Assembly: GCF_029203305.1 (NCBI RefSeq)
Contig: NC_089463.1
Span: 885,001-949,000, forward strand
Source of the DNA: Yamadazyma tenuis
Taxonomy: Eukaryota > Ascomycota > Pichiomycetes > Serinales > Debaryomycetaceae
DNA: 64,000 bases
Direction of reading: 5' to 3'
Position numbers and translations under genes: made by a program. Positions 1-64,000 of this stretch are shown here, one piece after another. Under the pieces are notes generated by a model. It did not search any database, was not told the origin of the DNA, and saw nothing but the letters and a program-made list of their open reading frames with translations. Positions within the stretch are counted from its first letter, which is position 1, and each line of letters begins with the position of its first letter.

Positions 1-702
1 ATGGTTAAGGTCATCTTCATTGATCTATATTCTGCGGCGACAATACTGCAATCATCCTGCGTTTGTTTATTCTTTTTTCTTCTGTTGGTTGAATCAGGAA
101 AAAGTTTCAAATCCGATGTTTACAAAACATCGCCAATATCACTACCTAATCCGGTAATGCGTATATTTCAAAAACCACCAATGTTGAAGATTAGTGCACC
201 AGAACCAAGTAAATGAACTAGATTCCGGCTGTTGTTCCTTAGATTACGGGAATAAGGGTCCCATCACCCTTAGCTGTAGGGTTTACCTCTGGGTTGCCTG
301 CCACTTGTTTCCTAAACGCAGTTACCCTCTGTCCTTTGCCCTTGCACTCGAACCATTCTTATAAGTGGTTTGAGTTACAAATCTATATTGCATTGAGGTT
401 TGATGGGCCGCCCTCCTTTTGTAAGTCTGCTTGCTTAATAGCTTTTTTAGATATTAATACTTCAGTCTTATAACATCTACTAGCATTCTCTTGAAGTTGT
501 TATCGTTTCTAATGCTATCGATACCCAGTCATCTAACTTCGATGGTCTCTATACATATGGTTTTCTTGTTGTCTGTTTCGTTTCCAACTGAATCATTTGG
601 ATCCAGGCCAAGCACATCCCAATCTATCGGTTCACGCACGCCGAAACTCCCTCATCTCGCATAGCTTTGAAAATTTTAATTCTCATCTCAAGTAACTACA
701 CT
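1..702. other. Left-edge intergenic region upstream of RLP7
   Basis: No gene is supported here. A 71-codon open frame starts at base 1 and stops at 214-216; it may be the tail of a gene entering from the left, but its codon choice (GCG, CTG, CGT, CCG) does not look like that of the neighbours. Bases about 215-400 are noticeably more GC-rich than the surroundings and contain a perfect 7-bp stem with a 6-base loop at 253-272. The last 60 bases hold ribosome-biogenesis promoter motifs, listed separately. Confidence 0.5.
651..687 (+). promoter_or_regulatory. PAC and RRPE-like motifs upstream of RLP7
   Basis: CTCATC (the core of the PAC box, reverse complement GATGAG) occurs at 651-656 and 682-687, and TGAAAATTTT, matching the RRPE element, at 668-677. 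In yeasts this pair marks ribosome-biogenesis genes, which fits RLP7. They lie only 15-50 bases from the start codon, closer than usual, so function is inferred. Confidence 0.45.
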
Positions 703-1512
703 ATGGCTATTTTAAATTCTAACCCAGAAGTTCTCTTACGCAAGAGAAAAGACAAAGATAGAAAGAGGTTGGAGAAACAAGAGCAGGCCCAGCAAAGAGA
801 GTTGGAAAAGTTGAAAAAGCAAAAGATCCAATCAAAGAAATTCATTAGAGCCGAGACCCTCGTCTCCAACCATTTATCTAAACAATTAGAATCCAAGAGA
901 GTTAAGAACATTACCAAGTTCGAAAACCAGAAGTCAAACAATACTATATCCTCCACGTCGACCAACATAGAAGATGAAAAGCTTATTTTTGTCATCAGAA
1001 TACCAAACCATGTTAAGGGTGTGAAGATTCCCAATAAAGCCTCTAAAGTGTTGAGAGTGTTGAGATTAGAAACCGTCAACAACGGTATGTTTATGAAGTT
1101 GAATGAAACCACCAAGCCTTTGCTTAAATTGATCCACCCTTATGTTGTATATGGTACTCCATCTATCCAATCAATCCGTCAATTATTTCAAAAAAGAGGT
1201 TCCATTAAAGATGAAGAAGGTAAAATAATCAAGTTGGATAACAACGAGCTTGTTGAAAATAAGTTCGAAGAAGTGGGGATCATTTGCATAGAAGATTTAA
1301 TCCAAGAATTATGTAATTTGTCTGAGAACTTCTTGGACATCACCAGCTGGTTGATTCCTTTCAAATTGAACTTACCAGTTAGTGGATACGGACCTCAATC
1401 CAAACTTGCGAAGTTAAAGTTGGCCCAACAATCAAAGAGAAATGTTAGTCTCAATGGGAATATAAGCTTAAAAGAGGTCGATATCGACAAATTGATTGAC
1501 GAACAAAATTAA
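703..1512 (+). CDS. RLP7: Ribosome biogenesis protein Rlp7 (L7-like)
   Basis: A 269-residue relative of ribosomal protein uL30/L7 that acts in the nucleolus during 60S subunit assembly and ITS2 processing and is not part of the mature ribosome. It carries the family N-terminal signature LNSNPEVLLRKRK followed by a long basic helix (residues about 10-60), an L30-like core (PNKASKVLRVLRLETVNNG, IHPYVVYGTPSIQSIRQL) and the C-terminal VDIDKLIDE. Length is somewhat below the roughly 320 residues of the S. cerevisiae protein. The frame is open further upstream from a TTG at 667, but the ATG at 703 gives the expected N-terminus. DCC1 follows on the same strand, with its start 171 bases after the RLP7 stop. 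In S. cerevisiae this gene is YNL002C, close to CEN14. Confidence 0.9.
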   Translation: MAILNSNPEVLLRKRKDKDRKRLEKQEQAQQRELEKLKKQKIQSKKFIRAETLVSNHLSKQLESKRVKNITKFENQKSNNTISSTSTNIEDEKLIFVIRIPNHVKGVKIPNKASKVLRVLRLETVNNGMFMKLNETTKPLLKLIHPYVVYGTPSIQSIRQLFQKRGSIKDEEGKIIKLDNNELVENKFEEVGIICIEDLIQELCNLSENFLDITSWLIPFKLNLPVSGYGPQSKLAKLKLAQQSKRNVSLNGNISLKEVDIDKLIDEQN

Positions 1513-1683
1513 ACGATAAATATTGGCATATAGATATTTTGTATCCCCAAATTATATTTCATGGAATCTGCGCTACAGAATTGTTCTTTTCTCGATTATT
1601 TCCTTCAGTGTCACGTGTTTCACTATCTCATCTCTGATCAAACAATTGTAAAAGCGCGTCTCGTTCTCCATCAACATATAGCT

Positions 1684-2754
1684 ATGACAGTCAAGTCTAC
1701 ATATACTCCCCAGTCATTTGAGTTATACCAGCAGCTCCAGCCACAAACGGCATATACATATAAGCTTATTCAGCTTCCACCCGAACTTTTGTCATGCATT
1801 GAAGCAAAATCTCCCCTTAACATCAAATCGTCTCGCTTGAAGAACGACCTCACCTTGGTATCTCAGGATAAAACATGGAAGCTTCGTCAAATGGATCAAA
1901 CGGATACAGTGCTTCTTATGGATTGTAATGTGGTTCCTGGCTCTCTTGTTGGCCTTACAAACTTGCCCTATGAGTATGAATTAGTATCCACCAAAATACT
2001 TATCGATGTGTCCAAAATCCCCGTGTACAAAGGCGAATCAAGCTTATCTACCATGTCCACAGATATTGTCACGTGCAGCCTCTCTAAGCTTATTGATGAT
2101 ACACCAATATCTACCGAAGAGTTCTATAAAGAGTGGTATGAAGTAGGCGGGTGCGAGATAAACGGATGTTGTTTTGTCATCGATGATTCGCTTGTAACCA
2201 AGTTTCTTCATACATTCTTAACGGTCGTCATATCAAGCAAAATTGACTACAAATCAGGAATCCTTGACCTCGAGAAGTTTAGTGCCCTTCTAGAGCCTCA
2301 TGGGTTCATTGCCGAAGTCAGCAATACACTTTTCCATAAGTTTTGCCGGTTGAACCTGGACCACAAATACACTATACACAACGACAAGATTGCCAAGTGG
2401 TTCGGTATACAAACACTTAAATCGGCTCGGCTGTTTGATATTGATGACTTCAACCTTCAGTGGAAGAACCAGTTTCCCAATTTCTACAACGTCCCTTTGG
2501 ATGTGAAGATGCTCCGAGGCCATTTGTACAAAACAGCTGGTTCTTCACGAATTTCGTATCTTTCAGAGTCCTCCCTTCTGTCGGATATTGTCCAACGTAT
2601 TAGGGAGCTATTTAAGTTGGCATCAGAGTGGGAAATCGATGATATAGCCCCTTACGTGCAGAAGTTTATGATCAACAAGAAGCTCGAAACCGGCCTACTA
2701 AAGTATGCCAAAGTGCGAAAAGTCGGAAAATCCAAAATTGTTTGTCCAAGATGA
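1684..2754 (+). CDS. DCC1: Sister chromatid cohesion protein Dcc1
   Basis: Subunit of the alternative clamp loader Ctf18-Dcc1-Ctf8-RFC, which acts on PCNA at replication forks and supports sister chromatid cohesion. The 356-residue product has the family landmarks YKLIQLPPELL near residue 25, KTWKLRQMDQTDTVLLMD, the WFGIQTLKSA helix, and the basic C-terminus LKYAKVRKVGKSKIV. The frame also has an ATG at 1561, but the ATG at 1684 matches the usual start, a short leader before YKLIQL. A CACGTG (Cbf1-type E-box) lies at 1612-1617 upstream. The stop codon overlaps the proposed start of the next gene, PET8, in the tetranucleotide ATGA at 2751-2754. The S. cerevisiae ortholog is YCL016C, next to NFS1 and LEU2, as here. 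Confidence 0.85.
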   Translation: MTVKSTYTPQSFELYQQLQPQTAYTYKLIQLPPELLSCIEAKSPLNIKSSRLKNDLTLVSQDKTWKLRQMDQTDTVLLMDCNVVPGSLVGLTNLPYEYELVSTKILIDVSKIPVYKGESSLSTMSTDIVTCSLSKLIDDTPISTEEFYKEWYEVGGCEINGCCFVIDDSLVTKFLHTFLTVVISSKIDYKSGILDLEKFSALLEPHGFIAEVSNTLFHKFCRLNLDHKYTIHNDKIAKWFGIQTLKSARLFDIDDFNLQWKNQFPNFYNVPLDVKMLRGHLYKTAGSSRISYLSESSLLSDIVQRIRELFKLASEWEIDDIAPYVQKFMINKKLETGLLKYAKVRKVGKSKIVCPR

Positions 2755-3645
2755 ACGATTTTGGACTTTCATTAATTGTACGTGAAATTGGCTTAAGTGG
2801 CACTGCTGAAACTAGTATGGTCCAACTACTTGGTGTGAAATATACTAACAATTTCAAAGAGTGGTGCATGTGCAGGAATATCAACAGACCTTGTGTTTTT
2901 TCCAATTGACACTCTCAAGACAAGACTTCAAGCAAAAGGGGGATTCTTCAGTAACGGAGGATGGAGTGGAATCTATAAAGGGCTAGGTCTGTGTGTTGTC
3001 GGATCTGCTCCACTGGCCGCTCTTTTCTTCATCACCTATGACTCCATGAAACGTTATACTGAAAATATTGGATCCAAACCCGCCAGTCATATGATCAGCG
3101 CGTCTCTTGGAGAGATTATGGCCTGTACAGTACGAGTCCCAGTTGAGGTTATTAAGCAGCGGACGCAGGTGGATATCTTGGGTTCAAACTCCTCGTCATT
3201 GACAAATTTAAAGTATATACTTGCGAATAAGTCGGGAGAAGGAATTCTTCGTAGTCTTTATCGTGGATGGAATCTGACAATCATGAGAGAAATCCCATTT
3301 ACCTTGATCCAGTTTCCCTTATATGAATACTTAAAGCTGGTAGCTCCAATTGAAGAGAAGCAATCTTTAGCAGCTGGAGCTGTTTGTGGATCCATTGCAG
3401 GAGGTGTTGCAGCCGCAATGACCACGCCGTTGGATGTTATCAAAACCAGAATCATGTTGAGTGAAAAACGCACAAGCACGAGGCTATTGGTACGTGGAAT
3501 CATTGAAGAAGAAGGTTATAGAGCGTTCTTAAGAGGAATTGGGCCTCGCACGTGCTGGATTAGTGCTGGAGGTGCCATCTTCTTAGGATGCTACGAACTT
3601 GTGCATAGTCGCTTGTCCTCTTTGGGAAATACAAAGCTCGCATAG
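2751..3645 (+). CDS. PET8: Mitochondrial S-adenosylmethionine carrier Pet8 (spliced)
   Basis: Imports S-adenosylmethionine across the inner mitochondrial membrane; a member of the mitochondrial carrier family (SLC25). Proposed structure: exon 1 at 2751-2777, intron 2778-2859, exon 2 at 2860-3645, giving 270 residues. Splicing creates MNDFGLSLI-SGACAGISTD ahead of the first carrier signature PIDTLKTRL. Further carrier signatures are PVEVIKQRT and PLDVIKTRI, and GPRTCWISAGGAIFLG is the Pet8-type C-terminal block. Without the 27-base exon there is no reasonable start codon. Three CTG codons (2989, 3013, 3274) fall at positions where the family has Ser, Gly or Thr, suggesting CTG is read as Ser. 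The start codon overlaps the DCC1 stop, so the PET8 promoter must lie inside DCC1. S. cerevisiae ortholog: YNL003C. Confidence 0.9.
2778..2859 (+). other. PET8 intron (82 nt)
   Basis: Donor GTACGT at 2778-2783, canonical branch site TACTAAC at 2843-2849, acceptor CAAAG ending at 2859 only 10 bases after the branch site. Removal is phase 0 and joins the nine-codon first exon to the conserved carrier N-terminus. The donor differs by one base from the usual GTATGT. Confidence 0.85.
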
Positions 3646-4041
3646 TGTGGATTCTTTTACTCAATGGTGTATATATTCCACGGCTGGTTGCTTTCTGGTT
3701 AACCTAATAATGTCCTCTACGTCTTTAAACATTATAGACCTAAATCACATTTTGCATTTTGTGACATCGGTAGAAATGTATGAATATTACATTTCATAAC
3801 CACTAAATGTCAAATCCATAACTATGTCAAATTTATAACTATGTCAAATCTACTGCTAAACTAATAGAGCTTCTTATCGGCTCGCGTCCCGAACCAAATC
3901 GGTAGGTCATCTCAATATCTCCGTATCAACCGGTTAGCACACGCGGACTCTCACAAATTCATCGCTCGTGAACAGAAAAAAAAGATCCAGTCGCTGACTA
4001 ACTATTTTTATCCCTGCTGAACAAGTAATTATAACGACCTA
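3646..4041. other. PET8-NFS1 intergenic region
   Basis: Holds the PET8 3' end and the NFS1 promoter. A small tandem repeat at 3803-3849 is listed separately. No other structure was recognised. Confidence 0.6.
3803..3849 (+). repeat. 17-bp tandem minisatellite
   Basis: Two 17-base units differing only at their first two bases (3816-3832 and 3833-3849, core ATAACTATGTCAAAT), preceded by a partial unit, AAATGTCAAAT, ending at 3815. It lies in the PET8-NFS1 spacer. Confidence 0.85.
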
Positions 4042-5463
4042 ATGTTAACCATACAGTTACAACGAGCATTCCACCGGATAAATCCAGGTGCAGTAAACTT
4101 GGCTAGAAGCTTCTCACGCTCGAGACCCCAGATGTTGGCCACTACAACCTTAACTCCTCTTGAGCAAACACATGTTTCCACAGATATTTCACCTCCGGAA
4201 GGATCAGGAATAACCCTTAAGAATGCGAATAGGGATGACTCTGAATTCGGTACTCGTCCAATCTACTTAGATTTCCAAGCTACGACCCCAACTGACCCAA
4301 GAGTATTGGATAAAATGTTGGAATTCTACACCGGTTTATATGGGAACCCCCACTCATCTACTCACTCTTACGGCTGGGAAACCGATAAAGCAGTAGAAAA
4401 GGCCAGAGAGCACGTGGCAGCCGTGATTGGTGCTGACCCCAAGGAAATCATATTCACTTCTGGTGCTACTGAGTCGAATAACATGGTTATTAAGGGTATA
4501 TCCAGATTCTACAAAAAGACCAAGAAACATATCATCACCACCCAAACTGAACATAAGTGTGTTTTGGACAGTGCCCGTCATATGAAAGATGAAGGCTTTG
4601 ATGTCACTTACTTGCCTGTGACACCTGAAGGTTTAATCAATTTGGATGACTTGAAGAATGCCATTCGTAAGGACACGGCTTTAGTCTCGATTATGGCTGT
4701 CAACAACGAAATTGGTGTTATTCAACCAATCAAAGAAATTGGTCAAATCTGCAGACAAAACAAGATTTTCTTCCATACTGATGCTGCTCAAGCTTATGGT
4801 AAAATTCCAATAGATGTCAACGAAATGAACATCGACTTGATGTCGATCTCTTCTCATAAAATCTATGGACCAAAGGGTGTTGGTGCGTGTTATGTGAGAA
4901 GAAGACCAAGAGTGAGAATTGACCCTATTATTTCTGGTGGCGGTCAAGAAAGAGGCTTAAGATCAGGTACCTTGGCTCCTCCCTTAATTGCAGGTTTTGG
5001 AGAGGCAGCCAGATTGATGGTTCAAGAACTGGCATATGACAGAAAGCATATCGACAAGTTATCTAACAAGCTTAAAAGTGCCTTGTTGTCAATTCCAGAT
5101 GTCTACTTTAATGGACCTGCCGATGTTTCTAAACATTATCCAGGCTGTGTTAACTGCTCATTTGGTTACATCGAAGGAGAGTCTTTGTTGATGGCTTTGA
5201 AGGACATCGCTTTAAGTTCTGGTTCTGCTTGTACATCTGCTTCTTTGGAACCTTCTTATGTTTTACATGCTTTAGGTGCTGATGACACCTTGGCTCACTC
5301 CTCTATCAGATTTGGTATCGGAAGATTTACTACTGAAGATGAAATTGACTACGTTATTGAAGCAATTAACCAAAGAGTTGACTTCTTGAGAAAGTTGTCT
5401 CCATTATGGGAAATGGTTCAAGAAGGTATAGATTTGAACACTATCGAGTGGAGTGGACATTGA
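4042..5463 (+). CDS. NFS1: Mitochondrial cysteine desulfurase Nfs1
   Basis: PLP-dependent enzyme that takes sulfur from cysteine for iron-sulfur cluster assembly on the Isu scaffold in the mitochondrial matrix, and for tRNA thiolation; essential in yeasts. The 473-residue product begins with a basic, Ser/Arg-rich presequence (residues 1-35). Class V aminotransferase features are clear: [20 protein letters not shown], the Schiff-base lysine K273 in [10 protein letters not shown], and the persulfide cysteine C397 in [16 protein letters not shown]. The C-terminus [14 protein letters not shown]...EWSGH is nearly invariant in the family. It stands in tandem with LEU2, 252 bases upstream. In S. cerevisiae the ortholog YCL017C is also beside LEU2, though divergently arranged. 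Confidence 0.97.
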
Positions 5464-5621
5464 TTTACGTAACTAATTTGTGCTAAGTCCGGTACCGAAA
5501 TGAAGAGAATCTTGATGGACGCTGCAGACTCTCTCCCAGTATATACATATATATAGGCTATCTTATGATCTCCCTTTGTGGTCAATAAATCATGACGGAA
5601 AATTCGATTTTGTGCGTATGC

Positions 5622-5631
5622 CCGGTTCCGG
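5622..5631 (+). promoter_or_regulatory. Leu3 binding site upstream of LEU2
   Basis: CCGGTTCCGG is a perfect everted palindrome matching the Leu3 consensus CCGGNNCCGG, 84 bases before the LEU2 start codon. A second near-match, CCGGTACCGA, lies at 5489-5498. Leu3 is a Zn2Cys6 regulator that responds to alpha-isopropylmalate, so this fits a conventional leucine-pathway promoter. Confidence 0.8.
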
Positions 5632-5715
5632 CGTCCAGTCACCAACTTTTCGCCGGTCGCTTTCTTCTCCAGTTTTCAGTTAATTTTTCAAATTATCACT
5701 ACACGTCAAGTACCA

Positions 5716-6849
5716 ATGTCTAAAGCAGAACTTAGTTTGGAAACCAAAACCATTACCTTATTGCCAGGTGATCATGTGGGGGAAGAGGTTGTTGCTGAAG
5801 CTGTGAAAGTTTTAAAAGCCATCGAGAGATCTACCCCTAAAAATATTCAGTTTAACTTTGAAAAACATTTGATTGGAGGCGCTGCCATTGATGCTACTGG
5901 AGTTCCATTACCTGATGAATCTTTAGAAGCTTCGAAGAGATCAGATGCTGTTTTGTTGGGTGCTGTTGGAGGTCCAAAATGGGGTACTGGGAAAGTGAGA
6001 CCAGAACAAGGTCTTTTAGAGATCAGAAAGGAGTTAAACTTGTATGCTAACTTAAGACCATGTAACTTTGTCTCTGATAAGTTACTCGAGTTGTCACCAT
6101 TGAAAGCTGAAGTGGTTAAAGGAACCAACTTTTGCGTGGTGAGAGAATTGGTGGGTGGTATTTACTTTGGTGAAAGACAGGAACAAGAAGACTCTGCGGA
6201 TGGAACCTCTGCTTGGGACACCGAAAAATACACCGTTGCTGAAGTTACCAGAATCACCAGAATGGCTGCCTTCATGGCATTACAACATAACCCTCCTTTG
6301 CCAATTTGGTCTTTAGATAAAGCCAATGTTTTGGCATCTTCAAGATTATGGAGAAAAACTGTTGACGACGTGATTTCCAAGGAATTTCCTCAACTTACTC
6401 TCCAACATCAGCTTATTGACTCTGCTGCTATGATTTTAGTACAAAGTCCAAAAAAGCTCAATGGTATCATCATTACTTCTAATATGTTTGGTGATATCAT
6501 TAGTGATGAAGCTTCCGTGATTCCAGGGTCTTTAGGTCTTTTACCTTCTGCATCTTTGGCTTCTTTACCAGATACCAACAAGGCTTTCGGATTATATGAA
6601 CCATGTCATGGATCGGCTCCAGATTTGCCAGTTAACAAGGTCAATCCAGTGGCTACCATCTTGTCTGTTGCTATGATGTTGAGATTGTCTTTAGACTGCT
6701 TGGCTGAAGCTGAAGCTTTGGAGACTGCTGTTGGTAACGTAATCGATAGAGGTATTAGAACTGCAGACTTACGTGGACAAAGCACTACTCAGGAAGTTGG
6801 TGATGCCATTGCTGAAGAAGTCGAGAAAATCTTAGGCTCTAGTGCCTAA
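5716..6849 (+). CDS. LEU2: 3-isopropylmalate dehydrogenase
   Basis: Catalyses NAD-dependent oxidation and decarboxylation of 3-isopropylmalate in leucine biosynthesis, in the cytosol. The 377-residue sequence starts with the Rossmann-like [14 protein letters not shown] and contains [13 protein letters not shown], the substrate-binding LRPCNF and [11 protein letters not shown] blocks, and the metal-binding [13 protein letters not shown] segment, followed by the GSAPDLP loop that binds NAD. Length is slightly above the S. cerevisiae enzyme (364). The gene lies downstream of NFS1 and convergent with BUD3 (126 bases between stop codons). A Leu3 site in the promoter supports leucine control. It looks intact. 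Confidence 0.98.
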
Positions 6850-6975
6850 ATTCTGTGATCTAGTGGACACTATAAAATTAGCACTTTAAATATATATTTC
6901 ATCTTTATATTACATTATAATACTCATTATTGTTAACAAACATGATTTTTCCCTGGAGACAAGTTTCGTGATTCA

Positions 6976-9900
6976 TTAAACATCGGAGAAGTCGATGGTA
7001 CCATTCAAAACATCACTCAAATATGCCATAGATCCAAAATTTCCAATATAAAGATGGTTATTCAAGGTCTGAGAAGTGTCCTCCCTTTTTAATGTCGGAG
7101 ATTTGGAGTCTTGCAAAAGCTCAGTAATGATGGTGTTTTCACTTGAAAATGAGTTATTCATATTTCCGGTATCAACATTCACTACTGGTGCAGCAAGAGA
7201 GCTCAATACTTCAAATCTAGGGGATCTCGACACCGAGTTATTATCAACTGAATAATATTCCTCCTCTGAGTTTGTAGCATCAGTATCTGGCTGTGTTGTA
7301 TTATTTCCAAATCTCAGATTGTTTGCTTTTGAACTGGAGAAATTCATATCGATCTCTTTGCCGAATTCATCCACAAATTGAGATGAAGTTTGTGAGTCCT
7401 CTGCCTCCACTTGATTCTTGGAGCTTATTTTCGAGTTGAAAAATACGATTTGGGATCTGAAAGAATCCGCTGCACTCACATCTCTTATCTTATTGGCAAA
7501 GTTTGCATCCCTAGTGAAACTAGAGTTAATCGATGTGACTGACAAATCTTTGGAAGGCTTTGGGGGGTATTTCAATTTTGTAGATTTCTTTGTCTCTTCG
7601 ATTTGGACCGGAATTGAGGAAAGGGAAGATTCTCTGGAAAATTGTACCCAGTTAGCCTCAAGAGGGTCGTCCACATAGTCATAATCAAAGCCATAAGCAA
7701 AAGTTCCTGCCATTCCAACAGTTTCCTCCAGAACATCTTTAATTGAGGCTGATACTGCATGTGCTGGACTCCCTTTTGAGTTGATTCTTTCTTCTGTTTC
7801 AACGTTTTCTTTAGCTTCTTCATCGAATATAGACTTTGTTGGACTTGGAAATTCGAAGTTGGATTTGACATCCAATGAAGCATTATGTCTAGTCTTCTCC
7901 TTGTATGTTTCTGATGGAGTTTTGGGTGTTTCTGGTAACTCTGTGCTCAATTTAACAGGTTGCAGTTCAACTTGAGGGAGTCCATTGAGAGTATCATCAG
8001 AAGAAGTAAACAATTCTCTAAAGGGCTTTTGGTCATATGGAATTTCAGGTTGCTGTAAGTTGTTCTGGGCTTGTGACTCAACCTCCTTCTTGTTAGGTTT
8101 TCGGACCACAAACTGCTTACGAGGAGACTTTTGTTCAACTGGCTGGATAATTCCTGGTACCACTTCTTCATATCTTTCCTGAGTTGGATATATATCTGCT
8201 TTGTTTTCAGGAAAGGGCTGCTCATAATCCCTGTTTTCTTGATGTTCATATTTGGCTTTTGAGGTATTATCGTTTTCAAAACGAGCTTGGTATACTGGTC
8301 TTGCAACCTGTTGAGCAAATTGTGGATGATCAACCGTTTGCGTAATGGGGCCAGTTATTGGTTGAACTGACGACTGAGCCTGTATAATGAGAGGTTGGGT
8401 ATGATCAACATTGACCACATTGTTTCCTTCTTCAACTTGATCGAATTGTTGCTGATCGTAATTAATCTGATCTCCATTCCCTTCCAATTGTGATACATCA
8501 TAGTGATGAACCGTTGCAGAGTCGGTGTTATCATCATCGAGTGTCGCCACATTCTTGTTAAGTTGCAAATTCTGGATTTGCACCTGGGGCTCTCCTTCAT
8601 TAGTTTTCTCTAATTTAGGTGTTGGCCTGAATAATTCCTTGTATTCCACTGTGGCTTCTTCTTGAAGTTGTTCTGCTTTGAACTTTCGGCCGAAAAGCTT
8701 TCCAAAGAAGGAACGTCTCCGTTTAGACTTTGCCTTTTGTTCATTCTTTTCAAAATTCCTAACCTTCCTTGTGGCATCAACTGTTACGGTTTCTATAGGT
8801 ATATCAGTTTTTAATTTGGAGTCTCCAACAATATGAAATCCTGCAACTGGTCCAGGTATATTGCCTTGTTGGTTCATAGAACTTACTCTCGACTTCATCA
8901 TCTCACGAACTTCAAATCGGTTAAGTCTTTGATAGCTGAATAAGTAGTATTCTAAGTCCAACTGCAAACTCTTAATCATCTGCTCCGTCACTAATGAAAA
9001 TGAATTGAAATAACAATTCATGTACATCTTCAAGGTGTCCAATAATGTATTTTGAAAATCTTCTTCTGGAACAATAGCGTCAAATTCCGGTCTTTTAGAA
9101 CGGTTGAACCCAATCAATTGAACTCTTCCATCGTAAGTGTAAGAAGCAGTCAAAATAAGAAACAAGTGTTGATTCATCTCGAAATAGTGAGGAATCATTT
9201 CCTGTGGCATGTTCAACAATAAAATTATCTGGGACTTGGTGTTTTCGTTATCATAATTCGTGGCGGAATGGGCAGTCGAATAGAGATGTAAAGCTGACTT
9301 GTTGCTCCTGAATAAATGGAAAGGTTGATTCTTGTGAAGAACTTTGGCCTTATTTATCAACTCAATGACTTCATTTCCAGTCGTGAAGTTTCCGCTATTG
9401 CTATCACGCAAGATCTCGTAGTTTTTATTCATTTCTTGTTTGTTATCACCTTTGAAGCCCCTTCCAGTACAAGAAAAGAACCTCAAAAAATCTTCTTCAC
9501 TTGAAGTTGAAAACGAAAAGGACTTATAAGTGGTAACAATCACATCAGTAATGGAACACCAGTGGCTGACTTCCATCCTTGGAAACAGAGACAATTTTGG
9601 TAAGGGCTTCTCATTTACCAACGAGTGCATTAAGACATCAGAGATTCTTAAGTTCAAATTACCATTGCTGTTGATATAATAATTATCATCAACTATTCTC
9701 AAGAACATTATGGTGTCGCTGAATATAATCAACACTTCATCATCATGATTGTTTTGGTTATTCGGTTTGACATTCTTCAATTCAAAAATTCCAATCACCT
9801 TTCTTGAGAGCCATCCATATTGTAACTCGGGTGGCCAGTTGGTAGCTAATTCGGTCAATAATTTACCAGTAGGAGTAAATATTCTATGCTGAGAATTGAA

Positions 9901-11337
9901 TCTTTCATGGTCCTTTTCAATAGCTAGACTTTCGTCACCACCAAACGCATCAATTATGTCAACGGCACTCTTGTAATAGTAATCTAAAACTGATGGTTCC
10001 TCAAATTCTTCCTGCTCAAAGTTCTTCAATTTTGAAAACTCACTGGAAACCTCCTCGTATAATCGCATCAAGATTAACTTAATCTTAGGTAATTCCAACA
10101 ATGAACCCGTTATCACGGAGTCAATATAGTTCTTGGAAAACTTACTTTTGTTTATGTTTGGATCTGCAAAGACCTGCTTTTCATATCTTCCGTAAAACTT
10201 GTTGAATCTTGATTTGAAGCTTTTCAAGTTGGCTTCATGCCTGATGAACGGTTTGTAAAAATATGGCAAAATCATTCCAAACACCTTAATCACCTCCACG
10301 TAACCAAAAGGTTTGGCTCTAGTCAAAGAATCATGAAGTACACAATTGATTCTGGTTACTTCATCGATTGTGGGGGGAAATATGTGATTGATTTTGACTA
10401 TGCCTTGAGCATCCTTGGACTCTAACACATGAACTCTCAATGGGATGATGAAGTTCTGTAAAAGACCTACTAGACCCATGGTAAAATTGGTTTGAACAGT
10501 CAACAATTCGTCGGTGATTGTGGCAATCTTCAAGTTGTCAATAAACTTTGGCTTTTCGTAGTTAGATGTGTTAGGGACGTTATAGGAAGTTTCAAGAGTC
10601 TCTGGTGAGTATTCCAACAAAGGATCAAACAACTGGTCTAATTGGTCACCTAGTAGGCACACCAATCTGTTATTACTCTCAATGACTTTGGAATCGTTAT
10701 TGGTGTTATTGTACACAGTATCGAGAACCAAAGACTTCAACGTGTGGTTTTGAATTACCCCCATTTGGAGTAACTTAAGACCAAACTCATTCGGCCTCTT
10801 ATCTACCAAAAGGCTCAGTCTACTTGCCATTGCTCCAGCATTAGTCTCATCCCATCTCTTTTCTATTTCAAATTCCCCAGGATGATTCACAAGCTTATTG
10901 TAATTTTTCAAGAAAGTTACTGCTAAGGCTTTTCTAACCTTGGATTCTTTATGGATAGGTAACAAGTTTTCAATACTGGGATAGAATCTGGAGTCTTGGT
11001 TCAAGATTAAATCGTGGTAAACGGTGACCCCAAATTTGGTTAAGGATACCGTACAGATTTTATCTGATACGGGATTTTCATATACTGCTGTGACTATATG
11101 TCCAAAGAGACTATCATCGTAGCTTGAGAAATATGCAGCATTGGGGAAGATATTGATCCATTCTTCAGTACTCTTGGACTTGAACTCGCTATTCTTACTC
11201 AATTCCAATCTACCAGCGAGTGGATTTATGATTATGCTGTCCTCCACCTCATCAGTGGAATAGTGTTTGAATGAGATTCCTTCAGCTTGCTCGAGATTTT
11301 GTTCATCTCCAGAAGCTAGTCTCTGGTAAACACTCAT
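6976..11337 (-). CDS. BUD3: Bud site selection protein Bud3 (Cdc42 GEF)
   Basis: Marks axial bud sites at the septin ring and activates Cdc42 in early G1. The 1453-residue product matches the Bud3 layout. A conserved N-terminal half contains the DH-like (Rho-GEF) region (about residues 270-430, around TNFTMGLVGLLQNFIIPLRV and PYFYKPFIRHEANLKSFKSR). A central conserved region (about 480-830) follows. The long C-terminal tail is low in complexity and rich in Gln, Asn, Glu and Ser, with a lysine/arginine-rich patch near residue 880 (KSKRRRSFFGKLFGRK) that could bind membrane. The C-terminus NFGSMAYLSDVLNG resembles other fungal Bud3 ends. The S. cerevisiae ortholog (YCL014W) lies in the same LEU2-NFS1-DCC1 neighbourhood. 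Assignment rests on overall pattern plus synteny. Confidence 0.82.
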   Translation of the reverse strand: MSVYQRLASGDEQNLEQAEGISFKHYSTDEVEDSIIINPLAGRLELSKNSEFKSKSTEEWINIFPNAAYFSSYDDSLFGHIVTAVYENPVSDKICTVSLTKFGVTVYHDLILNQDSRFYPSIENLLPIHKESKVRKALAVTFLKNYNKLVNHPGEFEIEKRWDETNAGAMASRLSLLVDKRPNEFGLKLLQMGVIQNHTLKSLVLDTVYNNTNNDSKVIESNNRLVCLLGDQLDQLFDPLLEYSPETLETSYNVPNTSNYEKPKFIDNLKIATITDELLTVQTNFTMGLVGLLQNFIIPLRVHVLESKDAQGIVKINHIFPPTIDEVTRINCVLHDSLTRAKPFGYVEVIKVFGMILPYFYKPFIRHEANLKSFKSRFNKFYGRYEKQVFADPNINKSKFSKNYIDSVITGSLLELPKIKLILMRLYEEVSSEFSKLKNFEQEEFEEPSVLDYYYKSAVDIIDAFGGDESLAIEKDHERFNSQHRIFTPTGKLLTELATNWPPELQYGWLSRKVIGIFELKNVKPNNQNNHDDEVLIIFSDTIMFLRIVDDNYYINSNGNLNLRISDVLMHSLVNEKPLPKLSLFPRMEVSHWCSITDVIVTTYKSFSFSTSSEEDFLRFFSCTGRGFKGDNKQEMNKNYEILRDSNSGNFTTGNEVIELINKAKVLHKNQPFHLFRSNKSALHLYSTAHSATNYDNENTKSQIILLLNMPQEMIPHYFEMNQHLFLILTASYTYDGRVQLIGFNRSKRPEFDAIVPEEDFQNTLLDTLKMYMNCYFNSFSLVTEQMIKSLQLDLEYYLFSYQRLNRFEVREMMKSRVSSMNQQGNIPGPVAGFHIVGDSKLKTDIPIETVTVDATRKVRNFEKNEQKAKSKRRRSFFGKLFGRKFKAEQLQEEATVEYKELFRPTPKLEKTNEGEPQVQIQNLQLNKNVATLDDDNTDSATVHHYDVSQLEGNGDQINYDQQQFDQVEEGNNVVNVDHTQPLIIQAQSSVQPITGPITQTVDHPQFAQQVARPVYQARFENDNTSKAKYEHQENRDYEQPFPENKADIYPTQERYEEVVPGIIQPVEQKSPRKQFVVRKPNKKEVESQAQNNLQQPEIPYDQKPFRELFTSSDDTLNGLPQVELQPVKLSTELPETPKTPSETYKEKTRHNASLDVKSNFEFPSPTKSIFDEEAKENVETEERINSKGSPAHAVSASIKDVLEETVGMAGTFAYGFDYDYVDDPLEANWVQFSRESSLSSIPVQIEETKKSTKLKYPPKPSKDLSVTSINSSFTRDANFANKIRDVSAADSFRSQIVFFNSKISSKNQVEAEDSQTSSQFVDEFGKEIDMNFSSSKANNLRFGNNTTQPDTDATNSEEEYYSVDNNSVSRSPRFEVLSSLAAPVVNVDTGNMNNSFSSENTIITELLQDSKSPTLKREDTSQTLNNHLYIGNFGSMAYLSDVLNGTIDFSDV

Positions 11338-11727
11338 GGTTTAAACGGAATATTGTAATTGTCAAGTTTCCAGTTGTTCTTTATGGTTGTCAAGTCCTAC
11401 GGGGAAGAAAAGAAAAACTGTCGGTAGTTCACAAGCTGTTCAAAAAAAAAAACAAAGGAAGGGTTCACGAGATGAAAAGTAGTTAATGACAGCGAGTACT
11501 GATCTGAGAGAAGCGTTCCAAACGCACCTCAGCATTCTCATCGGGAGCGTCTCTGTGTTAATTGTGCAAGGTGTCCTTAAAACATAATATTTTTAATATT
11601 CCCATATACAGTAACTCATTAGCTATAAGCAGATAAAATATTCTTGCATACACACAAGGTGCACGATTTAGCCTCACACACGCAGTTAGCCCCCCCCCCC
11701 GGACTATGGTGAGGCCACGACTCCAGA
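11338..11727. other. BUD3 upstream region and 3' flank of DUF2015 gene
   Basis: Both flanking genes are on the minus strand, so this holds the BUD3 promoter and the 3' end of the DUF2015 gene. It contains a pure run of 11 C (11690-11700) and A-rich tracts near 11440. No RNA gene or further ORF was recognised. Confidence 0.5.
11690..11700 (+). repeat. Poly-C tract (C11)
   Basis: Eleven consecutive C on the plus strand, about 30 bases beyond the stop codon of the DUF2015 gene. Such G/C homopolymers are rare in an AT-rich yeast genome and are prone to length error in sequencing. Confidence 0.9.
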
Positions 11728-12198
11728 TTATCCGGAGAAAGTCACGGTCTTAGGATCTAGAGGAACCCCGTTACTATCGATATTATGCTCTCCAAATTGC
11801 AGTTTGGTATACTCTAGACGGGCCTCATCGAATGTGAGCAGCTTTTGCTGCATTAATTGGTAGATTGCAGCTTTGGCATTCTCTTCCAATCCTTGTCTAT
11901 GGTCATTCGAGTTACCGCTTAAAATGTTAAAAGCATCACTATTGAGTCCGCTTTCGAGATCATCTTGAAACCCTTGTGACAAATTAGCATATCTCATTCT
12001 TCGTTTTGTTCGTAATCTGTCGTGAAATTCGGCAATCTTGTTCCTGAAATGAAATATAAGAAGGCATATAATAATTGTCAAAAGCAATAAAACATAGCTA
12101 GTTTTGGTACTTTTTAGTTTCGTTGTTCCAGTATATCCTTCAGGTGTCCCTTTGATATTGGCGTGTAGACTTTCGCCATCTTTCAATTCAAGTCCCAT
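11728..12198 (-). CDS. DUF2015 family membrane protein (YCL012C-like)
   Basis: A 156-residue protein of unknown function. One transmembrane segment lies near residues 35-51 (SYVLLLLTIIICLLIFHF), followed by a basic stretch (RNKIAEFHDRLRTKRRMRY). The C-terminal domain has the pattern of the fungal DUF2015 family: YANLSQGFQDDLESGL, then ENAKAAIYQLMQQKLLTFDEAR, ending DPKTVTFSG. It sits between BUD3 and GBP2, exactly where S. cerevisiae has YCL012C, whose gene product is likewise uncharacterised. Both family pattern and position support orthology; no activity can be inferred. The reading frame here is uninterrupted, with an ATG start at 12198. Confidence 0.75.
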   Translation of the reverse strand: MGLELKDGESLHANIKGTPEGYTGTTKLKSTKTSYVLLLLTIIICLLIFHFRNKIAEFHDRLRTKRRMRYANLSQGFQDDLESGLNSDAFNILSGNSNDHRQGLEENAKAAIYQLMQQKLLTFDEARLEYTKLQFGEHNIDSNGVPLDPKTVTFSG

Positions 12199-12401
12199 TT
12201 CTTTTTCAATTGATTCAATTGAATCGTTGTAAAGGAAGAATCAATTTAAGCTCACCATGCTGCGAAATGTGCAGCCTATTTATTCGAACTCAATAAAACT
12301 ACAAAACTTTTTAAACGAATTACATGCTCCGTATTTGCTTGATTGGATGCTAAGTCCTTGTATGCATTAGGAAAAAAAGTATACTGCTGCCTCTTCCAAG
12401 T

Positions 12402-13910
12402 TTAATTGGCCATTTGATCATCTTGAACTTCAATGGCTTCCGGTTCTTCGGCTGTTGGTGCATCAATAACTTCATTATCCCCTTCCTCCATATCCACTTC
12501 TTCTGTTTCATTCTCTTTGGTCTCCATCTTGTAAGCACTTCCTGGTTTGTTGGCATAACTGATCTTTAAGTCCCTACCTCCATAATTATAACTGTTCAAG
12601 TTGGCAATTGACAATTCAGCCAATTCATCCAGTTCGAAACGAACTACTGCATTTCCCGAAGCCCTACCATGTGGCGCATACTGTATTTCGGCTCTTGTAA
12701 CCTTACCTATCGTTTCAAATAATTCATATAAATCATCAACGGTGGTAACATATGGCAAGTTCTCGACATAAATGGTGTCTGACTTCAATCCATCTGCTAT
12801 GATATCCTTTGTGAATTTGGTATTCTTGTCAACTTTTGGCTGTATAGTAGACTCATGTGTTCTACCTGGTCTAGTACTCAACTTTCTGCCTTCAATCTCA
12901 TAATCAGCAAAAGTGTTCAATGCCAATTTGGCTTCTTCTGGAGTTTTAAATACAACTGTACCATAGCCCATTGATTTTCCCTTTTGATCGAGTCTAACAT
13001 CAGCCCTCTCCACTTCACCGGCTTCTCTCATCAAGTCTTTTAATGCTTGCCAATTCATAGAATATGGTAGATTTCCTACGAATATTTCAGTTCCTGGCTC
13101 GGGAACTAAAGGACTTTGCTTGACTGAAGAAGTGTATCTTTCCCTAGAAGGTGGAGTCCTGTTACTAAACTTCTCTCCTGGTTGCTCCATAGATACCCTT
13201 TTCTCCTCAGGAGGAGGGTAGTCTTGTCTAACAAAAATTTGTCTTCCTCTATACTCGTAGTGATCGAATTTTTCAATTGCTGATTTAACCTCATCTTTGG
13301 AGCTGAACTCTACCGTTGCCATTCCTCTAGATCTCCCACGATTTGTAACAATATCAGCACGTCTAACTTTATACTGCCCTTTGAACATATCTTCAATGTC
13401 TTTAGGGCCGGCATCATAAGGAATGTTTCCAATGAAGATGGAGTTATCGTAGTTCCTTTCTGTTTTACTCTTGTACTCAATAGCAGCTTCTTCGGGTGTT
13501 GCATAACTCGTATATGAGCTATTATAACCTCCCCTGTTACCACCTCTAGTGCCAAATCCTCCACCTCTACCTCCACGACCCCTATAGACATTGCCTCTTC
13601 CACGCCCTCTGTAACTTCTCTCTGACCCGTAGTCTCTTCTTCCACCAGAAGTATAGGACTCTCCCTCTCTATCTCTGTTTCTATCCACGGGGGATCTTGA
13701 CCTGTTTCTGACTGGAGAACGTGAGCGATCCTAGTAAAATTGTTAGCAAAATTCCTCTATAATCTGTGATTCGAGGTCGAATAACCTCAACCTTGGGAAA
13801 AAATAGCATTTCGAACTGAAACTAAGCTTTCGCCAATTTCAAGTCAAAGGCAGTATCTTCCTTCGGCACATTCATACTTAACATACTCTTGAATAGTCGT
13901 CAATGTCCAT
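12402..13910 (-). CDS. GBP2: SR-like mRNA export protein Gbp2/Hrb1 (spliced)
   Basis: Shuttling RNA-binding protein that joins nascent mRNA through TREX and takes part in export quality control. Proposed structure on the minus strand: exon 1 at 13887-13910 (MDIDDYSR), intron 13731-13886, exon 2 at 12402-13730; product about 450 residues. Exon 2 opens with an Arg-Ser region (DRSRSPVRNRSRSPVDRNR) and an RGG-rich tract. Three RRMs follow: IFIGNIPYD...ATVEF (about residues 106-175), IFVGNLPYSMNWQ...GTVVF (about 225-295) and IYVENLPYVTT...AVVRF (about 330-400), then an acidic tail. Without the 5' exon there is no ATG, only a GTG. The gene fills the slot of both S. cerevisiae paralogs, GBP2 (YCL011C) and HRB1 (YNL004W), consistent with a pre-duplication single copy. 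Confidence 0.88.
13731..13886 (-). other. GBP2 intron (156 nt)
   Basis: On the minus strand: donor GTATGT (plus-strand 13881-13886), branch site TGCTAAC (plus-strand 13742-13748), acceptor TACTAG ending at 13731. Splicing joins MDIDDYSR in phase 0 to DRSRSPV, restoring an SR-type N-terminus. From memory, S. cerevisiae HRB1 also has a 5'-proximal intron, which would make this an old intron. Confidence 0.82.
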
Positions 13911-14115
13911 GTCTAGTGTCTTCCAGCGTAATTTTCTAACTTTAGTTGTTGAAAAAGTGCGAGGTCTTTTCAACATCAAAGCACCCACACGCTACGCACG
14001 ACTATCTCGTAAATTCTGCCCTATATAAGGGGACAAACCTGCTTTCGAGAGGAATCTAAGTCGACATACTTATGTTTGGTGTTCTTATATTACATTATTG
14101 TACACTAGAGGCAAT

Positions 14116-14946
14116 CTAACTCTTTTCTGGAAATGGTAAAACTAATCTTCTCTCGACTTCAGTTTCCTTGTTGGCTTCTTCTTCCCCATCAAACTTCAAT
14201 TTGACAGTAGTATCCTTCTTGGTACCAACTACCATTGCTGGATAGAAAGTGGTGGTTTCTGGGTACCGAGCAAGAACTTTAGCTCCATATGTATAATTTG
14301 GTAGGATCTTTGGATTCAGAGCAATTTCTGCTTCGGGAACTATCAAAATCACTTCTCTGTAGTTCGCTTTGAAGGTTTGTCCAGGGTTGTTATTCTCATC
14401 TGGTTCAGGATCTCTAACTTCAAACTTAACTCCATCACCAATTATTTTCGTCACCTCACACTGAATCCATTCTTCGGAATGTCTGTTCCTCAATTTGTAC
14501 GCAACTTCTGAACCAACAATGATAGGTTCTGACCAGTTTAGCTTCGACGTATGGAACAGTCTTCCAACCTTCTTCTGCTTTTTGGTGTTCGATTTTGAAA
14601 CAGCCTTATTACCGGGAGTAGAGGTTGACAATGTGTTTGTTTCGATCTTAGCGGTAGAACCTCTGGATTGCCTGGTATTTATTGCACTAGAATGTTTCTG
14701 AACACTCGTTATAAGAATCTGAAGATTTTGCTGGCATGTTTCAATAAGTCTTTTGGCAGTTTCGATGTTGCTCTTATGGTCTGACACCTCTTTGACTAAC
14801 TTCTCTAACTCTTCTTCGGAGGTTGGTATCTTGCTAGGATCTGATAAATAATCGGCGTAAATATTATCAAAGTGGGTTGATTCATTGGTATTACACACGT
14901 CTTGAAGTGAAGCCGTGATAATATTCCAATGCCCTTCTTCCAGCAT
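14116..14946 (-). CDS. SGF29: SAGA subunit Sgf29 (tandem Tudor)
   Basis: SAGA acetyltransferase subunit that reads H3K4me2/3 and guides Gcn5 activity. The 276-residue model begins MLEEGHWNIITASLQDV, matching the family N-terminus; an in-frame ATG at 15009 would add 21 residues and put the start only three bases from the divergent gene. A coiled-coil (about residues 45-90) is followed by a basic linker and the SGF29 C-terminal tandem Tudor domain (about 140-276) with VGSEVAYKLRN, WIQCEVTKIIGDGVKFEVRDPEPDE and YTYGAKVLARYPETTTFYPA, which includes the acidic and aromatic residues typical of methyl-lysine pockets. It is next to GBP2 as in S. cerevisiae (YCL010C, YCL011C). Confidence 0.88.
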   Translation of the reverse strand: MLEEGHWNIITASLQDVCNTNESTHFDNIYADYLSDPSKIPTSEEELEKLVKEVSDHKSNIETAKRLIETCQQNLQILITSVQKHSSAINTRQSRGSTAKIETNTLSTSTPGNKAVSKSNTKKQKKVGRLFHTSKLNWSEPIIVGSEVAYKLRNRHSEEWIQCEVTKIIGDGVKFEVRDPEPDENNNPGQTFKANYREVILIVPEAEIALNPKILPNYTYGAKVLARYPETTTFYPAMVVGTKKDTTVKLKFDGEEEANKETEVERRLVLPFPEKS

Positions 14947-15012
14947 CTTGGCTTTGATTGTTGAAACTTGGATGTAGTCGCGCAAAAATATATTAACGAT
15001 GATTAGCATTTA

Positions 15013-15762
15013 ATGATTTCCGAGACGTTATTGGTGGCAGCCTCAACCTTGGAACTTTGGGCAGACTACAAGCAATTAGCATATACAAGGAGAAGAAACT
15101 CTATATCACGACTATCTTTTGACACGGTAGCTTCTAATTTTATTGATTATTTTGCCGGCATAATTTTCAATATTGGCTGTTACACAAACCTAATACAACT
15201 CCTTCACCTGCAAAGATATCCGGTTCATCCCACGTTACAAATATCAATATTATTTGGCAATATTGAAATCCTTAAATTCATTGTTGCCATTGGTAGCCTA
15301 TTTCAAATGCTTAAATATAACCACACAAAGCACAAAGATCAAGATTTCAGCTTCGTTTGCAAAACTGTTTTGATTATCAATTTGGCAGTGCTAGGTTATA
15401 TTATATACAATACGTATTCACATCGATATATGCTCAATTCATTGGACACATTATGGTACGTGTGGTTCTTAGGTCAAGAGTTTAAATTTTTTAAATATTA
15501 TCCTCAGCTAATAATGAATTGGGCATCAGACTCGAGTTTTTGCATGTCAAACGAATCATTGAATATCAGAATTATGGCTCTTTCACTAATGACAATTGGA
15601 CATATTTCATTGAGCCATTATGTTCAGTGGTTTGATTCACCGGTCAACTACTACCCAGGGATATACCTTCTCTCAAACATTCCGGTTGTAATACTTTTGA
15701 AATTGCAAAAGCAATATTGGTACTCCAAGAAAGAATATAAGGAATTAGGAGAAGAGGTATGA
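15013..15762 (+). CDS. PQ-loop membrane protein, cystinosin/Ers1-like
   Basis: A 249-residue protein with about seven hydrophobic segments and a PQ-loop layout. The second repeat has KYYPQLIMNWASDSS; the first repeat lacks the PQ pair (DYKQLAYTRRRNS) but keeps the surrounding pattern of basic and small residues and ISRLSFDTVASNF. This matches the cystinosin/Ers1 branch, which exports cystine or related amino acids from vacuoles and lysosomes. In S. cerevisiae ERS1 is YCR075C, also on chromosome III but far from this cluster. Sequence is divergent, so the symbol is left open. Divergent from SGF29 with at most 66 bases between start codons; the two must share a very short promoter. Confidence 0.62.
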   Translation: MISETLLVAASTLELWADYKQLAYTRRRNSISRLSFDTVASNFIDYFAGIIFNIGCYTNLIQLLHLQRYPVHPTLQISILFGNIEILKFIVAIGSLFQMLKYNHTKHKDQDFSFVCKTVLIINLAVLGYIIYNTYSHRYMLNSLDTLWYVWFLGQEFKFFKYYPQLIMNWASDSSFCMSNESLNIRIMALSLMTIGHISLSHYVQWFDSPVNYYPGIYLLSNIPVVILLKLQKQYWYSKKEYKELGEEV

Positions 15763-15823
15763 ATGTTTTATAGGTTTTTGCGCTGGATTGAATGCATATT
15801 TACATTGGTTTATGATATGAAAA

Positions 15824-17476
15824 CTATAATTTTCCACCTATGACTTTCAAGCCAAGATGAACTCCGTAGCTTATTTGTCTATCTTCAGAAACCTTTTTTA
15901 TGGGCCTCTCTAAAATATCCTCATCATTTTCGTTCTTCTCATAGCCTATTACTTTAGGTTCAAACTGCTCCAATTCCATTGGATGAGCGTACTTCAACAA
16001 GTTATCGACTTCTTCCTTCATTTTCTTTTTCAAGCCTTTATTCTTTGTGATTAATATAGCGTTGCTTTCTAAATCCAAAGAATAAGCTCTCTTTGTGTAG
16101 TTTGATGATCCTATAACAGTTATCGAGGGTAAATCTTCATCTGGAACAGTAATCCAGATCCCCTTGGCGTGGTAAGACCAACCCCCTGGTGTATTGACTA
16201 CACCATTACGCCATTCGTACAACTTAATCAAGTTATCTTTAGCCTTAGCTCTTATATCTTCCAAAAACTTCTTAGCAATCAACAAGTACGCTTCGGGTAT
16301 ATAATATGATACCCCCGTAGACTTATAGAAAGAATTTGCCTTTGCACTGGCTGTTATTATTGTTCCTTTAGCCACGCCGTTGACTAATTTTTCCTGAATC
16401 TCTGGCAACAAATTGAAGTATCCTGCTGTAAACCACCACTTTATGGTGGGCGAATCCAAGAAAGTAAGAAGTCTCAATACTGAGGGTTTCTCTGTGGAAA
16501 TGTCATTCCTGGGCTGTAATAATGGAGAAAACTGAGAAATTGGATAGACAATTGTGTCATACTCATCAGAGTCATTGAATTCCTCGAAGTTCTTGAGATC
16601 CTGCTGCTTCAACAAGGGTTCCAACATAAATGACGTGTCACTAATAAACCTTGCATGGTTAACGTGAGGTTCACAGGTTTTGTTACTAGTAGGCCAGTCC
16701 ATTCTAAATCCACTTGGGGTGTTGGTGGATGGTAATATTTGGTAACTTATTGAGCAAATACTATCATGAATCTTTGAATAGTATTCAGTCAACTTCCTGT
16801 TACTGAAAAGATAATAACGATCTTGTCTATCAGTAAAGTAGTCCTCAGATAAGTTTGCGCCACTCAACATGATTTCATCATCAAACCCATATAATTTCAT
16901 ATGCTGCAAGCCCCAAGCTTCGTTGATTCTCTTTGGTGCCAAGCTCTTGGTGAAGCCTTTCAAATGAGGAGTGTGATACATTCTTATATCCACCCTATGC
17001 TTTCCAAACTTCTCCACAAGAGGAACTAATAAGCTAGCGGAACATGGTTGATGAGGAGCTTCTCTTGTCCCCCTTAAAGCGTCGGTCAAAATGGACACCG
17101 TTAAATCCTCGTTTAGCTCAAGTGCTTTCTCGATAGTCCCTACCAATTCATGTTGAGTTTTTCCAACATATAAGGAGCTTAAAAAAACCCTTTGTTTAGC
17201 GGATAAGATTTTCTCCTTTAAAGTGGAATAGAACTGTTCTGGATCGTTCAAAATAAAGACATCGTTTTGACTGATGACAAAACGAGGACAAATTGCATCT
17301 AACTGCTTAAATATAGCTTGTAATCTAGGGTGGAACTTTTGCGTAACCTGATCTTGAGGGATGTTGTTTGTAGACACTGCCAGTAAATGGATATGATTTC
17401 TACCAAATACGTAGTTGTACACTGACAGTAACATGCTTTTACGAATTGGAACCTTTCTGATAATACTACTGATCAT
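15824..17476 (-). CDS. PGS1: Phosphatidylglycerophosphate synthase Pgs1
   Basis: Makes phosphatidylglycerophosphate from CDP-diacylglycerol and glycerol-3-phosphate, the first committed step to cardiolipin in mitochondria. The 550-residue model has the two HxKxxxxD motifs of the phospholipase D superfamily: QHMKLYGFDDE (H192, K194, D199) and YHAKGIWITVPDED (H436, K438). Family blocks LTDALRGTREAP, SGANLSEDYFTDRQDRYYLF and VIGSSNYTKRAYSLDLESNA are intact. The frame is open 20 codons further upstream but only from a TTG; the ATG at 17476 gives MISSIIRKVPIRKS, a plausible mitochondrial presequence. S. cerevisiae ortholog: YCL004W, near CEN3. Confidence 0.93.
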   Translation of the reverse strand: MISSIIRKVPIRKSMLLSVYNYVFGRNHIHLLAVSTNNIPQDQVTQKFHPRLQAIFKQLDAICPRFVISQNDVFILNDPEQFYSTLKEKILSAKQRVFLSSLYVGKTQHELVGTIEKALELNEDLTVSILTDALRGTREAPHQPCSASLLVPLVEKFGKHRVDIRMYHTPHLKGFTKSLAPKRINEAWGLQHMKLYGFDDEIMLSGANLSEDYFTDRQDRYYLFSNRKLTEYYSKIHDSICSISYQILPSTNTPSGFRMDWPTSNKTCEPHVNHARFISDTSFMLEPLLKQQDLKNFEEFNDSDEYDTIVYPISQFSPLLQPRNDISTEKPSVLRLLTFLDSPTIKWWFTAGYFNLLPEIQEKLVNGVAKGTIITASAKANSFYKSTGVSYYIPEAYLLIAKKFLEDIRAKAKDNLIKLYEWRNGVVNTPGGWSYHAKGIWITVPDEDLPSITVIGSSNYTKRAYSLDLESNAILITKNKGLKKKMKEEVDNLLKYAHPMELEQFEPKVIGYEKNENDEDILERPIKKVSEDRQISYGVHLGLKVIGGKL

Positions 17477-17963
17477 ATAACCAAAAAAACACAATAGTAC
17501 AACAAGTACGGACGTTTCTATGTGGAAATGAAACAACTTTCCTGAGCTTTTGATTTTTTCGTCTCGCCGAGCCCACTAGATTTTTGTGCGTATTTTCTAA
17601 TGCCCTGTTATGTTGTAGCAGGGCAAAACTGTTGTACTTGAAAATGATTTGACTGGGGAAGTAAACTTAACTTGATTCCAAATTGGAAATCTTTGAACTG
17701 TGATCACAGCTTTAAAGAAAGAAAAATCAAAACAAAAGAAAGTCCTTGACCTATAATGAACCTTTTATAATAATTTCCTTATCAGGGCATTGTTCGTGTG
17801 GTTTATTGTATGAAGGAGAAAAAACCTGAGCCTCATAGCGTCCCTCTTTTTTTACTCATGGGGAAATACTACTTAAACTTTTCTATTGGTTAACTATAGC
17901 TATTTACAGGTTAAGGGTCATTGGTTGTTGATCCTGAAATATGAATTGCAATAAGCTGCAAGC
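17477..17963. other. YLF2 3' flank and PGS1 promoter region
   Basis: Both neighbours run leftward. About 490 bases of AT-rich sequence with a short inverted pair around GCCCTGTTAT...AGGGCA (17601-17626). No ORF or RNA gene was recognised. Confidence 0.5.
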
Positions 17964-19178
17964 TCAGTGCTTTCCTTTGGCAGACTTAAATAAGATAATG
18001 TCACCATCCTCTACTACGTGGTCTTTTCCATACCTATACTGAAGTCCTTTGGCTTTTAATTCGCTCTCATTAACTTTCTCATTCTTCTCCGCTAACTTGA
18101 TCACGTCACTGTATTTGTATACCTGAGCTGCTATGAAGCTGTCTTTAAGGTCATTGTGAATTACTGCAGCGGCATCAGCTGCACCTGTTCCCCTTTTTAT
18201 CGTCCATTCTCTTGCCTCTTGTGGACCACATGTGAAATACGATATCAAACTCAAAGAGTCTCTCATTTCTTCAACAACCCCATTTAATCTATTCAGCTCA
18301 GTATCCTCTTCTTGTGGATTATCTAATTTGTCATTTTCGTATTGAGCACAAATTAACATGAGCTTGTCGTTGGGACAATTTTCTTGCAACCAAACTTCAA
18401 TATCCTTCTTAAATTCGGTATCATTTCTTAAATAGTCTTCTTTATTGACATTCAACAAATATACTGTGGGTTTAATGGTGAGGAAATTATACTTTCTGGT
18501 CATTTCGACGGATTCGATGTCTTTGAACTTGAATGTACCGATCTTCTTGCCTTCATACAACATCTCTTGAAATTCTTCCAAGAGTTTCAATTCTTTTTTC
18601 ATCTTATCAATCGGTTGATTTGGCTTCTTTATGGTTTTCTCGAGCTTGTCTATCCCACTTTCCACGAATTCTAAGTCTTTCAAAATTAATTCATCCATAA
18701 CGATAACCAAATCCCTCACTGGATCTACATTATTCTCTATGTGTATGATGCTGTCATCCCTAAATCCTCTAACAATCTGAAATATCCCATCCACTTGTCG
18801 AATATCCTCTAAGAATTTGTTCCCAAGGCCTTCTCCATTGGACGCATTTCGAGTTAATCCAGCAATATCAAATATTTTTAGACTGGTAGGAATTTTTTTC
18901 TTTGATCCATATAGTTTTGATAGCTTATCTAATCTTGTGCTTTGAACTAGGATTTTGCTTTCCTCCGGTTCAATGGTTGCAAATGGATAATTGGCAGGAT
19001 TGCCTAACTTAGTTTTGGTGATGGCTTGGAAAAAGGTAGATTTACCCACATTTGCAAGGCCTACTACTCCCAGTGACAAGTTGTTGGAATTTCTACTTGG
19101 TAGCCTGTTAAAATCTATGTCACTAACTTTGGGCTTGAACCTAACCCAAGTTGTGGTGAAAAGTCTAACATGGTTCAT
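17964..19178 (-). CDS. YLF2: Mitochondrial OLA1/YchF-type GTPase Ylf2
   Basis: A 404-residue Obg-like ATPase/GTPase. The G1 P-loop GLANVGKSTF, switch region NYPFATIEPEE, G3 DIAGLTRNASNGEGLGN and the C-terminal TGS-like domain (FTCGPQEAREWTIKRGTGAADAA...VIHNDL) are clear. YchF proteins bind ATP rather than GTP because the fourth G motif is altered; the segment here is TVYLLNVNKEDY. The N-terminus MNHVRLFTTTWVRFKPKV is basic and lacks acids, as for mitochondrial import, which matches Ylf2 rather than cytosolic Ola1. An upstream TTG in frame is not a credible start. Length agrees with S. cerevisiae Ylf2 (about 405). The cellular role is poorly known. Confidence 0.85.
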   Translation of the reverse strand: MNHVRLFTTTWVRFKPKVSDIDFNRLPSRNSNNLSLGVVGLANVGKSTFFQAITKTKLGNPANYPFATIEPEESKILVQSTRLDKLSKLYGSKKKIPTSLKIFDIAGLTRNASNGEGLGNKFLEDIRQVDGIFQIVRGFRDDSIIHIENNVDPVRDLVIVMDELILKDLEFVESGIDKLEKTIKKPNQPIDKMKKELKLLEEFQEMLYEGKKIGTFKFKDIESVEMTRKYNFLTIKPTVYLLNVNKEDYLRNDTEFKKDIEVWLQENCPNDKLMLICAQYENDKLDNPQEEDTELNRLNGVVEEMRDSLSLISYFTCGPQEAREWTIKRGTGAADAAAVIHNDLKDSFIAAQVYKYSDVIKLAEKNEKVNESELKAKGLQYRYGKDHVVEDGDIILFKSAKGKH

Positions 19179-19290
19179 CCTAAGGTTTAATTTTTTCAAT
19201 AGGTGGAAAATAATGAGACTGCAAAAATAAAATACATATTTGGAATGAACCTATTATAAATACTTTACTATTTAACTTCAAATTTGAAAG

Positions 19291-20061
19291 CTAAAACGGT
19301 TTGAAAATACAAAAATCCTGAATGTGGTGGGAAGAAGAAACTTCTGACTTCTTCTGGTCTACCACAGAAAGAAGTAAAACATCTTCATGACTCAACTCCT
19401 TCAATAATTCTTCCTCAGAGGGATAACGGAGAGAGTCCAAGAAGTCCTGCAATTTTGATCTTAGATTTTCAATCATATAATCAACATTTGAGATTTCTGA
19501 CTCTGACAGAGATGGTGATATTTTAGAATGGCCTGTGTTCATTTCAGCAAAACAACTTCTCTTCTCAATGTCTTCGATAATCGAATCAGTGGAATCTCTC
19601 TCTGATGATTCACGAGAAAAAAACCTCGATCTCTCAGGTGAAAGACAACACCTATAGTGTTCATCTTCTTCAATCCCACTCTTCGCTTTCTCTGTATGTT
19701 CTTCTTGTGAGAAGTTACTATGGTTTAAAGTAGTCTTTGTTTTCTTGGATTTCCTAGGTTTCTCACATCCATTCCTTTCATCATCTGCTAAATTTTTTTC
19801 AGAGTCTTCTTCTTGACTAGTTTTCCCAATGGCTGAAAATTTACAAAGCCTTAACTCCTCTTGTGGATAATCTTGAGTATTCATCCCTTTCATACTCCAA
19901 TCTGCCGTATTGGCTGTGTGGAGGCCTTCACTTGCATCGGAGCAGCTTGGTTGGGAATCCTGACCAAGAATCTTACACATCATTGTATTTGTCTTCGAAA
20001 TTATTAATACTATTGGAGGCCCTTCCTTCTTTTTATGATGAACTATTGTTATGTTGCACAT
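19291..20061 (-). CDS. Orphan acidic, Ser-rich protein
   Basis: A 256-residue reading frame with no recognised family. The N-terminus (MCNITIVHHKKKEGPPIVLI) is moderately hydrophobic. The centre is charged and low in complexity, with a lysine cluster KPRKSKKTKTT near residue 105 that could be a nuclear localisation signal. The C-terminal third has predicted helices (YMIENLRSKLQDFLDSLRY, then EEELLKELSHEDVLLLSV). An open frame this long is unlikely by chance at this base composition, so a real gene is probable. It is tandem with YLF2 and starts nine bases from a divergent 64-codon ORF. The first in-frame codon in the longest frame is TTG at 20067; the ATG at 20061 is preferred. Confidence 0.6.
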   Translation of the reverse strand: MCNITIVHHKKKEGPPIVLIISKTNTMMCKILGQDSQPSCSDASEGLHTANTADWSMKGMNTQDYPQEELRLCKFSAIGKTSQEEDSEKNLADDERNGCEKPRKSKKTKTTLNHSNFSQEEHTEKAKSGIEEDEHYRCCLSPERSRFFSRESSERDSTDSIIEDIEKRSCFAEMNTGHSKISPSLSESEISNVDYMIENLRSKLQDFLDSLRYPSEEELLKELSHEDVLLLSVVDQKKSEVSSSHHIQDFCIFKPF

Positions 20062-20069
20062 GAGCAAAT

Positions 20070-20264
20070 ATGGTCATTTCGCAGCCACTGAGCATGTACG
20101 CCTCTGAACTCAAAAGTTGGGGTTCCATGAGTGATGTCAACTTAACCTGGACTTGCAATCAATTCCCCGTCAATCACGATTGGAAAGCTGTACAAGAATT
20201 CTGGGGTGACACCTTCGAGCGCATCATTCTCAAAGATCAACACAAGACACATGAGCCTGCTTAA
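20070..20264 (+). CDS. Small ORF, doubtful
   Basis: Sixty-four codons from an ATG at 20070, divergent from the orphan gene with only eight bases between start codons. Contains four Trp (e.g. ELKSWGSMSDVNLTWTC). No family recognised, and an ORF of this length is expected by chance in AT-rich DNA. It may instead lie in the 5' region of the orphan gene. Confidence 0.18.
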   Translation: MVISQPLSMYASELKSWGSMSDVNLTWTCNQFPVNHDWKAVQEFWGDTFERIILKDQHKTHEPA

Positions 20265-20440
20265 TCTATAAAAATGTAGACGTGCTATGTTAGTTAATAC
20301 TCGTTGAAATTCGAGGTCTTCTTTGGGGCTTTCAATGATACTACCATCTTACACTATGTTTGGTTTCGCTATTATAATTAATTTACACTCTCACAATAAA
20401 CGTTAGCGTTGATTTAAAGGCACATTAGGCTTAATTATTT

Positions 20441-20693
20441 TGTTGGTATATTGGAATAAACGATCTTGGATTGCTGAATGCCAACGTAAATAAAGTAAAT
20501 AAAGTAGAAGAAGGCGTGAATCAATCTTGCACGCCCCAGTAAGACCAACTTATCCCTTCTAATTTTGGCACATTAATAAGACTATAAAGCGGGAGCTTCT
20601 ACGTAAAGGTCTGAAATATAATTTGTTAATACACTCATACTACAGACATAGTGTTTACATTACCATTCTTCTAATACGGAACCACATTCAACA
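20441..20693. mobile_element. Possible degenerate solo LTR upstream of tRNA-Asp
   Basis: A segment of about 250 bases opens with TGTTGGTATATTGGAATAAA and closes with ACATTCAACA, so its ends are the TGTTG/CAACA inverted termini typical of yeast Ty LTRs. It lies 86 bases upstream of a tRNA gene, a common Ty target. The five bases on either side do not match, so there is no target-site duplication, and no second copy exists in the window. Speculative. Confidence 0.25.
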
Positions 20694-20779
20694 ACCATAA
20701 GAGGACACAATGGGTTATCACTTCATGCAAAATGTTTATCCATATAATTTATCTGCAGGGGTAACATACAAGAAGCGTG

Positions 20780-20851
20780 TCCGTGATAGTTTAGTGGCTA
20801 GAATCCCCGCTTGTCGCGCGGGGGACCGGGGTTCAATTCCCCGTCGCGGAG
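20780..20851 (+). tRNA. tD(GUC): tRNA-Asp (GTC)
   Basis: A 72-base intronless tRNA gene. The acceptor stem TCCGTGA pairs with TCGCGGA before the discriminator G. The A box is TAGTTTAGTGG, and the anticodon arm CCCGC-TTGTCGC-GCGGG puts anticodon GTC at 20813-20815. The T arm/B box GGGGTTCAATTCCCC is perfect. A T8 tract follows. The sequence is close to the S. cerevisiae aspartate tRNA. CCA is not encoded, as expected for a eukaryote. Confidence 0.97.
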
Positions 20852-20855
20852 CTCC

Positions 20856-20863
20856 TTTTTTTT
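20856..20863 (+). terminator. RNA polymerase III terminator of tRNA-Asp
   Basis: Eight consecutive T four bases after the tRNA 3' end. Confidence 0.92.
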
Positions 20864-21384
20864 CAATGGTGTCTTTTGGAATCTTTATGTTAGTACAGTG
20901 TTTTCAGAATGAATAGTGCACCTTCGTGATTAGGATGTCGCATTTATATACTTTAAATTTCGTTCTAGCATGAATTTAATATCGCCTGGGACAGATATGA
21001 ATGCCGGAGTCTCCGAATATGAATATCGCAAGTACTTACAGTAGAATATCGTTGAGCTGGAAGCTGAAGAAAAGTTTACGTGGTGCTAAACTGCGTTTAA
21101 AAATCAAACTTTGGGAACGCCAAAACCAAACGAGTGCAACTTTGAGAACAAACTTCAAAGATCAAATCATTTTAACTTTGTGAATTACCTCAGTTATTGT
21201 CTGATGTTGATGCTACACGTCGAGATCAGTGTGTAATTTTGGTCAATTATATTTATAGTGGAATCCATTTATGATGCGGTATCATACTTACACTGTGATG
21301 GAGTTTCGAGCAGTAATTTTCAGTCTCAGGTCGCATTAATCTAAAGCACTAAAATTTTTCACAAATCGTATAAAGCGTTAGTCA
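20864..21384. other. tRNA-Asp to MRP7 intergenic region
   Basis: About 520 bases holding the MRP7 promoter. A 60-codon ORF at 21001-21183 is within chance expectation. Nothing else was recognised. Confidence 0.5.
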
Positions 21385-22533
21385 ATGTCATTGTTCAAAA
21401 GCACAGTTGGTATTCTTCGGGGCAGCTTGGGCGGTGGAAATGACTGCATAGGTTATATCATCAATTTGACCCAGAAACGTAATGCTACAAAAAGAGCTTC
21501 AGGTTCTAGAACTAATAAAAATGACTCAGCTGGTAGAAGATTGGGTCCTAAAGTACACGAGAGTAACTTTGTCAATCCAGGTCAGATTATAATGAGACAA
21601 AGGGGAACAAAGATTCATCCAGGTGAGAATACTGGTATTGGTAAAGACCATACCATTTTTGCTTTAGAGCCTGGTTACGTGAGGTTTTACTATGATCCTT
21701 TCCACCCATTAAGAAAATATGTTGGAATTGCATTGAAAGAAGACTTAACACTTCCAACTCCTCATTTTAGTCCTCGTGTCAGAAGGTTTGGCTATGTGGA
21801 GATCAGCGATCCTGTTGAAGCGAAAACTGAGGAAAGCCGCATGTCGAGACAAGAATACTTACAACAACCAGAGTTACAAAAGATTCAAGCTAGAAACTTG
21901 GCCAAAGATCAGGAGTTAATTAAAAGAATCACAGAGCAAATATCAACTTTTTTAAAGCTAAATGATGCTGAGAAAATTGAAACAATCTCAAGCACTTTGT
22001 TACATGTCCACAAGTTGACAAAATTAGGTCTTTCAGTGGAGGAAGCCAACTTGCAGACCAAGTTCAACTACCTCTATGAGCTTAAATTGCGTTTGAGAAG
22101 AGGTGAAATAGAAGAAGGTTACTTCTCTGAATTAAAGGACAAGTACATTGCTTTAGTCGATTTGGTGAACAGCAAGATTACCATAGATATCAATGGTGGT
22201 TTGTGTCAGTATTTGTCTCCAGAACAACGCTCTGGTGAAAGAATCAACATTATTTCCAGATTAAATAACTTCAAAGACAAGTTGATTTCCCAATCGGATC
22301 AACAAGTTATCAAAGATTTGATCAAGGCCCCTCTAATTTTCACAAAAGTTGAACAAGCGTCTTTGGAAAAGGAATTCTTACCATCAATTTTACCAGAAAC
22401 TGTAGAGGGGACTGTGGTTACCGATGTCAATACAAAGAAGGTACCTAAAAATATGTTTATTGTCAAGAAGTTTGACAATGATACTAGACAGGTCAAAGTC
22501 ATTGGAAGAACAAGGGAAGCATTCTTAAAATAA
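21385..22533 (+). CDS. MRP7: Mitochondrial ribosomal protein bL27m (Mrp7)
   Basis: Large-subunit mitoribosome protein. Residues about 30-110 are a bacterial-type L27 domain: [21 protein letters not shown], then [31 protein letters not shown]. The remaining roughly 270 residues form the fungal-specific, charged C-terminal extension. The 382-residue length is close to S. cerevisiae Mrp7 (371). The N-terminus ([18 protein letters not shown]) is a plausible import signal. The L27 tail near the peptidyl-transferase centre begins after presequence cleavage. Tandem with RER1. S. cerevisiae ortholog YNL005C lies beside HRB1 and PET8 near CEN14, so this gene belongs to the conserved cluster. Confidence 0.93.
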
Positions 22534-22639
22534 CGATCATTGTAAATATAACATTTGTACATAGACTCAGTATAACATTACCTAAATGCGCGTCGAGAAA
22601 AAATTATGTGTTGATTTCTTTAGGATAAGTTCAGAACAG

Positions 22640-23215
22640 ATGGAAAACGTTTTGGATCAAGTTAAAGATACTAAAGTGTATCAGGAGTATCAGAAGTTGG
22701 GTGTGACATATCAGAAGCTCATCGATCAATCCGTTCCCCATAAGTATTACCGGTGGGGTCTTTTTGGTGGTGTTTTGTTTATCTTTATGGTACGTATTCT
22801 AGTGTCTCAAGGATGGTACATCATTTGCTATGCTCTAGGAATCTATCTATTGAATATGTTGTTAGCTTTCTTAACTCCAAAGTTTGATCCTTCATTGGAA
22901 CAAGAAAGAAGAAGCGAATCTATTGAAGAAGGTTTAGGGGAAGATGATGACCCTGCTGAAAACGAAGAAGAATTCAGACCATTTATTAGAAGATTGCCCG
23001 AATTCAAGTTTTGGTACAATTCCACAAGAGCTGTCATACTTGCCTTGATTACTTCTTTCTTTTCCATCTTCGATATTCCCGTGTTTTGGCCTATTTTGTT
23101 GATGTATTTCATTATTTTGTTCACCTTAACTATGAGAAAACAAATCCAACACATGATCAAATATAAGTATTTGCCATTCGACTTTGGTAAGGCCAAATAC
23201 AAGCCAAGAACCTAA
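22640..23215 (+). CDS. RER1: Golgi retrieval receptor Rer1
   Basis: Returns ER membrane proteins with polar residues in their transmembrane segments from the cis-Golgi to the ER in COPI vesicles. The 191-residue protein has four membrane segments in two hairpins and the near-invariant blocks LLAFLTPKFDPSLEQE, FRPFIRRLPEFKFWYNSTRA, FSIFDIPVFWPILLMYFI and MRKQIQHMIKYKYLPFD. An in-frame ATG at 22586 would add 18 residues (MRVEKKLCVDFFRIS...); the ATG at 22640 gives the usual length (S. cerevisiae 188) and is preferred. The ortholog is YCL001W, the first gene on the left arm next to CEN3; here too it lies close to the candidate centromere. Confidence 0.93.
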   Translation: MENVLDQVKDTKVYQEYQKLGVTYQKLIDQSVPHKYYRWGLFGGVLFIFMVRILVSQGWYIICYALGIYLLNMLLAFLTPKFDPSLEQERRSESIEEGLGEDDDPAENEEEFRPFIRRLPEFKFWYNSTRAVILALITSFFSIFDIPVFWPILLMYFIILFTLTMRKQIQHMIKYKYLPFDFGKAKYKPRT

Positions 23216-23532
23216 AAGTTGGCGAAGAAAGAAAACATCTCAGTTGTAACATAACTCACCTAGAAATTCCAATATAGCTTTCGGGACCTTTTCACGGTTT
23301 AACTCATATTCTTTGCAATAATAAGTAGGGTATATAGTTTACGATGAAGATGACATGTAAAGATACCAATACTTCTGAGTGTCTAATAAACATTTTTAAT
23401 ATTTGTTAGTTTAGCAAATGGCATAGATTTCTCTCAAAAAATGCATGCTACTCGTTTTCCGCCGCGAACGATCAATCCTTGAACATTTTATTAGCGGAAG
23501 CCCCTATCTCGAAGATAAGATCCAATCCAATT
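23216..23532. other. RER1-SLA2 spacer
   Basis: 317 bases containing the RER1 3' end and the SLA2 promoter; AT-rich. No specific element was identified. Confidence 0.5.
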
Positions 23533-26500
23533 ATGAGCAGAGCAGAGATTGATCTTCAAACTAGTGTCAAGAAAGCATGCAATCAAGAGGAGGTACCTCC
23601 TAAAAGAAAGCATGTTAGAGCTTGTATTGTTTACACATGGGACCATAAGAATTCAAGAGCTTTTTGGCACGCAATCAAGATTCAACCTTTGCAAAGTGAT
23701 AAAGTTCAATTGTTCAAAGCATTGGTGATGATTCATAAGATCTTACAAGAGGGTCACCCTAATTCATTAAAAGATGGATATAGAAATAGAGAGTTCATTA
23801 GCTCCTTGGGTTCAATATTTCCTTCGAGCGAGTCGAGTTACGGGAGACTTATTAATCAATATGTCAAATACATTTTGAAAAAGTTAGATTTCCACAGAAA
23901 CAATCCTAGCTTCAATGGAATGTTTGAATACGAGGAGTATATCTCATTAAGAGCTGTTAATGACCCAAATGAAGGCTATGACTCTATCCTTCAATTAATG
24001 GAATTGCAAGATGCTATTGAGGACTTTCAAAAGCTCATCTTTGCCTCCATTAACCAAACCCCCGATAACTTGTGCAAGGTCAGTGCATTAGTCCCATTGA
24101 TTAGTGAAGCATATGGTATTTACAAATTTTGTACTTCTATGTTGCGAGCAATGTACCAACAATTGGGAGACGACGATGCCTTGCAAGCATTGTTTGAAAA
24201 ATTCGATTCACAACATTTTGTTTTGAGAGACTTTTTCACTGATTGCAACTCAATTAAGTTTTTGACTACTTTAGTCTCCATCCCGAGATTACCGAGCTCT
24301 CCTCCAAGCTTGAAAGTTGGTGACGGTGAAACCAGCATCTTGAGACCCAAATCGAATGGTACCGAAAGTTCTACTCCACAAATTTCGTCTCAACCTACTT
24401 CGACATTTGTTCCTCCTCAAACGCCCCCTGCTTCTGACCTGATCTTTCTCCAACAAACAGGAGTTTTCGACCAGCAGTTAGCTGAACAACAAAGGTACCA
24501 GCAAGAATTAGAAGCTCAGCGTCAACAGCAACTTCAGGATCAATTATCGCAGCAGCAGGCATTTCAGCAACAACAACAAGAACAACATCAAAGGTTCTTA
24601 CAAGAACAACAAATGTTACAGCAGCAACAAACTCAGCAGCAGCAATCACGCGTTACAGAATTGGAGCACGATTTAATCATGTTTAAGAATCAGTATGACA
24701 ATGACCAGCTGTTATTGCAACAGTATGATGCTCGAGTGAAATCTCTCGAGAATGAGTTAGTTCAATTGAATGAAAATGCAACTCAACAAGTTGCATCAAA
24801 AGATGAACAAATCAGAAGTCTTGAGGAACAGATTTCTAACTGGTCAAAGAAGTACGAATCTTTAGCTAAATTGTATTCAAAATTGCGCCAGGAGCATTTG
24901 GATCTATTGTCCAGATTCAAAAAGATCCAGCAGAAAATCAGCAGTGCTCAAGAATCGATCCAAAAGAGAGAAAAATTTGAAAAAGATTTGAAAGCCAAAA
25001 ACCTTGAATTGGCTGATTTAATTCGTGAACGTGATAGAGCAAGGTTAGACCTCGATAGATTAAGAGGATCCAAAGACCAAGAAATTCAGAAACTTCAAGC
25101 TGAATTGAGAGAATTGAATGTGCAAGTCAACGAAAGTGGTAAGTTGCAATCAATGAACTTGTCTACGATTGTGTCGAGTCACCAAAAGGAATTAGAGAGC
25201 CTCAAATCTCAATTGAGGGATAGAGATGCTAAATTAAGCCAATTATCTCCAGAGTCATTGCAGGAAAAGCTCAGAGAAAAAGAAATTGACTTAGAAATCG
25301 CCCAAGAGTCATTGGAAAGTGCTTTGAATGAACTTGCTCTATCAAAAAATGACCAGGAGGATATTGTGAATGCTGAAATTGATCAAATTCTTTTGAAAAA
25401 TATAGAGAAATTTAGGTCTTTGATTGATTTATTTTTGAACAACAGCATTAAAAGAATTCAAACTACTAGGCATGAATTGGATTCATCTGTACAAGCAGGA
25501 AACTTAAATGCATCCCCTGAGTATGTCTTATCTATCATCGAAGCTTGCTCTGACCTTGCCTCTGACTTTGCCAGTGTTGTCAACGGATTCATAGTGGACG
25601 GAAAGAGCTCATACGAAGACGATTCTAGCTATTCTGCTATTATTTTGACAAGTTCAGAGTTGACCACTACTCTCAATGATCTTATGCTTAATATTAAAGG
25701 AGTTTCTAGAACTGTTTCGCAAGAGTCAGAAGGTGAGATTTTGGGATTATTTTCGGATGTGTTAGATGATACTGAAGCTTACTTGCATCATATCACTTCC
25801 AAGGAATTAGAAAAATTCAAGAACGACGATGACCGGATTGATAGGGTCATTGATTCTAATTTGCAACTCCAACATAGTTTGCAAGGACTAATTGCATATG
25901 TGGAAACATTAAGGTCCACAAAGGGAATCAATTTCACCCTGAAAAACTTGGATAAGATGGTTGATGATGAAATGCTTCAAACTGCTAAAACTGTACAGAC
26001 CGCGTCAAAATTTTTGGCTGACCTTATGTCGAATCCAAAAATCAAAAGTGAAAACTTGGAAGTTCATGGTGCCATCTTAAGTGCTGCCCAAGCAGTTATT
26101 GAGGCTGTATCAACACTTATCAAGGCTTCTACAGAGTCTCAAAGAGAAATTGTTAGCAAAGGAAGAGGTTTACAAACGCGTACTGAGTTCTACAAAAAGA
26201 ACAATAGATGGACAGAAGGTTTGATCAGTGCTTCCAAGGCTGTAGCTGGTGCTACAAATATATTGATTCAGACTGCAGATGGTGTTCTTCGTGAAAGCAA
26301 TTCTCACGAACAGTTAATTGTTGCTTCGAACGAAGTTGCAGCTTCTACGGCCCAGTTAGTAGCCGCATCAAGGGTTAAAGCTAATTTCGTGTCTCAAACA
26401 CAGGAAAATTTGGAAACTGCTTCTGTTCTTGTATCTGGTGCATGTAAGTCGTTGGTACATAAAGTTCAGGATTTGATGGAAACAAATGATTTTTATCCAG

Positions 26501-26667
26501 ATGATTTGGATTTGAGCAAGTTAACCCCGTACGAAGGTAAAACTGTTGAAATGGAACAGCAGGTTGAAATATTGAAGCTTGAGAATATGTTAGGTGCTGC
26601 TAGAAAGAGACTAGGAGACATTCGTAAGCATGGTTATAGGGATGATGTTAGCGACGATGAACGCTAA
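23533..26667 (+). CDS. SLA2: Endocytic adaptor Sla2 (End4/HIP1R family)
   Basis: Links clathrin-coated pits and PI(4,5)P2 membranes to actin during endocytosis. The 1044-residue product has four parts. The ANTH domain (residues about 1-270) opens MSRAEIDLQTSVKKAC with KRKHVRACIVYTWDHKNSRA. A proline- and glutamine-rich linker has dense CAG/CAA runs (24470-24650, residues about 313-375). A central coiled coil spans about 380-640. A C-terminal talin-like I/LWEQ actin-binding domain (about 790-1010) has SAAQAVIEAVSTLIKAS, WTEGLISASKAVAGATN and ASNEVAASTAQLVAASRV. Longer starts use TTG only. In many non-Saccharomyces yeasts SLA2 borders the mating-type locus; here the adjacent DNA is the inverted-repeat gene desert and shows no MAT genes. 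Confidence 0.95.
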   Translation: MSRAEIDLQTSVKKACNQEEVPPKRKHVRACIVYTWDHKNSRAFWHAIKIQPLQSDKVQLFKALVMIHKILQEGHPNSLKDGYRNREFISSLGSIFPSSESSYGRLINQYVKYILKKLDFHRNNPSFNGMFEYEEYISLRAVNDPNEGYDSILQLMELQDAIEDFQKLIFASINQTPDNLCKVSALVPLISEAYGIYKFCTSMLRAMYQQLGDDDALQALFEKFDSQHFVLRDFFTDCNSIKFLTTLVSIPRLPSSPPSLKVGDGETSILRPKSNGTESSTPQISSQPTSTFVPPQTPPASDLIFLQQTGVFDQQLAEQQRYQQELEAQRQQQLQDQLSQQQAFQQQQQEQHQRFLQEQQMLQQQQTQQQQSRVTELEHDLIMFKNQYDNDQLLLQQYDARVKSLENELVQLNENATQQVASKDEQIRSLEEQISNWSKKYESLAKLYSKLRQEHLDLLSRFKKIQQKISSAQESIQKREKFEKDLKAKNLELADLIRERDRARLDLDRLRGSKDQEIQKLQAELRELNVQVNESGKLQSMNLSTIVSSHQKELESLKSQLRDRDAKLSQLSPESLQEKLREKEIDLEIAQESLESALNELALSKNDQEDIVNAEIDQILLKNIEKFRSLIDLFLNNSIKRIQTTRHELDSSVQAGNLNASPEYVLSIIEACSDLASDFASVVNGFIVDGKSSYEDDSSYSAIILTSSELTTTLNDLMLNIKGVSRTVSQESEGEILGLFSDVLDDTEAYLHHITSKELEKFKNDDDRIDRVIDSNLQLQHSLQGLIAYVETLRSTKGINFTLKNLDKMVDDEMLQTAKTVQTASKFLADLMSNPKIKSENLEVHGAILSAAQAVIEAVSTLIKASTESQREIVSKGRGLQTRTEFYKKNNRWTEGLISASKAVAGATNILIQTADGVLRESNSHEQLIVASNEVAASTAQLVAASRVKANFVSQTQENLETASVLVSGACKSLVHKVQDLMETNDFYPDDLDLSKLTPYEGKTVEMEQQVEILKLENMLGAARKRLGDIRKHGYRDDVSDDER

Positions 26668-28256
26668 TTGCTTGTTTAGCTCAGTAGATTGAAAAGTTAG
26701 TTGTTTTGTCTTTAAGTTAACCTCTTTGCCTCTAAACTCTAAAATGACTTCCAGCGATTTTGCTATTAAGGGTGTATTCCATGATGGAATAGAACATTGC
26801 TAGTAAAAATTGCATGAGCTTTTCTGAATCATCGGACGGCACTGCTTTTTGATCAAAAATCGGGTTTTGCACGTCGCTTTTATTTATGAAAACTGGACCA
26901 CACTCCTGCAATTTATTATATAGAAATTACGGATACACCTACGAAACCTTTATAATATGTGCATTTGAAATAATATTTCTGGAAAATGTGCTAGTGATTG
27001 AAATAAACAATCATGACTCTTCAAGACACAAGTAAACTCTTGTTTAATCTGGTTGATTTTGTAAAATATGTAAAAATTGCAAATTCAATAGTTCTTTTGT
27101 CTACTTAACTTTCGTTGTTAAGTACTTTTATCCAACATTTTTGAAGTAGTTTTTGTAGTATTTTTAAATCTTGCTTGAGGATTCGATCCCAATCGTGTTG
27201 ATATCTTACAATTATGTATGTAGAGCATCTTACTACAGGCTTCCTCTCTTTGGCCATTGGCATTAAAATTTCATTCACTCGCTAGTTTAGTGTCCAGTCC
27301 AATAAGTAGTATGTCATTTTGGTTGCAAAACATATATATGCTCAAATACACCCCTCCTCTCATGGATGGGTCACGTCCTCCCTTATCTTAGAAGATACCT
27401 TGGCCGTTACTATCATAACTTGCTGAAGTATCGCCACTCATTCTTTCATATGAGCATGGTTTCTCTTGATCTGATGGAGGGTATCATCTGATCTTGCTAA
27501 CCCCATTGCAATATACTCTTCGATATCGGTCGCTGAAGATTGCTACTGACCAGCAGTCCCATTAGTTGCATAATACCGCTATGCGGTTTCATAAGATAGG
27601 TGCGAGAACCTAATGAGCAATGACGAGGAGCCTAATAAAATAGTTGGCGATATTGATATAGCACAAGTGTAGTTAAGTTGCGCACAAGCAGCATGGGGGT
27701 ACTGATATATGAGAATAAAATGATGCAGTCAGCCTGGATGAATTTTTACTAGTAGCAGATACACAAGACAACAGGACCTAATTCCCTAAAACTTACCTTC
27801 GGATAAGATTGTTAGCATATTATGATGCAGTCTTTTTTGGGACCAATGCTACAACTTTATTATCCGAATATTGCATTGTTGGTTTTCAATTAGTATAAAG
27901 ATTACCAAGAATATTCTATTACACCTACAAGATTCTTAGTCATAATATTCGTCGTGTATCTAAAAATGAAGATAATACCCATACATACAGCCTTTTCAGT
28001 AATTTGTGAGGAATCCAAACCCTCGTCACTTTATGAAGCTGAGATATAAACTCCAACTCATACACTTTAAAGACTTAATAAATCATCAATTGTTGGTGTG
28101 ATACCTATTCTCATTTCCATAATGCTGACAATCTTCAAGTTTTAATCAACACCTAACGAAAATTCTATGTAATCAATCTGCCATTATAGTAGAAACTACA
28201 TTAGAAAAGATACACTCCAGAATGACCAGTGATATTCAATACCATAGTAGGTACTT
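26668..28256. other. Left pericentric gene-free DNA
   Basis: About 1.6 kb downstream of SLA2 without an ORF of 60 codons or more on either strand. AT-rich, no RNA gene recognised. It leads directly into the left arm of the large inverted repeat. Confidence 0.7.
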
Positions 28257-29259
28257 TATTATTAACTCAACATGCTACTTAAAAGCAACGCTATGGTCTG
28301 AAAGCATGCTGATGCTGAGCCAAGCGATGAATCAACCTAGTATAACCAACTAGTATAACCATAAGCAGATCCTTCACCTCTTAAGTCTATTAAAAGGTAC
28401 CTTCCCACTAGAAACAATATGATGATCATCGGCATTATAACACTACAGAAAGCTAACTCAAGCTGTACATCAATAAGAACTATCAAATCGAAACACTTCA
28501 GGCAGAACCACTAATGCTCTACAGGGTGATATCCCAAGATTAAAGAGATTCACACATAGAGACCTCCAAAAAGGACTCAAACTTTCTGACCCATACACTA
28601 TAGCTTTCATCAGTTTGCTCAGAGAAAGCTAATGAACATATATGTGTCTAGTAGAGAGTATCAAGTTGAATTGAGAAGAATGCAGTAAAGAAGTCTGAAC
28701 AACATGAACCAAACCTGAGTCTTTCTATGTATGTGGCAGGGTCAATACAGTGTAAAATTATGGCTCCAATAAGCCAAAAAACTGCAGTAAGTTCATGAAT
28801 AAGTACTTCTGAAGCAAAGACCAGTTATGCTAAGCATAGCCAAACTACTATAACGGACACAGTGCTCAGGAATGTGGAAATAGTGAATTAGTTCAGAATT
28901 AGTGCACTGAAACTGCTATGAATCATGAAAACTTACTCTGCTAACACACCAAACAAAATAATCGAAAAGAATACAATACATAATACATATACTTAATGTC
29001 AAATCAAGATGTCATTATTTGAACCTTAGTCCCATCGTCGAACTTTGTTCTAAATCTTATAGATTCACCAACAAGATAATTTGGACTTTGGCTTGTTACG
29101 TGATTCCAGCTTTTTCAATTTCGAAATAGGGAACTAGGACTTTAAAACTGAATCTCACTGAGCACTAAAATCAAAATTATTCATTCCCAGTTTAAATTTT
29201 TGTGAAAGAAAATACCAATTCATGGTCAACACTATTTAAGTAGTGGAGGACTGATATGA
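28257..29259 (+). repeat. Left arm of large inverted repeat (about 1.0 kb)
   Basis: Reverse-complement partner of 30879-31861. Anchors at 28361, 28380, 28501, 28998, 29013 and 29259 all satisfy left + right = 60138, so 28380-29259 (880 bp) aligns without any indel and with very few mismatches (one seen at the inner end, AAG versus GAG). Near the outer end the arms differ: this arm has an extra 34-base segment between two CATGCT copies (about 28277-28310) and two copies of a 13-base unit where the other arm has three. It contains no ORF of 60 codons or more. Confidence 0.95.
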
Positions 29260-30878
29260 CGATGGATGGTGAATGATATCCAGTCAAGCAGTCTTGTTAG
29301 GTACATTACTAACGCACACCTATTAAACATATAGTGTGAAGCGGAATTATTAAAGACTAAATGTGTTAAGTCTAATTCTTACTTTTATTTAAGGTGGTTG
29401 AAATTCCACCCACTATACATGAATCTATACAGTAAAAGGTTTTCATATAAATATCCTATTTGTGTGCGAATGTAAGTAATACTTACGTTTCAAGATATTA
29501 AAATAAAGTGGAATGGTCACTTCAAAATACAAATCTTGATCAGTATCATCAATGAGTTTATCTTTTTATTTATTCAACTTTCTTGAAATCCGTTGAAAGA
29601 ACAAGGTTGCCAAACATAGGATAATATAGTCAAGAGATCTTGTTGATCTAAGACGTTTAGTGAATATTTAGTGAAAAATAAGAAAATTTTTGCAAGGTTG
29701 AAAAGGGAGGCAAAACGAAATAACATGGACAATACCTTTATTAAACAAGCATTCGGTATTACCAATTAAATTAAAAATACAATCCGAATTTATTGGATTC
29801 GAAATGCTAAGCATTTACTGATATTAAAGGCTAGATTGTAGAAAACTAACACACAAAGTCATAACCCATATCTATACGTGTTATATAATTAAATAATTTA
29901 CAAGAGAGCATACATAGGATTTTTAGTATTAAAGAGAATGGATACGGGAAGACATTGCAGAACATTTATTATCTTAAATTGTGCAATTTCAGTTTCAGTT
30001 GAACTATCGCATTCAATGTAATGTACTAGAACTAATGAATATATCAAAGTACTACACACAGAACTAAATAAATGCACGCGTTAATACGAACTACTGATTC
30101 TTAATTATATTATGTATATTTTGAAGAAAGCTCGAAGAATTTAACAGACATATTTTGCTAGATGTATACAAAAATTTTTGTGTGTGATAGTTGCACCTAA
30201 AAATATTGTAGATGAAAGCAGGTTTGAGGTTTTTGCTTTTATTACTTTTGCTTGGCTTTTAAACAATAAGCATTCGATGAATTTTACCATCTGTTTGGAT
30301 GCAATAAGGATTATTCTGGCAACATTCAATTATTCAAGTTTTTCTTGAAAATTATTGAATATTATCCTAGTATTTTTGTTTATTAGAAATGAACTTGATA
30401 GCTGGGCTTGTAACAATATAAGGATCAAAATTTTATTTTTATGTTCCACTAATGATTTCAACAAAATTGAGAATTATCTCTTGATAATAGGATTAGATAT
30501 ATTCGCTAATAGTAAATTTTGGGATTTTTTTGTAAACATATACCTCATAATTTGTGTATTAAACTTTTGTATGTTTTGTCCTCTTTTTGCAAGCAAAAGT
30601 AACCACGAATGCCAATACAAACTGAAAGGTTTTCCAACTATTCTGAATAGATAACCAATAAAAGTATCTTCTTTTAGATGCGGTGACATATAAAGTTTCT
30701 CAAGAAAAAGTGAACATTTTCTTAATGAACTACGTATTAACTAATCGAGACTTCCACACAAATGGAAATCTTTTAAAGCTTAAATAATTAAATACAAAGT
30801 TCTCAAGTTAAGATTCTCAACTATTATCAATTTCTTGAAAAAGAACTAAAACACAATTTTACTCATCAATCACTATTT
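29260..30878. other. Candidate centromere central core (about 1.62 kb)
   Basis: Unique, strongly AT-rich sequence between the two inverted arms, symmetric about position 30069. Only two chance-length ORFs occur in it (63 codons at 29574-29765 minus; 99 codons at 30355-30654 plus, low in complexity and overlapped by a 71-codon antisense ORF). A core of this size flanked by homogenised inverted repeats and free of genes is the arrangement known for CENP-A-bearing cores of Candida tropicalis and Komagataella centromeres. Function is inferred from architecture and synteny and is not demonstrated. Confidence 0.65.
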
Positions 30879-31861
30879 TCATATCAGTCCTCCACTACTC
30901 AAATAGTGTTGACCATGAATTGGTATTTTCTTTCACAAAAATTTAAACTGGGAATGAATAATTTTGATTTTAGTGCTCAGTGAGATTCAGTTTTAAAGTC
31001 CTAGTTCCCTATTTCGAAATTGAAAAAGCTGGAATCACGTAACAAGCCAAAGTCCAAATTATCTTGTTGGTGAATCTATAAGATTTAGAACAAAGTTCGA
31101 CGATGGGACTAAGGTTCAAATAATGACATCTTGATTTGACATTAAGTATATGTATTATGTATTGTATTCTTTTCGATTATTTTGTTTGGTGTGTTAGCAG
31201 AGTAAGTTTTCATGATTCATAGCAGTTTCAGTGCACTAATTCTGAACTAATTCACTATTTCCACATTCCTGAGCACTGTGTCCGTTATAGTAGTTTGGCT
31301 ATGCTTAGCATAACTGGTCTTTGCTTCAGAAGTACTTATTCATGAACTTACTGCAGTTTTTTGGCTTATTGGAGCCATAATTTTACACTGTATTGACCCT
31401 GCCACATACATAGAAAGACTCAGGTTTGGTTCATGTTGTTCAGACTTCTTTACTGCATTCTTCTCAATTCAACTTGATACTCTCTACTAGACACATATAT
31501 GTTCATTAGCTTTCTCTGAGCAAACTGATGAAAGCTATAGTGTATGGGTCAGAAAGTTTGAGTCCTTTTTGGAGGTCTCTATGTGTGAATCTCTTTAATC
31601 TTGGGATATCACCCTGTAGAGCATTAGTGGTTCTGCCTGAAGTGTTTCGATTTGATAGTTCTTATTGATGTACAGCTTGAGTTAGCTTTCTGTAGTGTTA
31701 TAATGCCGATGATCATCATATTGTTTCTAGTGGGAAGGTACCTTTTAATAGACTTAAGAGGTGAAGGATCTGCTTATGGTTATACTAGTTGGTTATACAA
31801 GTTGGTTAAACTAGGTTGATTTATCGCTTGGCTCAGCATCAGCATGCCGAGTTGATAATAT
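30879..31861 (-). repeat. Right arm of large inverted repeat (about 1.0 kb)
   Basis: Inverted copy of 28257-29259. The shared inner boundary is at TCATATCAG (30879), beyond which the two sides lose similarity at once. Towards the outer end (31777-31812) this arm carries three copies of a 13-base unit related to TTGTATAACCAAC, against two in the left arm, and lacks the 34-base insert. Homology fades at about 31861. Confidence 0.95.
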
Positions 31862-33163
31862 ACCTTTTATATCTCTAACAAAGCAGTATATTCAGAATTT
31901 TTTGGTTAGCTCATTTTGATATAAATTTGTTGAACTATCAATATGCGAAAGGTATGACAATTATATTGATTATTAACTTAGGGTAAGAGGGAACTAGAAT
32001 TTTTCTAGTGAAGTTTACTTACTTTCCTACTATACATCGGTACTATTGGGATATAAAAATTATTTATATAGGGCTCATCCACATGGTTTTACTATACTTG
32101 GTGCTATTGATAATGAAGTGAGTTGACAACTAGATGTTACAATTTCTGCAAAGCGGAATGTGATCGTCTTATGAATTTTTGGCTCGCAAAGATGTACTCC
32201 ATGGCCTTTTCTTTTTGAATGAGTCAGAACTTCGGTGGGTGTACGAGTGAAACGAGAAATCTGATATCCAATTATGTCAGTATGCTTGCTGAAATGTGGC
32301 GGTGCGGTTTGCAAGTTGGATTACAGAGAGCACCGAGGATTTGTAACATCGTGGTACGGAGGACTGATATCTTACTCTGGAAATCCAAAGTCCCAACATC
32401 AATTGTCCGGTGCTCTTCTGTGGTTTACCGCGTAAAATTTTAATACTTGCAACGACGTAAATGGATGATATACGAGATAATGTCAGTTTAATGAAGAATT
32501 TAAATCAACTTTAGTCGGGAGATAGATTATATTATATACTAGGCATGATGAATTATTTCTTACCTTGAGTGTTGAAATAGTCACAAAGCACGAATTTTAT
32601 TCTACATAATAACTAGATTAGAACATGAAGCTGCAAAATCTTATTGAGTGTAGTGATCCTAATAGTGAAGAAGGTTCATGAGTATAAAAAAATAGGTCGT
32701 ATGGAGAGGATATAGTAAATGTGTGTAATAGGTATAAGCTTTAGTACAGCAAGTGGGTTTTTATTTAGAAGTATCATTTCCTAATGCTAAACATTTTCAA
32801 ATTTGTTATGAAAGTTGTAAATTTCACAAAGTTTGTAATAATATACTGAGTTGTACAAATACTAGAGGTCACAATTTTTGCCAGACATTTGTTTCGTGAT
32901 GAGGTGCTACACGATTCAGCTGTTATAAGGTAAGCTAAGAACAGAAAGATAGGCAGAAGAATATTTTCTACGGAAGTTAGTTCGAAAGCATTAATGTGAT
33001 GCCACAAATGTAGTATTACTGAGTAGTAATTACTGAGTCGGGTGCAAAATACTGATACAACTTATCCAGGAGAAGACAACTCAATACGAAACTAAAATTT
33101 GTCCAAGTTTTAAGAGTTTACTGATCTTTTCTCTGAGAGCCATATCATTTTGGGGTGAAGACT
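31862..33163. other. Right pericentric gene-free DNA
   Basis: About 1.3 kb with only chance-length ORFs (79 codons at 32075-32314 minus; 74 at 32219-32443 plus; 77 at 32774-33007 minus, all unrecognised). The stretch 32150-32430 is more GC-rich than its surroundings, which may be the decayed remnant of a coding or mobile sequence. Confidence 0.6.
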
Positions 33164-33679
33164 ATGTGCTCATCGTGCATACCAAAAGGGGTGAAAACTT
33201 TTACATCCAAGTTCACTGTACAAGAAAGCTATGACTTGGCAAGTGAACTTCAAGATAACTACAAAGAAATGGAAAATTTTACACTAACATCTACGAAGAG
33301 ATTAGATATTGATTTTAGCGATTTGAAAAACACAATCCCACGAAAAGAAGCGGCTGCAAATACACCACAACAGAAAATTCTTGGGAAGACCGGTGATCCA
33401 AATGACTTCATGGGCTATAATGAAACTTCTAGATTCTACGGGAACTTTTCAAACTCCTTGCTTGCGTGCAAACTTCAATACTCTCAAACAGGTATCGAAA
33501 TTAAAGGCAGTGGAGAACAATCTTTAGATTTTTCACAACTATTTCTGGTTTTTTCCAAGGCACCGGAATATGAAGAAACAAAATACAATTTACCTTCTGG
33601 ACACCAAGAGATGAAACAGGTAGCTTCTTTTGAAGGAGAATTACAAAGGAAATGGCCTTACAAACTGCTTGAAAACTAG
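33164..33679 (+). CDS. Orphan pericentric ORF
   Basis: A 171-residue frame from the ATG at 33164 (open three codons further from a GTG). It opens MCSSCIPKGVKTFTSKF and has no recognised domain; a homeodomain, HMG box and alpha box were looked for and are absent. Its length is greater than expected by chance in this composition, so it may be a fast-evolving gene or the intact part of a decayed one. Several shorter overlapping frames continue downstream to 34245 on both strands, consistent with decay. It lies between the inverted repeat and RRP6. Confidence 0.35.
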   Translation: MCSSCIPKGVKTFTSKFTVQESYDLASELQDNYKEMENFTLTSTKRLDIDFSDLKNTIPRKEAAANTPQQKILGKTGDPNDFMGYNETSRFYGNFSNSLLACKLQYSQTGIEIKGSGEQSLDFSQLFLVFSKAPEYEETKYNLPSGHQEMKQVASFEGELQRKWPYKLLEN

Positions 33680-34475
33680 CCAAAAGTGGAAGTACAATAC
33701 CAGGGGAAATGCTTGGAGGCGAATATATTGGATATTTTTTTTGGAAATTATTATACATACGTTTCTACCTAAAAAGTTGTCTCAAAATTCAGTAACCTCC
33801 GTTACCTCGAGGTCAAAAATATCAAAGCGTTATACATATTCCCAATAATTTTACCTGTGTCAGGAAAAGGCGTCTATGATCTCGGAGAGAATATGAAGTT
33901 TTCAGGAAGACGGCCAGTTATGAGAAGCAGATATATTAGAGGGGATACATTTGCACGAGAGTTCAGCACCAAAGAATTCGCCACTAATTCATACGAAGAC
34001 ACAAGTACTCTTTGCTTTCCATCATTGTTCAGAGTAAGGATGGAACTAGTCCAGAAAATTGCACTAGAGAGGCTTTTTGTCCGTATTACCCTGAGGTGCT
34101 TTTTCAAACTTAAAGAATTCCTCTTATTTGCAGCATATGGCAAATCATCATAGATTTGCTTTAGATGGGCAACAATTTCCAGACTAAAGGGCTTTCGGAG
34201 AATACAAGAAATACAAGTAAGCAACTGACAGAAAATTAAATGCACATATGCGATCAGTAAAGGCAGTAATTTGTCCAGTATGCTGTAAGGTAGTTGAAGT
34301 AGAATAATCGGCAGGTTTCAGAGACAAGTATCCTCTTCTATATTATTTAAGCTATTTTTGATAGTCCCACCGGAAGAGTGAGTTCAGGAAAATTATATTT
34401 AATCAGTCTTAGGTTATTTATTGTCATTATAGAAAAGAACGAGTAGTTCTTTATAAAATTGTTATTAAAGATGGC
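33680..34475. other. Spacer between orphan ORF and RRP6
   Basis: About 800 bases. Open frames of 98 codons (33857-34153 plus) and 123 codons (33874-34245 minus) overlap on opposite strands; neither is recognised and both are within chance expectation. The RRP6 3' end abuts the right side. Confidence 0.5.
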
Positions 34476-36782
34476 TCAGTTTTTGAACGTGGTTGATCGT
34501 CCTCCATGAACACGGTTACCTGATCTAGCACCCCTCGGTCCAACACTTGTCTTTGAGTATGGATCAAATTTTTTCTTTTTGTGCCTGGCATTATCAGATT
34601 TTTTATTTGAATTCATTAGGTTATCCGCTCCTGAATAGTCAAAAACAGGTTCTCCATCATCCGACTGTCTCTTAAATCCTCTGGTTTTGGTTCTCTTAGG
34701 TTTACGGAGAGTTATGATGTCATCTTTATGTTCACCGGCGGATTCATCAACAGATTGTTTGGGAATTTCAACCTCAGGCTGTACTGTTGGGGTTTCAATG
34801 TCAGTCATACTCTGAATCCGGGGTTCAAGTATTTTAGGCTTCTTAAAATCATAAATCTTTCTAAACTCTTCATTTTTTGCTGAAACTCTCTTCACAGCCT
34901 CATCCATAGTAATACTTACCAAGCCATTTGAAAACTTTACACTAAGAATGTGTTCCTGAACTTCATTGAATAATTTAGATGACTTCTTCAATGTACCATT
35001 TTTAGATGGTGGGACTAAAAGTTGATTATTTTCGTTCCAGATATTGTCGAATATTTCGTTCTGCAACTTTATGGAATCCGGGGTAGTCTTGTTAATTTGA
35101 TTATCGCTTGGATATTTTGTAGTGGAGGTATGAGGTTTCATTGCTTCCAGCAATTCCCAATCACTGTTTTCTAGGCGATCCAATATATTGTTTATCAAAA
35201 AAGCCAATTCATCGGCATTCTTCCTGATAAAATCAGTAATAAAGGTCGGAATTGACAAGATTTTTTTGGGATCAACTGGTCTAGACAATGTTGCCAACAA
35301 AGCCAAAGCTTGGTTTGACATAATATACCTTACAGACTCATCAAATTGCCTAGCCAAGTTATCTCTCCAGTTGTATAAAACCTCTACAACTGGTTTGATA
35401 TGATATGGAATATTGTACTGGACAACAATTGGTAGAAAAGGCTCAAGGGGGTTAGAAGACATAACAGGGCAAGTCACCAAACTGGTCCCCTTCAAGGGCC
35501 TAAACTTGGTGTACTCAAATCTTCTTTTAGCTACTAGACGTGAATCATGTAACACACTTTGCATCTTCCCATTACCTTGGTCTATAAGTTTATTCTTCAA
35601 GTGATCGAAAATATTTAACAAGAAATGGGTATCAGACCTTGCGTATGCCAACATTGATGTAGATAATGGCCTTATTCTCCAATCTGCTAATTGGTATTTC
35701 TTTGAAGTTTTGAATTTGGCAAATGTCTCTAACAAATATGCCAACGAAAACTTTGGAAAACCCAATTTCTTGGATGCATGGTAAGTATCAAACAAGGAAA
35801 CAATATAAAGGCCCAAATCTCTTTGGAGCCAAATGATATCCATGAAGGCACCATGAAAAACCTTCACAATCTGGGGATTAGTAAAAACAACATTAAGCTT
35901 TTGCAAATCATCTCTTAAGGCTAGAGTATCAATTATCCAATCCTTTTTTCTAGTGGAAATCTGCATAAGGCACACCAAACCATAATATGTTCTATAGTCA
36001 TGATGTTCAAGGTCCACGGCTATTTCTGACAGATTGCTTAATTCGTTCACCAATTCGTCAATTTGTTCAGGTTGATCTATCCATATAGCATTGGTAGATT
36101 CCCAGGGATTTGAAGGAATTGGGTCACATTTAGATATAATAGAATTCCGGTATGGTTGATTATCAATTTCATATTCGTAAGGATGAGGGTAAAATGGAGG
36201 ATCCACAATATCGGACCCATCTGAATTTTCTGGTTGAACAAGTTTGACTGACTCTTCGAAGGGAATCAATGCGTTTGGCTTTGAGGTAAGCTTAGGCTTA
36301 AATGGATTCAATTCACTATTATCAACGGGTATCAGGAACTCTAACTGTGGTTTTTCCATCTTTTTTCCAATAACCTTACTTTCATCCTTGATCACATTGT
36401 TTGACTCCTCTAAATAAGTAAAAGTTTTGGAATTATCAATACTTCCTTTATTTTCTATCTCGTCAAACAAAACATCAGCTCTCTCAAACAATATGTCTAA
36501 AGTATTTGTTATCACTTTCCAGTTTGAGCCCTCTAACTCTGTATCATTCTTGATGTCTAGCTCAGAAGAATCCGGCTCACTTTTTGGAATGATTCTTTCG
36601 ATTAATTCGTTCGATATATGTGCAAACTTTGAAGACACCTCTCGAGACCTGGTGGCGAGGTTCGAGTCCAAAGTTTTATGGAAACCGATATCATTTGCCC
36701 TCAAAGCACCCGCAGTTCTTATATTCTGCACCACACTAGGAATGATATCCTCATGTAGCAATTCAAGCACTGGCTTTGTCAT
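34476..36782 (-). CDS. RRP6: Nuclear exosome 3'-5' exoribonuclease Rrp6
   Basis: Distributive hydrolytic exonuclease of the nuclear exosome, acting in rRNA, snoRNA and snRNA trimming and nuclear RNA surveillance. The 768-residue protein has an N-terminal PMC2NT region (about 1-110, the Rrp47-binding part) and a DEDD-Y exonuclease domain: D257 and E259 in AVDLEHHDYRTYYG, FHGAFMDIIWLQRDLG, and YARSDTHFLL carrying the catalytic Tyr and Asp. An HRDC domain (about 460-540, WRDNLARQFDESVRYIMSNQ) and a basic C-terminal tail follow. It is divergent from REI1 with 109 bases between starts and a PAC box in the gap. In S. cerevisiae RRP6 is YOR001W, immediately right of CEN15; here it is the first firm gene right of the candidate centromere. 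AIR1/2, its TRAMP partner, is also in this window. Confidence 0.96.
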   Translation of the reverse strand: MTKPVLELLHEDIIPSVVQNIRTAGALRANDIGFHKTLDSNLATRSREVSSKFAHISNELIERIIPKSEPDSSELDIKNDTELEGSNWKVITNTLDILFERADVLFDEIENKGSIDNSKTFTYLEESNNVIKDESKVIGKKMEKPQLEFLIPVDNSELNPFKPKLTSKPNALIPFEESVKLVQPENSDGSDIVDPPFYPHPYEYEIDNQPYRNSIISKCDPIPSNPWESTNAIWIDQPEQIDELVNELSNLSEIAVDLEHHDYRTYYGLVCLMQISTRKKDWIIDTLALRDDLQKLNVVFTNPQIVKVFHGAFMDIIWLQRDLGLYIVSLFDTYHASKKLGFPKFSLAYLLETFAKFKTSKKYQLADWRIRPLSTSMLAYARSDTHFLLNIFDHLKNKLIDQGNGKMQSVLHDSRLVAKRRFEYTKFRPLKGTSLVTCPVMSSNPLEPFLPIVVQYNIPYHIKPVVEVLYNWRDNLARQFDESVRYIMSNQALALLATLSRPVDPKKILSIPTFITDFIRKNADELAFLINNILDRLENSDWELLEAMKPHTSTTKYPSDNQINKTTPDSIKLQNEIFDNIWNENNQLLVPPSKNGTLKKSSKLFNEVQEHILSVKFSNGLVSITMDEAVKRVSAKNEEFRKIYDFKKPKILEPRIQSMTDIETPTVQPEVEIPKQSVDESAGEHKDDIITLRKPKRTKTRGFKRQSDDGEPVFDYSGADNLMNSNKKSDNARHKKKKFDPYSKTSVGPRGARSGNRVHGGRSTTFKN

Positions 36783-36846
36783 AGTTAACTGGAGCTGGTC
36801 TGGAGTTGATTTTTTTTGTTACAAAGACAGTGCGAACAAAAGTCAT

Positions 36847-36866
36847 CTCATCGCATCCTGAAAATT
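36847..36866. promoter_or_regulatory. PAC box and RRPE-like motif in RRP6-REI1 bidirectional promoter
   Basis: CTCATCGC (PAC) at 36847-36854 with TGAAAATTAT (RRPE-like) a few bases on. These sites lie in the 109-base gap between two divergent ribosome-biogenesis genes, so one element pair probably serves both. Confidence 0.6.
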
Positions 36867-36891
36867 ATTGATTTGTAACGGGAAGATCATC

Positions 36892-38055
36892 ATGGTTTAT
36901 ACCTGTAACTCGTGTAACTTGGCGTTCGAAGATGCCACAAACCAAAGGGATCATATGAAAGGCGACTGGCACAGATATAACTTAAAGAGGAGAGTAGCTC
37001 AATTACCTCCTGTTGATGAAGAGTCCTTCAATCTTAAAGTCTCAGCAACAAGTCAAGAATCAAATGACTCAGAAAAGTCTAACAAGAAAGCAGAAAGGAG
37101 AAGAAAGAAGGAAGAGATTTTGGAACAGAAGCGTAAGATTCTTGAAACAGCTAGAAGAGCAATGCAGCAAAAACAAGATGCACAGTTAATGAGTGGAATG
37201 GAAGAGCTTGGGTTGGAGGTGTCAGATCCAATTTTTATTCAAGAGCAACCAAAGGATACCTTGTCATCTGAGGAACTCGAAGAACAGTTATATAAGGAAA
37301 AAGAGAAGAATCGTGTTGATATACCGCCAAGTACTTGTTTATTCTGTCATCCAAAGGAAAGGGCAGATTTTGCAACTGTTGACGAAAGCATCGAACATAT
37401 GTTCCAAAAGCATGGATTATATGTTCCAGAAATAAAATACTTAGTGGACAAAGAAGGATTAATCAGATATCTTGGAGAGAAGATAGGGTTTGGTAACATT
37501 TGTTTGTGCTGTAATTATCAAGGAAGAAATGTAGAGGCGGTGAGGGAGCACATGAAGGTTAAGAGACATATGAGAATACCATACGAATCTGAAGATGAGA
37601 AGCTTGAGATATCTGAGTTTTACGACTTTTCTTCTACATACAATGACTTTTTTAAAGCTGAGGATTTGATAGGTGAAAATGATGGTGATGATTGGGAAGA
37701 CATTTCAGGAGAGGAAGGGGAGTACAATTCTGACGAAGACTTACCCGAGAAAGATGCAGGTGCTATAGTCCAAAACGGGTTTGAGTTGATTTTACCTACT
37801 GGTAAGGTATTGGGACATAGAAGCTTGCAGAGGTACTTCAAACAAAACTTGCCACCCGAAAGAGAGTTGAGTGAAGGCCAAGGGACAATAGTAGCAGCTG
37901 AAGACAGACATATGTTGAATGTTAGAGATAAGAAAGAATTTGGTACTCAGAAGTTGGCTTGGAGACTGGAACAGTATAATGCTAAATTTTATGAAAAGAA
38001 GGCCGCCAAGAACGCCAATAATCAAATGCATTATAGAGACCAGTTGTTGCAATAG
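36892..38055 (+). CDS. REI1: Cytoplasmic pre-60S factor Rei1
   Basis: Zinc-finger protein required late in cytoplasmic 60S maturation for release and recycling of Arx1-Alb1. The 387-residue product has a C2H2 finger at the N-terminus (VYTCNSCNLAF...HMKGDWHRYNLKRRVAQLPP), a basic and coiled linker, two more C2H2-type fingers (CLFCHPKE...HMFQKHG; CLCCNYQGRNVEAVREHMKVKRH), then acidic SEDEKLEISEFYDFSSTYNDF and the conserved C-terminus (LPTGKVLGHRSLQRYFKQ; MHYRDQLLQ). That tail enters the polypeptide exit tunnel in known structures. The ATG at 36892 is the natural start; the longer frame begins at TTG. Length matches S. cerevisiae Rei1 (393), and the tail favours Rei1 over its paralog Reh1. Confidence 0.92.
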   Translation: MVYTCNSCNLAFEDATNQRDHMKGDWHRYNLKRRVAQLPPVDEESFNLKVSATSQESNDSEKSNKKAERRRKKEEILEQKRKILETARRAMQQKQDAQLMSGMEELGLEVSDPIFIQEQPKDTLSSEELEEQLYKEKEKNRVDIPPSTCLFCHPKERADFATVDESIEHMFQKHGLYVPEIKYLVDKEGLIRYLGEKIGFGNICLCCNYQGRNVEAVREHMKVKRHMRIPYESEDEKLEISEFYDFSSTYNDFFKAEDLIGENDGDDWEDISGEEGEYNSDEDLPEKDAGAIVQNGFELILPTGKVLGHRSLQRYFKQNLPPERELSEGQGTIVAAEDRHMLNVRDKKEFGTQKLAWRLEQYNAKFYEKKAAKNANNQMHYRDQLLQ

Positions 38056-38057
38056 AG

Positions 38058-38082
38058 TATATATATATATATATATATATAT
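38058..38082. repeat. (TA)n microsatellite
   Basis: A pure TA dinucleotide run of 25 bases in the 42-base spacer between the convergent REI1 and LAS21 stop codons. It would give AU-rich 3' ends to both transcripts. Confidence 0.95.
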
Positions 38083-38097
38083 TGAGGAATGCAGCCT

Positions 38098-40704
38098 TCA
38101 TGTAATTGCGAGTAGAATGCCTGATACACCTAATTCGATAAAAGTATTGAGAAGAACAAACCATACACCAAAATATAAAAGTTTTGGCAGGAAAACCGTC
38201 CATATGAATAAGTGGAATCTCAAATTATAGCAGGCAAATATCAAGTTTGTACAACAAATAGAGTAAAACAAAAGGTTAGTCAATAATTTCAAATTCAAGA
38301 GTTTGAATTTGATCCCCTTCAAATTGATCAAATCACTAGCAAAGTTTTTGATTTGAAAATTAACCAAGTTCGTCTCAAATATTAACTGAATGGAAGACAA
38401 TGACCAGAAAATTGGTCCACTAAAATTTGATATGAAAGTCAATGCACTAACTTTTTCGAGTTGATAAGATTTAATACCGTTGTAAGCATTAGATAGATCA
38501 ACAGTTGCCAACAGGTTCGTACCACCCATGGAGAAGAAGGTCAAGTTTGAGATTAGAAAGCTGAACAGGCTTACTATAAATACCAACTGGTCTAATTGTG
38601 TGTAGTTTTCCCTGTAGCTAAGAAGAATTTTGCTGAAGTGATGCTTAATAATAAAAAATATCAAAAACATTGGAACCAATTCAATTTTTGTTTGGTTTAT
38701 TAAGAATAACGTTAACAAGTTGACCAAATCAGTGATAAGACCTATTTTGAATCCCCTTAAAAACTTTAAAGCAATCCTGAAGAAGATTATCAATAGAACT
38801 CCAGCCAAACAATTATTGGATAATGAAACAAGTAAGTTCGAAATACGAGATTTATCGAATTCTCTGATATCAAATGATAGTAAGTTCCAGCTGATAAAAG
38901 TTTCCAACCACTCAGGTATATCATATCCATCCATATACCCTTGTAGTAGTTTGAACGAGAATGACATAGTAGCGAGGATACTTAAACTAACAAAGGTGAT
39001 TCCATTATTAACATCGTTATTCAAATAAGAAACATCATAAGAGTTTGACGATATCAGAAAGTTGAAACAGTGCCTTATGGAACCTTGGAAGTAGATTAAA
39101 GAACCGCAGACTAAGTATGTTAAACCAACCAAAAACCATAAAAGCGGAGGATTTTCTAAAAGCAAGTTGGTCAATACGTAATAATTATTGAATTTTTGGC
39201 CAGTGTTGGACCATGCCTTTATCACCCTCAAGGCTGTTAAGACAATAAGAAAGTTAGCGGGTAATTCAAAATTTTGGATCTTGAAAAGATAACCCAAAAA
39301 ACCCAAATTCAATAACCACCACAAATGATGCTCCTCCTCGACTAAAGATGATCCATGGAAGTGGAACGAATAAAGAACCATAGCGGTTTGAAAAACCAAC
39401 GTGGTCTTACTCAAAAATCCATAATTAAAGTAAGCCAAGATAGCCAACGTACATATAAAAGACCCAAAAAGTGATAAATACAAATTTGAGTAATTATAGT
39501 TGGAGGCAGTTTCGAACATAATGTCCTGTACTTTTCTCAAGAAGATATAATCATCTTCCGTTGTGCTTAACCCATGAAACTCAGAATTCAAGCTATGATC
39601 TCTATTATTCAAGTGAAAGAGATCTAAGAATTGTTTGCAATTATGCAAAAGAATACTATGATGAAGTTTCGAAGGGAAAAGGTCCAAAAATTGTCTTATA
39701 ATGATCCCCAAATTATTCTTCGCAATGGGGATGTTCAACAATAAGGAAAGGGTGGGAATAATATCAATTTGGTTAACTTTCTGGTAGTAATTATAGTCAT
39801 TATTTGGGGGAAGAGGAGCCTTCAAGTTCAACTTGAGCTGTTCAAACTTGGGCGAAACAAACAATAAAGCTGCACTTGTTTCTCCACTCGAAGATCCACC
39901 ATGATTACCAATTTCGTTCATTCCATGATCTCCCATTACAAGGAATAGTGTATTCTTATGATTGGAGGACTCGCTAAGAAATGTGTATATTCTCTCAATA
40001 ATCTTATCCATTTCTTCTTGTTTCAATTTCATAAATTTAGAGTCGGGTCCAGTTTTATGTCCAATATGATCCAATCCCAAATAATGGAGAATCAACCCAT
40101 CCCAGTTAGCTTCAGAAGCTAATTCATTATCCAAATGTCTCGTGACATTATTGTCCACTTCATAAAAGTCGCTAACGAAGAAGGAGTTAGTACCATCTGT
40201 GGAGTTGAAAAAGTCAGGAAACAACTTGAGCCAGGTATCATCGCCATAGAAATTGATGGTCTTGGGAGAATTCAGAGAATACTTGAACTGATGAAGCCAA
40301 TTGTCTTGATTCAATAGACCTTGGGATTTATCCTTATCGTCGGCAATATTAAGAATTGCATCTAGAAAATTAGGAGTGGACCCCAAGGTAATGCCTTTTA
40401 ATCTAGGCAAAGTGACAGTGGGAGGGTTAGAAAAAGCCGTGAACGGTATTGCCTTGTTGGACTCAATCAATTCATGTACAAAAGTGAACTTTGAATCCGA
40501 TTTACTGAATAAAAAGTCAGATCGAAGAGCATCTATCACCATAACCACGACTTTATCGAACATGGGCCTCTGAGATCCAAGTAGCAGCACATCGCTAAAC
40601 CCATCAAGAATCCTTTTGGAGGGGAAAAACCCCTTGAGGAATAGCAAAAATGAACCAACGTTTATGACTAAGAGGACAATCACCGGAAACCATGACAATT
40701 TCAT
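38098..40704 (-). CDS. LAS21: GPI ethanolamine-phosphate transferase 2 (Las21/Gpi7)
   Basis: ER membrane enzyme adding phosphoethanolamine to the second mannose of GPI anchors. The 868-residue model has an N-terminal signal-anchor (SWFPVIVLLVINVGSFLLFL), a lumenal alkaline-phosphatase-like catalytic domain (about residues 40-330) and at least ten C-terminal membrane segments. Metal and active-site blocks are intact: VVMVIDALRSDFLF, FSNPPTVTLPRLKGITLGS (nucleophile Thr), LHYLGLDHIGHKTGP and MGDHGMNEIGNHGGSSSGETSA. Upstream in-frame ATGs, including 40809, would add 35 residues without hydrophobic character; the ATG at 40704 puts the signal-anchor at the start as in S. cerevisiae. Convergent with REI1. 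Confidence 0.93.
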   Translation of the reverse strand: MKLSWFPVIVLLVINVGSFLLFLKGFFPSKRILDGFSDVLLLGSQRPMFDKVVVMVIDALRSDFLFSKSDSKFTFVHELIESNKAIPFTAFSNPPTVTLPRLKGITLGSTPNFLDAILNIADDKDKSQGLLNQDNWLHQFKYSLNSPKTINFYGDDTWLKLFPDFFNSTDGTNSFFVSDFYEVDNNVTRHLDNELASEANWDGLILHYLGLDHIGHKTGPDSKFMKLKQEEMDKIIERIYTFLSESSNHKNTLFLVMGDHGMNEIGNHGGSSSGETSAALLFVSPKFEQLKLNLKAPLPPNNDYNYYQKVNQIDIIPTLSLLLNIPIAKNNLGIIIRQFLDLFPSKLHHSILLHNCKQFLDLFHLNNRDHSLNSEFHGLSTTEDDYIFLRKVQDIMFETASNYNYSNLYLSLFGSFICTLAILAYFNYGFLSKTTLVFQTAMVLYSFHFHGSSLVEEEHHLWWLLNLGFLGYLFKIQNFELPANFLIVLTALRVIKAWSNTGQKFNNYYVLTNLLLENPPLLWFLVGLTYLVCGSLIYFQGSIRHCFNFLISSNSYDVSYLNNDVNNGITFVSLSILATMSFSFKLLQGYMDGYDIPEWLETFISWNLLSFDIREFDKSRISNLLVSLSNNCLAGVLLIIFFRIALKFLRGFKIGLITDLVNLLTLFLINQTKIELVPMFLIFFIIKHHFSKILLSYRENYTQLDQLVFIVSLFSFLISNLTFFSMGGTNLLATVDLSNAYNGIKSYQLEKVSALTFISNFSGPIFWSLSSIQLIFETNLVNFQIKNFASDLINLKGIKFKLLNLKLLTNLLFYSICCTNLIFACYNLRFHLFIWTVFLPKLLYFGVWFVLLNTFIELGVSGILLAIT

Positions 40705-42596
40705 TATAGAAGTGCCTTTTTGAGTTGACGGCTTGCAATTATACACGTCTGGGTTTGAAAAATGTTTTTGCATCGCGAGTGCCTGCACATTACTTTCTAC
40801 CCTGAGCATACCCTGAGCAGCTTAAGGAAGTAGAAAGAAGGACAAAGTAGAGAGATCTGCTCTCTCATTAGACAACTAGATAGGCTAATAAGTAGGAGGA
40901 AAACTCGCTGTATACGTAATTTGAGATTTTCTGCATTTGATTTAATCCTTCTAAGATGTTAATGGGCGATCTAGAATATTTATGGAGAATGAAAGGAGTA
41001 GACGAGTCAACTCCGGTGGGTGTATTAGTCAGAACTTTCATATTGTTTCACGGGTAGGACTGACGAATTACAATCAATGAAAGTTTTACCCCGATATGGT
41101 CCTCGTAAGCAACAAAAACGCTCCTTGGAAAAGAGGCTGAACAAGCAACATAGTTACAACTGTAGCTAGGATACCAATGTACCAAGAAGCTACAAAAGTT
41201 TATAGCCATCGGCAGCCACTCATCAGAGATACATATTTTAACTGAGTGTGTTTTGTGTTCATCTCAGTGTTCTCAGATTCCATTCACTATAATGCTTGCC
41301 ATGATCATGAAGAAGGCCTTTCAAAATATTTACAGGGTTACAGTGTATTATTTGACAGCGATCCTCTGTCACCAATAGGATGTATTGGACATATATAGTT
41401 ATGAGCCCCTCGGCACACCCTTTCCACTAGGAGCTCCATCTATCAAAATTTGTTCAATTTGAAGATGAACGTTATTTAGAGCAGGTGTGTTTACTAGCTG
41501 ATTACTCCCTTGCTATATTAAAATGTCACAACAGCCTTCAGACTCTGGAGAAATACGATTGATGTTGTGTTTAAAAATATGGAGCCGCTAGACAGGATTT
41601 CGGACGAAACTTGGGCCGGTGGACCGTAACACATGTTCTTTGGAGTTGGGGAAGCCACCCGCCAAGAAGGACTTATATGGGGTAAGGAAGAGCCGCTAAG
41701 AAGAATGCCGACCTTCGTGGGGTTAGCTGTTAGTTGTTGAGTTTGAGATAATGATCAGCCGACCTAAAAAGCAGCCTAAAAAGGCGCCAGAAAATCTCGA
41801 GATTGCGAACAGTTTAGACAGTCTAGTGGGTATGTAGAATGCTTACAGTCCCTTGCTAGAGATCTAACAGTGAGTACTCTAACAATGTATTTCAGCGAAT
41901 TACAGTTATCAAGAAGAAAAAGATACCGGAATGCTTCCTAATAGAGAAGGTCGTACCTAGACCCGCATTGTTACCTAAACGGGCAATTGTAGCAGTGTAT
42001 CATTTGCTTGAGACGCTGATTGGATCATATATGCGAACTCAGAGATTATCCAAAGGGCACAGCACGGCAACTTATTATCTATGCGTTCATCCATGATATC
42101 GCTTATAAGATTAACATTTTGGTCGATCAGCCGCTAAGATCCCACTCTGTTTACTTGACTGGTTAACCTGTAGCAAGCACCAAAAATTAATTTTTTAGTG
42201 AATGAATGCGTGCGCCCATAAGAATGATGAGAAAGGACGGGGAAGGACTTGTAGATCATTATCTCCTCATAGTATTAGTATTGCAAGCTAATATTATACA
42301 CTATTGGAGAGATCTTATTCTTGTAGTGCTCTAGATATCCCAATACGAGCGGAATTGATGATAGTAGATGCAGAACGCCTCAGTGTTTTGGATATTTTTG
42401 CCTGGAATTTTCCCTTGATAAGCATGCATCGCTGATTGATGCAAATGATGGAAAAAGAAAAAATTCAACCAGATACCGAGACACTATTTAAACTCGCAGA
42501 TTTCCGGACTTTATAAAGTCAAGATCCACTTAATTGCAGCAGTAAATCGTTGTCATTTAGTTTTTCCGATAGACAACAAACAAGGGAACATATCAA
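40705..42596. other. 1.9-kb regulatory spacer between LAS21 and permease gene
   Basis: Divergent promoter region, by far the longest non-pericentric spacer here. It has scattered GATA sites (GATAAG near 42418, TTATC near 42075 and 42260) and three copies of AGCCGCTA (41583, 41691, 42129; the last two are identical for ten bases, AGCCGCTAAG). A TATA box (TATAAA, 42512-42517) lies about 80 bases before the permease ATG. No ORF or RNA gene was recognised. GATA sites would fit nitrogen catabolite control. Confidence 0.5.
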
Positions 42597-44318
42597 ATGT
42601 CTGACGAGGAAGCTAAACTTCAGTCAGTCAGATCCAATATCCATGTGGACGACTTACGAATTCAATCAATTTTGTCAAACAAGGGTGTTACTATCAATGT
42701 AGATCATGAAGTTGACAGCGATGAAGCCATGATTTTGGCTCTTGGTTACAAACAAGAATTTAAAAGAGAGTTTAACTTGTGGACTGTGTTTGCAGTATCA
42801 TTTAGTGTTTTAGGATTGTTACCATCTATTGCTGCTTGTGTTGATTATCAGCAATTAGTAGTTGGTGCTAGTCCCGTGCCTTGGATTTTGGCTGTTTTGT
42901 TTATAATATCAGTTGCTTTATCTATGGCCGAAGTGGCATCGGCTTTCCCAACTAGTGCTGGTACTCCATACGCTGTCAGTCAATTGGCTCCCAAACGTAT
43001 TGCCCCTGTGATGACTTGGTTAACTTGTTGGTCTAACTGGTTATGCCAAATTACTGGTACACCATCAGTGAATTATTCAGGAGCAAGTTTGATCTTTGCC
43101 TTGGTTACTTACAACAAGCCAAGCTTTCAGCCAACAACGGGACAAGCTTACGCCTTAACTTTGGGTATTCAGTTCTCACATGGGATTTTGGCTTCTTTAC
43201 CCACTAGATGGGCTGCTAGAATCAACTCTGTGGGAACCATTGCTAATGTGTTGTTTTTAGCCATTGTTTTTGTGATGATTTTGGCCGGCAATAAACGTCA
43301 AGAAATCTTTGCTGATGATCCCACTTTCGGTAACATTTCCAAATTCAACAACAATAGTGATGCTTGGGGGTTATATAACCAGACCGAATTCCCAACTGGT
43401 ATGGCTATGTTAATGTCATTTTTAGGGGTTATTTGGGCCATGAGTGGTTACGATTCTCCTTTCCATTTATCTGAAGAATGTTCGAATGCCGCCGAAGCGG
43501 TTCCAAAGGCCATTGTTATGACTGCAGTTGGAGGTGGTTTGATTGGTTTATTGTTTATGTTTGCCATGGCTTACACTGTTGTTAGTCTTGATCAAATTGC
43601 TGAGGATCCTTTGGGTTTAGGTCAAAGTTTTGTAACGTATTTGTCCCAAATATTACAAAAGAAGGCCATCAATGCTGCTGTATCCATGACAATCATTGCT
43701 TCATACTTCATGGGTGAATCCTGTCTATTGGCAGCTTCGAGAGTGACTTTCTCATACTCTAGAGATGGGATGTTTCCTTTCTTTTCCAAACTCGGAGCTA
43801 CGGTCAATCCTCACACCCAAACTCCTGTCTATGCTGTTTGGATAAACTTCATCATTGGACAATTATTATTGTTATTGATGTTTGCTAATGACACTGCTAT
43901 TGGGGCTATTTTCTCAGTGGGTGGTATTTCTGGGTTCGTTTCTTTTATTACCCCGGTGGTATTCAAAGTTACCAACGCTTACAGCACATTCAAAAGAGGT
44001 CCTTTCCATTTAGGTAAATGGTCTAGACCAATAGGATTTGTTAGTATTGCTTTTGTTGCTGTTATGATTCCAGTATTGTGTTTTCCATACGTCAAAGGAG
44101 ACGATTTGACTTTGGATGAAATGAATTGGACAGTAGTGGTGTACTTTGGTCCAATGCTTATGGCTTGGGTTTACTATATGGTGGCTGCTCACAAGTGGTA
44201 CAAGGGTCCAAAATCGAACTTAGATGAAGGTACTCTTGTGTACGAAGATGTCGATGGCATCCCTGATGAGAAAAACTATGCCAAAGAGGACGTCTCTAGT
44301 ACCAAGGCCAGTGATTAA
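42597..44318 (+). CDS. UGA4-family GABA/polyamine-type permease
   Basis: A 573-residue member of the amino acid/choline transporter (ACT) family within the APC superfamily, with about 12 membrane segments between residues 62 and 540 and hydrophilic ends. The pre-TM1 motif LALGYKQEFKREFNLWTVF and the following SFSVLGLLPSI match Uga4, and the cytoplasmic consensus block MSGYDSPFHLSEECSNAAEAVPKAIV fits the family signature; SRVTFSYSRDGMFPF and ITPVVFK also fit. Uga4 proteins import GABA and putrescine at the plasma membrane or vacuole. This branch is expanded in Candida-type yeasts, so the substrate cannot be fixed from sequence. The long upstream region suggests tight control. Confidence 0.78.
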   Translation: MSDEEAKLQSVRSNIHVDDLRIQSILSNKGVTINVDHEVDSDEAMILALGYKQEFKREFNLWTVFAVSFSVLGLLPSIAACVDYQQLVVGASPVPWILAVLFIISVALSMAEVASAFPTSAGTPYAVSQLAPKRIAPVMTWLTCWSNWLCQITGTPSVNYSGASLIFALVTYNKPSFQPTTGQAYALTLGIQFSHGILASLPTRWAARINSVGTIANVLFLAIVFVMILAGNKRQEIFADDPTFGNISKFNNNSDAWGLYNQTEFPTGMAMLMSFLGVIWAMSGYDSPFHLSEECSNAAEAVPKAIVMTAVGGGLIGLLFMFAMAYTVVSLDQIAEDPLGLGQSFVTYLSQILQKKAINAAVSMTIIASYFMGESCLLAASRVTFSYSRDGMFPFFSKLGATVNPHTQTPVYAVWINFIIGQLLLLLMFANDTAIGAIFSVGGISGFVSFITPVVFKVTNAYSTFKRGPFHLGKWSRPIGFVSIAFVAVMIPVLCFPYVKGDDLTLDEMNWTVVVYFGPMLMAWVYYMVAAHKWYKGPKSNLDEGTLVYEDVDGIPDEKNYAKEDVSSTKASD

Positions 44319-44789
44319 TTCAATTCTTCTAATTTGTACTTTGCAATTCAATATATATATATTCGACTTTAAGGTGATCGTCCGAGGCCTTGCATGCTAT
44401 AAGCCCCTTGTAGATCTACGAAGTTTGCAACCGAGTCCTTACTGAATGGTGTGCACTCCCACCATTTTTCTTGCTGTGTGCGCTTGGAGTTAAGCGTGCA
44501 CATACCACTACTTCCCACGTTTTTGGGCAGTAACAAATTATATAATACCAGAACCTCCACAGTGGTTTAATTTTATTTATACTACCTTGTAGTTGGACTT
44601 TCCTTCCTTCGTCATTCCACAAGAAACTACAGGGTACTTTCCGTGTTTTAAGTAATCATATTAGCAGTGTCTGTTGCATTTTGAGGTTGGAGAATAATCG
44701 ACATATTTTGTCACCCGTTTTTCTTTTAGCATTACCTTTCACAGGTTTAGCTTGCAAGTCCCTTGTATCAAAGGTTTCCAAGTATCAAA
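44319..44789. other. Permease-PHO80 spacer
   Basis: 470 bases with a short TA run near 44351-44362 at the permease 3' end, then the PHO80 promoter. No RNA gene or Pho4 E-box (CACGTG) was seen. Confidence 0.5.
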
Positions 44790-46055
44790 ATGGCAGCTAC
44801 TTCGACAACCTCGACGTCGGTGCGAAAAACACCATCTATATCTCCTAAAGATATTAAACAATTACAGCAATACCAAGAGTACCACCGCAAAAATGAAAGA
44901 CTTCTACGGGACGAACCCAACACTTGCAAGGACCCTTTCCTTCAACGATATGTTAAGAGTAACTATGTGTTAAACTTCAATAATTCCTCTTATTCCAGTG
45001 ATATTTACTCCAAGTATATGTCCACGAATTTGAACTTGGACCACAAACACAATAGAAGCAGTCTTAAGGGTAAGAAGCACTATATTCCTAGTCGAAGAAG
45101 GAAAAGCCGGTTATTGACAGTGTATGATCATAAATCTTCAGGCTCCGCTTCTTCCGATTCAACACCCACATTCAAAGAATCCCACTATCATCCAAAACAT
45201 ACTGCTAACAACTATATCAAGACTTCTGATTTAAAAGCTAATGTTTCTGAGCTGTCGAACCAAAAGCTCGTCAAATTAGTACCAGAAGACTTTGTAATGT
45301 GTAATATCAATGATTTGATTGTATTGATATCCAGAATGTTGGCCAACTTAATCAGTTTGAATAATAAATTGGTTCCCAATTCCATAATAAATGGGGAGGA
45401 TAACAAAAAGGGTTCTCTTCTAACAAGGTATCATTCAAGAACCCCTCCAAACATCTCGATTATCAACTACTTGACTAGATTAACAAAGTTTAATAATTTC
45501 TCCAATGCCAACCTTTTGACATGTATTTATTACATTGATTTGTTATCCTATAACTATCAACCATTTTTCACATTGAACAGTTGGACAGTGCACAGATTCT
45601 TGCTTATCGCTACCATGATATCCCAAAAATCTATGGAAGATTATTTCTTCACCAACGAACATTATGCTAAAGTGGGAGGAGTGGCATTAAACGAATTGAA
45701 CTATCTTGAGATTGATTTCTTACAGCGGGTCAATTGGAGGTGCATTCCTTACAAGACAACTACAAATGGCCAATCAAGCATTAAAGACTCTAAAGAAGTT
45801 CTTGATCTATACTATAGACAATTAATTGAGCTCATGGGTCAAAATTGCAAAGAAAATGAGTATATTTATGTGTTTGAGAATCCTAATGTGCTGATGGAAG
45901 TTGATAGGCAACTTCCCGAGTACATAACAACTAATGATATTAACGACAACCACGGTGATGGTTATTCAATTGACAAATCGAAATTCAACAAGAATGGGTT
46001 TAGTGTGGATTCTTCTTCTTCTCCTCATTTGAAGAGAAGATATCCCAATTCGTAA
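44790..46055 (+). CDS. PHO80: Pho80-type cyclin
   Basis: Cyclin partner of the kinase Pho85; in phosphate-replete cells the pair phosphorylates Pho4 and keeps it out of the nucleus. The 421-residue product has a basic, disordered N-terminal region (about 150 residues, with SRRRKSRLL) and then a cyclin box aligned closely with Pho80: VPEDFVMCNINDLIVLISRM, LTRYHSRTPPNISIINYLTR, CIYYIDLLSYNYQPFFTLNS and YAKVGGVALNELNYLEIDFL. It is longer than S. cerevisiae Pho80 (about 293), mainly through the N-terminal extension. The longer frame starts at TTG; the ATG at 44790 is used. In S. cerevisiae PHO80 is YOL001W, immediately left of CEN15, and RRP6 is immediately right, so their proximity here is ancestral linkage. 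Confidence 0.92.
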   Translation: MAATSTTSTSVRKTPSISPKDIKQLQQYQEYHRKNERLLRDEPNTCKDPFLQRYVKSNYVLNFNNSSYSSDIYSKYMSTNLNLDHKHNRSSLKGKKHYIPSRRRKSRLLTVYDHKSSGSASSDSTPTFKESHYHPKHTANNYIKTSDLKANVSELSNQKLVKLVPEDFVMCNINDLIVLISRMLANLISLNNKLVPNSIINGEDNKKGSLLTRYHSRTPPNISIINYLTRLTKFNNFSNANLLTCIYYIDLLSYNYQPFFTLNSWTVHRFLLIATMISQKSMEDYFFTNEHYAKVGGVALNELNYLEIDFLQRVNWRCIPYKTTTNGQSSIKDSKEVLDLYYRQLIELMGQNCKENEYIYVFENPNVLMEVDRQLPEYITTNDINDNHGDGYSIDKSKFNKNGFSVDSSSSPHLKRRYPNS

Positions 46056-46180
46056 CATGTGTATATAGTTTTATTTTAGGATGGGAAAAGGTATATGGGT
46101 TTATATTAATTAGAATCTTGAATAGTTGATTTGAAAGATATTTATCTATTCAATTATATTTACAAAGATGACGATGTACT

Positions 46181-48256
46181 CTATTTATGATTGGACAAAA
46201 GTGTTTTTGTTTGGTTCAAGGGAGAATTAGGATTTCCCTGGATTGGTGATTTCACTCCGGTTCTATTGTCGCTTGGGAAGTACCCTTTTGATTTTAGAGG
46301 TCTCGAATAACCTTGATCTGATTGAGATGATCTGGTCTTATTGGTTGATTTAGACCTGGGTTTGTTTGACAGCGTGCTCTTTGAACTGACATGACTCTTG
46401 TAAGCGAATTCTTTAGTTACAGCTTTTGTCATGGCCGACAAATGCTTCAAATAGAGCACTGGATCTGGTCGCTCTCTGATGATCTTGTAAACCAATGACC
46501 ACTTATCATCAGTAGAAGTTGGCAATTTATGTAAGTCCATCCTTTTATCATTAAGCAATTGGATGGTTTCAACTGTATAGCTGACAATATTTCGGTCGCT
46601 GATGGTGGATTTATTGAAGTCATCTAGGGCTGTCTTGTAAGATTTCAACAATTCTTTACGAGCCAGTGCTAGCTCTTCGGTATTATCTTTGAATTTCTCA
46701 CTTGCCTCTTTTAAGGCTCGATTAAAGTCTTCTTTGATCAAGTGCAGCTGGCTGATCTGATCTTGAGAAAGGGCAACCACATTCGCTTTTATGGCGTTGA
46801 ATTGTTGTCCTTCAACTGTTTCCAGCTTCAAGACCACTCTGAAATGGTCGGCATTCAAATCCTCCTTTATCATATCAAGAAGCTGACCCCATATCCTCAA
46901 GCTGAACTTGAACTGAGAGTTGGCGATATACGACGCAATGTTCGAATTGTCAAAGAAAACCTTATCGATAGCTTCCAAGCTCAAATACTCGAATGCCAAA
47001 AATTGACGAATATTATGAAACGCAACAAATATACCACTCATTTGACCAATTCTGGCCTGAAAAGAATATTTGAGCAAGCCAGCAGTCCTTATTAAATCAT
47101 CCATTTCATCAAGGTAAAAGAATCTGTTAGAATAATTGGTATCCCTCATACTTCTATTAGTCATATCATACCTAATTTCTGATATTGCCCTACTCTTTAG
47201 ATCAAAAGTTCCATTTTCTTTTAACAAAGGACTATAGCAATCCAATTGAGACCTCATTAGGAATTTGTCGTATTTGGATATGTTGTAGATGTTTTCAGGG
47301 TTCTTGAACTTTTCAAACTTTATCAAATCTTGTATATGTTCAGGATCTTGATCAGTATCTGAACCTATACCGTCATTTTCCCGATTATAGAAATCTTTGA
47401 ATCTTTTAATATCATTGGAATCGTTTGTTAGCACAATCTCAGCAATGTGACCGAATTCACTCAAAAAATGGTCAATATCACAAGACTTATCTATCTCCAC
47501 AGAATATATATCGTTTTCTGCATCCTTTTTACTTACAATAGTGCTTGCAGGGATACTGCTCATAAGATTTGTGAAAGATCCAAATTTGAACCTAGATGCA
47601 GAAGGATTTTTTGTATCGAATGAATTCAATAACATGTAAAACTGGAAGAGTGTCAGCGTCATTGAAGAGGTAGACGAATAGTATTTGGCATCATTTTCTC
47701 TAGACAAGTTCAACAATGCTTCATCTTTGGACGGACTGACAAATTTTCCAGTTATCTCAGACTTTAGACTCTTGAAATCGTCAAGTTGATCAATATTCGA
47801 GAACAGCTTATGAAATTGGTACTTTCTCTCTCGAGTTAAGTATAGATATTGCACGCCATTCTTCTTCAACACTTCTTCAAGACCATGTGTCAATCTGGGG
47901 ATGGATTCTTTATCCAAGGAGACCACCTGCTTGATAGCACCTGTCGATCCGATTTTCTTGGTCACAATCTTTAGCTTGGGTTTAGGAAGTTTAGAAGACT
48001 TTCTGAGATAGTCTACAGCTTCTGAGGGAATAGCCTTATTCAAATCCTTGGGCATTTTTGAACTCTTTGAACGAGAAGGAACATCAAGGTTCTCAGCGGT
48101 GACCACTTCGTCGATATCATACCTATTGATACGTAGCCGGTTTTTCAAAGCACTGGAGAGCTCATCGGCAGTAACTTTGGTTTCATTTAAGTATATACGG
48201 GACACCATTAGATGCCGTATTGGCCCTACACGCCAAAATATACGTGATCTTAACAT
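46181..48256 (-). CDS. PET127: Mitochondrial RNA-processing protein Pet127
   Basis: Inner-membrane-associated mitochondrial protein needed for 5' processing and turnover of mitochondrial RNAs, linked to the mitochondrial exoribonuclease system. The 691-residue product begins with a presequence-like MLRSRIFWRVGPIRHLMVSR. It contains Pet127 family blocks: SIPRLTHGLEEVLKKNGVQY near residue 118 and AKYYSSTSSMTLTLFQFYMLL near residue 190, then the central domain assigned by others to the PD-(D/E)XK fold, and a basic Ser-rich tail. It is somewhat shorter than the S. cerevisiae protein (about 800). The ortholog is YOR017W, again in the CEN15-proximal region with RRP6. Convergent with PHO80. Confidence 0.82.
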   Translation of the reverse strand: MLRSRIFWRVGPIRHLMVSRIYLNETKVTADELSSALKNRLRINRYDIDEVVTAENLDVPSRSKSSKMPKDLNKAIPSEAVDYLRKSSKLPKPKLKIVTKKIGSTGAIKQVVSLDKESIPRLTHGLEEVLKKNGVQYLYLTRERKYQFHKLFSNIDQLDDFKSLKSEITGKFVSPSKDEALLNLSRENDAKYYSSTSSMTLTLFQFYMLLNSFDTKNPSASRFKFGSFTNLMSSIPASTIVSKKDAENDIYSVEIDKSCDIDHFLSEFGHIAEIVLTNDSNDIKRFKDFYNRENDGIGSDTDQDPEHIQDLIKFEKFKNPENIYNISKYDKFLMRSQLDCYSPLLKENGTFDLKSRAISEIRYDMTNRSMRDTNYSNRFFYLDEMDDLIRTAGLLKYSFQARIGQMSGIFVAFHNIRQFLAFEYLSLEAIDKVFFDNSNIASYIANSQFKFSLRIWGQLLDMIKEDLNADHFRVVLKLETVEGQQFNAIKANVVALSQDQISQLHLIKEDFNRALKEASEKFKDNTEELALARKELLKSYKTALDDFNKSTISDRNIVSYTVETIQLLNDKRMDLHKLPTSTDDKWSLVYKIIRERPDPVLYLKHLSAMTKAVTKEFAYKSHVSSKSTLSNKPRSKSTNKTRSSQSDQGYSRPLKSKGYFPSDNRTGVKSPIQGNPNSPLNQTKTLLSNHK

Positions 48257-48386
48257 GCAATATATGTAGAACGATAATGCAAATTAGATTTTTGTCGCGA
48301 TGATCAAAATGCAATACAGGATACTGGTCCATTAAACATTCGTATATTACATTATAAAATATCATACCTTTCTCTGTAATAGTCAA

Positions 48387-50261
48387 TCAGTTGTAAACTC
48401 TTCTATCAAGCTCTCTTAATACATTGGCAACGGATTGTACCTCAACCTGCATGCCTCTAGTAGTAAGTTTGCCTACTAAAGTACTGAAATCAACAGAATT
48501 GAATTTTTTATGCCTTGAAAGTGTTTTGTAAGCATCAGCACAAGGAATAAACATAGTACCATTGTTAGCCATATGCATCATAGTGGAAGTAGGCGTAGAA
48601 GGGTTAGTGGTGTCCAAAGGAGTAGAAGGATTCATGCTAGTGGCTGAAGAAGAAAGTGGAGGTAAGTCTCTTGGGGAAGCAGCATTAGAGGTAGAGCCTG
48701 CACTTAAACTTGTTCCAGAGTAGGCACTGGAGTTTGGTACAGAGTCAGAGCTCGAACTTCCACTTCTTGAACCTCCTCTCTCGTTAGATTCTTTGCCTTT
48801 ATTCGCAACGGTTGTACAAAATAATGTTGACATTGGATCCGTTTGACATTGCAGGCATGCACCAGGGTTACCTGTACACCCCGACTCAGAATTGCTGTTG
48901 TTTCCAGCATTAGAAGGAATACCTGTTGGGTTACTACTTGTTGGAGTTCCTATCGTGGGGGTCATAACAGTCGGGACTGCTCCTGGGGTCAAGTTGGTGA
49001 TATCTCTAATTCCCACAGACGGACCTGGGTGCATCACCGGTAAGGAGATCTTCCTTATGGAAGAAGACATCTGAATTGGGGGCAAAGTCTGGTCATCAAA
49101 GTCATCGCTGTCATCGTCGTTATGGAGGTCACTATCATCATGGTCATTGGAGGTATGGTTTAATGATTCGTTCAATCGAGCAGCTTCTTTGGCAGCCTCT
49201 CTGCAGACACAGGGAGTATCATCTGAACAAAATCCACAGTTATCAACAGGTGAACTTTCGTCAAACTTAGAATCTGCCGAGACTGATTGTTCAGAAACTG
49301 TTTTCTTGAAATCTGGCAAAGCCCTCTTATTGAATTTCCTGGTGAAATCGATTTCTTGAGTAGTCGACTTCCTCTTTAATGAAACAGCTTGCATGGGTTT
49401 GAACTTGGAAAGGGTTTCCTCCAAGTTGTGATTATGAGAGTGTGGATGAGTCTTTTCTTTTATCCCAATAGACTCACATATACAATCATCTTTCATACAA
49501 ACACCACAGTCAAACTCATTATTGTGTTCTTCGATCTTCGGAGTTCTTCCTATGGATACCGAAGCTTTTGAATATCTCTTGAAGTTAATACCCAAAACTG
49601 GAGGAGAATCAGCTGAAGCAGAAGGAGCTGGGCTAATTTGTTGCACTGAATATATGGAAGCGGTGGGAGAATTTGACGCTAAATTTGTCGGCGATTTAGC
49701 CAGCACACCACTATGGACCATACCTGTTGCACCATAGATTCCAGTACTGGAACCGGCAGAGCTTGGAGTGGGACCGCTGCCGGATGGTCTTTTAATCGAA
49801 TGAACCTCAGCTTTTAATTGCTCGAGACTCTTGATTAAGTATTGGTTCTCCAACTTCATCTTATTGATGGTGTTTATCAACCCCATCTCCTTGACATCAC
49901 GCTCCTTTTCAACCTCCAATAACTTAGATTCGAGTTCCTGGACTCTTGTGGCTCTTCTTTCTCTGAAGGCTCTTTGGGCAGCTCTGTTTTGAGCTTTCCG
50001 TTTGGAGGCAGGAGTATCAACACTTGGTTTTCTACCCGGCTTGGGCCTAGGGGGTAAAACCCACTCTCTAGAAGTCATTATGCTAGTGCTTGGAGTACTT
50101 ACTGAGCTGAAAGGAGCCGTTGTGGTAGGGGGTCTCAACTTGACCAGGACAGGAGGAGAGGCAGCTGAGGGGCTATTTTCATTGACGGACGGGGAGGAAG
50201 CCACCAGGGCTGGGCTAGGCCTACCAACGACTTGCCTTGGAGCAATCACTGGCTTCGACAT
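48387..50261 (-). CDS. HAP43: HapX/Hap43-type bZIP iron regulator
   Basis: Transcription factor that, with the CCAAT-binding Hap2/3/5 complex, represses iron-consuming genes under iron limitation in Candida-type fungi. The 624-residue model has the Hap4-like recruitment motif SREWVLPPRPKPGRKP (residues 64-79), a bZIP basic region KRKAQNRAAQRAFRERR (88-104) and a leucine zipper to about 150. Three cysteine clusters typical of HapX iron sensing follow: CGVCMKDDCIC, CGFCSDDTPCVC and the late GACLQCQTDP...C. The rest is Ser/Pro/Thr-rich. The longest frame starts at TTG; the ATG at 50261 gives MSKPVIAPRQ. Two CCAAT boxes occur upstream (near 50381 and 50559). Saccharomyces has no direct equivalent, which also argues for a Candida-clade host. 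Confidence 0.87.
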   Translation of the reverse strand: MSKPVIAPRQVVGRPSPALVASSPSVNENSPSAASPPVLVKLRPPTTTAPFSSVSTPSTSIMTSREWVLPPRPKPGRKPSVDTPASKRKAQNRAAQRAFRERRATRVQELESKLLEVEKERDVKEMGLINTINKMKLENQYLIKSLEQLKAEVHSIKRPSGSGPTPSSAGSSTGIYGATGMVHSGVLAKSPTNLASNSPTASIYSVQQISPAPSASADSPPVLGINFKRYSKASVSIGRTPKIEEHNNEFDCGVCMKDDCICESIGIKEKTHPHSHNHNLEETLSKFKPMQAVSLKRKSTTQEIDFTRKFNKRALPDFKKTVSEQSVSADSKFDESSPVDNCGFCSDDTPCVCREAAKEAARLNESLNHTSNDHDDSDLHNDDDSDDFDDQTLPPIQMSSSIRKISLPVMHPGPSVGIRDITNLTPGAVPTVMTPTIGTPTSSNPTGIPSNAGNNSNSESGCTGNPGACLQCQTDPMSTLFCTTVANKGKESNERGGSRSGSSSSDSVPNSSAYSGTSLSAGSTSNAASPRDLPPLSSSATSMNPSTPLDTTNPSTPTSTMMHMANNGTMFIPCADAYKTLSRHKKFNSVDFSTLVGKLTTRGMQVEVQSVANVLRELDRRVYN

Positions 50262-51023
50262 GGGGGAAATCAGCTTGCTGTGTTTCAAATTCTTCTTCTA
50301 CAAAAAAAGGCAGAATATAAAAGGATGAATAAAAAAGAACAAGAAAAAAATACTTGAACGAGAATCTGAAGACGAAGCAGCCAATGAGCAATTTATAAAG
50401 ACTTTAATAATCAAATAGTCTTCACACGACAAAGGAAAATTAGCCACTACTGTGAACCTGCAGTGTAGAGAAAAGGATGCCTTCAGTCAGGATTGTTTGG
50501 TCTAATGCGTTCAGGTCCCCTGTTCAAGTGAAATTTTTTATCTTTTTCATCAGTGCAGCCAATTAGAGACCCGCGTAGTCGGACATTCGGGTAATCATTT
50601 GATAGATCAAAAATGCACTTTCCTCATTTGTATACTTTTTTGGGTTGACACCAACAAAGAGACCCAGTGGGTTCCAAATAACTTGATGCATCAAAGTAGG
50701 TTGGAGCAACAAGTATTGAATTAATTTCTAACTTGAAGAATGAATACTGATCTGTAAATGGCTGGAATCTTTGCTGGCACCAGGTCATACTATAATTTGT
50801 GCATGTCATGATCCTTCGTATAACCCAATAATTGACGTGTGACAGTTCAGGAACAGTTTAGCCCTTGACTTGTTGTATGCTTGAGTATTTTTGGGGGTGG
50901 TGTTCGGTTCCACCGCGGCAAAAGGGAGAGATTTAGTACTTTTCGCAGCCATTAGGTTCTACTTGGAGCTTAACTCGGGTGCTGGTTTAACTATATACAT
51001 TTATACAAGTCTTTTGTCACGTT
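50262..51023. other. HAP43 promoter and TIM50 3' flank
   Basis: About 760 bases, both neighbours leftward. Contains CCAAT at about 50381 and 50559 that could be bound by the Hap complex. A 61-codon ORF (50624-50809 minus) is within chance expectation. Confidence 0.45.
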
Positions 51024-52457
51024 TCACTTCTTGGAGGTAGAAGCTTGGGCACCAGATGATGCATCAGCAGCCTCAGCAGCCGCTCTTTCACTTTGGATTC
51101 TAGCAATATCTTCTGGAGTTGCGGCTCCTTCAGTAATCCATTTATTTAAGGTCTTTTTACCAAATTCATCCTTCATTCTTTGCTCTTCTTCTAAAAACTT
51201 CTGGGCATTCTCTTGCAAGTATTTCTGGAAATGTTGATACTGTAATTGTCCATGCTCTCTGATGACATCCAAAGGCATTTTTGGTTCCTTATTGATCAGG
51301 TTCGAAGGAACTCCCATTAGCTTAGCCAAAAAGTTTCCTGCGTTAGGTCTATTAGTGAAAAGATGCTTGTTCTCTTGCTTCCATTTGGTCCTCAACTTGT
51401 TTTCACGTTCCTGATATTCTTCGATCAATTTATATTTATCACTGAAGGATTCCAAAATTGGTCTGACATCCTTAACATTTTGAGTGGCTAAGAATTCCAA
51501 AAAAGGAATCAATTGGATCAATTTATCATCAGGCTTACCATCCCATGGCTTCATTGGAATAGCATTTTCAGGTTGCAATGACCAACTTTCTTCGTTGATA
51601 TCTACTAAAACAACCTTGGACAAGTCACGGTTCAATAAGGACAAGTCCTTGATCAACTTGCCATCCTTGTAACGACAAGCTTCTCTAAACAAAGCATAGG
51701 AAATATACGCATGGAACGGATCCAACTTGGCAACGGTCTTTTCACTGAAAATTTGAGAGTTGGAACCAAAGACAACAATTTCATAGTACTGGGATAAATA
51801 TCCCAAGAAATAGTCTAAACCTGGCCTCTTACCAGTTCTCCAACCATTTTTTGTATCCCAATCAGAATGAATCAATAAGTCATCCAAGGCCAAAATCAAC
51901 GTCAATGGCCTTCTATAAGGTTCAGGAGCTGGAGGCGGTAACAAGTTTTCAAACACTGGTTCACTGAAAAAAGTGAAAAGGGAACCTAATCTGGTACTCA
52001 TTCTACCATACATGGCTTTAGGGTCGTACCCATTTGGAATAGACTCAGCCTTCAATCTCGTTGCTTCTTCATTTGAATCCCAGTCCCTACTCAAATAACC
52101 CAATCCTAAACCAGCACCAACAAAACTGGAAATATAGAACCAATTAGCAGCCTTTTCTCTTTGTTTATCTTTGGAGGTTTGGGTTCTTCTTCTCCTTTTA
52201 TCACTTCTTGGTCTTTCGGACTCACCATCTATGCCTTCTTCAGATTCAGCCTTTACTTCTTCTTCGAAACCAGCTTTCGCCAACAAGTCGTCAGTCAAGA
52301 CTTTTTCTTGTTTGGGAGATTCTTTTTGCTTTAAGAATCTGGAATTTTGAGTGAATTGCCTTATAGACACAGACAATTGAACCTGAGTATACCTCCAGGT
52401 CCCGGCTTTAGCAGGTCTATTAAGTTTGAGACCTTGCTTGATTAAACCTCTAAACAT
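51024..52457 (-). CDS. TIM50: Mitochondrial import receptor Tim50
   Basis: Presequence receptor of the TIM23 translocase, facing the intermembrane space. The 477-residue product has a mitochondrial presequence (MFRGLIKQGLKLNRPAKAGTWRY), an acidic/basic matrix stretch, one membrane span near residue 110 (ANWFYISSFVGAGLGLGYL) and an FCP1-like domain (about 170-350): ILALDDLLIHSDWDTKNGWR, KRPGLDYFLGYLSQYYEIVV, LVDINEESWSLQPENAIPM. The phosphatase nucleophile motif DxDxT is replaced, as is normal for Tim50. The start codon is only 12 bases from the start of a divergent unknown gene. Confidence 0.95.
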   Translation of the reverse strand: MFRGLIKQGLKLNRPAKAGTWRYTQVQLSVSIRQFTQNSRFLKQKESPKQEKVLTDDLLAKAGFEEEVKAESEEGIDGESERPRSDKRRRRTQTSKDKQREKAANWFYISSFVGAGLGLGYLSRDWDSNEEATRLKAESIPNGYDPKAMYGRMSTRLGSLFTFFSEPVFENLLPPPAPEPYRRPLTLILALDDLLIHSDWDTKNGWRTGKRPGLDYFLGYLSQYYEIVVFGSNSQIFSEKTVAKLDPFHAYISYALFREACRYKDGKLIKDLSLLNRDLSKVVLVDINEESWSLQPENAIPMKPWDGKPDDKLIQLIPFLEFLATQNVKDVRPILESFSDKYKLIEEYQERENKLRTKWKQENKHLFTNRPNAGNFLAKLMGVPSNLINKEPKMPLDVIREHGQLQYQHFQKYLQENAQKFLEEEQRMKDEFGKKTLNKWITEGAATPEDIARIQSERAAAEAADASSGAQASTSKK

Positions 52458-52469
52458 TAAGAATAATGA

Positions 52470-52976
52470 ATGGCAACTAATGAAAAATTTTCATGTCTCG
52501 ATTTTTGTGCACTGCGACACTCATTTGATAAATTATTACTTAAAGGTATGTTGAAGACAATAGGAAAAGCTTTGAACTCGATAAAGACAATAGATAAGAG
52601 GTTCACTCAACTTGGACAAACAGAAACACAAATAAAGGTTGAGAAATTAATCGAACTTACTAAAGACAAGGCTGAAATTAATGAGCTCATAGTAAAGTTT
52701 CTCAAGAATTTGGATGCAATTGGCATTAACCAAAAGCTGCCTAGAGATTCCACTTATTTGAGGTTGAATTACTGGGCGAGGATGCCACAATTACTCCAGT
52801 TACACTCAGTGATTTGGGATTTATGTCGACTTAACGATGTAAGTCAGAGAACCCATCGACTTAACTTCAATACGAAAAACATAGGCTTACTAGATCCCAA
52901 GAATTTTCCATCAAATTACTATAATAAATACGTAAAGGATACTAAGGACCAAGAATCAAGGTTTAGGAATGTGTAA
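52470..52976 (+). CDS. Unknown 168-residue protein
   Basis: No family recognised. The sequence is mostly helical in character: an N-terminal CxxxCxLRHSF-like segment, a Lys/Ile-rich coiled region (about 25-85, LKTIGKALNSIKTIDKRFTQ) and a C-terminal part with LNYWARMPQLLQLHSVIWD. The ORF is longer than chance expectation. It starts 12 bases from the divergent TIM50 start, so its promoter would lie inside TIM50 coding DNA unless translation begins at the ATG at 52548. Its stop codon overlaps the CHO1 3' end by 21 bases on the opposite strand. Squeezed between two essential-type genes, it is either a real compact gene or a later-born ORF. Confidence 0.5.
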   Translation: MATNEKFSCLDFCALRHSFDKLLLKGMLKTIGKALNSIKTIDKRFTQLGQTETQIKVEKLIELTKDKAEINELIVKFLKNLDAIGINQKLPRDSTYLRLNYWARMPQLLQLHSVIWDLCRLNDVSQRTHRLNFNTKNIGLLDPKNFPSNYYNKYVKDTKDQESRFRNV

Positions 52977-53753
52977 GCTCTTGGAGATTTCTCCACATCC
53001 TTGAATAATGAACAATAAGCTAATAGAATGAAATTCTAAAAAGGTGTCTTGCAAAAATATATCTCCTGGCAAATCTCCCAAAATCTTGTCTTTATACACC
53101 AAATATGCCATAAACAAAACCCACACCAAGTTAGTTGGAACTGGTAACCCTTCAAAGTATTGAGATTTTCCCGTCTTATCCTTGGGGATGTTATTGGTGG
53201 AGATATTGAATCTAGCCAATCTAGTCAATCCGCACAACACCCAAAAAGTTAATATCAACACATCTACCGTGCTTCTGAATCCGATCGCGAAAGCAATGGT
53301 AGCTGGAGACACTGAAAAACTAATCAAATCGGCTAAGGAGTCCAATTCTTGTCCCATGAGACTACTTTTGTTTCTTAATCTGGCAACTCTGCCATCAAAA
53401 AAATCGAAAAAAAGCCCCAAACAAATGAAAAAGTGAGCTCTTTGTACATACTTCTTATCATCAGTCAACGCAAAACGAAGACAACTAATAATTGAATAGA
53501 AGCCACTGAAACCGTTGAGTAAGGTAATAAAGTCAGCCATATGGAGGTTTCTGATCAATGAAAAATGTCTGCTATCTTCAATAAACGCAGCATATTCGTG
53601 CTTTTCTGGTCTTGGTAAAGGTTCTTGGTTTGAAGAAAGAGAAAACAAAGATGATGATCTTCTTATTGGAGCACGGGGGATTTCAGAATCAGTTAAGTCA
53701 TTGTCCGAGTCAATAGCAGACTCAACTTTTTTCACGCCAGTAGAGTAACTCAT
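52956..53753 (-). CDS. CHO1: Phosphatidylserine synthase Cho1
   Basis: Makes phosphatidylserine from CDP-diacylglycerol and serine in the ER. The 265-residue product has the CDP-alcohol phosphatidyltransferase motif DG(x2)AR(x8)G(x3)D(x3)D exactly spaced: D120, G121, A124, R125, G134, D138, D142. A hydrophilic N-terminus with Ser-rich RRSSSLFSLSS is followed by about six membrane segments. Family blocks NLHMADFITLLNGFSG and LTRLARFNIS are intact. The gene overlaps the 3' end of the unknown 168-residue ORF convergently. Confidence 0.96.
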   Translation of the reverse strand: MSYSTGVKKVESAIDSDNDLTDSEIPRAPIRRSSSLFSLSSNQEPLPRPEKHEYAAFIEDSRHFSLIRNLHMADFITLLNGFSGFYSIISCLRFALTDDKKYVQRAHFFICLGLFFDFFDGRVARLRNKSSLMGQELDSLADLISFSVSPATIAFAIGFRSTVDVLILTFWVLCGLTRLARFNISTNNIPKDKTGKSQYFEGLPVPTNLVWVLFMAYLVYKDKILGDLPGDIFLQDTFLEFHSISLLFIIQGCGEISKSLHIPKP

Positions 53754-53979
53754 AATTCAATTGAGTTTAAAAAGACCTCTGTGTTGTAAATAGTTTTTTT
53801 ATGGAATTTTCAACGTGTGATCAAGATAAAATTTGCGAACATTGCTTTGAATTTGTAACCAATGCAAAGGAACCCTTAATGACCTAAAGTGTTTGATCCA
53901 GGCTGATAGGATGAGTGTGTAGATCAAGGGATGTATATAAGATATCTATATATATAGGGCGGTGGCAAAGGTCACATTA

Positions 53980-56220
53980 TCATTCTTTGTCAGTCTCGTC
54001 AGTCACAAAAAACTTAGGAACTAAATTTTCGTTTTGCTGCAAAAATGCATTGATCTTAGAAGGGTTTGCTGACTTCACAGACTCCATAGAGACAATACTA
54101 GTATTAGAGCCAGTTCGCGGTATTAAATTGTTTCCCAAACTGTGAATACTACTGTGAGAAGCAACACCTTTGAAGCTTAAATCCAAGTTGGATAAGAGAT
54201 TAGTGCTTGAAAGCGAATCAACAGAGTTAGAATGACCATGAGTTAATCCCTGCAGGGCACCGGGAGAATGATGAATTTGGATATGAGGATTTGAACTTTG
54301 GTCATCGGAAGATGGTTTGGGACTTTCAGCTCGTCTTATCTTTTCTGCTTCCCTCAATTTCAAGTCAATCAACATCTGCTGTTGCTTCAAATGTTCTTGC
54401 TGAAGTCTTAGGTAATCCTCATGTTGAGTAGTGGAAAGTCCTGGAGAAGTAGGATTGGAATTTGAATTGGAGTGTGGACTTGTAGCATTACCAAAATTGG
54501 TAAAGGATGTGTCAAATGGATTTCTATCAGAACCTGAACTTGATGGGGTCCTAATCTGGGGGGTAAATACTCCTTGAAGTGAAGGTTGAGATGCCAGGTC
54601 GTTAATACTCATATTCAGAATGTTGGGCAAATTAAGAGTTGAATTCGCATTAGCATTAGCATTAGCATGAAGGGGTTTGGAGATATTAGTACCACTTGGA
54701 GTACTTATAGCCGATGATGAAGGAGATAAGTTAGCAACCTTCATTTCGGTTCTTGTTGCTAACTTCCGTTGTACGAACTCAAATCTGGAAATGTTGTCTG
54801 CCTCAAATTGTAACAAATCAGTTAAATCAGTGACCCAATTCGTAAAGTCTGTAGCATTATTACACTTGAAACTTGACTGTTTCCCACTACTTAACTTCAC
54901 TAAATTGAATTTGAAGCTTTTTTCATTCTTCACGACAATTTTGTAGTTGTTAAGATTGAATGATTTCAGAGGAATATCATTGTGGCTTATAAACCCTGCC
55001 AATTTGGTTTTTGATTTATCACTAGTGACTGCCCCTCCTTGAAGTGGGCCCTGAGAACCATTTGTTTCTATCCTGAATTCATGCAAAAAATTGCACGTCA
55101 ACAAGTAGTAGTAACGGTTGTAATTCTTCAAAAGTTTTGACTTTTTGTAAATAATTCCAAATCTAATGCATTTGTTATGAACGGAATTGGCATAAGGAGT
55201 TACAATATTTTTGAAGTGTCTTATCTCTCTTTTGGGGTTAAGGGTCGAGGGCCCATGAACATTCAAAAAACTAGGGTTTCCCATAATGAAACTTTCCCAT
55301 TCTTGATTCGAATTCAAGTTAATATTGAAATCAAGTGTTTTGCCAGTATTCATTTTTTCGAATTTGTCAAGGATTTGGGTCAAATCTTTTAAGACATAAG
55401 TTAATAAGTCTTTTGAAATATTTTGTAAGTTCACAAAAGCAGCAAATAAGTAGTTCTCCTTGATAAGTTGATTTTTTAACTGATAGTTTAATCTCAACTT
55501 CAACAAAAAAGGGTCCTCATGTTTAACGGTGGTTCCTAAAGGATCTCCAAGACCATCTTCATCATCTTCATCATCATTATCAAGGAGAATATTACTAGTG
55601 TTGTATGCCTCAACTGACAGAGTATAGGCCTTTAGAAGGGCTCCTGTTTTGCTTATCTCCCTTAATATGGAATCATTAACAAAACTATCATTCTTAAGAC
55701 TCAGTTTTATTTCTTTGATTTTCACAGATAAATTCCTAAGAAGACTCTCCAGCTTGGGTATGAGTTTAGACAGCAATTCCTTATAATGTTTGAGGTTCAA
55801 CAGGTACAATGTTTGGTGGTGGCTCATAATGGCATGGTTAATAGTATTCACCAAGTTCCCACTGCCGTTTCCTCCGGACTTCAAGAAATTGTAATTGGAA
55901 TTCGATTTCGTTTTGAAGAGATTGGGTCGCTTTGACAATTCAGCAGGCGTAGTTGCATTGGATGAAGGAGGAGACTGGGTGGAAGACTTTGTTGAGTAAC
56001 TACTATAGGAGCTCAATAATTGATGATTTAAATTACTTTCAAATTCCTTTACCAAGGCTATCTCTTTGAAATAATGGAGAAGATTTTTGATCAAAGTCTT
56101 ATAATTCTTGAAGTAGGTCACAAGCTCATCTATAGGGCGGGAACTTTGGCTAGGAAGATTGTTGTAAAACGGAGATAGAGGATTTGTGGATGGGAGAATG
56201 TCTTCCTTCACAAACGTCAT
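53980..56220 (-). CDS. SLM1/SLM2-type BAR-PH protein
   Basis: A 746-residue protein with an N-terminal helical F-BAR-like region (about residues 25-300, e.g. VTYFKNYKTLIKNLLHYFKE and NLKHYKELLSKLIPKLESLL) and a PH domain (about 350-480) containing RFGIIYKKSKLLKNYNRYYY, LLTCNFLHEFRIE and FTNWVTDLTDLL. The Ser/Asn/Gln-rich tail holds a short coiled coil (RLQQEHLKQQQMLIDLKLRE) and an Asn-Ala repeat encoded near 54650. Slm1/Slm2 bind PI(4,5)P2 at eisosomes and are TORC2 substrates and adaptors acting on Ypk1. The Rgc1/Ask10 family shares a similar PH block, so the symbol is left open. An acidic loop, NDDEDDEDGLGD, interrupts the BAR region. Confidence 0.65.
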   Translation of the reverse strand: MTFVKEDILPSTNPLSPFYNNLPSQSSRPIDELVTYFKNYKTLIKNLLHYFKEIALVKEFESNLNHQLLSSYSSYSTKSSTQSPPSSNATTPAELSKRPNLFKTKSNSNYNFLKSGGNGSGNLVNTINHAIMSHHQTLYLLNLKHYKELLSKLIPKLESLLRNLSVKIKEIKLSLKNDSFVNDSILREISKTGALLKAYTLSVEAYNTSNILLDNDDEDDEDGLGDPLGTTVKHEDPFLLKLRLNYQLKNQLIKENYLFAAFVNLQNISKDLLTYVLKDLTQILDKFEKMNTGKTLDFNINLNSNQEWESFIMGNPSFLNVHGPSTLNPKREIRHFKNIVTPYANSVHNKCIRFGIIYKKSKLLKNYNRYYYLLTCNFLHEFRIETNGSQGPLQGGAVTSDKSKTKLAGFISHNDIPLKSFNLNNYKIVVKNEKSFKFNLVKLSSGKQSSFKCNNATDFTNWVTDLTDLLQFEADNISRFEFVQRKLATRTEMKVANLSPSSSAISTPSGTNISKPLHANANANANSTLNLPNILNMSINDLASQPSLQGVFTPQIRTPSSSGSDRNPFDTSFTNFGNATSPHSNSNSNPTSPGLSTTQHEDYLRLQQEHLKQQQMLIDLKLREAEKIRRAESPKPSSDDQSSNPHIQIHHSPGALQGLTHGHSNSVDSLSSTNLLSNLDLSFKGVASHSSIHSLGNNLIPRTGSNTSIVSMESVKSANPSKINAFLQQNENLVPKFFVTDETDKE

Positions 56221-57133
56221 GATTTCGATTGCAAGCTAATCAGGTGATTGTATTGGTATAAAGGAGAAGACAACAATGCCCTTATGGCCACAAGACTAAT
56301 ATGTGAAAGCCAAAAACGAAGAGGGAAATAAGACAACAATAAGAACGACCAGAATGAAACAACCGGAACAATTGGAAATATGGCTATTTATAATATATTA
56401 GGATGAAGATCGCATATATCACCGCCACTACTAAGATTTTCGGCTTAGACAAAAATATGCGAGAATGCCGGCGAATTCTCTTGTTAAGCCAGAAGAAGAT
56501 CAAATAACGCGCTTCAGGTTCTAGAGTTCGATGACAGTACATGCTCCATTTTTACGTCATGTGAGGTTCAACTGATCAAGGGGGAGTCTGAGGGTCTGGA
56601 CCATTAAATGGTACAGGTAGACCCAGGGCGTCGAGCGGCGCCCTGATAAGACGCCTTTTTTCTTGTGTGCAAAAGTTGCGGTGGTTCGAATCCCTTTTTG
56701 AGAAACCCTTCCAGTCTCATGGCTCTGGGGACATAAGCAGCTTAAAGAGGAGAAACTCTTTTATTGGTCTGTTAAGTACCTACCGCCCACGTATTGTACC
56801 GAGCGGTTGCGATCTTGATTGCCCCTCACTGGTGGGCCCAAACCCCGAATTTAACTTTTGCAGCTAATTGCGAAAATTGCAAAAACAGTTGCTTACCACT
56901 ACAAAGCGTGTAATGTTGCGCCTCCTTTAATCCTTTCATATAAATAGTTAGTGAACACCAGAATTTCCAGCCTAAATCTTAGACGCTTACAATGCATAGA
57001 AAATAGGGGATTTTTGAAGAGTCGCCACGAGAACCACATTTATTCTCAACTGCTGAACTTTGCCGTATTCACCCACACAAGTTTTGACGCATAATAAAAA
57101 TGAGTTCGCGATGAGAATTTTTATTGATTAAAT
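56221..57133. other. SLM-AIR intergenic region with structured GC-rich element
   Basis: About 910 bases between divergent genes. Bases 56592-56661 form nested perfect hairpins ending in a T6 tract, and a perfect RNA polymerase III B-box sequence (GGTTCGAATCC) lies at 56683-56693. A 66-codon ORF over this part (56667-56867) is likely chance. The rest is ordinary AT-rich promoter DNA. Confidence 0.5.
56592..56661 (+). ncRNA. Possible structured RNA or palindromic regulatory element
   Basis: Stem 1: GGGTCT (56592-56597) pairs with AGACCC (56619-56624) and encloses ACCAT/ATGGT (56600-56604, 56608-56612). Stem 2: CAGGGCG (56624-56630) pairs with CGCCCTG (56639-56645) around an 8-base loop; an alternative pairing is GGCGTC/GACGCC. 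A T6 tract (56656-56661) follows. Resembles a short polymerase III transcript but could equally be protein-binding palindromes. No known RNA family recognised. Confidence 0.25.
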
Positions 57134-58084
57134 ATGGAGACCACTACAAATACTCGACCACCAACTCCAAAGCAGGGGTTTGCCGACCAAATTCAGTCCC
57201 TTTCATTTGACCAGGTAAATGACAATGCAGATGAACTTATAGAGCTCCGTGGAAGTGGAAGATATTTTGGAGTTGTCGATCCTCAAACTGGCAAAACCAT
57301 CAACAATAAGCAGTCTCTAGGACCTATTTGTGCGAACTGCCACAAGCGAGGCCACATTCGGGCTAAGTGCAAAACAGTTGTGTGTCACAAGTGCGGTGTC
57401 GTCGGCGATCATTATGAAACCCAGTGCCCTAGCACAATGATATGTGCTCGATGTGGCCTTCGTGGTCATAAAGCCATCGATTGTTCTAACAAAGCCAGAA
57501 AGAAACAGTATTGCAGGACGTGTGATTTGTTCAATCACGATGACGACAACTGTCCCAATATCTGGAGACTGTATCTTTTGAATAAGCAGCCTCAACAGCA
57601 TTCACTCAAGGATGTCCAGCTTCCGGTGATATATTGTTACAACTGCGGCGATAGCACCCATTTTGGAGATGAATGTAAAGAGGCACGTACCTCCCGCGTG
57701 CCCAACTTATCAGGAAGTGCGTTCTCTGGTTCTAATCTCCCACAACAACTAAGAAAGACATACTTTGATCGTCTCTTTGATACTAAACTTCCCCAGAGAC
57801 CCCAAGTCCGCAGACCAGATAATGGCTACAAGAATTCCAATAATAGAGCCCAATTTAAGCCCTATAACAACAACCCTATTGTCAGCAATAACTCCTACAA
57901 CTTAAATCCAAAGAGAAGGTTCGATAATGGACCCCAGGATAATCGTAATGGGGGCCCCATCCGTAACCAAGCCCGCAGAGGAGGAGCTGGTGGCAGGAGT
58001 GGTGGCAACGACCCAAGTCGCCCGGCCCCCACAAGAAGTGGGTTCATCGACCGTAAGAAGTCTGGATTCAACAACTTCTACTAA
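57134..58084 (+). CDS. AIR2: TRAMP zinc-knuckle protein Air1/Air2
   Basis: RNA-binding subunit of the TRAMP poly(A) polymerase complex (Trf4/5-Air-Mtr4) that marks nuclear RNAs for the exosome. The 316-residue product has five CCHC zinc knuckles: residues 66-79, 84-98, 104-117, 127-140 and 168-181, with the IWRLYLL segment between knuckles four and five that contacts Trf4 in known structures. The C-terminal third is Asn/Gly/Arg-rich with RGG-like repeats. Only one paralog is expected outside the whole-genome-duplication lineage, so AIR1 versus AIR2 is a naming choice. RRP6, the exonuclease it feeds, is in the same window but not adjacent. Confidence 0.88.
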   Translation: METTTNTRPPTPKQGFADQIQSLSFDQVNDNADELIELRGSGRYFGVVDPQTGKTINNKQSLGPICANCHKRGHIRAKCKTVVCHKCGVVGDHYETQCPSTMICARCGLRGHKAIDCSNKARKKQYCRTCDLFNHDDDNCPNIWRLYLLNKQPQQHSLKDVQLPVIYCYNCGDSTHFGDECKEARTSRVPNLSGSAFSGSNLPQQLRKTYFDRLFDTKLPQRPQVRRPDNGYKNSNNRAQFKPYNNNPIVSNNSYNLNPKRRFDNGPQDNRNGGPIRNQARRGGAGGRSGGNDPSRPAPTRSGFIDRKKSGFNNFY

Positions 58085-58166
58085 ATTACTGGAAGCTCAT
58101 TTGGTTGTGAGGCAGAAATGCGAATGTGCGACTTCGGGGTTATTTGAACAAAAGTCTAGCAAGTAA

Positions 58167-60218
58167 ATGGAGTATTTAGCTAACAGCTATTTCCATTATC
58201 CTGCTTCCAAATCCAGAGACTACGTTCATTTACGACAGGATACCACCAACAAATATGGAAACTTAACTTGGGTTGTTCTCGTGACGTTTCTAATAGGCGT
58301 GACGGGAGTTAATACTCTTGTGAAGAGAGGCTTCTACATCCACAGTCATGTCAGGATTCTCAGGTGGTTGTACACTAAATTTAGTAATCGTGGAGGAGCT
58401 GCAGAGATGTTTAGGAGAGTCATTTTCAGCTTTCATTACCATTTATCAACTATCGTCCAGTTGACGTTTTGGCTCATTATATTGAGCAGCCTTTCTTTAA
58501 GTGAGTTATATGATGGCGATTTGATCTTTTTGACAAAGCGGTTGGGTAAAATTGCAACCAACTCCCTCCCTACAATCCTTTTCTTAACCTTGAGACCCAG
58601 TCCTTTGCCGAATACCTTATATTTGGCTCTTATTCCAGTTCACAAATGGTTGAGCAGATTCATTATCCTCCAATCGGTAGTTCACACCATTATTTATTTG
58701 GGATATTTTAATACTCAAAATTCTTGGAACAAAGCATGGAAGGTTGAAAATCTTTACGGCTGGCTTGCTCTTTTCGGGTTTCTTATTATTCTTGTCACAT
58801 CTTTGAGTAAGTTCAGAAACTACTTTTACAAAGTGTTTTATTTTTTCCATTATTTGTGTACTTGGGTCATTGTTATAGCATTACAATACCATGTGAGACC
58901 AGTCAAATGCACTCCTTTCACTATTGCCAACTTGGTGATAATGGTGTTCCAAATTGTCAATCGAGTCCTAATGACAAGACGCTCACAGATGGGCGACCTA
59001 AGAATCACAGATGTGTCACCTAACTTGATTTACATCGAGTTCCCGAATAAGCTCATTACTAAACCATCCTTAACTCCCGCTTCTCATATTAGATTGGCTA
59101 AATATTCAGATAATGCTTGGAGAAGAATCTACCAAAATCTCATCCCTAATTATCATCCTTATACTTTAGTATCCTTGCCTAATGATTTCACTCAAAAGCT
59201 AATCATCAAAAAGGGTAAGTTCAAATTCACGGATCAAAAATATCTTATAACTGGAGGATATGATGCTAACTTGTTGTTCATTCATAATAATACCGATAAG
59301 TTTCAAATTTCCAAATTGAAGGTCGACACCAAAAGAGTCTTGATTGTGGTAGGGGGCTCTGCTATCTCATTTGCGTTACCAATATTAAGAGTGATGAACT
59401 ATCATGGAGTTCCAGTGAAGATTGTTTGGGTTGTTCGGGACTACAGGGATATCGCTGTTTTGAAGTACTTTGATGGATACGTCCATGGTGACGATTTTGA
59501 GATATTTGTCACGGGTTCTGAAACTGTTGAAGAACCCAATGGTACAAGAAGCTATGGAACTTGCAACACCTCACTTGGGGCTCCACGCATCATTGATCCA
59601 CGAAGAGATGAGACGGAGTCATTATTAGACCACACCGTCACTAGCCGTTGGGAAGACGAAAATGTGGATATTTCAATGATCGAAGAATCCGAAGAGGAAG
59701 TACAAGATGATGATTGTTGTAAAGATAGTCAAAAGGGATCAACCATAGAAGGCAGCGATATCTTCGAAGATTTTAATGATGTTGAAGTTATTGAAGATGA
59801 TATCATGTCAGATTTATCACGTACCCACTCGACGAGAACAACAACATCATCTGGAACCAATGAACACTTCATTCCTCGAACAAGATCTATTAATGATATC
59901 AATCGTGGACATCTCGATAGATATAGGGAGACCATCGAAAGATTGAATATTTCCAACAAGATCTATAAAGGTAGACCCAAGTTGAATTACCGGTACTACA
60001 ACTGGTGCCTTCACGAAGGGTTCACACAATGCAGTGGTCCTGTGAGTTTGGGAGGTGGAATGGTGTGTTGCAGAGACTTGCCCAGAAACAATGTCAGCGA
60101 TGCCGATGCTTCCAAGGTGTGGGTACTTTCAGCCGGCCCCATCGGTCTTGTGACCAACGTTAAGATTTGGGCCAAAGAGAACGGACTCAAGTTTCACGAA
60201 GAAGCTTTCTACACATAA
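58167..60218 (+). CDS. AIM14: Ferric-reductase-like NADPH oxidase Aim14/Yno1
   Basis: A 683-residue flavocytochrome of the ferric reductase/NOX superfamily. The transmembrane haem domain (about residues 30-260) has the paired histidines in HKWLSRFIILQSVVHTIIYL and FYFFHYLCTWVIVIALQYHV. An FAD-binding region follows (PASHIRLAKYSDNAW...NYHPYTLVSLP), then an NAD(P)H-binding domain with RVLIVVGGSAISFALPILR and the C-terminal LSAGPIGLV. A Ser/Asp/Glu-rich insertion of about 130 residues (about 460-590, e.g. EESEEEVQDDDCCKDS) splits the NADPH domain. S. cerevisiae Aim14 (about 570) is an ER superoxide-generating oxidase. Tandem with AIR, 82 bases apart. Confidence 0.85.
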   Translation: MEYLANSYFHYPASKSRDYVHLRQDTTNKYGNLTWVVLVTFLIGVTGVNTLVKRGFYIHSHVRILRWLYTKFSNRGGAAEMFRRVIFSFHYHLSTIVQLTFWLIILSSLSLSELYDGDLIFLTKRLGKIATNSLPTILFLTLRPSPLPNTLYLALIPVHKWLSRFIILQSVVHTIIYLGYFNTQNSWNKAWKVENLYGWLALFGFLIILVTSLSKFRNYFYKVFYFFHYLCTWVIVIALQYHVRPVKCTPFTIANLVIMVFQIVNRVLMTRRSQMGDLRITDVSPNLIYIEFPNKLITKPSLTPASHIRLAKYSDNAWRRIYQNLIPNYHPYTLVSLPNDFTQKLIIKKGKFKFTDQKYLITGGYDANLLFIHNNTDKFQISKLKVDTKRVLIVVGGSAISFALPILRVMNYHGVPVKIVWVVRDYRDIAVLKYFDGYVHGDDFEIFVTGSETVEEPNGTRSYGTCNTSLGAPRIIDPRRDETESLLDHTVTSRWEDENVDISMIEESEEEVQDDDCCKDSQKGSTIEGSDIFEDFNDVEVIEDDIMSDLSRTHSTRTTTSSGTNEHFIPRTRSINDINRGHLDRYRETIERLNISNKIYKGRPKLNYRYYNWCLHEGFTQCSGPVSLGGGMVCCRDLPRNNVSDADASKVWVLSAGPIGLVTNVKIWAKENGLKFHEEAFYT

Positions 60219-60290
60219 GAGGATGTATATCAATTGTCCTATTGTTCAATATTCATTAACTCATTAGCATTCATGTAAAATTAAAACTAA

Positions 60291-60590
60291 TCATTTTCCG
60301 TTTAAATACATCTCTCGTTTTAATTCTTCTTCCACCGCTAACTGCTTAGTGATGGTATCCTTTGCATATTCTGTACTAAAAATGATGCCTGAGAATGCCC
60401 AACATAGCACGTATGCAAACTTATAAGGTGTCCGGAAAACATGGGGGTGGAGGTGCCTATATCTATAGTTTATAGCCCATCCTGATATTAAACCCACAAG
60501 TGTACCCTTAAGCATTCCTACCACTCCAGAGCGGAACAATTGCATGTTCAAGTCCCGAAGTTTGTCTTTATCGGCTGTACGTCGACTCAT
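60291..60590 (-). CDS. RCF3: Rcf3-like small mitochondrial membrane protein
   Basis: A 99-residue protein with two membrane segments (GMLKGTLVGLISGWAINY and FAYVLCWAFSGIIFSTEYA) followed by a charged helix (KQLAVEEELKREMYL). The spacing and residue pattern match S. cerevisiae Rcf3 (YBR255C-A), which associates with respiratory supercomplexes and resembles the N-terminal part of Rcf2. The resemblance is a pattern judged by eye, so the name is tentative. Convergent with AIM14, with 72 bases between stop codons. Confidence 0.55.
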   Translation of the reverse strand: MSRRTADKDKLRDLNMQLFRSGVVGMLKGTLVGLISGWAINYRYRHLHPHVFRTPYKFAYVLCWAFSGIIFSTEYAKDTITKQLAVEEELKREMYLNGK

Positions 60591-60709
60591 TTGGATAAAT
60601 ATATTTTACCAGAGGGAAGCCCGATCTAGGAAAGATGCGAATTGCGAAAGCTAATTTGCTAGCTTGATCTTAGGAATTTGAACTATACTATGAGTTATAT
60701 TGTACATTT

Positions 60710-62035
60710 TCATTTGGTTAACCAAGTATCATTAGGATTCAAAGTTTGCCCATTACCATTTCCGAAACGAATAAATCCGATTTCATCGACTGGGGGGAAT
60801 ACGTTATCTCTGGCAAGTGAAGCTACTCTTAATCTGGGGAAAATCTTTCCCTTGAGAAGATTCTGATCTATTAGGGAAACAAGTAAATTTTCGATTATAA
60901 GGTCATCTGTCTGTATGTCGAAACCAGCACACTTTAACAGAGCTATCAAAATGTCATACTCTAATTTTAGGGGCTTTCCAAGGATGATCCAGACCTTTTT
61001 GAACAAATTCCTGACTAATAAAACAGTTCCCTTGCTTTCGATAGTTAAAAGTAAGCCAAGCGACTTGAAGTATTTTCTGTTATTGGAAACAACCTGGTTG
61101 AACCTAAAGATGTTACCCGAAGAGACTTCCCTGGAAAGCTTTTGGTAAATAAGGATGAATTTGGGTAAACTCTTCGATAGATATGTGCTCTTAATGAATT
61201 TGAAGTTAGGTTTCTTTCCTATCAATATACTAATGGGTAACAATAATTTCAAAATCTTGATGATATTAGGGTGATTAGGGATAATTGGACAATGCAGCAA
61301 GCACCACGTCAAGTGCTGATAACTGTCGATTAATTGATTTTTGATCAAGTAGAACTTTGATAAGTAAAACCGGTAACTTAAGATTTCATTCTTGGGAAAC
61401 TTGCTAGAACTGAGGTTCAAAGTGTTGATGTTACTGAAGACATTCCTGCAAAGCAATGGGTTGTCAATCTTGAAGTAAATCAGACAAAGGTTCGAACCGA
61501 TAAATATAATGATACTTGACTTCTGGGTATTCTCTTCATTTGTCTGAGACCTTATATTATTGAAGACCTTTAAGAGGATCGAGGCCAACCAAGATAGTCT
61601 TGGAGTCGAACAATACCCCTTATAATACAATTGAAAGTCCAACTTGTTGGCCATCAGAAAAATATACTTGACGGAGGATTTGACAAGATCTTTAAGTAGC
61701 CAACCTTTGTTATAATGAGAAAATGCAGTAGAAACATCTTCCAAGAACTTTCCATATAAATCAAACAGTTCAAGCAATGAATAAGGATTGAGTTGATTAG
61801 AAAGCTTAATGAAACTTATGACTACTTCATTAAATGCTAACCAATCATTATCGAAGAGATTGGCTTGATCCACTCGCTTATCTATGTCTTTTATACTGGC
61901 ATAAGACTCTTTATATATTTCCCGTATACGAGGATTTGATTGAGGGTCCACGTTGAATATCCCTTCATACTTGTGGAGTTGTTGCTGCACTGGGAGCTCT
62001 GAACATTGTTGTAGCTCCCTTAGAAGTTGATTCAT
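60710..62035 (-). CDS. CSN12: PCI-domain protein, Csn12/PCID2 family
   Basis: A 441-residue alpha-helical protein with a C-terminal PCI/winged-helix region. Features of the PCID2 family are IFIGSNLCLIYFKIDNPLLC, ILSYRFYLSKFYLIKNQLID, YQHLTWCLLHCP and, near the end, IENLLVSLIDQNLLKGKIF. Family members are Csn12 (COP9-signalosome-associated, also linked to splicing with Thp3) and Thp1 (TREX-2). Length and the short N-terminal region favour Csn12 (about 423 in S. cerevisiae), but Thp1 is not excluded by eye. Divergent from UPF3. Confidence 0.66.
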   Translation of the reverse strand: MNQLLRELQQCSELPVQQQLHKYEGIFNVDPQSNPRIREIYKESYASIKDIDKRVDQANLFDNDWLAFNEVVISFIKLSNQLNPYSLLELFDLYGKFLEDVSTAFSHYNKGWLLKDLVKSSVKYIFLMANKLDFQLYYKGYCSTPRLSWLASILLKVFNNIRSQTNEENTQKSSIIIFIGSNLCLIYFKIDNPLLCRNVFSNINTLNLSSSKFPKNEILSYRFYLSKFYLIKNQLIDSYQHLTWCLLHCPIIPNHPNIIKILKLLLPISILIGKKPNFKFIKSTYLSKSLPKFILIYQKLSREVSSGNIFRFNQVVSNNRKYFKSLGLLLTIESKGTVLLVRNLFKKVWIILGKPLKLEYDILIALLKCAGFDIQTDDLIIENLLVSLIDQNLLKGKIFPRLRVASLARDNVFPPVDEIGFIRFGNGNGQTLNPNDTWLTK

Positions 62036-62155
62036 GTTTATGTAAATTTAGTCGATGCGGATGCGGATGCGATTTTCAAACCTGCCAAAGCATAAGAAAA
62101 AGCTTCTTACAGAGTGTGAACTCAACATACACTTAGGATTAAGTTCGGCAACAGC

Positions 62156-63202
62156 ATGGAAACATACGAACCAAAGATCACCATCCGACTTCTACCGCCG
62201 ACTTTAAATCGTCTGGAGTTCGAAAACCAGCTACGTCATTATACTGATAAGAAATACCAGCTGTCTTATTATGTTGAGGGAAGGCTTCCTGAAAATCCCT
62301 ACGAAGTCCCCAAGTTTTCGGTGTGCTATATTTCATTCAAGAACTCCACAGAATCCACAGAATTTGTGCAAGAGATCAAAGGAAAACATTTTAGTGATGC
62401 AAATGAAGATGCTTTCGTACCTCAGATTACAAGCAGTTTGAACAAAGCAATGATAGCCAAAACGAAGACCCCAAAACCTCCCACGGAGAGTAAAAAGAGT
62501 CTGCTAGAAGGAGATGGAATGTTCCTCAAGTTTAAGAAGATGTATGAAAAGGGAGAACAACTGAAATTTAATCTTTCTGATGAGATGAACAAGCTTAAAG
62601 GACGTGTTAAAAAAGAGAGGAGAAAAACTGTGCCTGAAAAGAAGAAGGTAGGACGAGCAAAGAAACAGGCAGAAGAGCAAAAGAAAGAATCCAAACGAGT
62701 CATTAATCAAACCAAAAATTCCTCAACAGAAGGTAGAAGCTCGTTACCAAAACCGCCAGGAAAACGTTCAAAGTCAAGGACGCCAAACAAAGAGGACCAA
62801 GTATCAGTAGAGCTGTTAAAGGACAAGGAAAACAAGCTGAAGTACCCAAAGGAGGAAAACAAGAAAACCACCAAAAAAGACGATGAGAAGAACCAAGAAA
62901 AGAAAGGGAATCCGAAGTCAAAGTCAACAAGTTCTAAAACGAAAACTGATAAAGATAATGATCGTACGAAAGCAAAAGGGATCAAAAATAGTGTGATTAA
63001 GGCTGAAGAAATGCAGTCGAAGAAGTCAAACAAACCCCGTGGAAATCCAGGAAAAGTACTTTTCAGAGAAGGAACTCCCACTTTGAAAAAGGACTCAAGA
63101 TCAGGAAGTAGACCAGGTAGTAATTCTAAGCAAGACAATACGCATGAGCCATCTTCATCTGGCTTTATGAAGCCAGACAATTATAAGAAAGATGTAAAAT
63201 AA
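62156..63202 (+). CDS. UPF3: Nonsense-mediated decay factor Upf3
   Basis: The 348-residue product opens with the Smg4/UPF3 RNP-like domain (residues about 6-100): KITIRLLPPTLNRLEFENQL, YEVPKFSVCYISFKN and AFVPQITSSLNKA. Upf3 bridges Upf2 and the terminating ribosome and triggers decay of mRNAs with early stop codons. The C-terminal two thirds is a very lysine-rich, low-complexity tail with runs such as KKERRKTVPEKKKVGRAKK, consistent with the several nuclear localisation signals of yeast Upf3. Similarity to the S. cerevisiae protein is confined to the N-terminal domain. Confidence 0.85.
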   Translation: METYEPKITIRLLPPTLNRLEFENQLRHYTDKKYQLSYYVEGRLPENPYEVPKFSVCYISFKNSTESTEFVQEIKGKHFSDANEDAFVPQITSSLNKAMIAKTKTPKPPTESKKSLLEGDGMFLKFKKMYEKGEQLKFNLSDEMNKLKGRVKKERRKTVPEKKKVGRAKKQAEEQKKESKRVINQTKNSSTEGRSSLPKPPGKRSKSRTPNKEDQVSVELLKDKENKLKYPKEENKKTTKKDDEKNQEKKGNPKSKSTSSKTKTDKDNDRTKAKGIKNSVIKAEEMQSKKSNKPRGNPGKVLFREGTPTLKKDSRSGSRPGSNSKQDNTHEPSSSGFMKPDNYKKDVK

Positions 63203-63400
63203 GCCGAGTGGTTGATACGGACAACTTTCATTACAAAATGCATACAAGCAGAACCCATAATTATGTAAGATACTGAACAATACAATAAAATACCGCATTA
63301 ACAAACCTTTTCTCCCCTTTTCCTATATCCCATTTGTGGTACAGGTGTTGCACTCTCAAAAGTTAGATGCGCATCGAGATATTTCATTGTGAGTGAACGG

Positions 63401-64000
63401 ATGATAAGGACGCTAATAAAGAACAGCCTGTTTAAAATAAATCCTTTTGAACACCTAGACTCTAGGTCGATTCAGTCCATGGATAAGATATTGAGTATTC
63501 TCAATTCCAAAGCTGAAAAACAACCCGACAGCAATCCGATAGACAAGTACGAGAGATTTGGTCAACAGGTCTTCAAGTATAAGATAATAAGATATTTGAA
63601 TGACAAGAACATCCTTGCACGAGATTCAAGAATATGGAGAAATACCAGAAGCAAATACAGAGATTTCTTCAACGACTCCATCAAAGACTACAATAATTAT
63701 CTCCAACAGAATATTGGCCGAGACTATGTAGGTATTGCCAAGTTCTTCATTCACCACGATTTGGGGTGTATACACTCTCTAGACAAGCCACTAGACACCA
63801 TGTTGGCAGTTCCCGATAAAGAGGTTGACTATGGTCTCCCTGCCTTGAAAATTCCCTCTGCCCAAGCATACACATCTCACAATCCATATATGATCATAGG
63901 AAGCTTGTCCCTGAAGAAGAACAATTTGTACTTGCTTCCGTTTTTGGTGAACCACAAGAAAATGGTGACTCATATGGTTCATAGACACCAAATTAAGCAA
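63401..64000 (+). CDS. Unknown protein, N-terminal part (runs off the window)
   Basis: An open frame of 200 codons from the ATG at 63401 with no stop before the right edge. The N-terminus MIRTLIKNSLFKINPFEHLD is basic and amphipathic, compatible with mitochondrial import. Later segments are FKYKIIRYLNDKNILARDSR, a WRNTRSKYRDFFN helix and VGIAKFFIHHDLGCIHSLDK. No family was recognised. A nine-codon upstream ORF (63367-63396) ends four bases before this start, so translation may be modulated. About 200 bases separate it from UPF3. Confidence 0.7.
   Translation, partial: MIRTLIKNSLFKINPFEHLDSRSIQSMDKILSILNSKAEKQPDSNPIDKYERFGQQVFKYKIIRYLNDKNILARDSRIWRNTRSKYRDFFNDSIKDYNNYLQQNIGRDYVGIAKFFIHHDLGCIHSLDKPLDTMLAVPDKEVDYGLPALKIPSAQAYTSHNPYMIIGSLSLKKNNLYLLPFLVNHKKMVTHMVHRHQIKQ

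Follow-up and report, generated by a model that had tools for sequence, protein, structure and literature searches.

A candidate inverted-repeat centromere in the yeast Yamadazyma tenuis

Introduction

Centromeres built on inverted repeats (IRs) have been proposed as the ancestral form in both the Pichiaceae and the CUG-Ser1 clade (PMC7263194, extract). Within the CUG-Ser1 clade such centromeres are described for the C. tropicalis group, the C. parapsilosis group and C. albicans (PMC7263194 and PMC7292649, extracts). The centromeres of K. phaffii, a member of another yeast order in which Cse4 has been mapped, consist of a single short core of ~1 kb between inverted arms of ~2 kb, with both IR and core specific for the chromosome (PMC6053246 and PMC7263194, extracts). 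In Barnettozyma (Phaffomycetales), centromeres mapped by Hi-C carry IRs of 0.5-4.3 kb that are 99-100% identical, and those of different centromeres of B. californica are mutually dissimilar. Only 3-5 of 7 centromeres per Barnettozyma species have an IR, showing that genomes mixing IR and non-IR centromeres exist (PMC12711049, extract). C. parapsilosis has gene-free centromere regions of 5.8-7.1 kb with a unique core and IRs from 443 bp upwards; the arms are 85-96.7% alike and common to its chromosomes (PMC7263194, extract). IRs common to chromosomes are also characteristic for C. tropicalis, C. sojae and C. viswanathii, where a core (~2 kb in C. sojae) is enclosed by inverted arms (3-12 kb in C. 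sojae) (PMC7292649). In C. albicans, the IRs of CEN4, CEN5 and CENR are not homogenised between chromosomes (PMC7292649), and the remaining centromeres are described with few IRs (PMC7263194, extract). Clusters of Ty5-like elements were found at the centromeres of S. stipitis, D. hansenii and others (PMC7263194 and PMC12711049, extracts), D. hansenii being the namesake of the Debaryomycetaceae, the family in which Yamadazyma is classed (PMC7263194 and PMC10281105, extracts). Centromere sites were found to be conserved across three related orders, over ~208 million years, while their structure changed (PMC12711049, extract).

The DNA studied here is a stretch of 64 kb from Yamadazyma (Candida) tenuis ATCC 10573 (GCA_029203305.1), a CUG-Ser1 yeast; this whole stretch (C3:885001-949000) is referred to as the window. 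No earlier report of a Y. tenuis centromere was found in the literature searched, which included extracts of PMC6692504, PMC5499181, PMC7263194 and PMC2924309. The window harbours an IR locus that, to judge from its sequence, is very probably the centromere of contig C3, of a chromosome-specific IR regional type. Its layout is that of K. phaffii, a single short core between inverted arms, but with arms of ~0.96 kb and a core of 1.6 kb. Unlike the arms of C. parapsilosis, those of Y. tenuis are 99.8% identical and unshared, and in contrast to the repeats of C. tropicalis, C. sojae and C. viswanathii they are confined to one locus and stay below 1 kb. Among the known kinds, that of K. phaffii and B. 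californica comes closest, and not that of C. tropicalis. The original prediction had drawn a likeness to C. tropicalis, C. albicans CEN5 and Komagataella; the chromosome-specific IR of the K. phaffii kind was indeed found, whereas the IRs common to chromosomes of the C. tropicalis kind were not. A homogenised (HIR) centromere of the C. tropicalis type was rejected, as arms, core and surrounding gap match one locus only in a similarity search that scores its best candidates.

Structure of the inverted repeat locus

The IR is located in a gap between genes, with the following features (positions in the window).

26668..33163, no strand: ORF-free intergenic region on contig C3 (C3:911668-918163), 6,496 bp, candidate centromere region
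28304..29259, + strand: left arm of the IR, from gapped alignment with the right arm
29260..30878, no strand: unique AT-rich core (mid region), 1,619 bp, 28.3% GC
30879..31847, - strand: right arm of the IR, from gapped alignment with the left arm
32223..32243, + strand: one interstitial unit of the telomere repeat (21 of its 24 nt), exact match, 0 in 100 shuffles

In the gapped alignment 954 of 956 aligned bases are identical between the arms, with 2 mismatches and one 13-nt indel. A repeat search of the window yielded an ungapped extension of 923 nt (28337-29259 and 30879-31801), 100% complementary, with an outer inverted pair of 58 nt (95%) beyond it. The longest exact run between the arms is 898 nt (28340-29237 and 30901-31798). 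Its coordinate sum, 60138, equals the one predicted for arms of ~1.0 kb in perfect register. The ends predicted for the repeat, 28257 and 31861, overshoot the measured ones by 47 and 14 bases. The term homogenised, also used in the original prediction, is appropriate between the two arms only, since the other chromosomes yielded no copy.

The core, which had been expected to measure ~1.6 kb and to lack a credible gene, contains no ATG ORF above 71 aa and encloses the 1.5-kb stretch with the lowest GC in the window. The longest ATG ORF lying entirely inside an arm is 46 aa. No ORF of at least 100 aa is present in the gap as a whole, in line with the gene-poor region of ~6.5 kb that had been predicted. 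In 174 kb (the 64-kb window and 110 kb of chromosome interior) one other gap exceeds 1.5 kb (1,787 bp) and no other exceeds 2 kb. If pieces of the repeat itself are set aside, no exact inverted pair in the same 174 kb, with partners up to 20 kb apart, is longer than 17 nt, which excludes a chance origin of the IR.

Flanking genes and possible conservation of the site

The genes on which the comparison with other yeasts rests are the following.

5716..6849, + strand: LEU2-type 3-isopropylmalate dehydrogenase (TIGR00169 leuB, 493 bits, above cut-off)
22586..23215, + strand: RER1 homologue (Rer1 Pfam, E 3.7e-77)
23533..26667, + strand: SLA2 homologue with ANTH and I/LWEQ domains, adjoining the gap on its left (top PDB match Sla2)
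33164..33679, + strand: orphan ORF of 171 aa, right of the gap (single database match, identical with CTG read as serine)
34476..36782, - strand: RRP6 homologue, right of the orphan ORF (a record from Y. tenuis ATCC 10573 matches at 96%)

The left neighbours of the gap are bL27m, RER1 and SLA2. On the right it is followed by the orphan ORF, RRP6, a C2H2 zinc-finger protein, presumably of the REI1 type, and a GPI ethanolamine-phosphate transferase. The end of LEU2 is 21,455 bp away from the left arm. The window holds 33 ORFs of at least 120 aa, 16 in the left flank and 17 in the right flank, with gene names assigned by family and not by trees. Nine of the 16 left-flank ORFs represent the families DCC1, NFS1, LEU2, BUD3, DUF2015, GBP2/HRB1, SGF29, PGS1-type and RER1, the PGS1-type name being drawn from phospholipase-D domains together with a family match under the threshold. 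We place the S. cerevisiae members of these nine families in the LEU2-CEN3 interval of the chromosome III left arm. Two further left-flank ORFs, the L30/L7e-type protein and bL27m, presumably have their S. cerevisiae counterparts near CEN14. Outside this pattern are the remaining five, namely SLA2, a mitochondrial carrier, an OLA1-type GTPase and two ORFs without a Pfam family. Of the 17 right-flank ORFs, only two (RRP6 and PET127) presumably have S. cerevisiae counterparts near a centromere, CEN15, which speaks against the centromere reading. The best 120 of 3,372 matches of the RRP6 homologue include a record title 'similar to Saccharomyces cerevisiae YOR001W' as well as FACL001C (listed as FACL001Cp) of Eremothecium. 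In the naming rule of both S. cerevisiae and Eremothecium, as we understand it, number 001 is given to the first gene beside the centromere. The names from other species among these 120 matches indicate no centromere position, and no record name telling a position was present among the best 120 of 4,341 matches of RER1.

In three outgroup Phaffomycetales, Hi-C data have placed CEN1 in the interval bounded by RER1 and SSL1. The Hi-C-mapped CEN4 of Barnettozyma also has RER1 nearby, a further likeness between that system and the Y. tenuis locus (PMC12711049, extract). Ancestral CEN1 has given rise to CEN3 and CEN14 of S. cerevisiae, and ancestral CEN6 to CEN13 and CEN15 of S. cerevisiae and CEN3 of A. 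gossypii; the ancestral CEN6 site of K. lactis is marked X, read here as absence of the centromere (table in PMC3141009, extract). Both RRP6 names fit this ancestry of S. cerevisiae CEN15 and A. gossypii CEN3. Judged by RER1, the RRP6 names and the left-flank families, the gap is in synteny with centromeres that have been mapped in other yeasts. This location, between RER1-SLA2 and RRP6, is the best new evidence for a centromere. The neighbourhoods of SSL1 and MRP17, genes that adjoin mapped centromeres in Phaffomycetales (PMC12711049, extract), have neither a large IR nor a gap >1.5 kb in Y. tenuis, and thus not every Phaffomycetales centromere site has been kept here.

We lean slightly towards the view that a centromere has occupied this site ever since Serinales (CUG-Ser1) and Saccharomycetales shared an ancestor. 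The LEU2-CEN3 neighbourhood would then stand beside an IR regional centromere, point and IR centromeres would be structures replacing one another at one place, and the other side would have been joined to the arm of ancestral CEN6 (S. cerevisiae CEN15, RRP6) by exchange between centromeres. The locus suggests that the rule of conserved sites extends to Serinales, and confirmation that the site was kept since that ancestor would make it a point of wider interest. A chromosome-specific IR centromere in Yamadazyma, if true, would furthermore support the idea that IR centromeres are ancestral.

Proposed function and alternative explanations

Near-identical arms around a core, a large gene-free region and a syntenic location, all features of IR centromeres, were found together at this locus. 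The candidate regional centromere of the original prediction is supported by the IR anatomy, the gene desert, the AT-rich core, its single copy and the lack of mobile features, and above all by the flanking genes. On the model of K. phaffii and C. parapsilosis, nucleosomes containing Cse4 (CENP-A) would be expected over the core, the presumed Cse4 platform, and probably into the arms, with an occupancy that may thin from the core outwards (PMC7263194, extract). The arms could pair as a hairpin or cruciform and may help to seed or confine Cse4. Their identity of 99.8% suggests gene conversion between them, and mutual conversion may be what keeps them identical. Replication initiation nearby may contribute as well, given that the intergenic G-C skew changes from negative to positive across the region (see below).

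The alternative that survives best, improbable as it is, holds that this is an ancestral centromere site from which Cse4 has since relocated, by no more than tens of kb, to a site lacking special features, leaving the IR as a recent relic. Such movement has a precedent in C. parapsilosis 90-137, where the IRs of two loci have stayed intact and the new centromeres lie no more than 30 kb from the old ones (PMC7263194, extract). In Y. tenuis, however, the 64-kb window has no other gap >2 kb, and arms that are still 99.8% identical must have been maintained recently. A shade less probable again is the explanation that the repeat is simply young, which the near-identity of the arms, taken alone, could mean. 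It does not account for the coincidence of the IR with the only large gene desert in the regions examined and with the AT-richest part of the window, nor for the centromere-neighbour genes that flank the IR on both sides.

The centromere reading is set against a mobile-element origin by searches of the genome (10,858,197 bases in 8 contigs, of which 7 nuclear). The similarity search used scores best candidates only and skips simple or very common words. Within this scope the left arm matched itself and the right arm only, the core matched itself only (E up to 10) and the stretch 26668-34470 matched itself and the arms only. By this search, arms, core and gap are specific for this locus. Target-site duplications of 3-9 bp are absent from the outer ends of the IR. 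A Pfam scan of 32 of the 33 window ORFs of at least 120 aa, the one left out being 36493-36861, which overlaps RRP6, revealed no transposon or retroelement enzyme family (0 of 32). That the IR is a mobile-element relic, either a TIR element or an inverted LTR pair, is therefore very unlikely: only two arm copies, at a single locus, were found in the genome, target-site duplication and transposon enzyme (0 of 32 ORFs) are lacking, and no ATG ORF within an arm exceeds 46 aa. Debris of elements would in itself be unsurprising, Ty5-like clusters being centromere marks in S. stipitis, D. hansenii and others. A centromere of this Ty5/LTR-cluster type was rejected, as no retroelement enzyme (0 of 32 ORFs) and no dispersed copies of the gap were found. 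An ORF at 57134-58084, 25 kb from the IR, has a zinc-knuckle match just under cut-off; it is presumably an AIR1/2-type protein. An invertible mating-type (flip/flop) switch, suggested by SLA2 as a frequent MAT neighbour (PMC6053246, extract) and by the IRs that flank MAT genes in flip/flop yeasts (PMC6692504, extract), was rejected as next to impossible, being contradicted by the sole MATalpha1 match at C6:426 kb, among OBP, PIK1 and PAP1 homologues, and by a core devoid of ATG ORFs above 71 aa.

Other chromosomes and candidate centromere proteins

Histones, SSL1, MRP17, URM1, APS kinase and trehalase served as landmark genes for the sites of the other six centromeres. The interior sites examined, C4:585-655, C6:410-440 and C6:97-107 kb, had exact inverted pairs of at most 17 nt and no gap >1.5 kb, and a second IR was found neither in these 110 kb of interior (C4, C6) nor in 52.5 kb close to where the 7 nuclear contigs begin. 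A candidate Cse4 gene of 158 aa is located at C5:67 kb. Its best PDB match is S. pombe Cnp1 with 149.6 bits; histone H3 chains reach 142.6 bits, so that the margin over histone H3 is small. A point centromere of the S. cerevisiae type (CDEI-II-III) was rejected for the gap 26668-33163 by the absence of its motifs: CDEI, the CDEIII core and their composite (CDEI followed by CDEIII within ~200 bp) all gave 0 matches on both strands. For Ndc10, a CBF3 subunit associated with point centromeres, three weak matches to the family NDC10_II were obtained in two ORFs (28.6-36.4 bits, family cut-off 26.3).

Base composition

Outside arms and core, the intergenic G-C skew changes from -0.060 left of the locus to +0.074 right of it (permutation P 0.0054), and the minimum of the cumulative intergenic G-C skew coincides with the left edge of the IR. 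The likelihood maximum of the skew is found near 14-15 kb, away from the IR (P 0.03), and with a likelihood boundary at that position the G-C skew signal at the IR is a soft one. Fourfold sites show the same G-C lean, dominated by gene strand. C. albicans centromeres display G-C skew together with an opposite A-T skew; the flanks in Y. tenuis agree in G-C direction but lack the opposite A-T skew, with values of -0.041 on the left and -0.010 on the right (comparison with PMC2924309, extract).

The GC content of the window is 38.1%, against 43% for the genome. Other interior stretches were equally low (C4:585-655 kb, 38.8%; C6:410-440 kb, 37.9%), and GC3 of the window genes did not differ significantly from that of sampled genes elsewhere (P 0.20). 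On these two grounds the GC trough of the window was dropped as centromere evidence. Window genes that lie farther from the core tend to have a higher GC3 (Spearman 0.44, P 0.018).

Species, genetic code and telomere unit

The yeast Y. tenuis comes from a bark beetle. Its sequence data include RNA-seq (SRR23370326) and HiFi reads (SRR23370013). Its assembly has a largest scaffold of 2,557,709 bases, an N50 of 1,446,176 and a mitochondrial genome of 26,498 bases (PMC10281105, extract). An exact match to the anticodon arm of tRNA-Ser(CAG) is present in the genome; with 3 mismatches allowed, the reversed control pattern also had one match. CUG-Ser1 membership is supported by this arm, by the neighbours of the MATalpha1 locus and by the 171-aa ORF with CTG as serine. 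The 24-nt telomere unit of the genome is the unit printed for ATCC 10573 (PMC10281105, extract).

Possible origin of the putative centromere's flanks

In Barnettozyma, CEN4 is described, in a study of Phaffomycetales centromeres mapped by Hi-C, as having exchanged one side with CEN1 (the RER1 side) and the other with CEN6 (PMC12711049). The putative centromere of the Y. tenuis contig C3 likewise unites a CEN1-type side, carrying RER1, and a CEN6-type side, carrying RRP6, a common union that may reflect either convergence or an old arrangement. The same study gives MRP17 as a neighbour of CEN2 in the Phaffomycetales (PMC12711049). Homologues of MRP17 and of a MET14-type APS kinase are adjacent to each other on contig C6 of Y. 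tenuis, and no gene desert was found around the pair in the region examined (C6:97-107 kb); this is perhaps a centromere site since lost or moved.

The mating-type locus lies at C6:410-440 kb, with homologues of OBP, PIK1, MATalpha1 and PAP1, a set which we take to be the Candida arrangement. SLA2 is apart from this locus and adjoins the putative centromere on C3 instead.

NDC10-like matches

Weak matches to NDC10_II were found on contigs C1 and C5 (C1:383582-384466 and C5:529171-529485); the ORFs that hold them are 657 and 987 aa long. To our knowledge, CBF3 is not expected in a yeast such as Y. tenuis.

Other features in and beside the gene desert

Two further features were located in the window:

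32223-32243, + strand, lone telomere-repeat unit, exact match to 21 of the 24 nt of the unit
33164-33679, + strand, orphan ORF of 171 aa, adjoining the gene desert

The telomere-repeat unit is situated within the gene desert, 0.4 kb to the right of the right arm of the inverted repeat, and may represent either a binding site of the Rap1 type or a scar left by repair. When the orphan ORF was compared with 5.8 billion proteins, the sole match was this same ORF, translated with CTG as serine.
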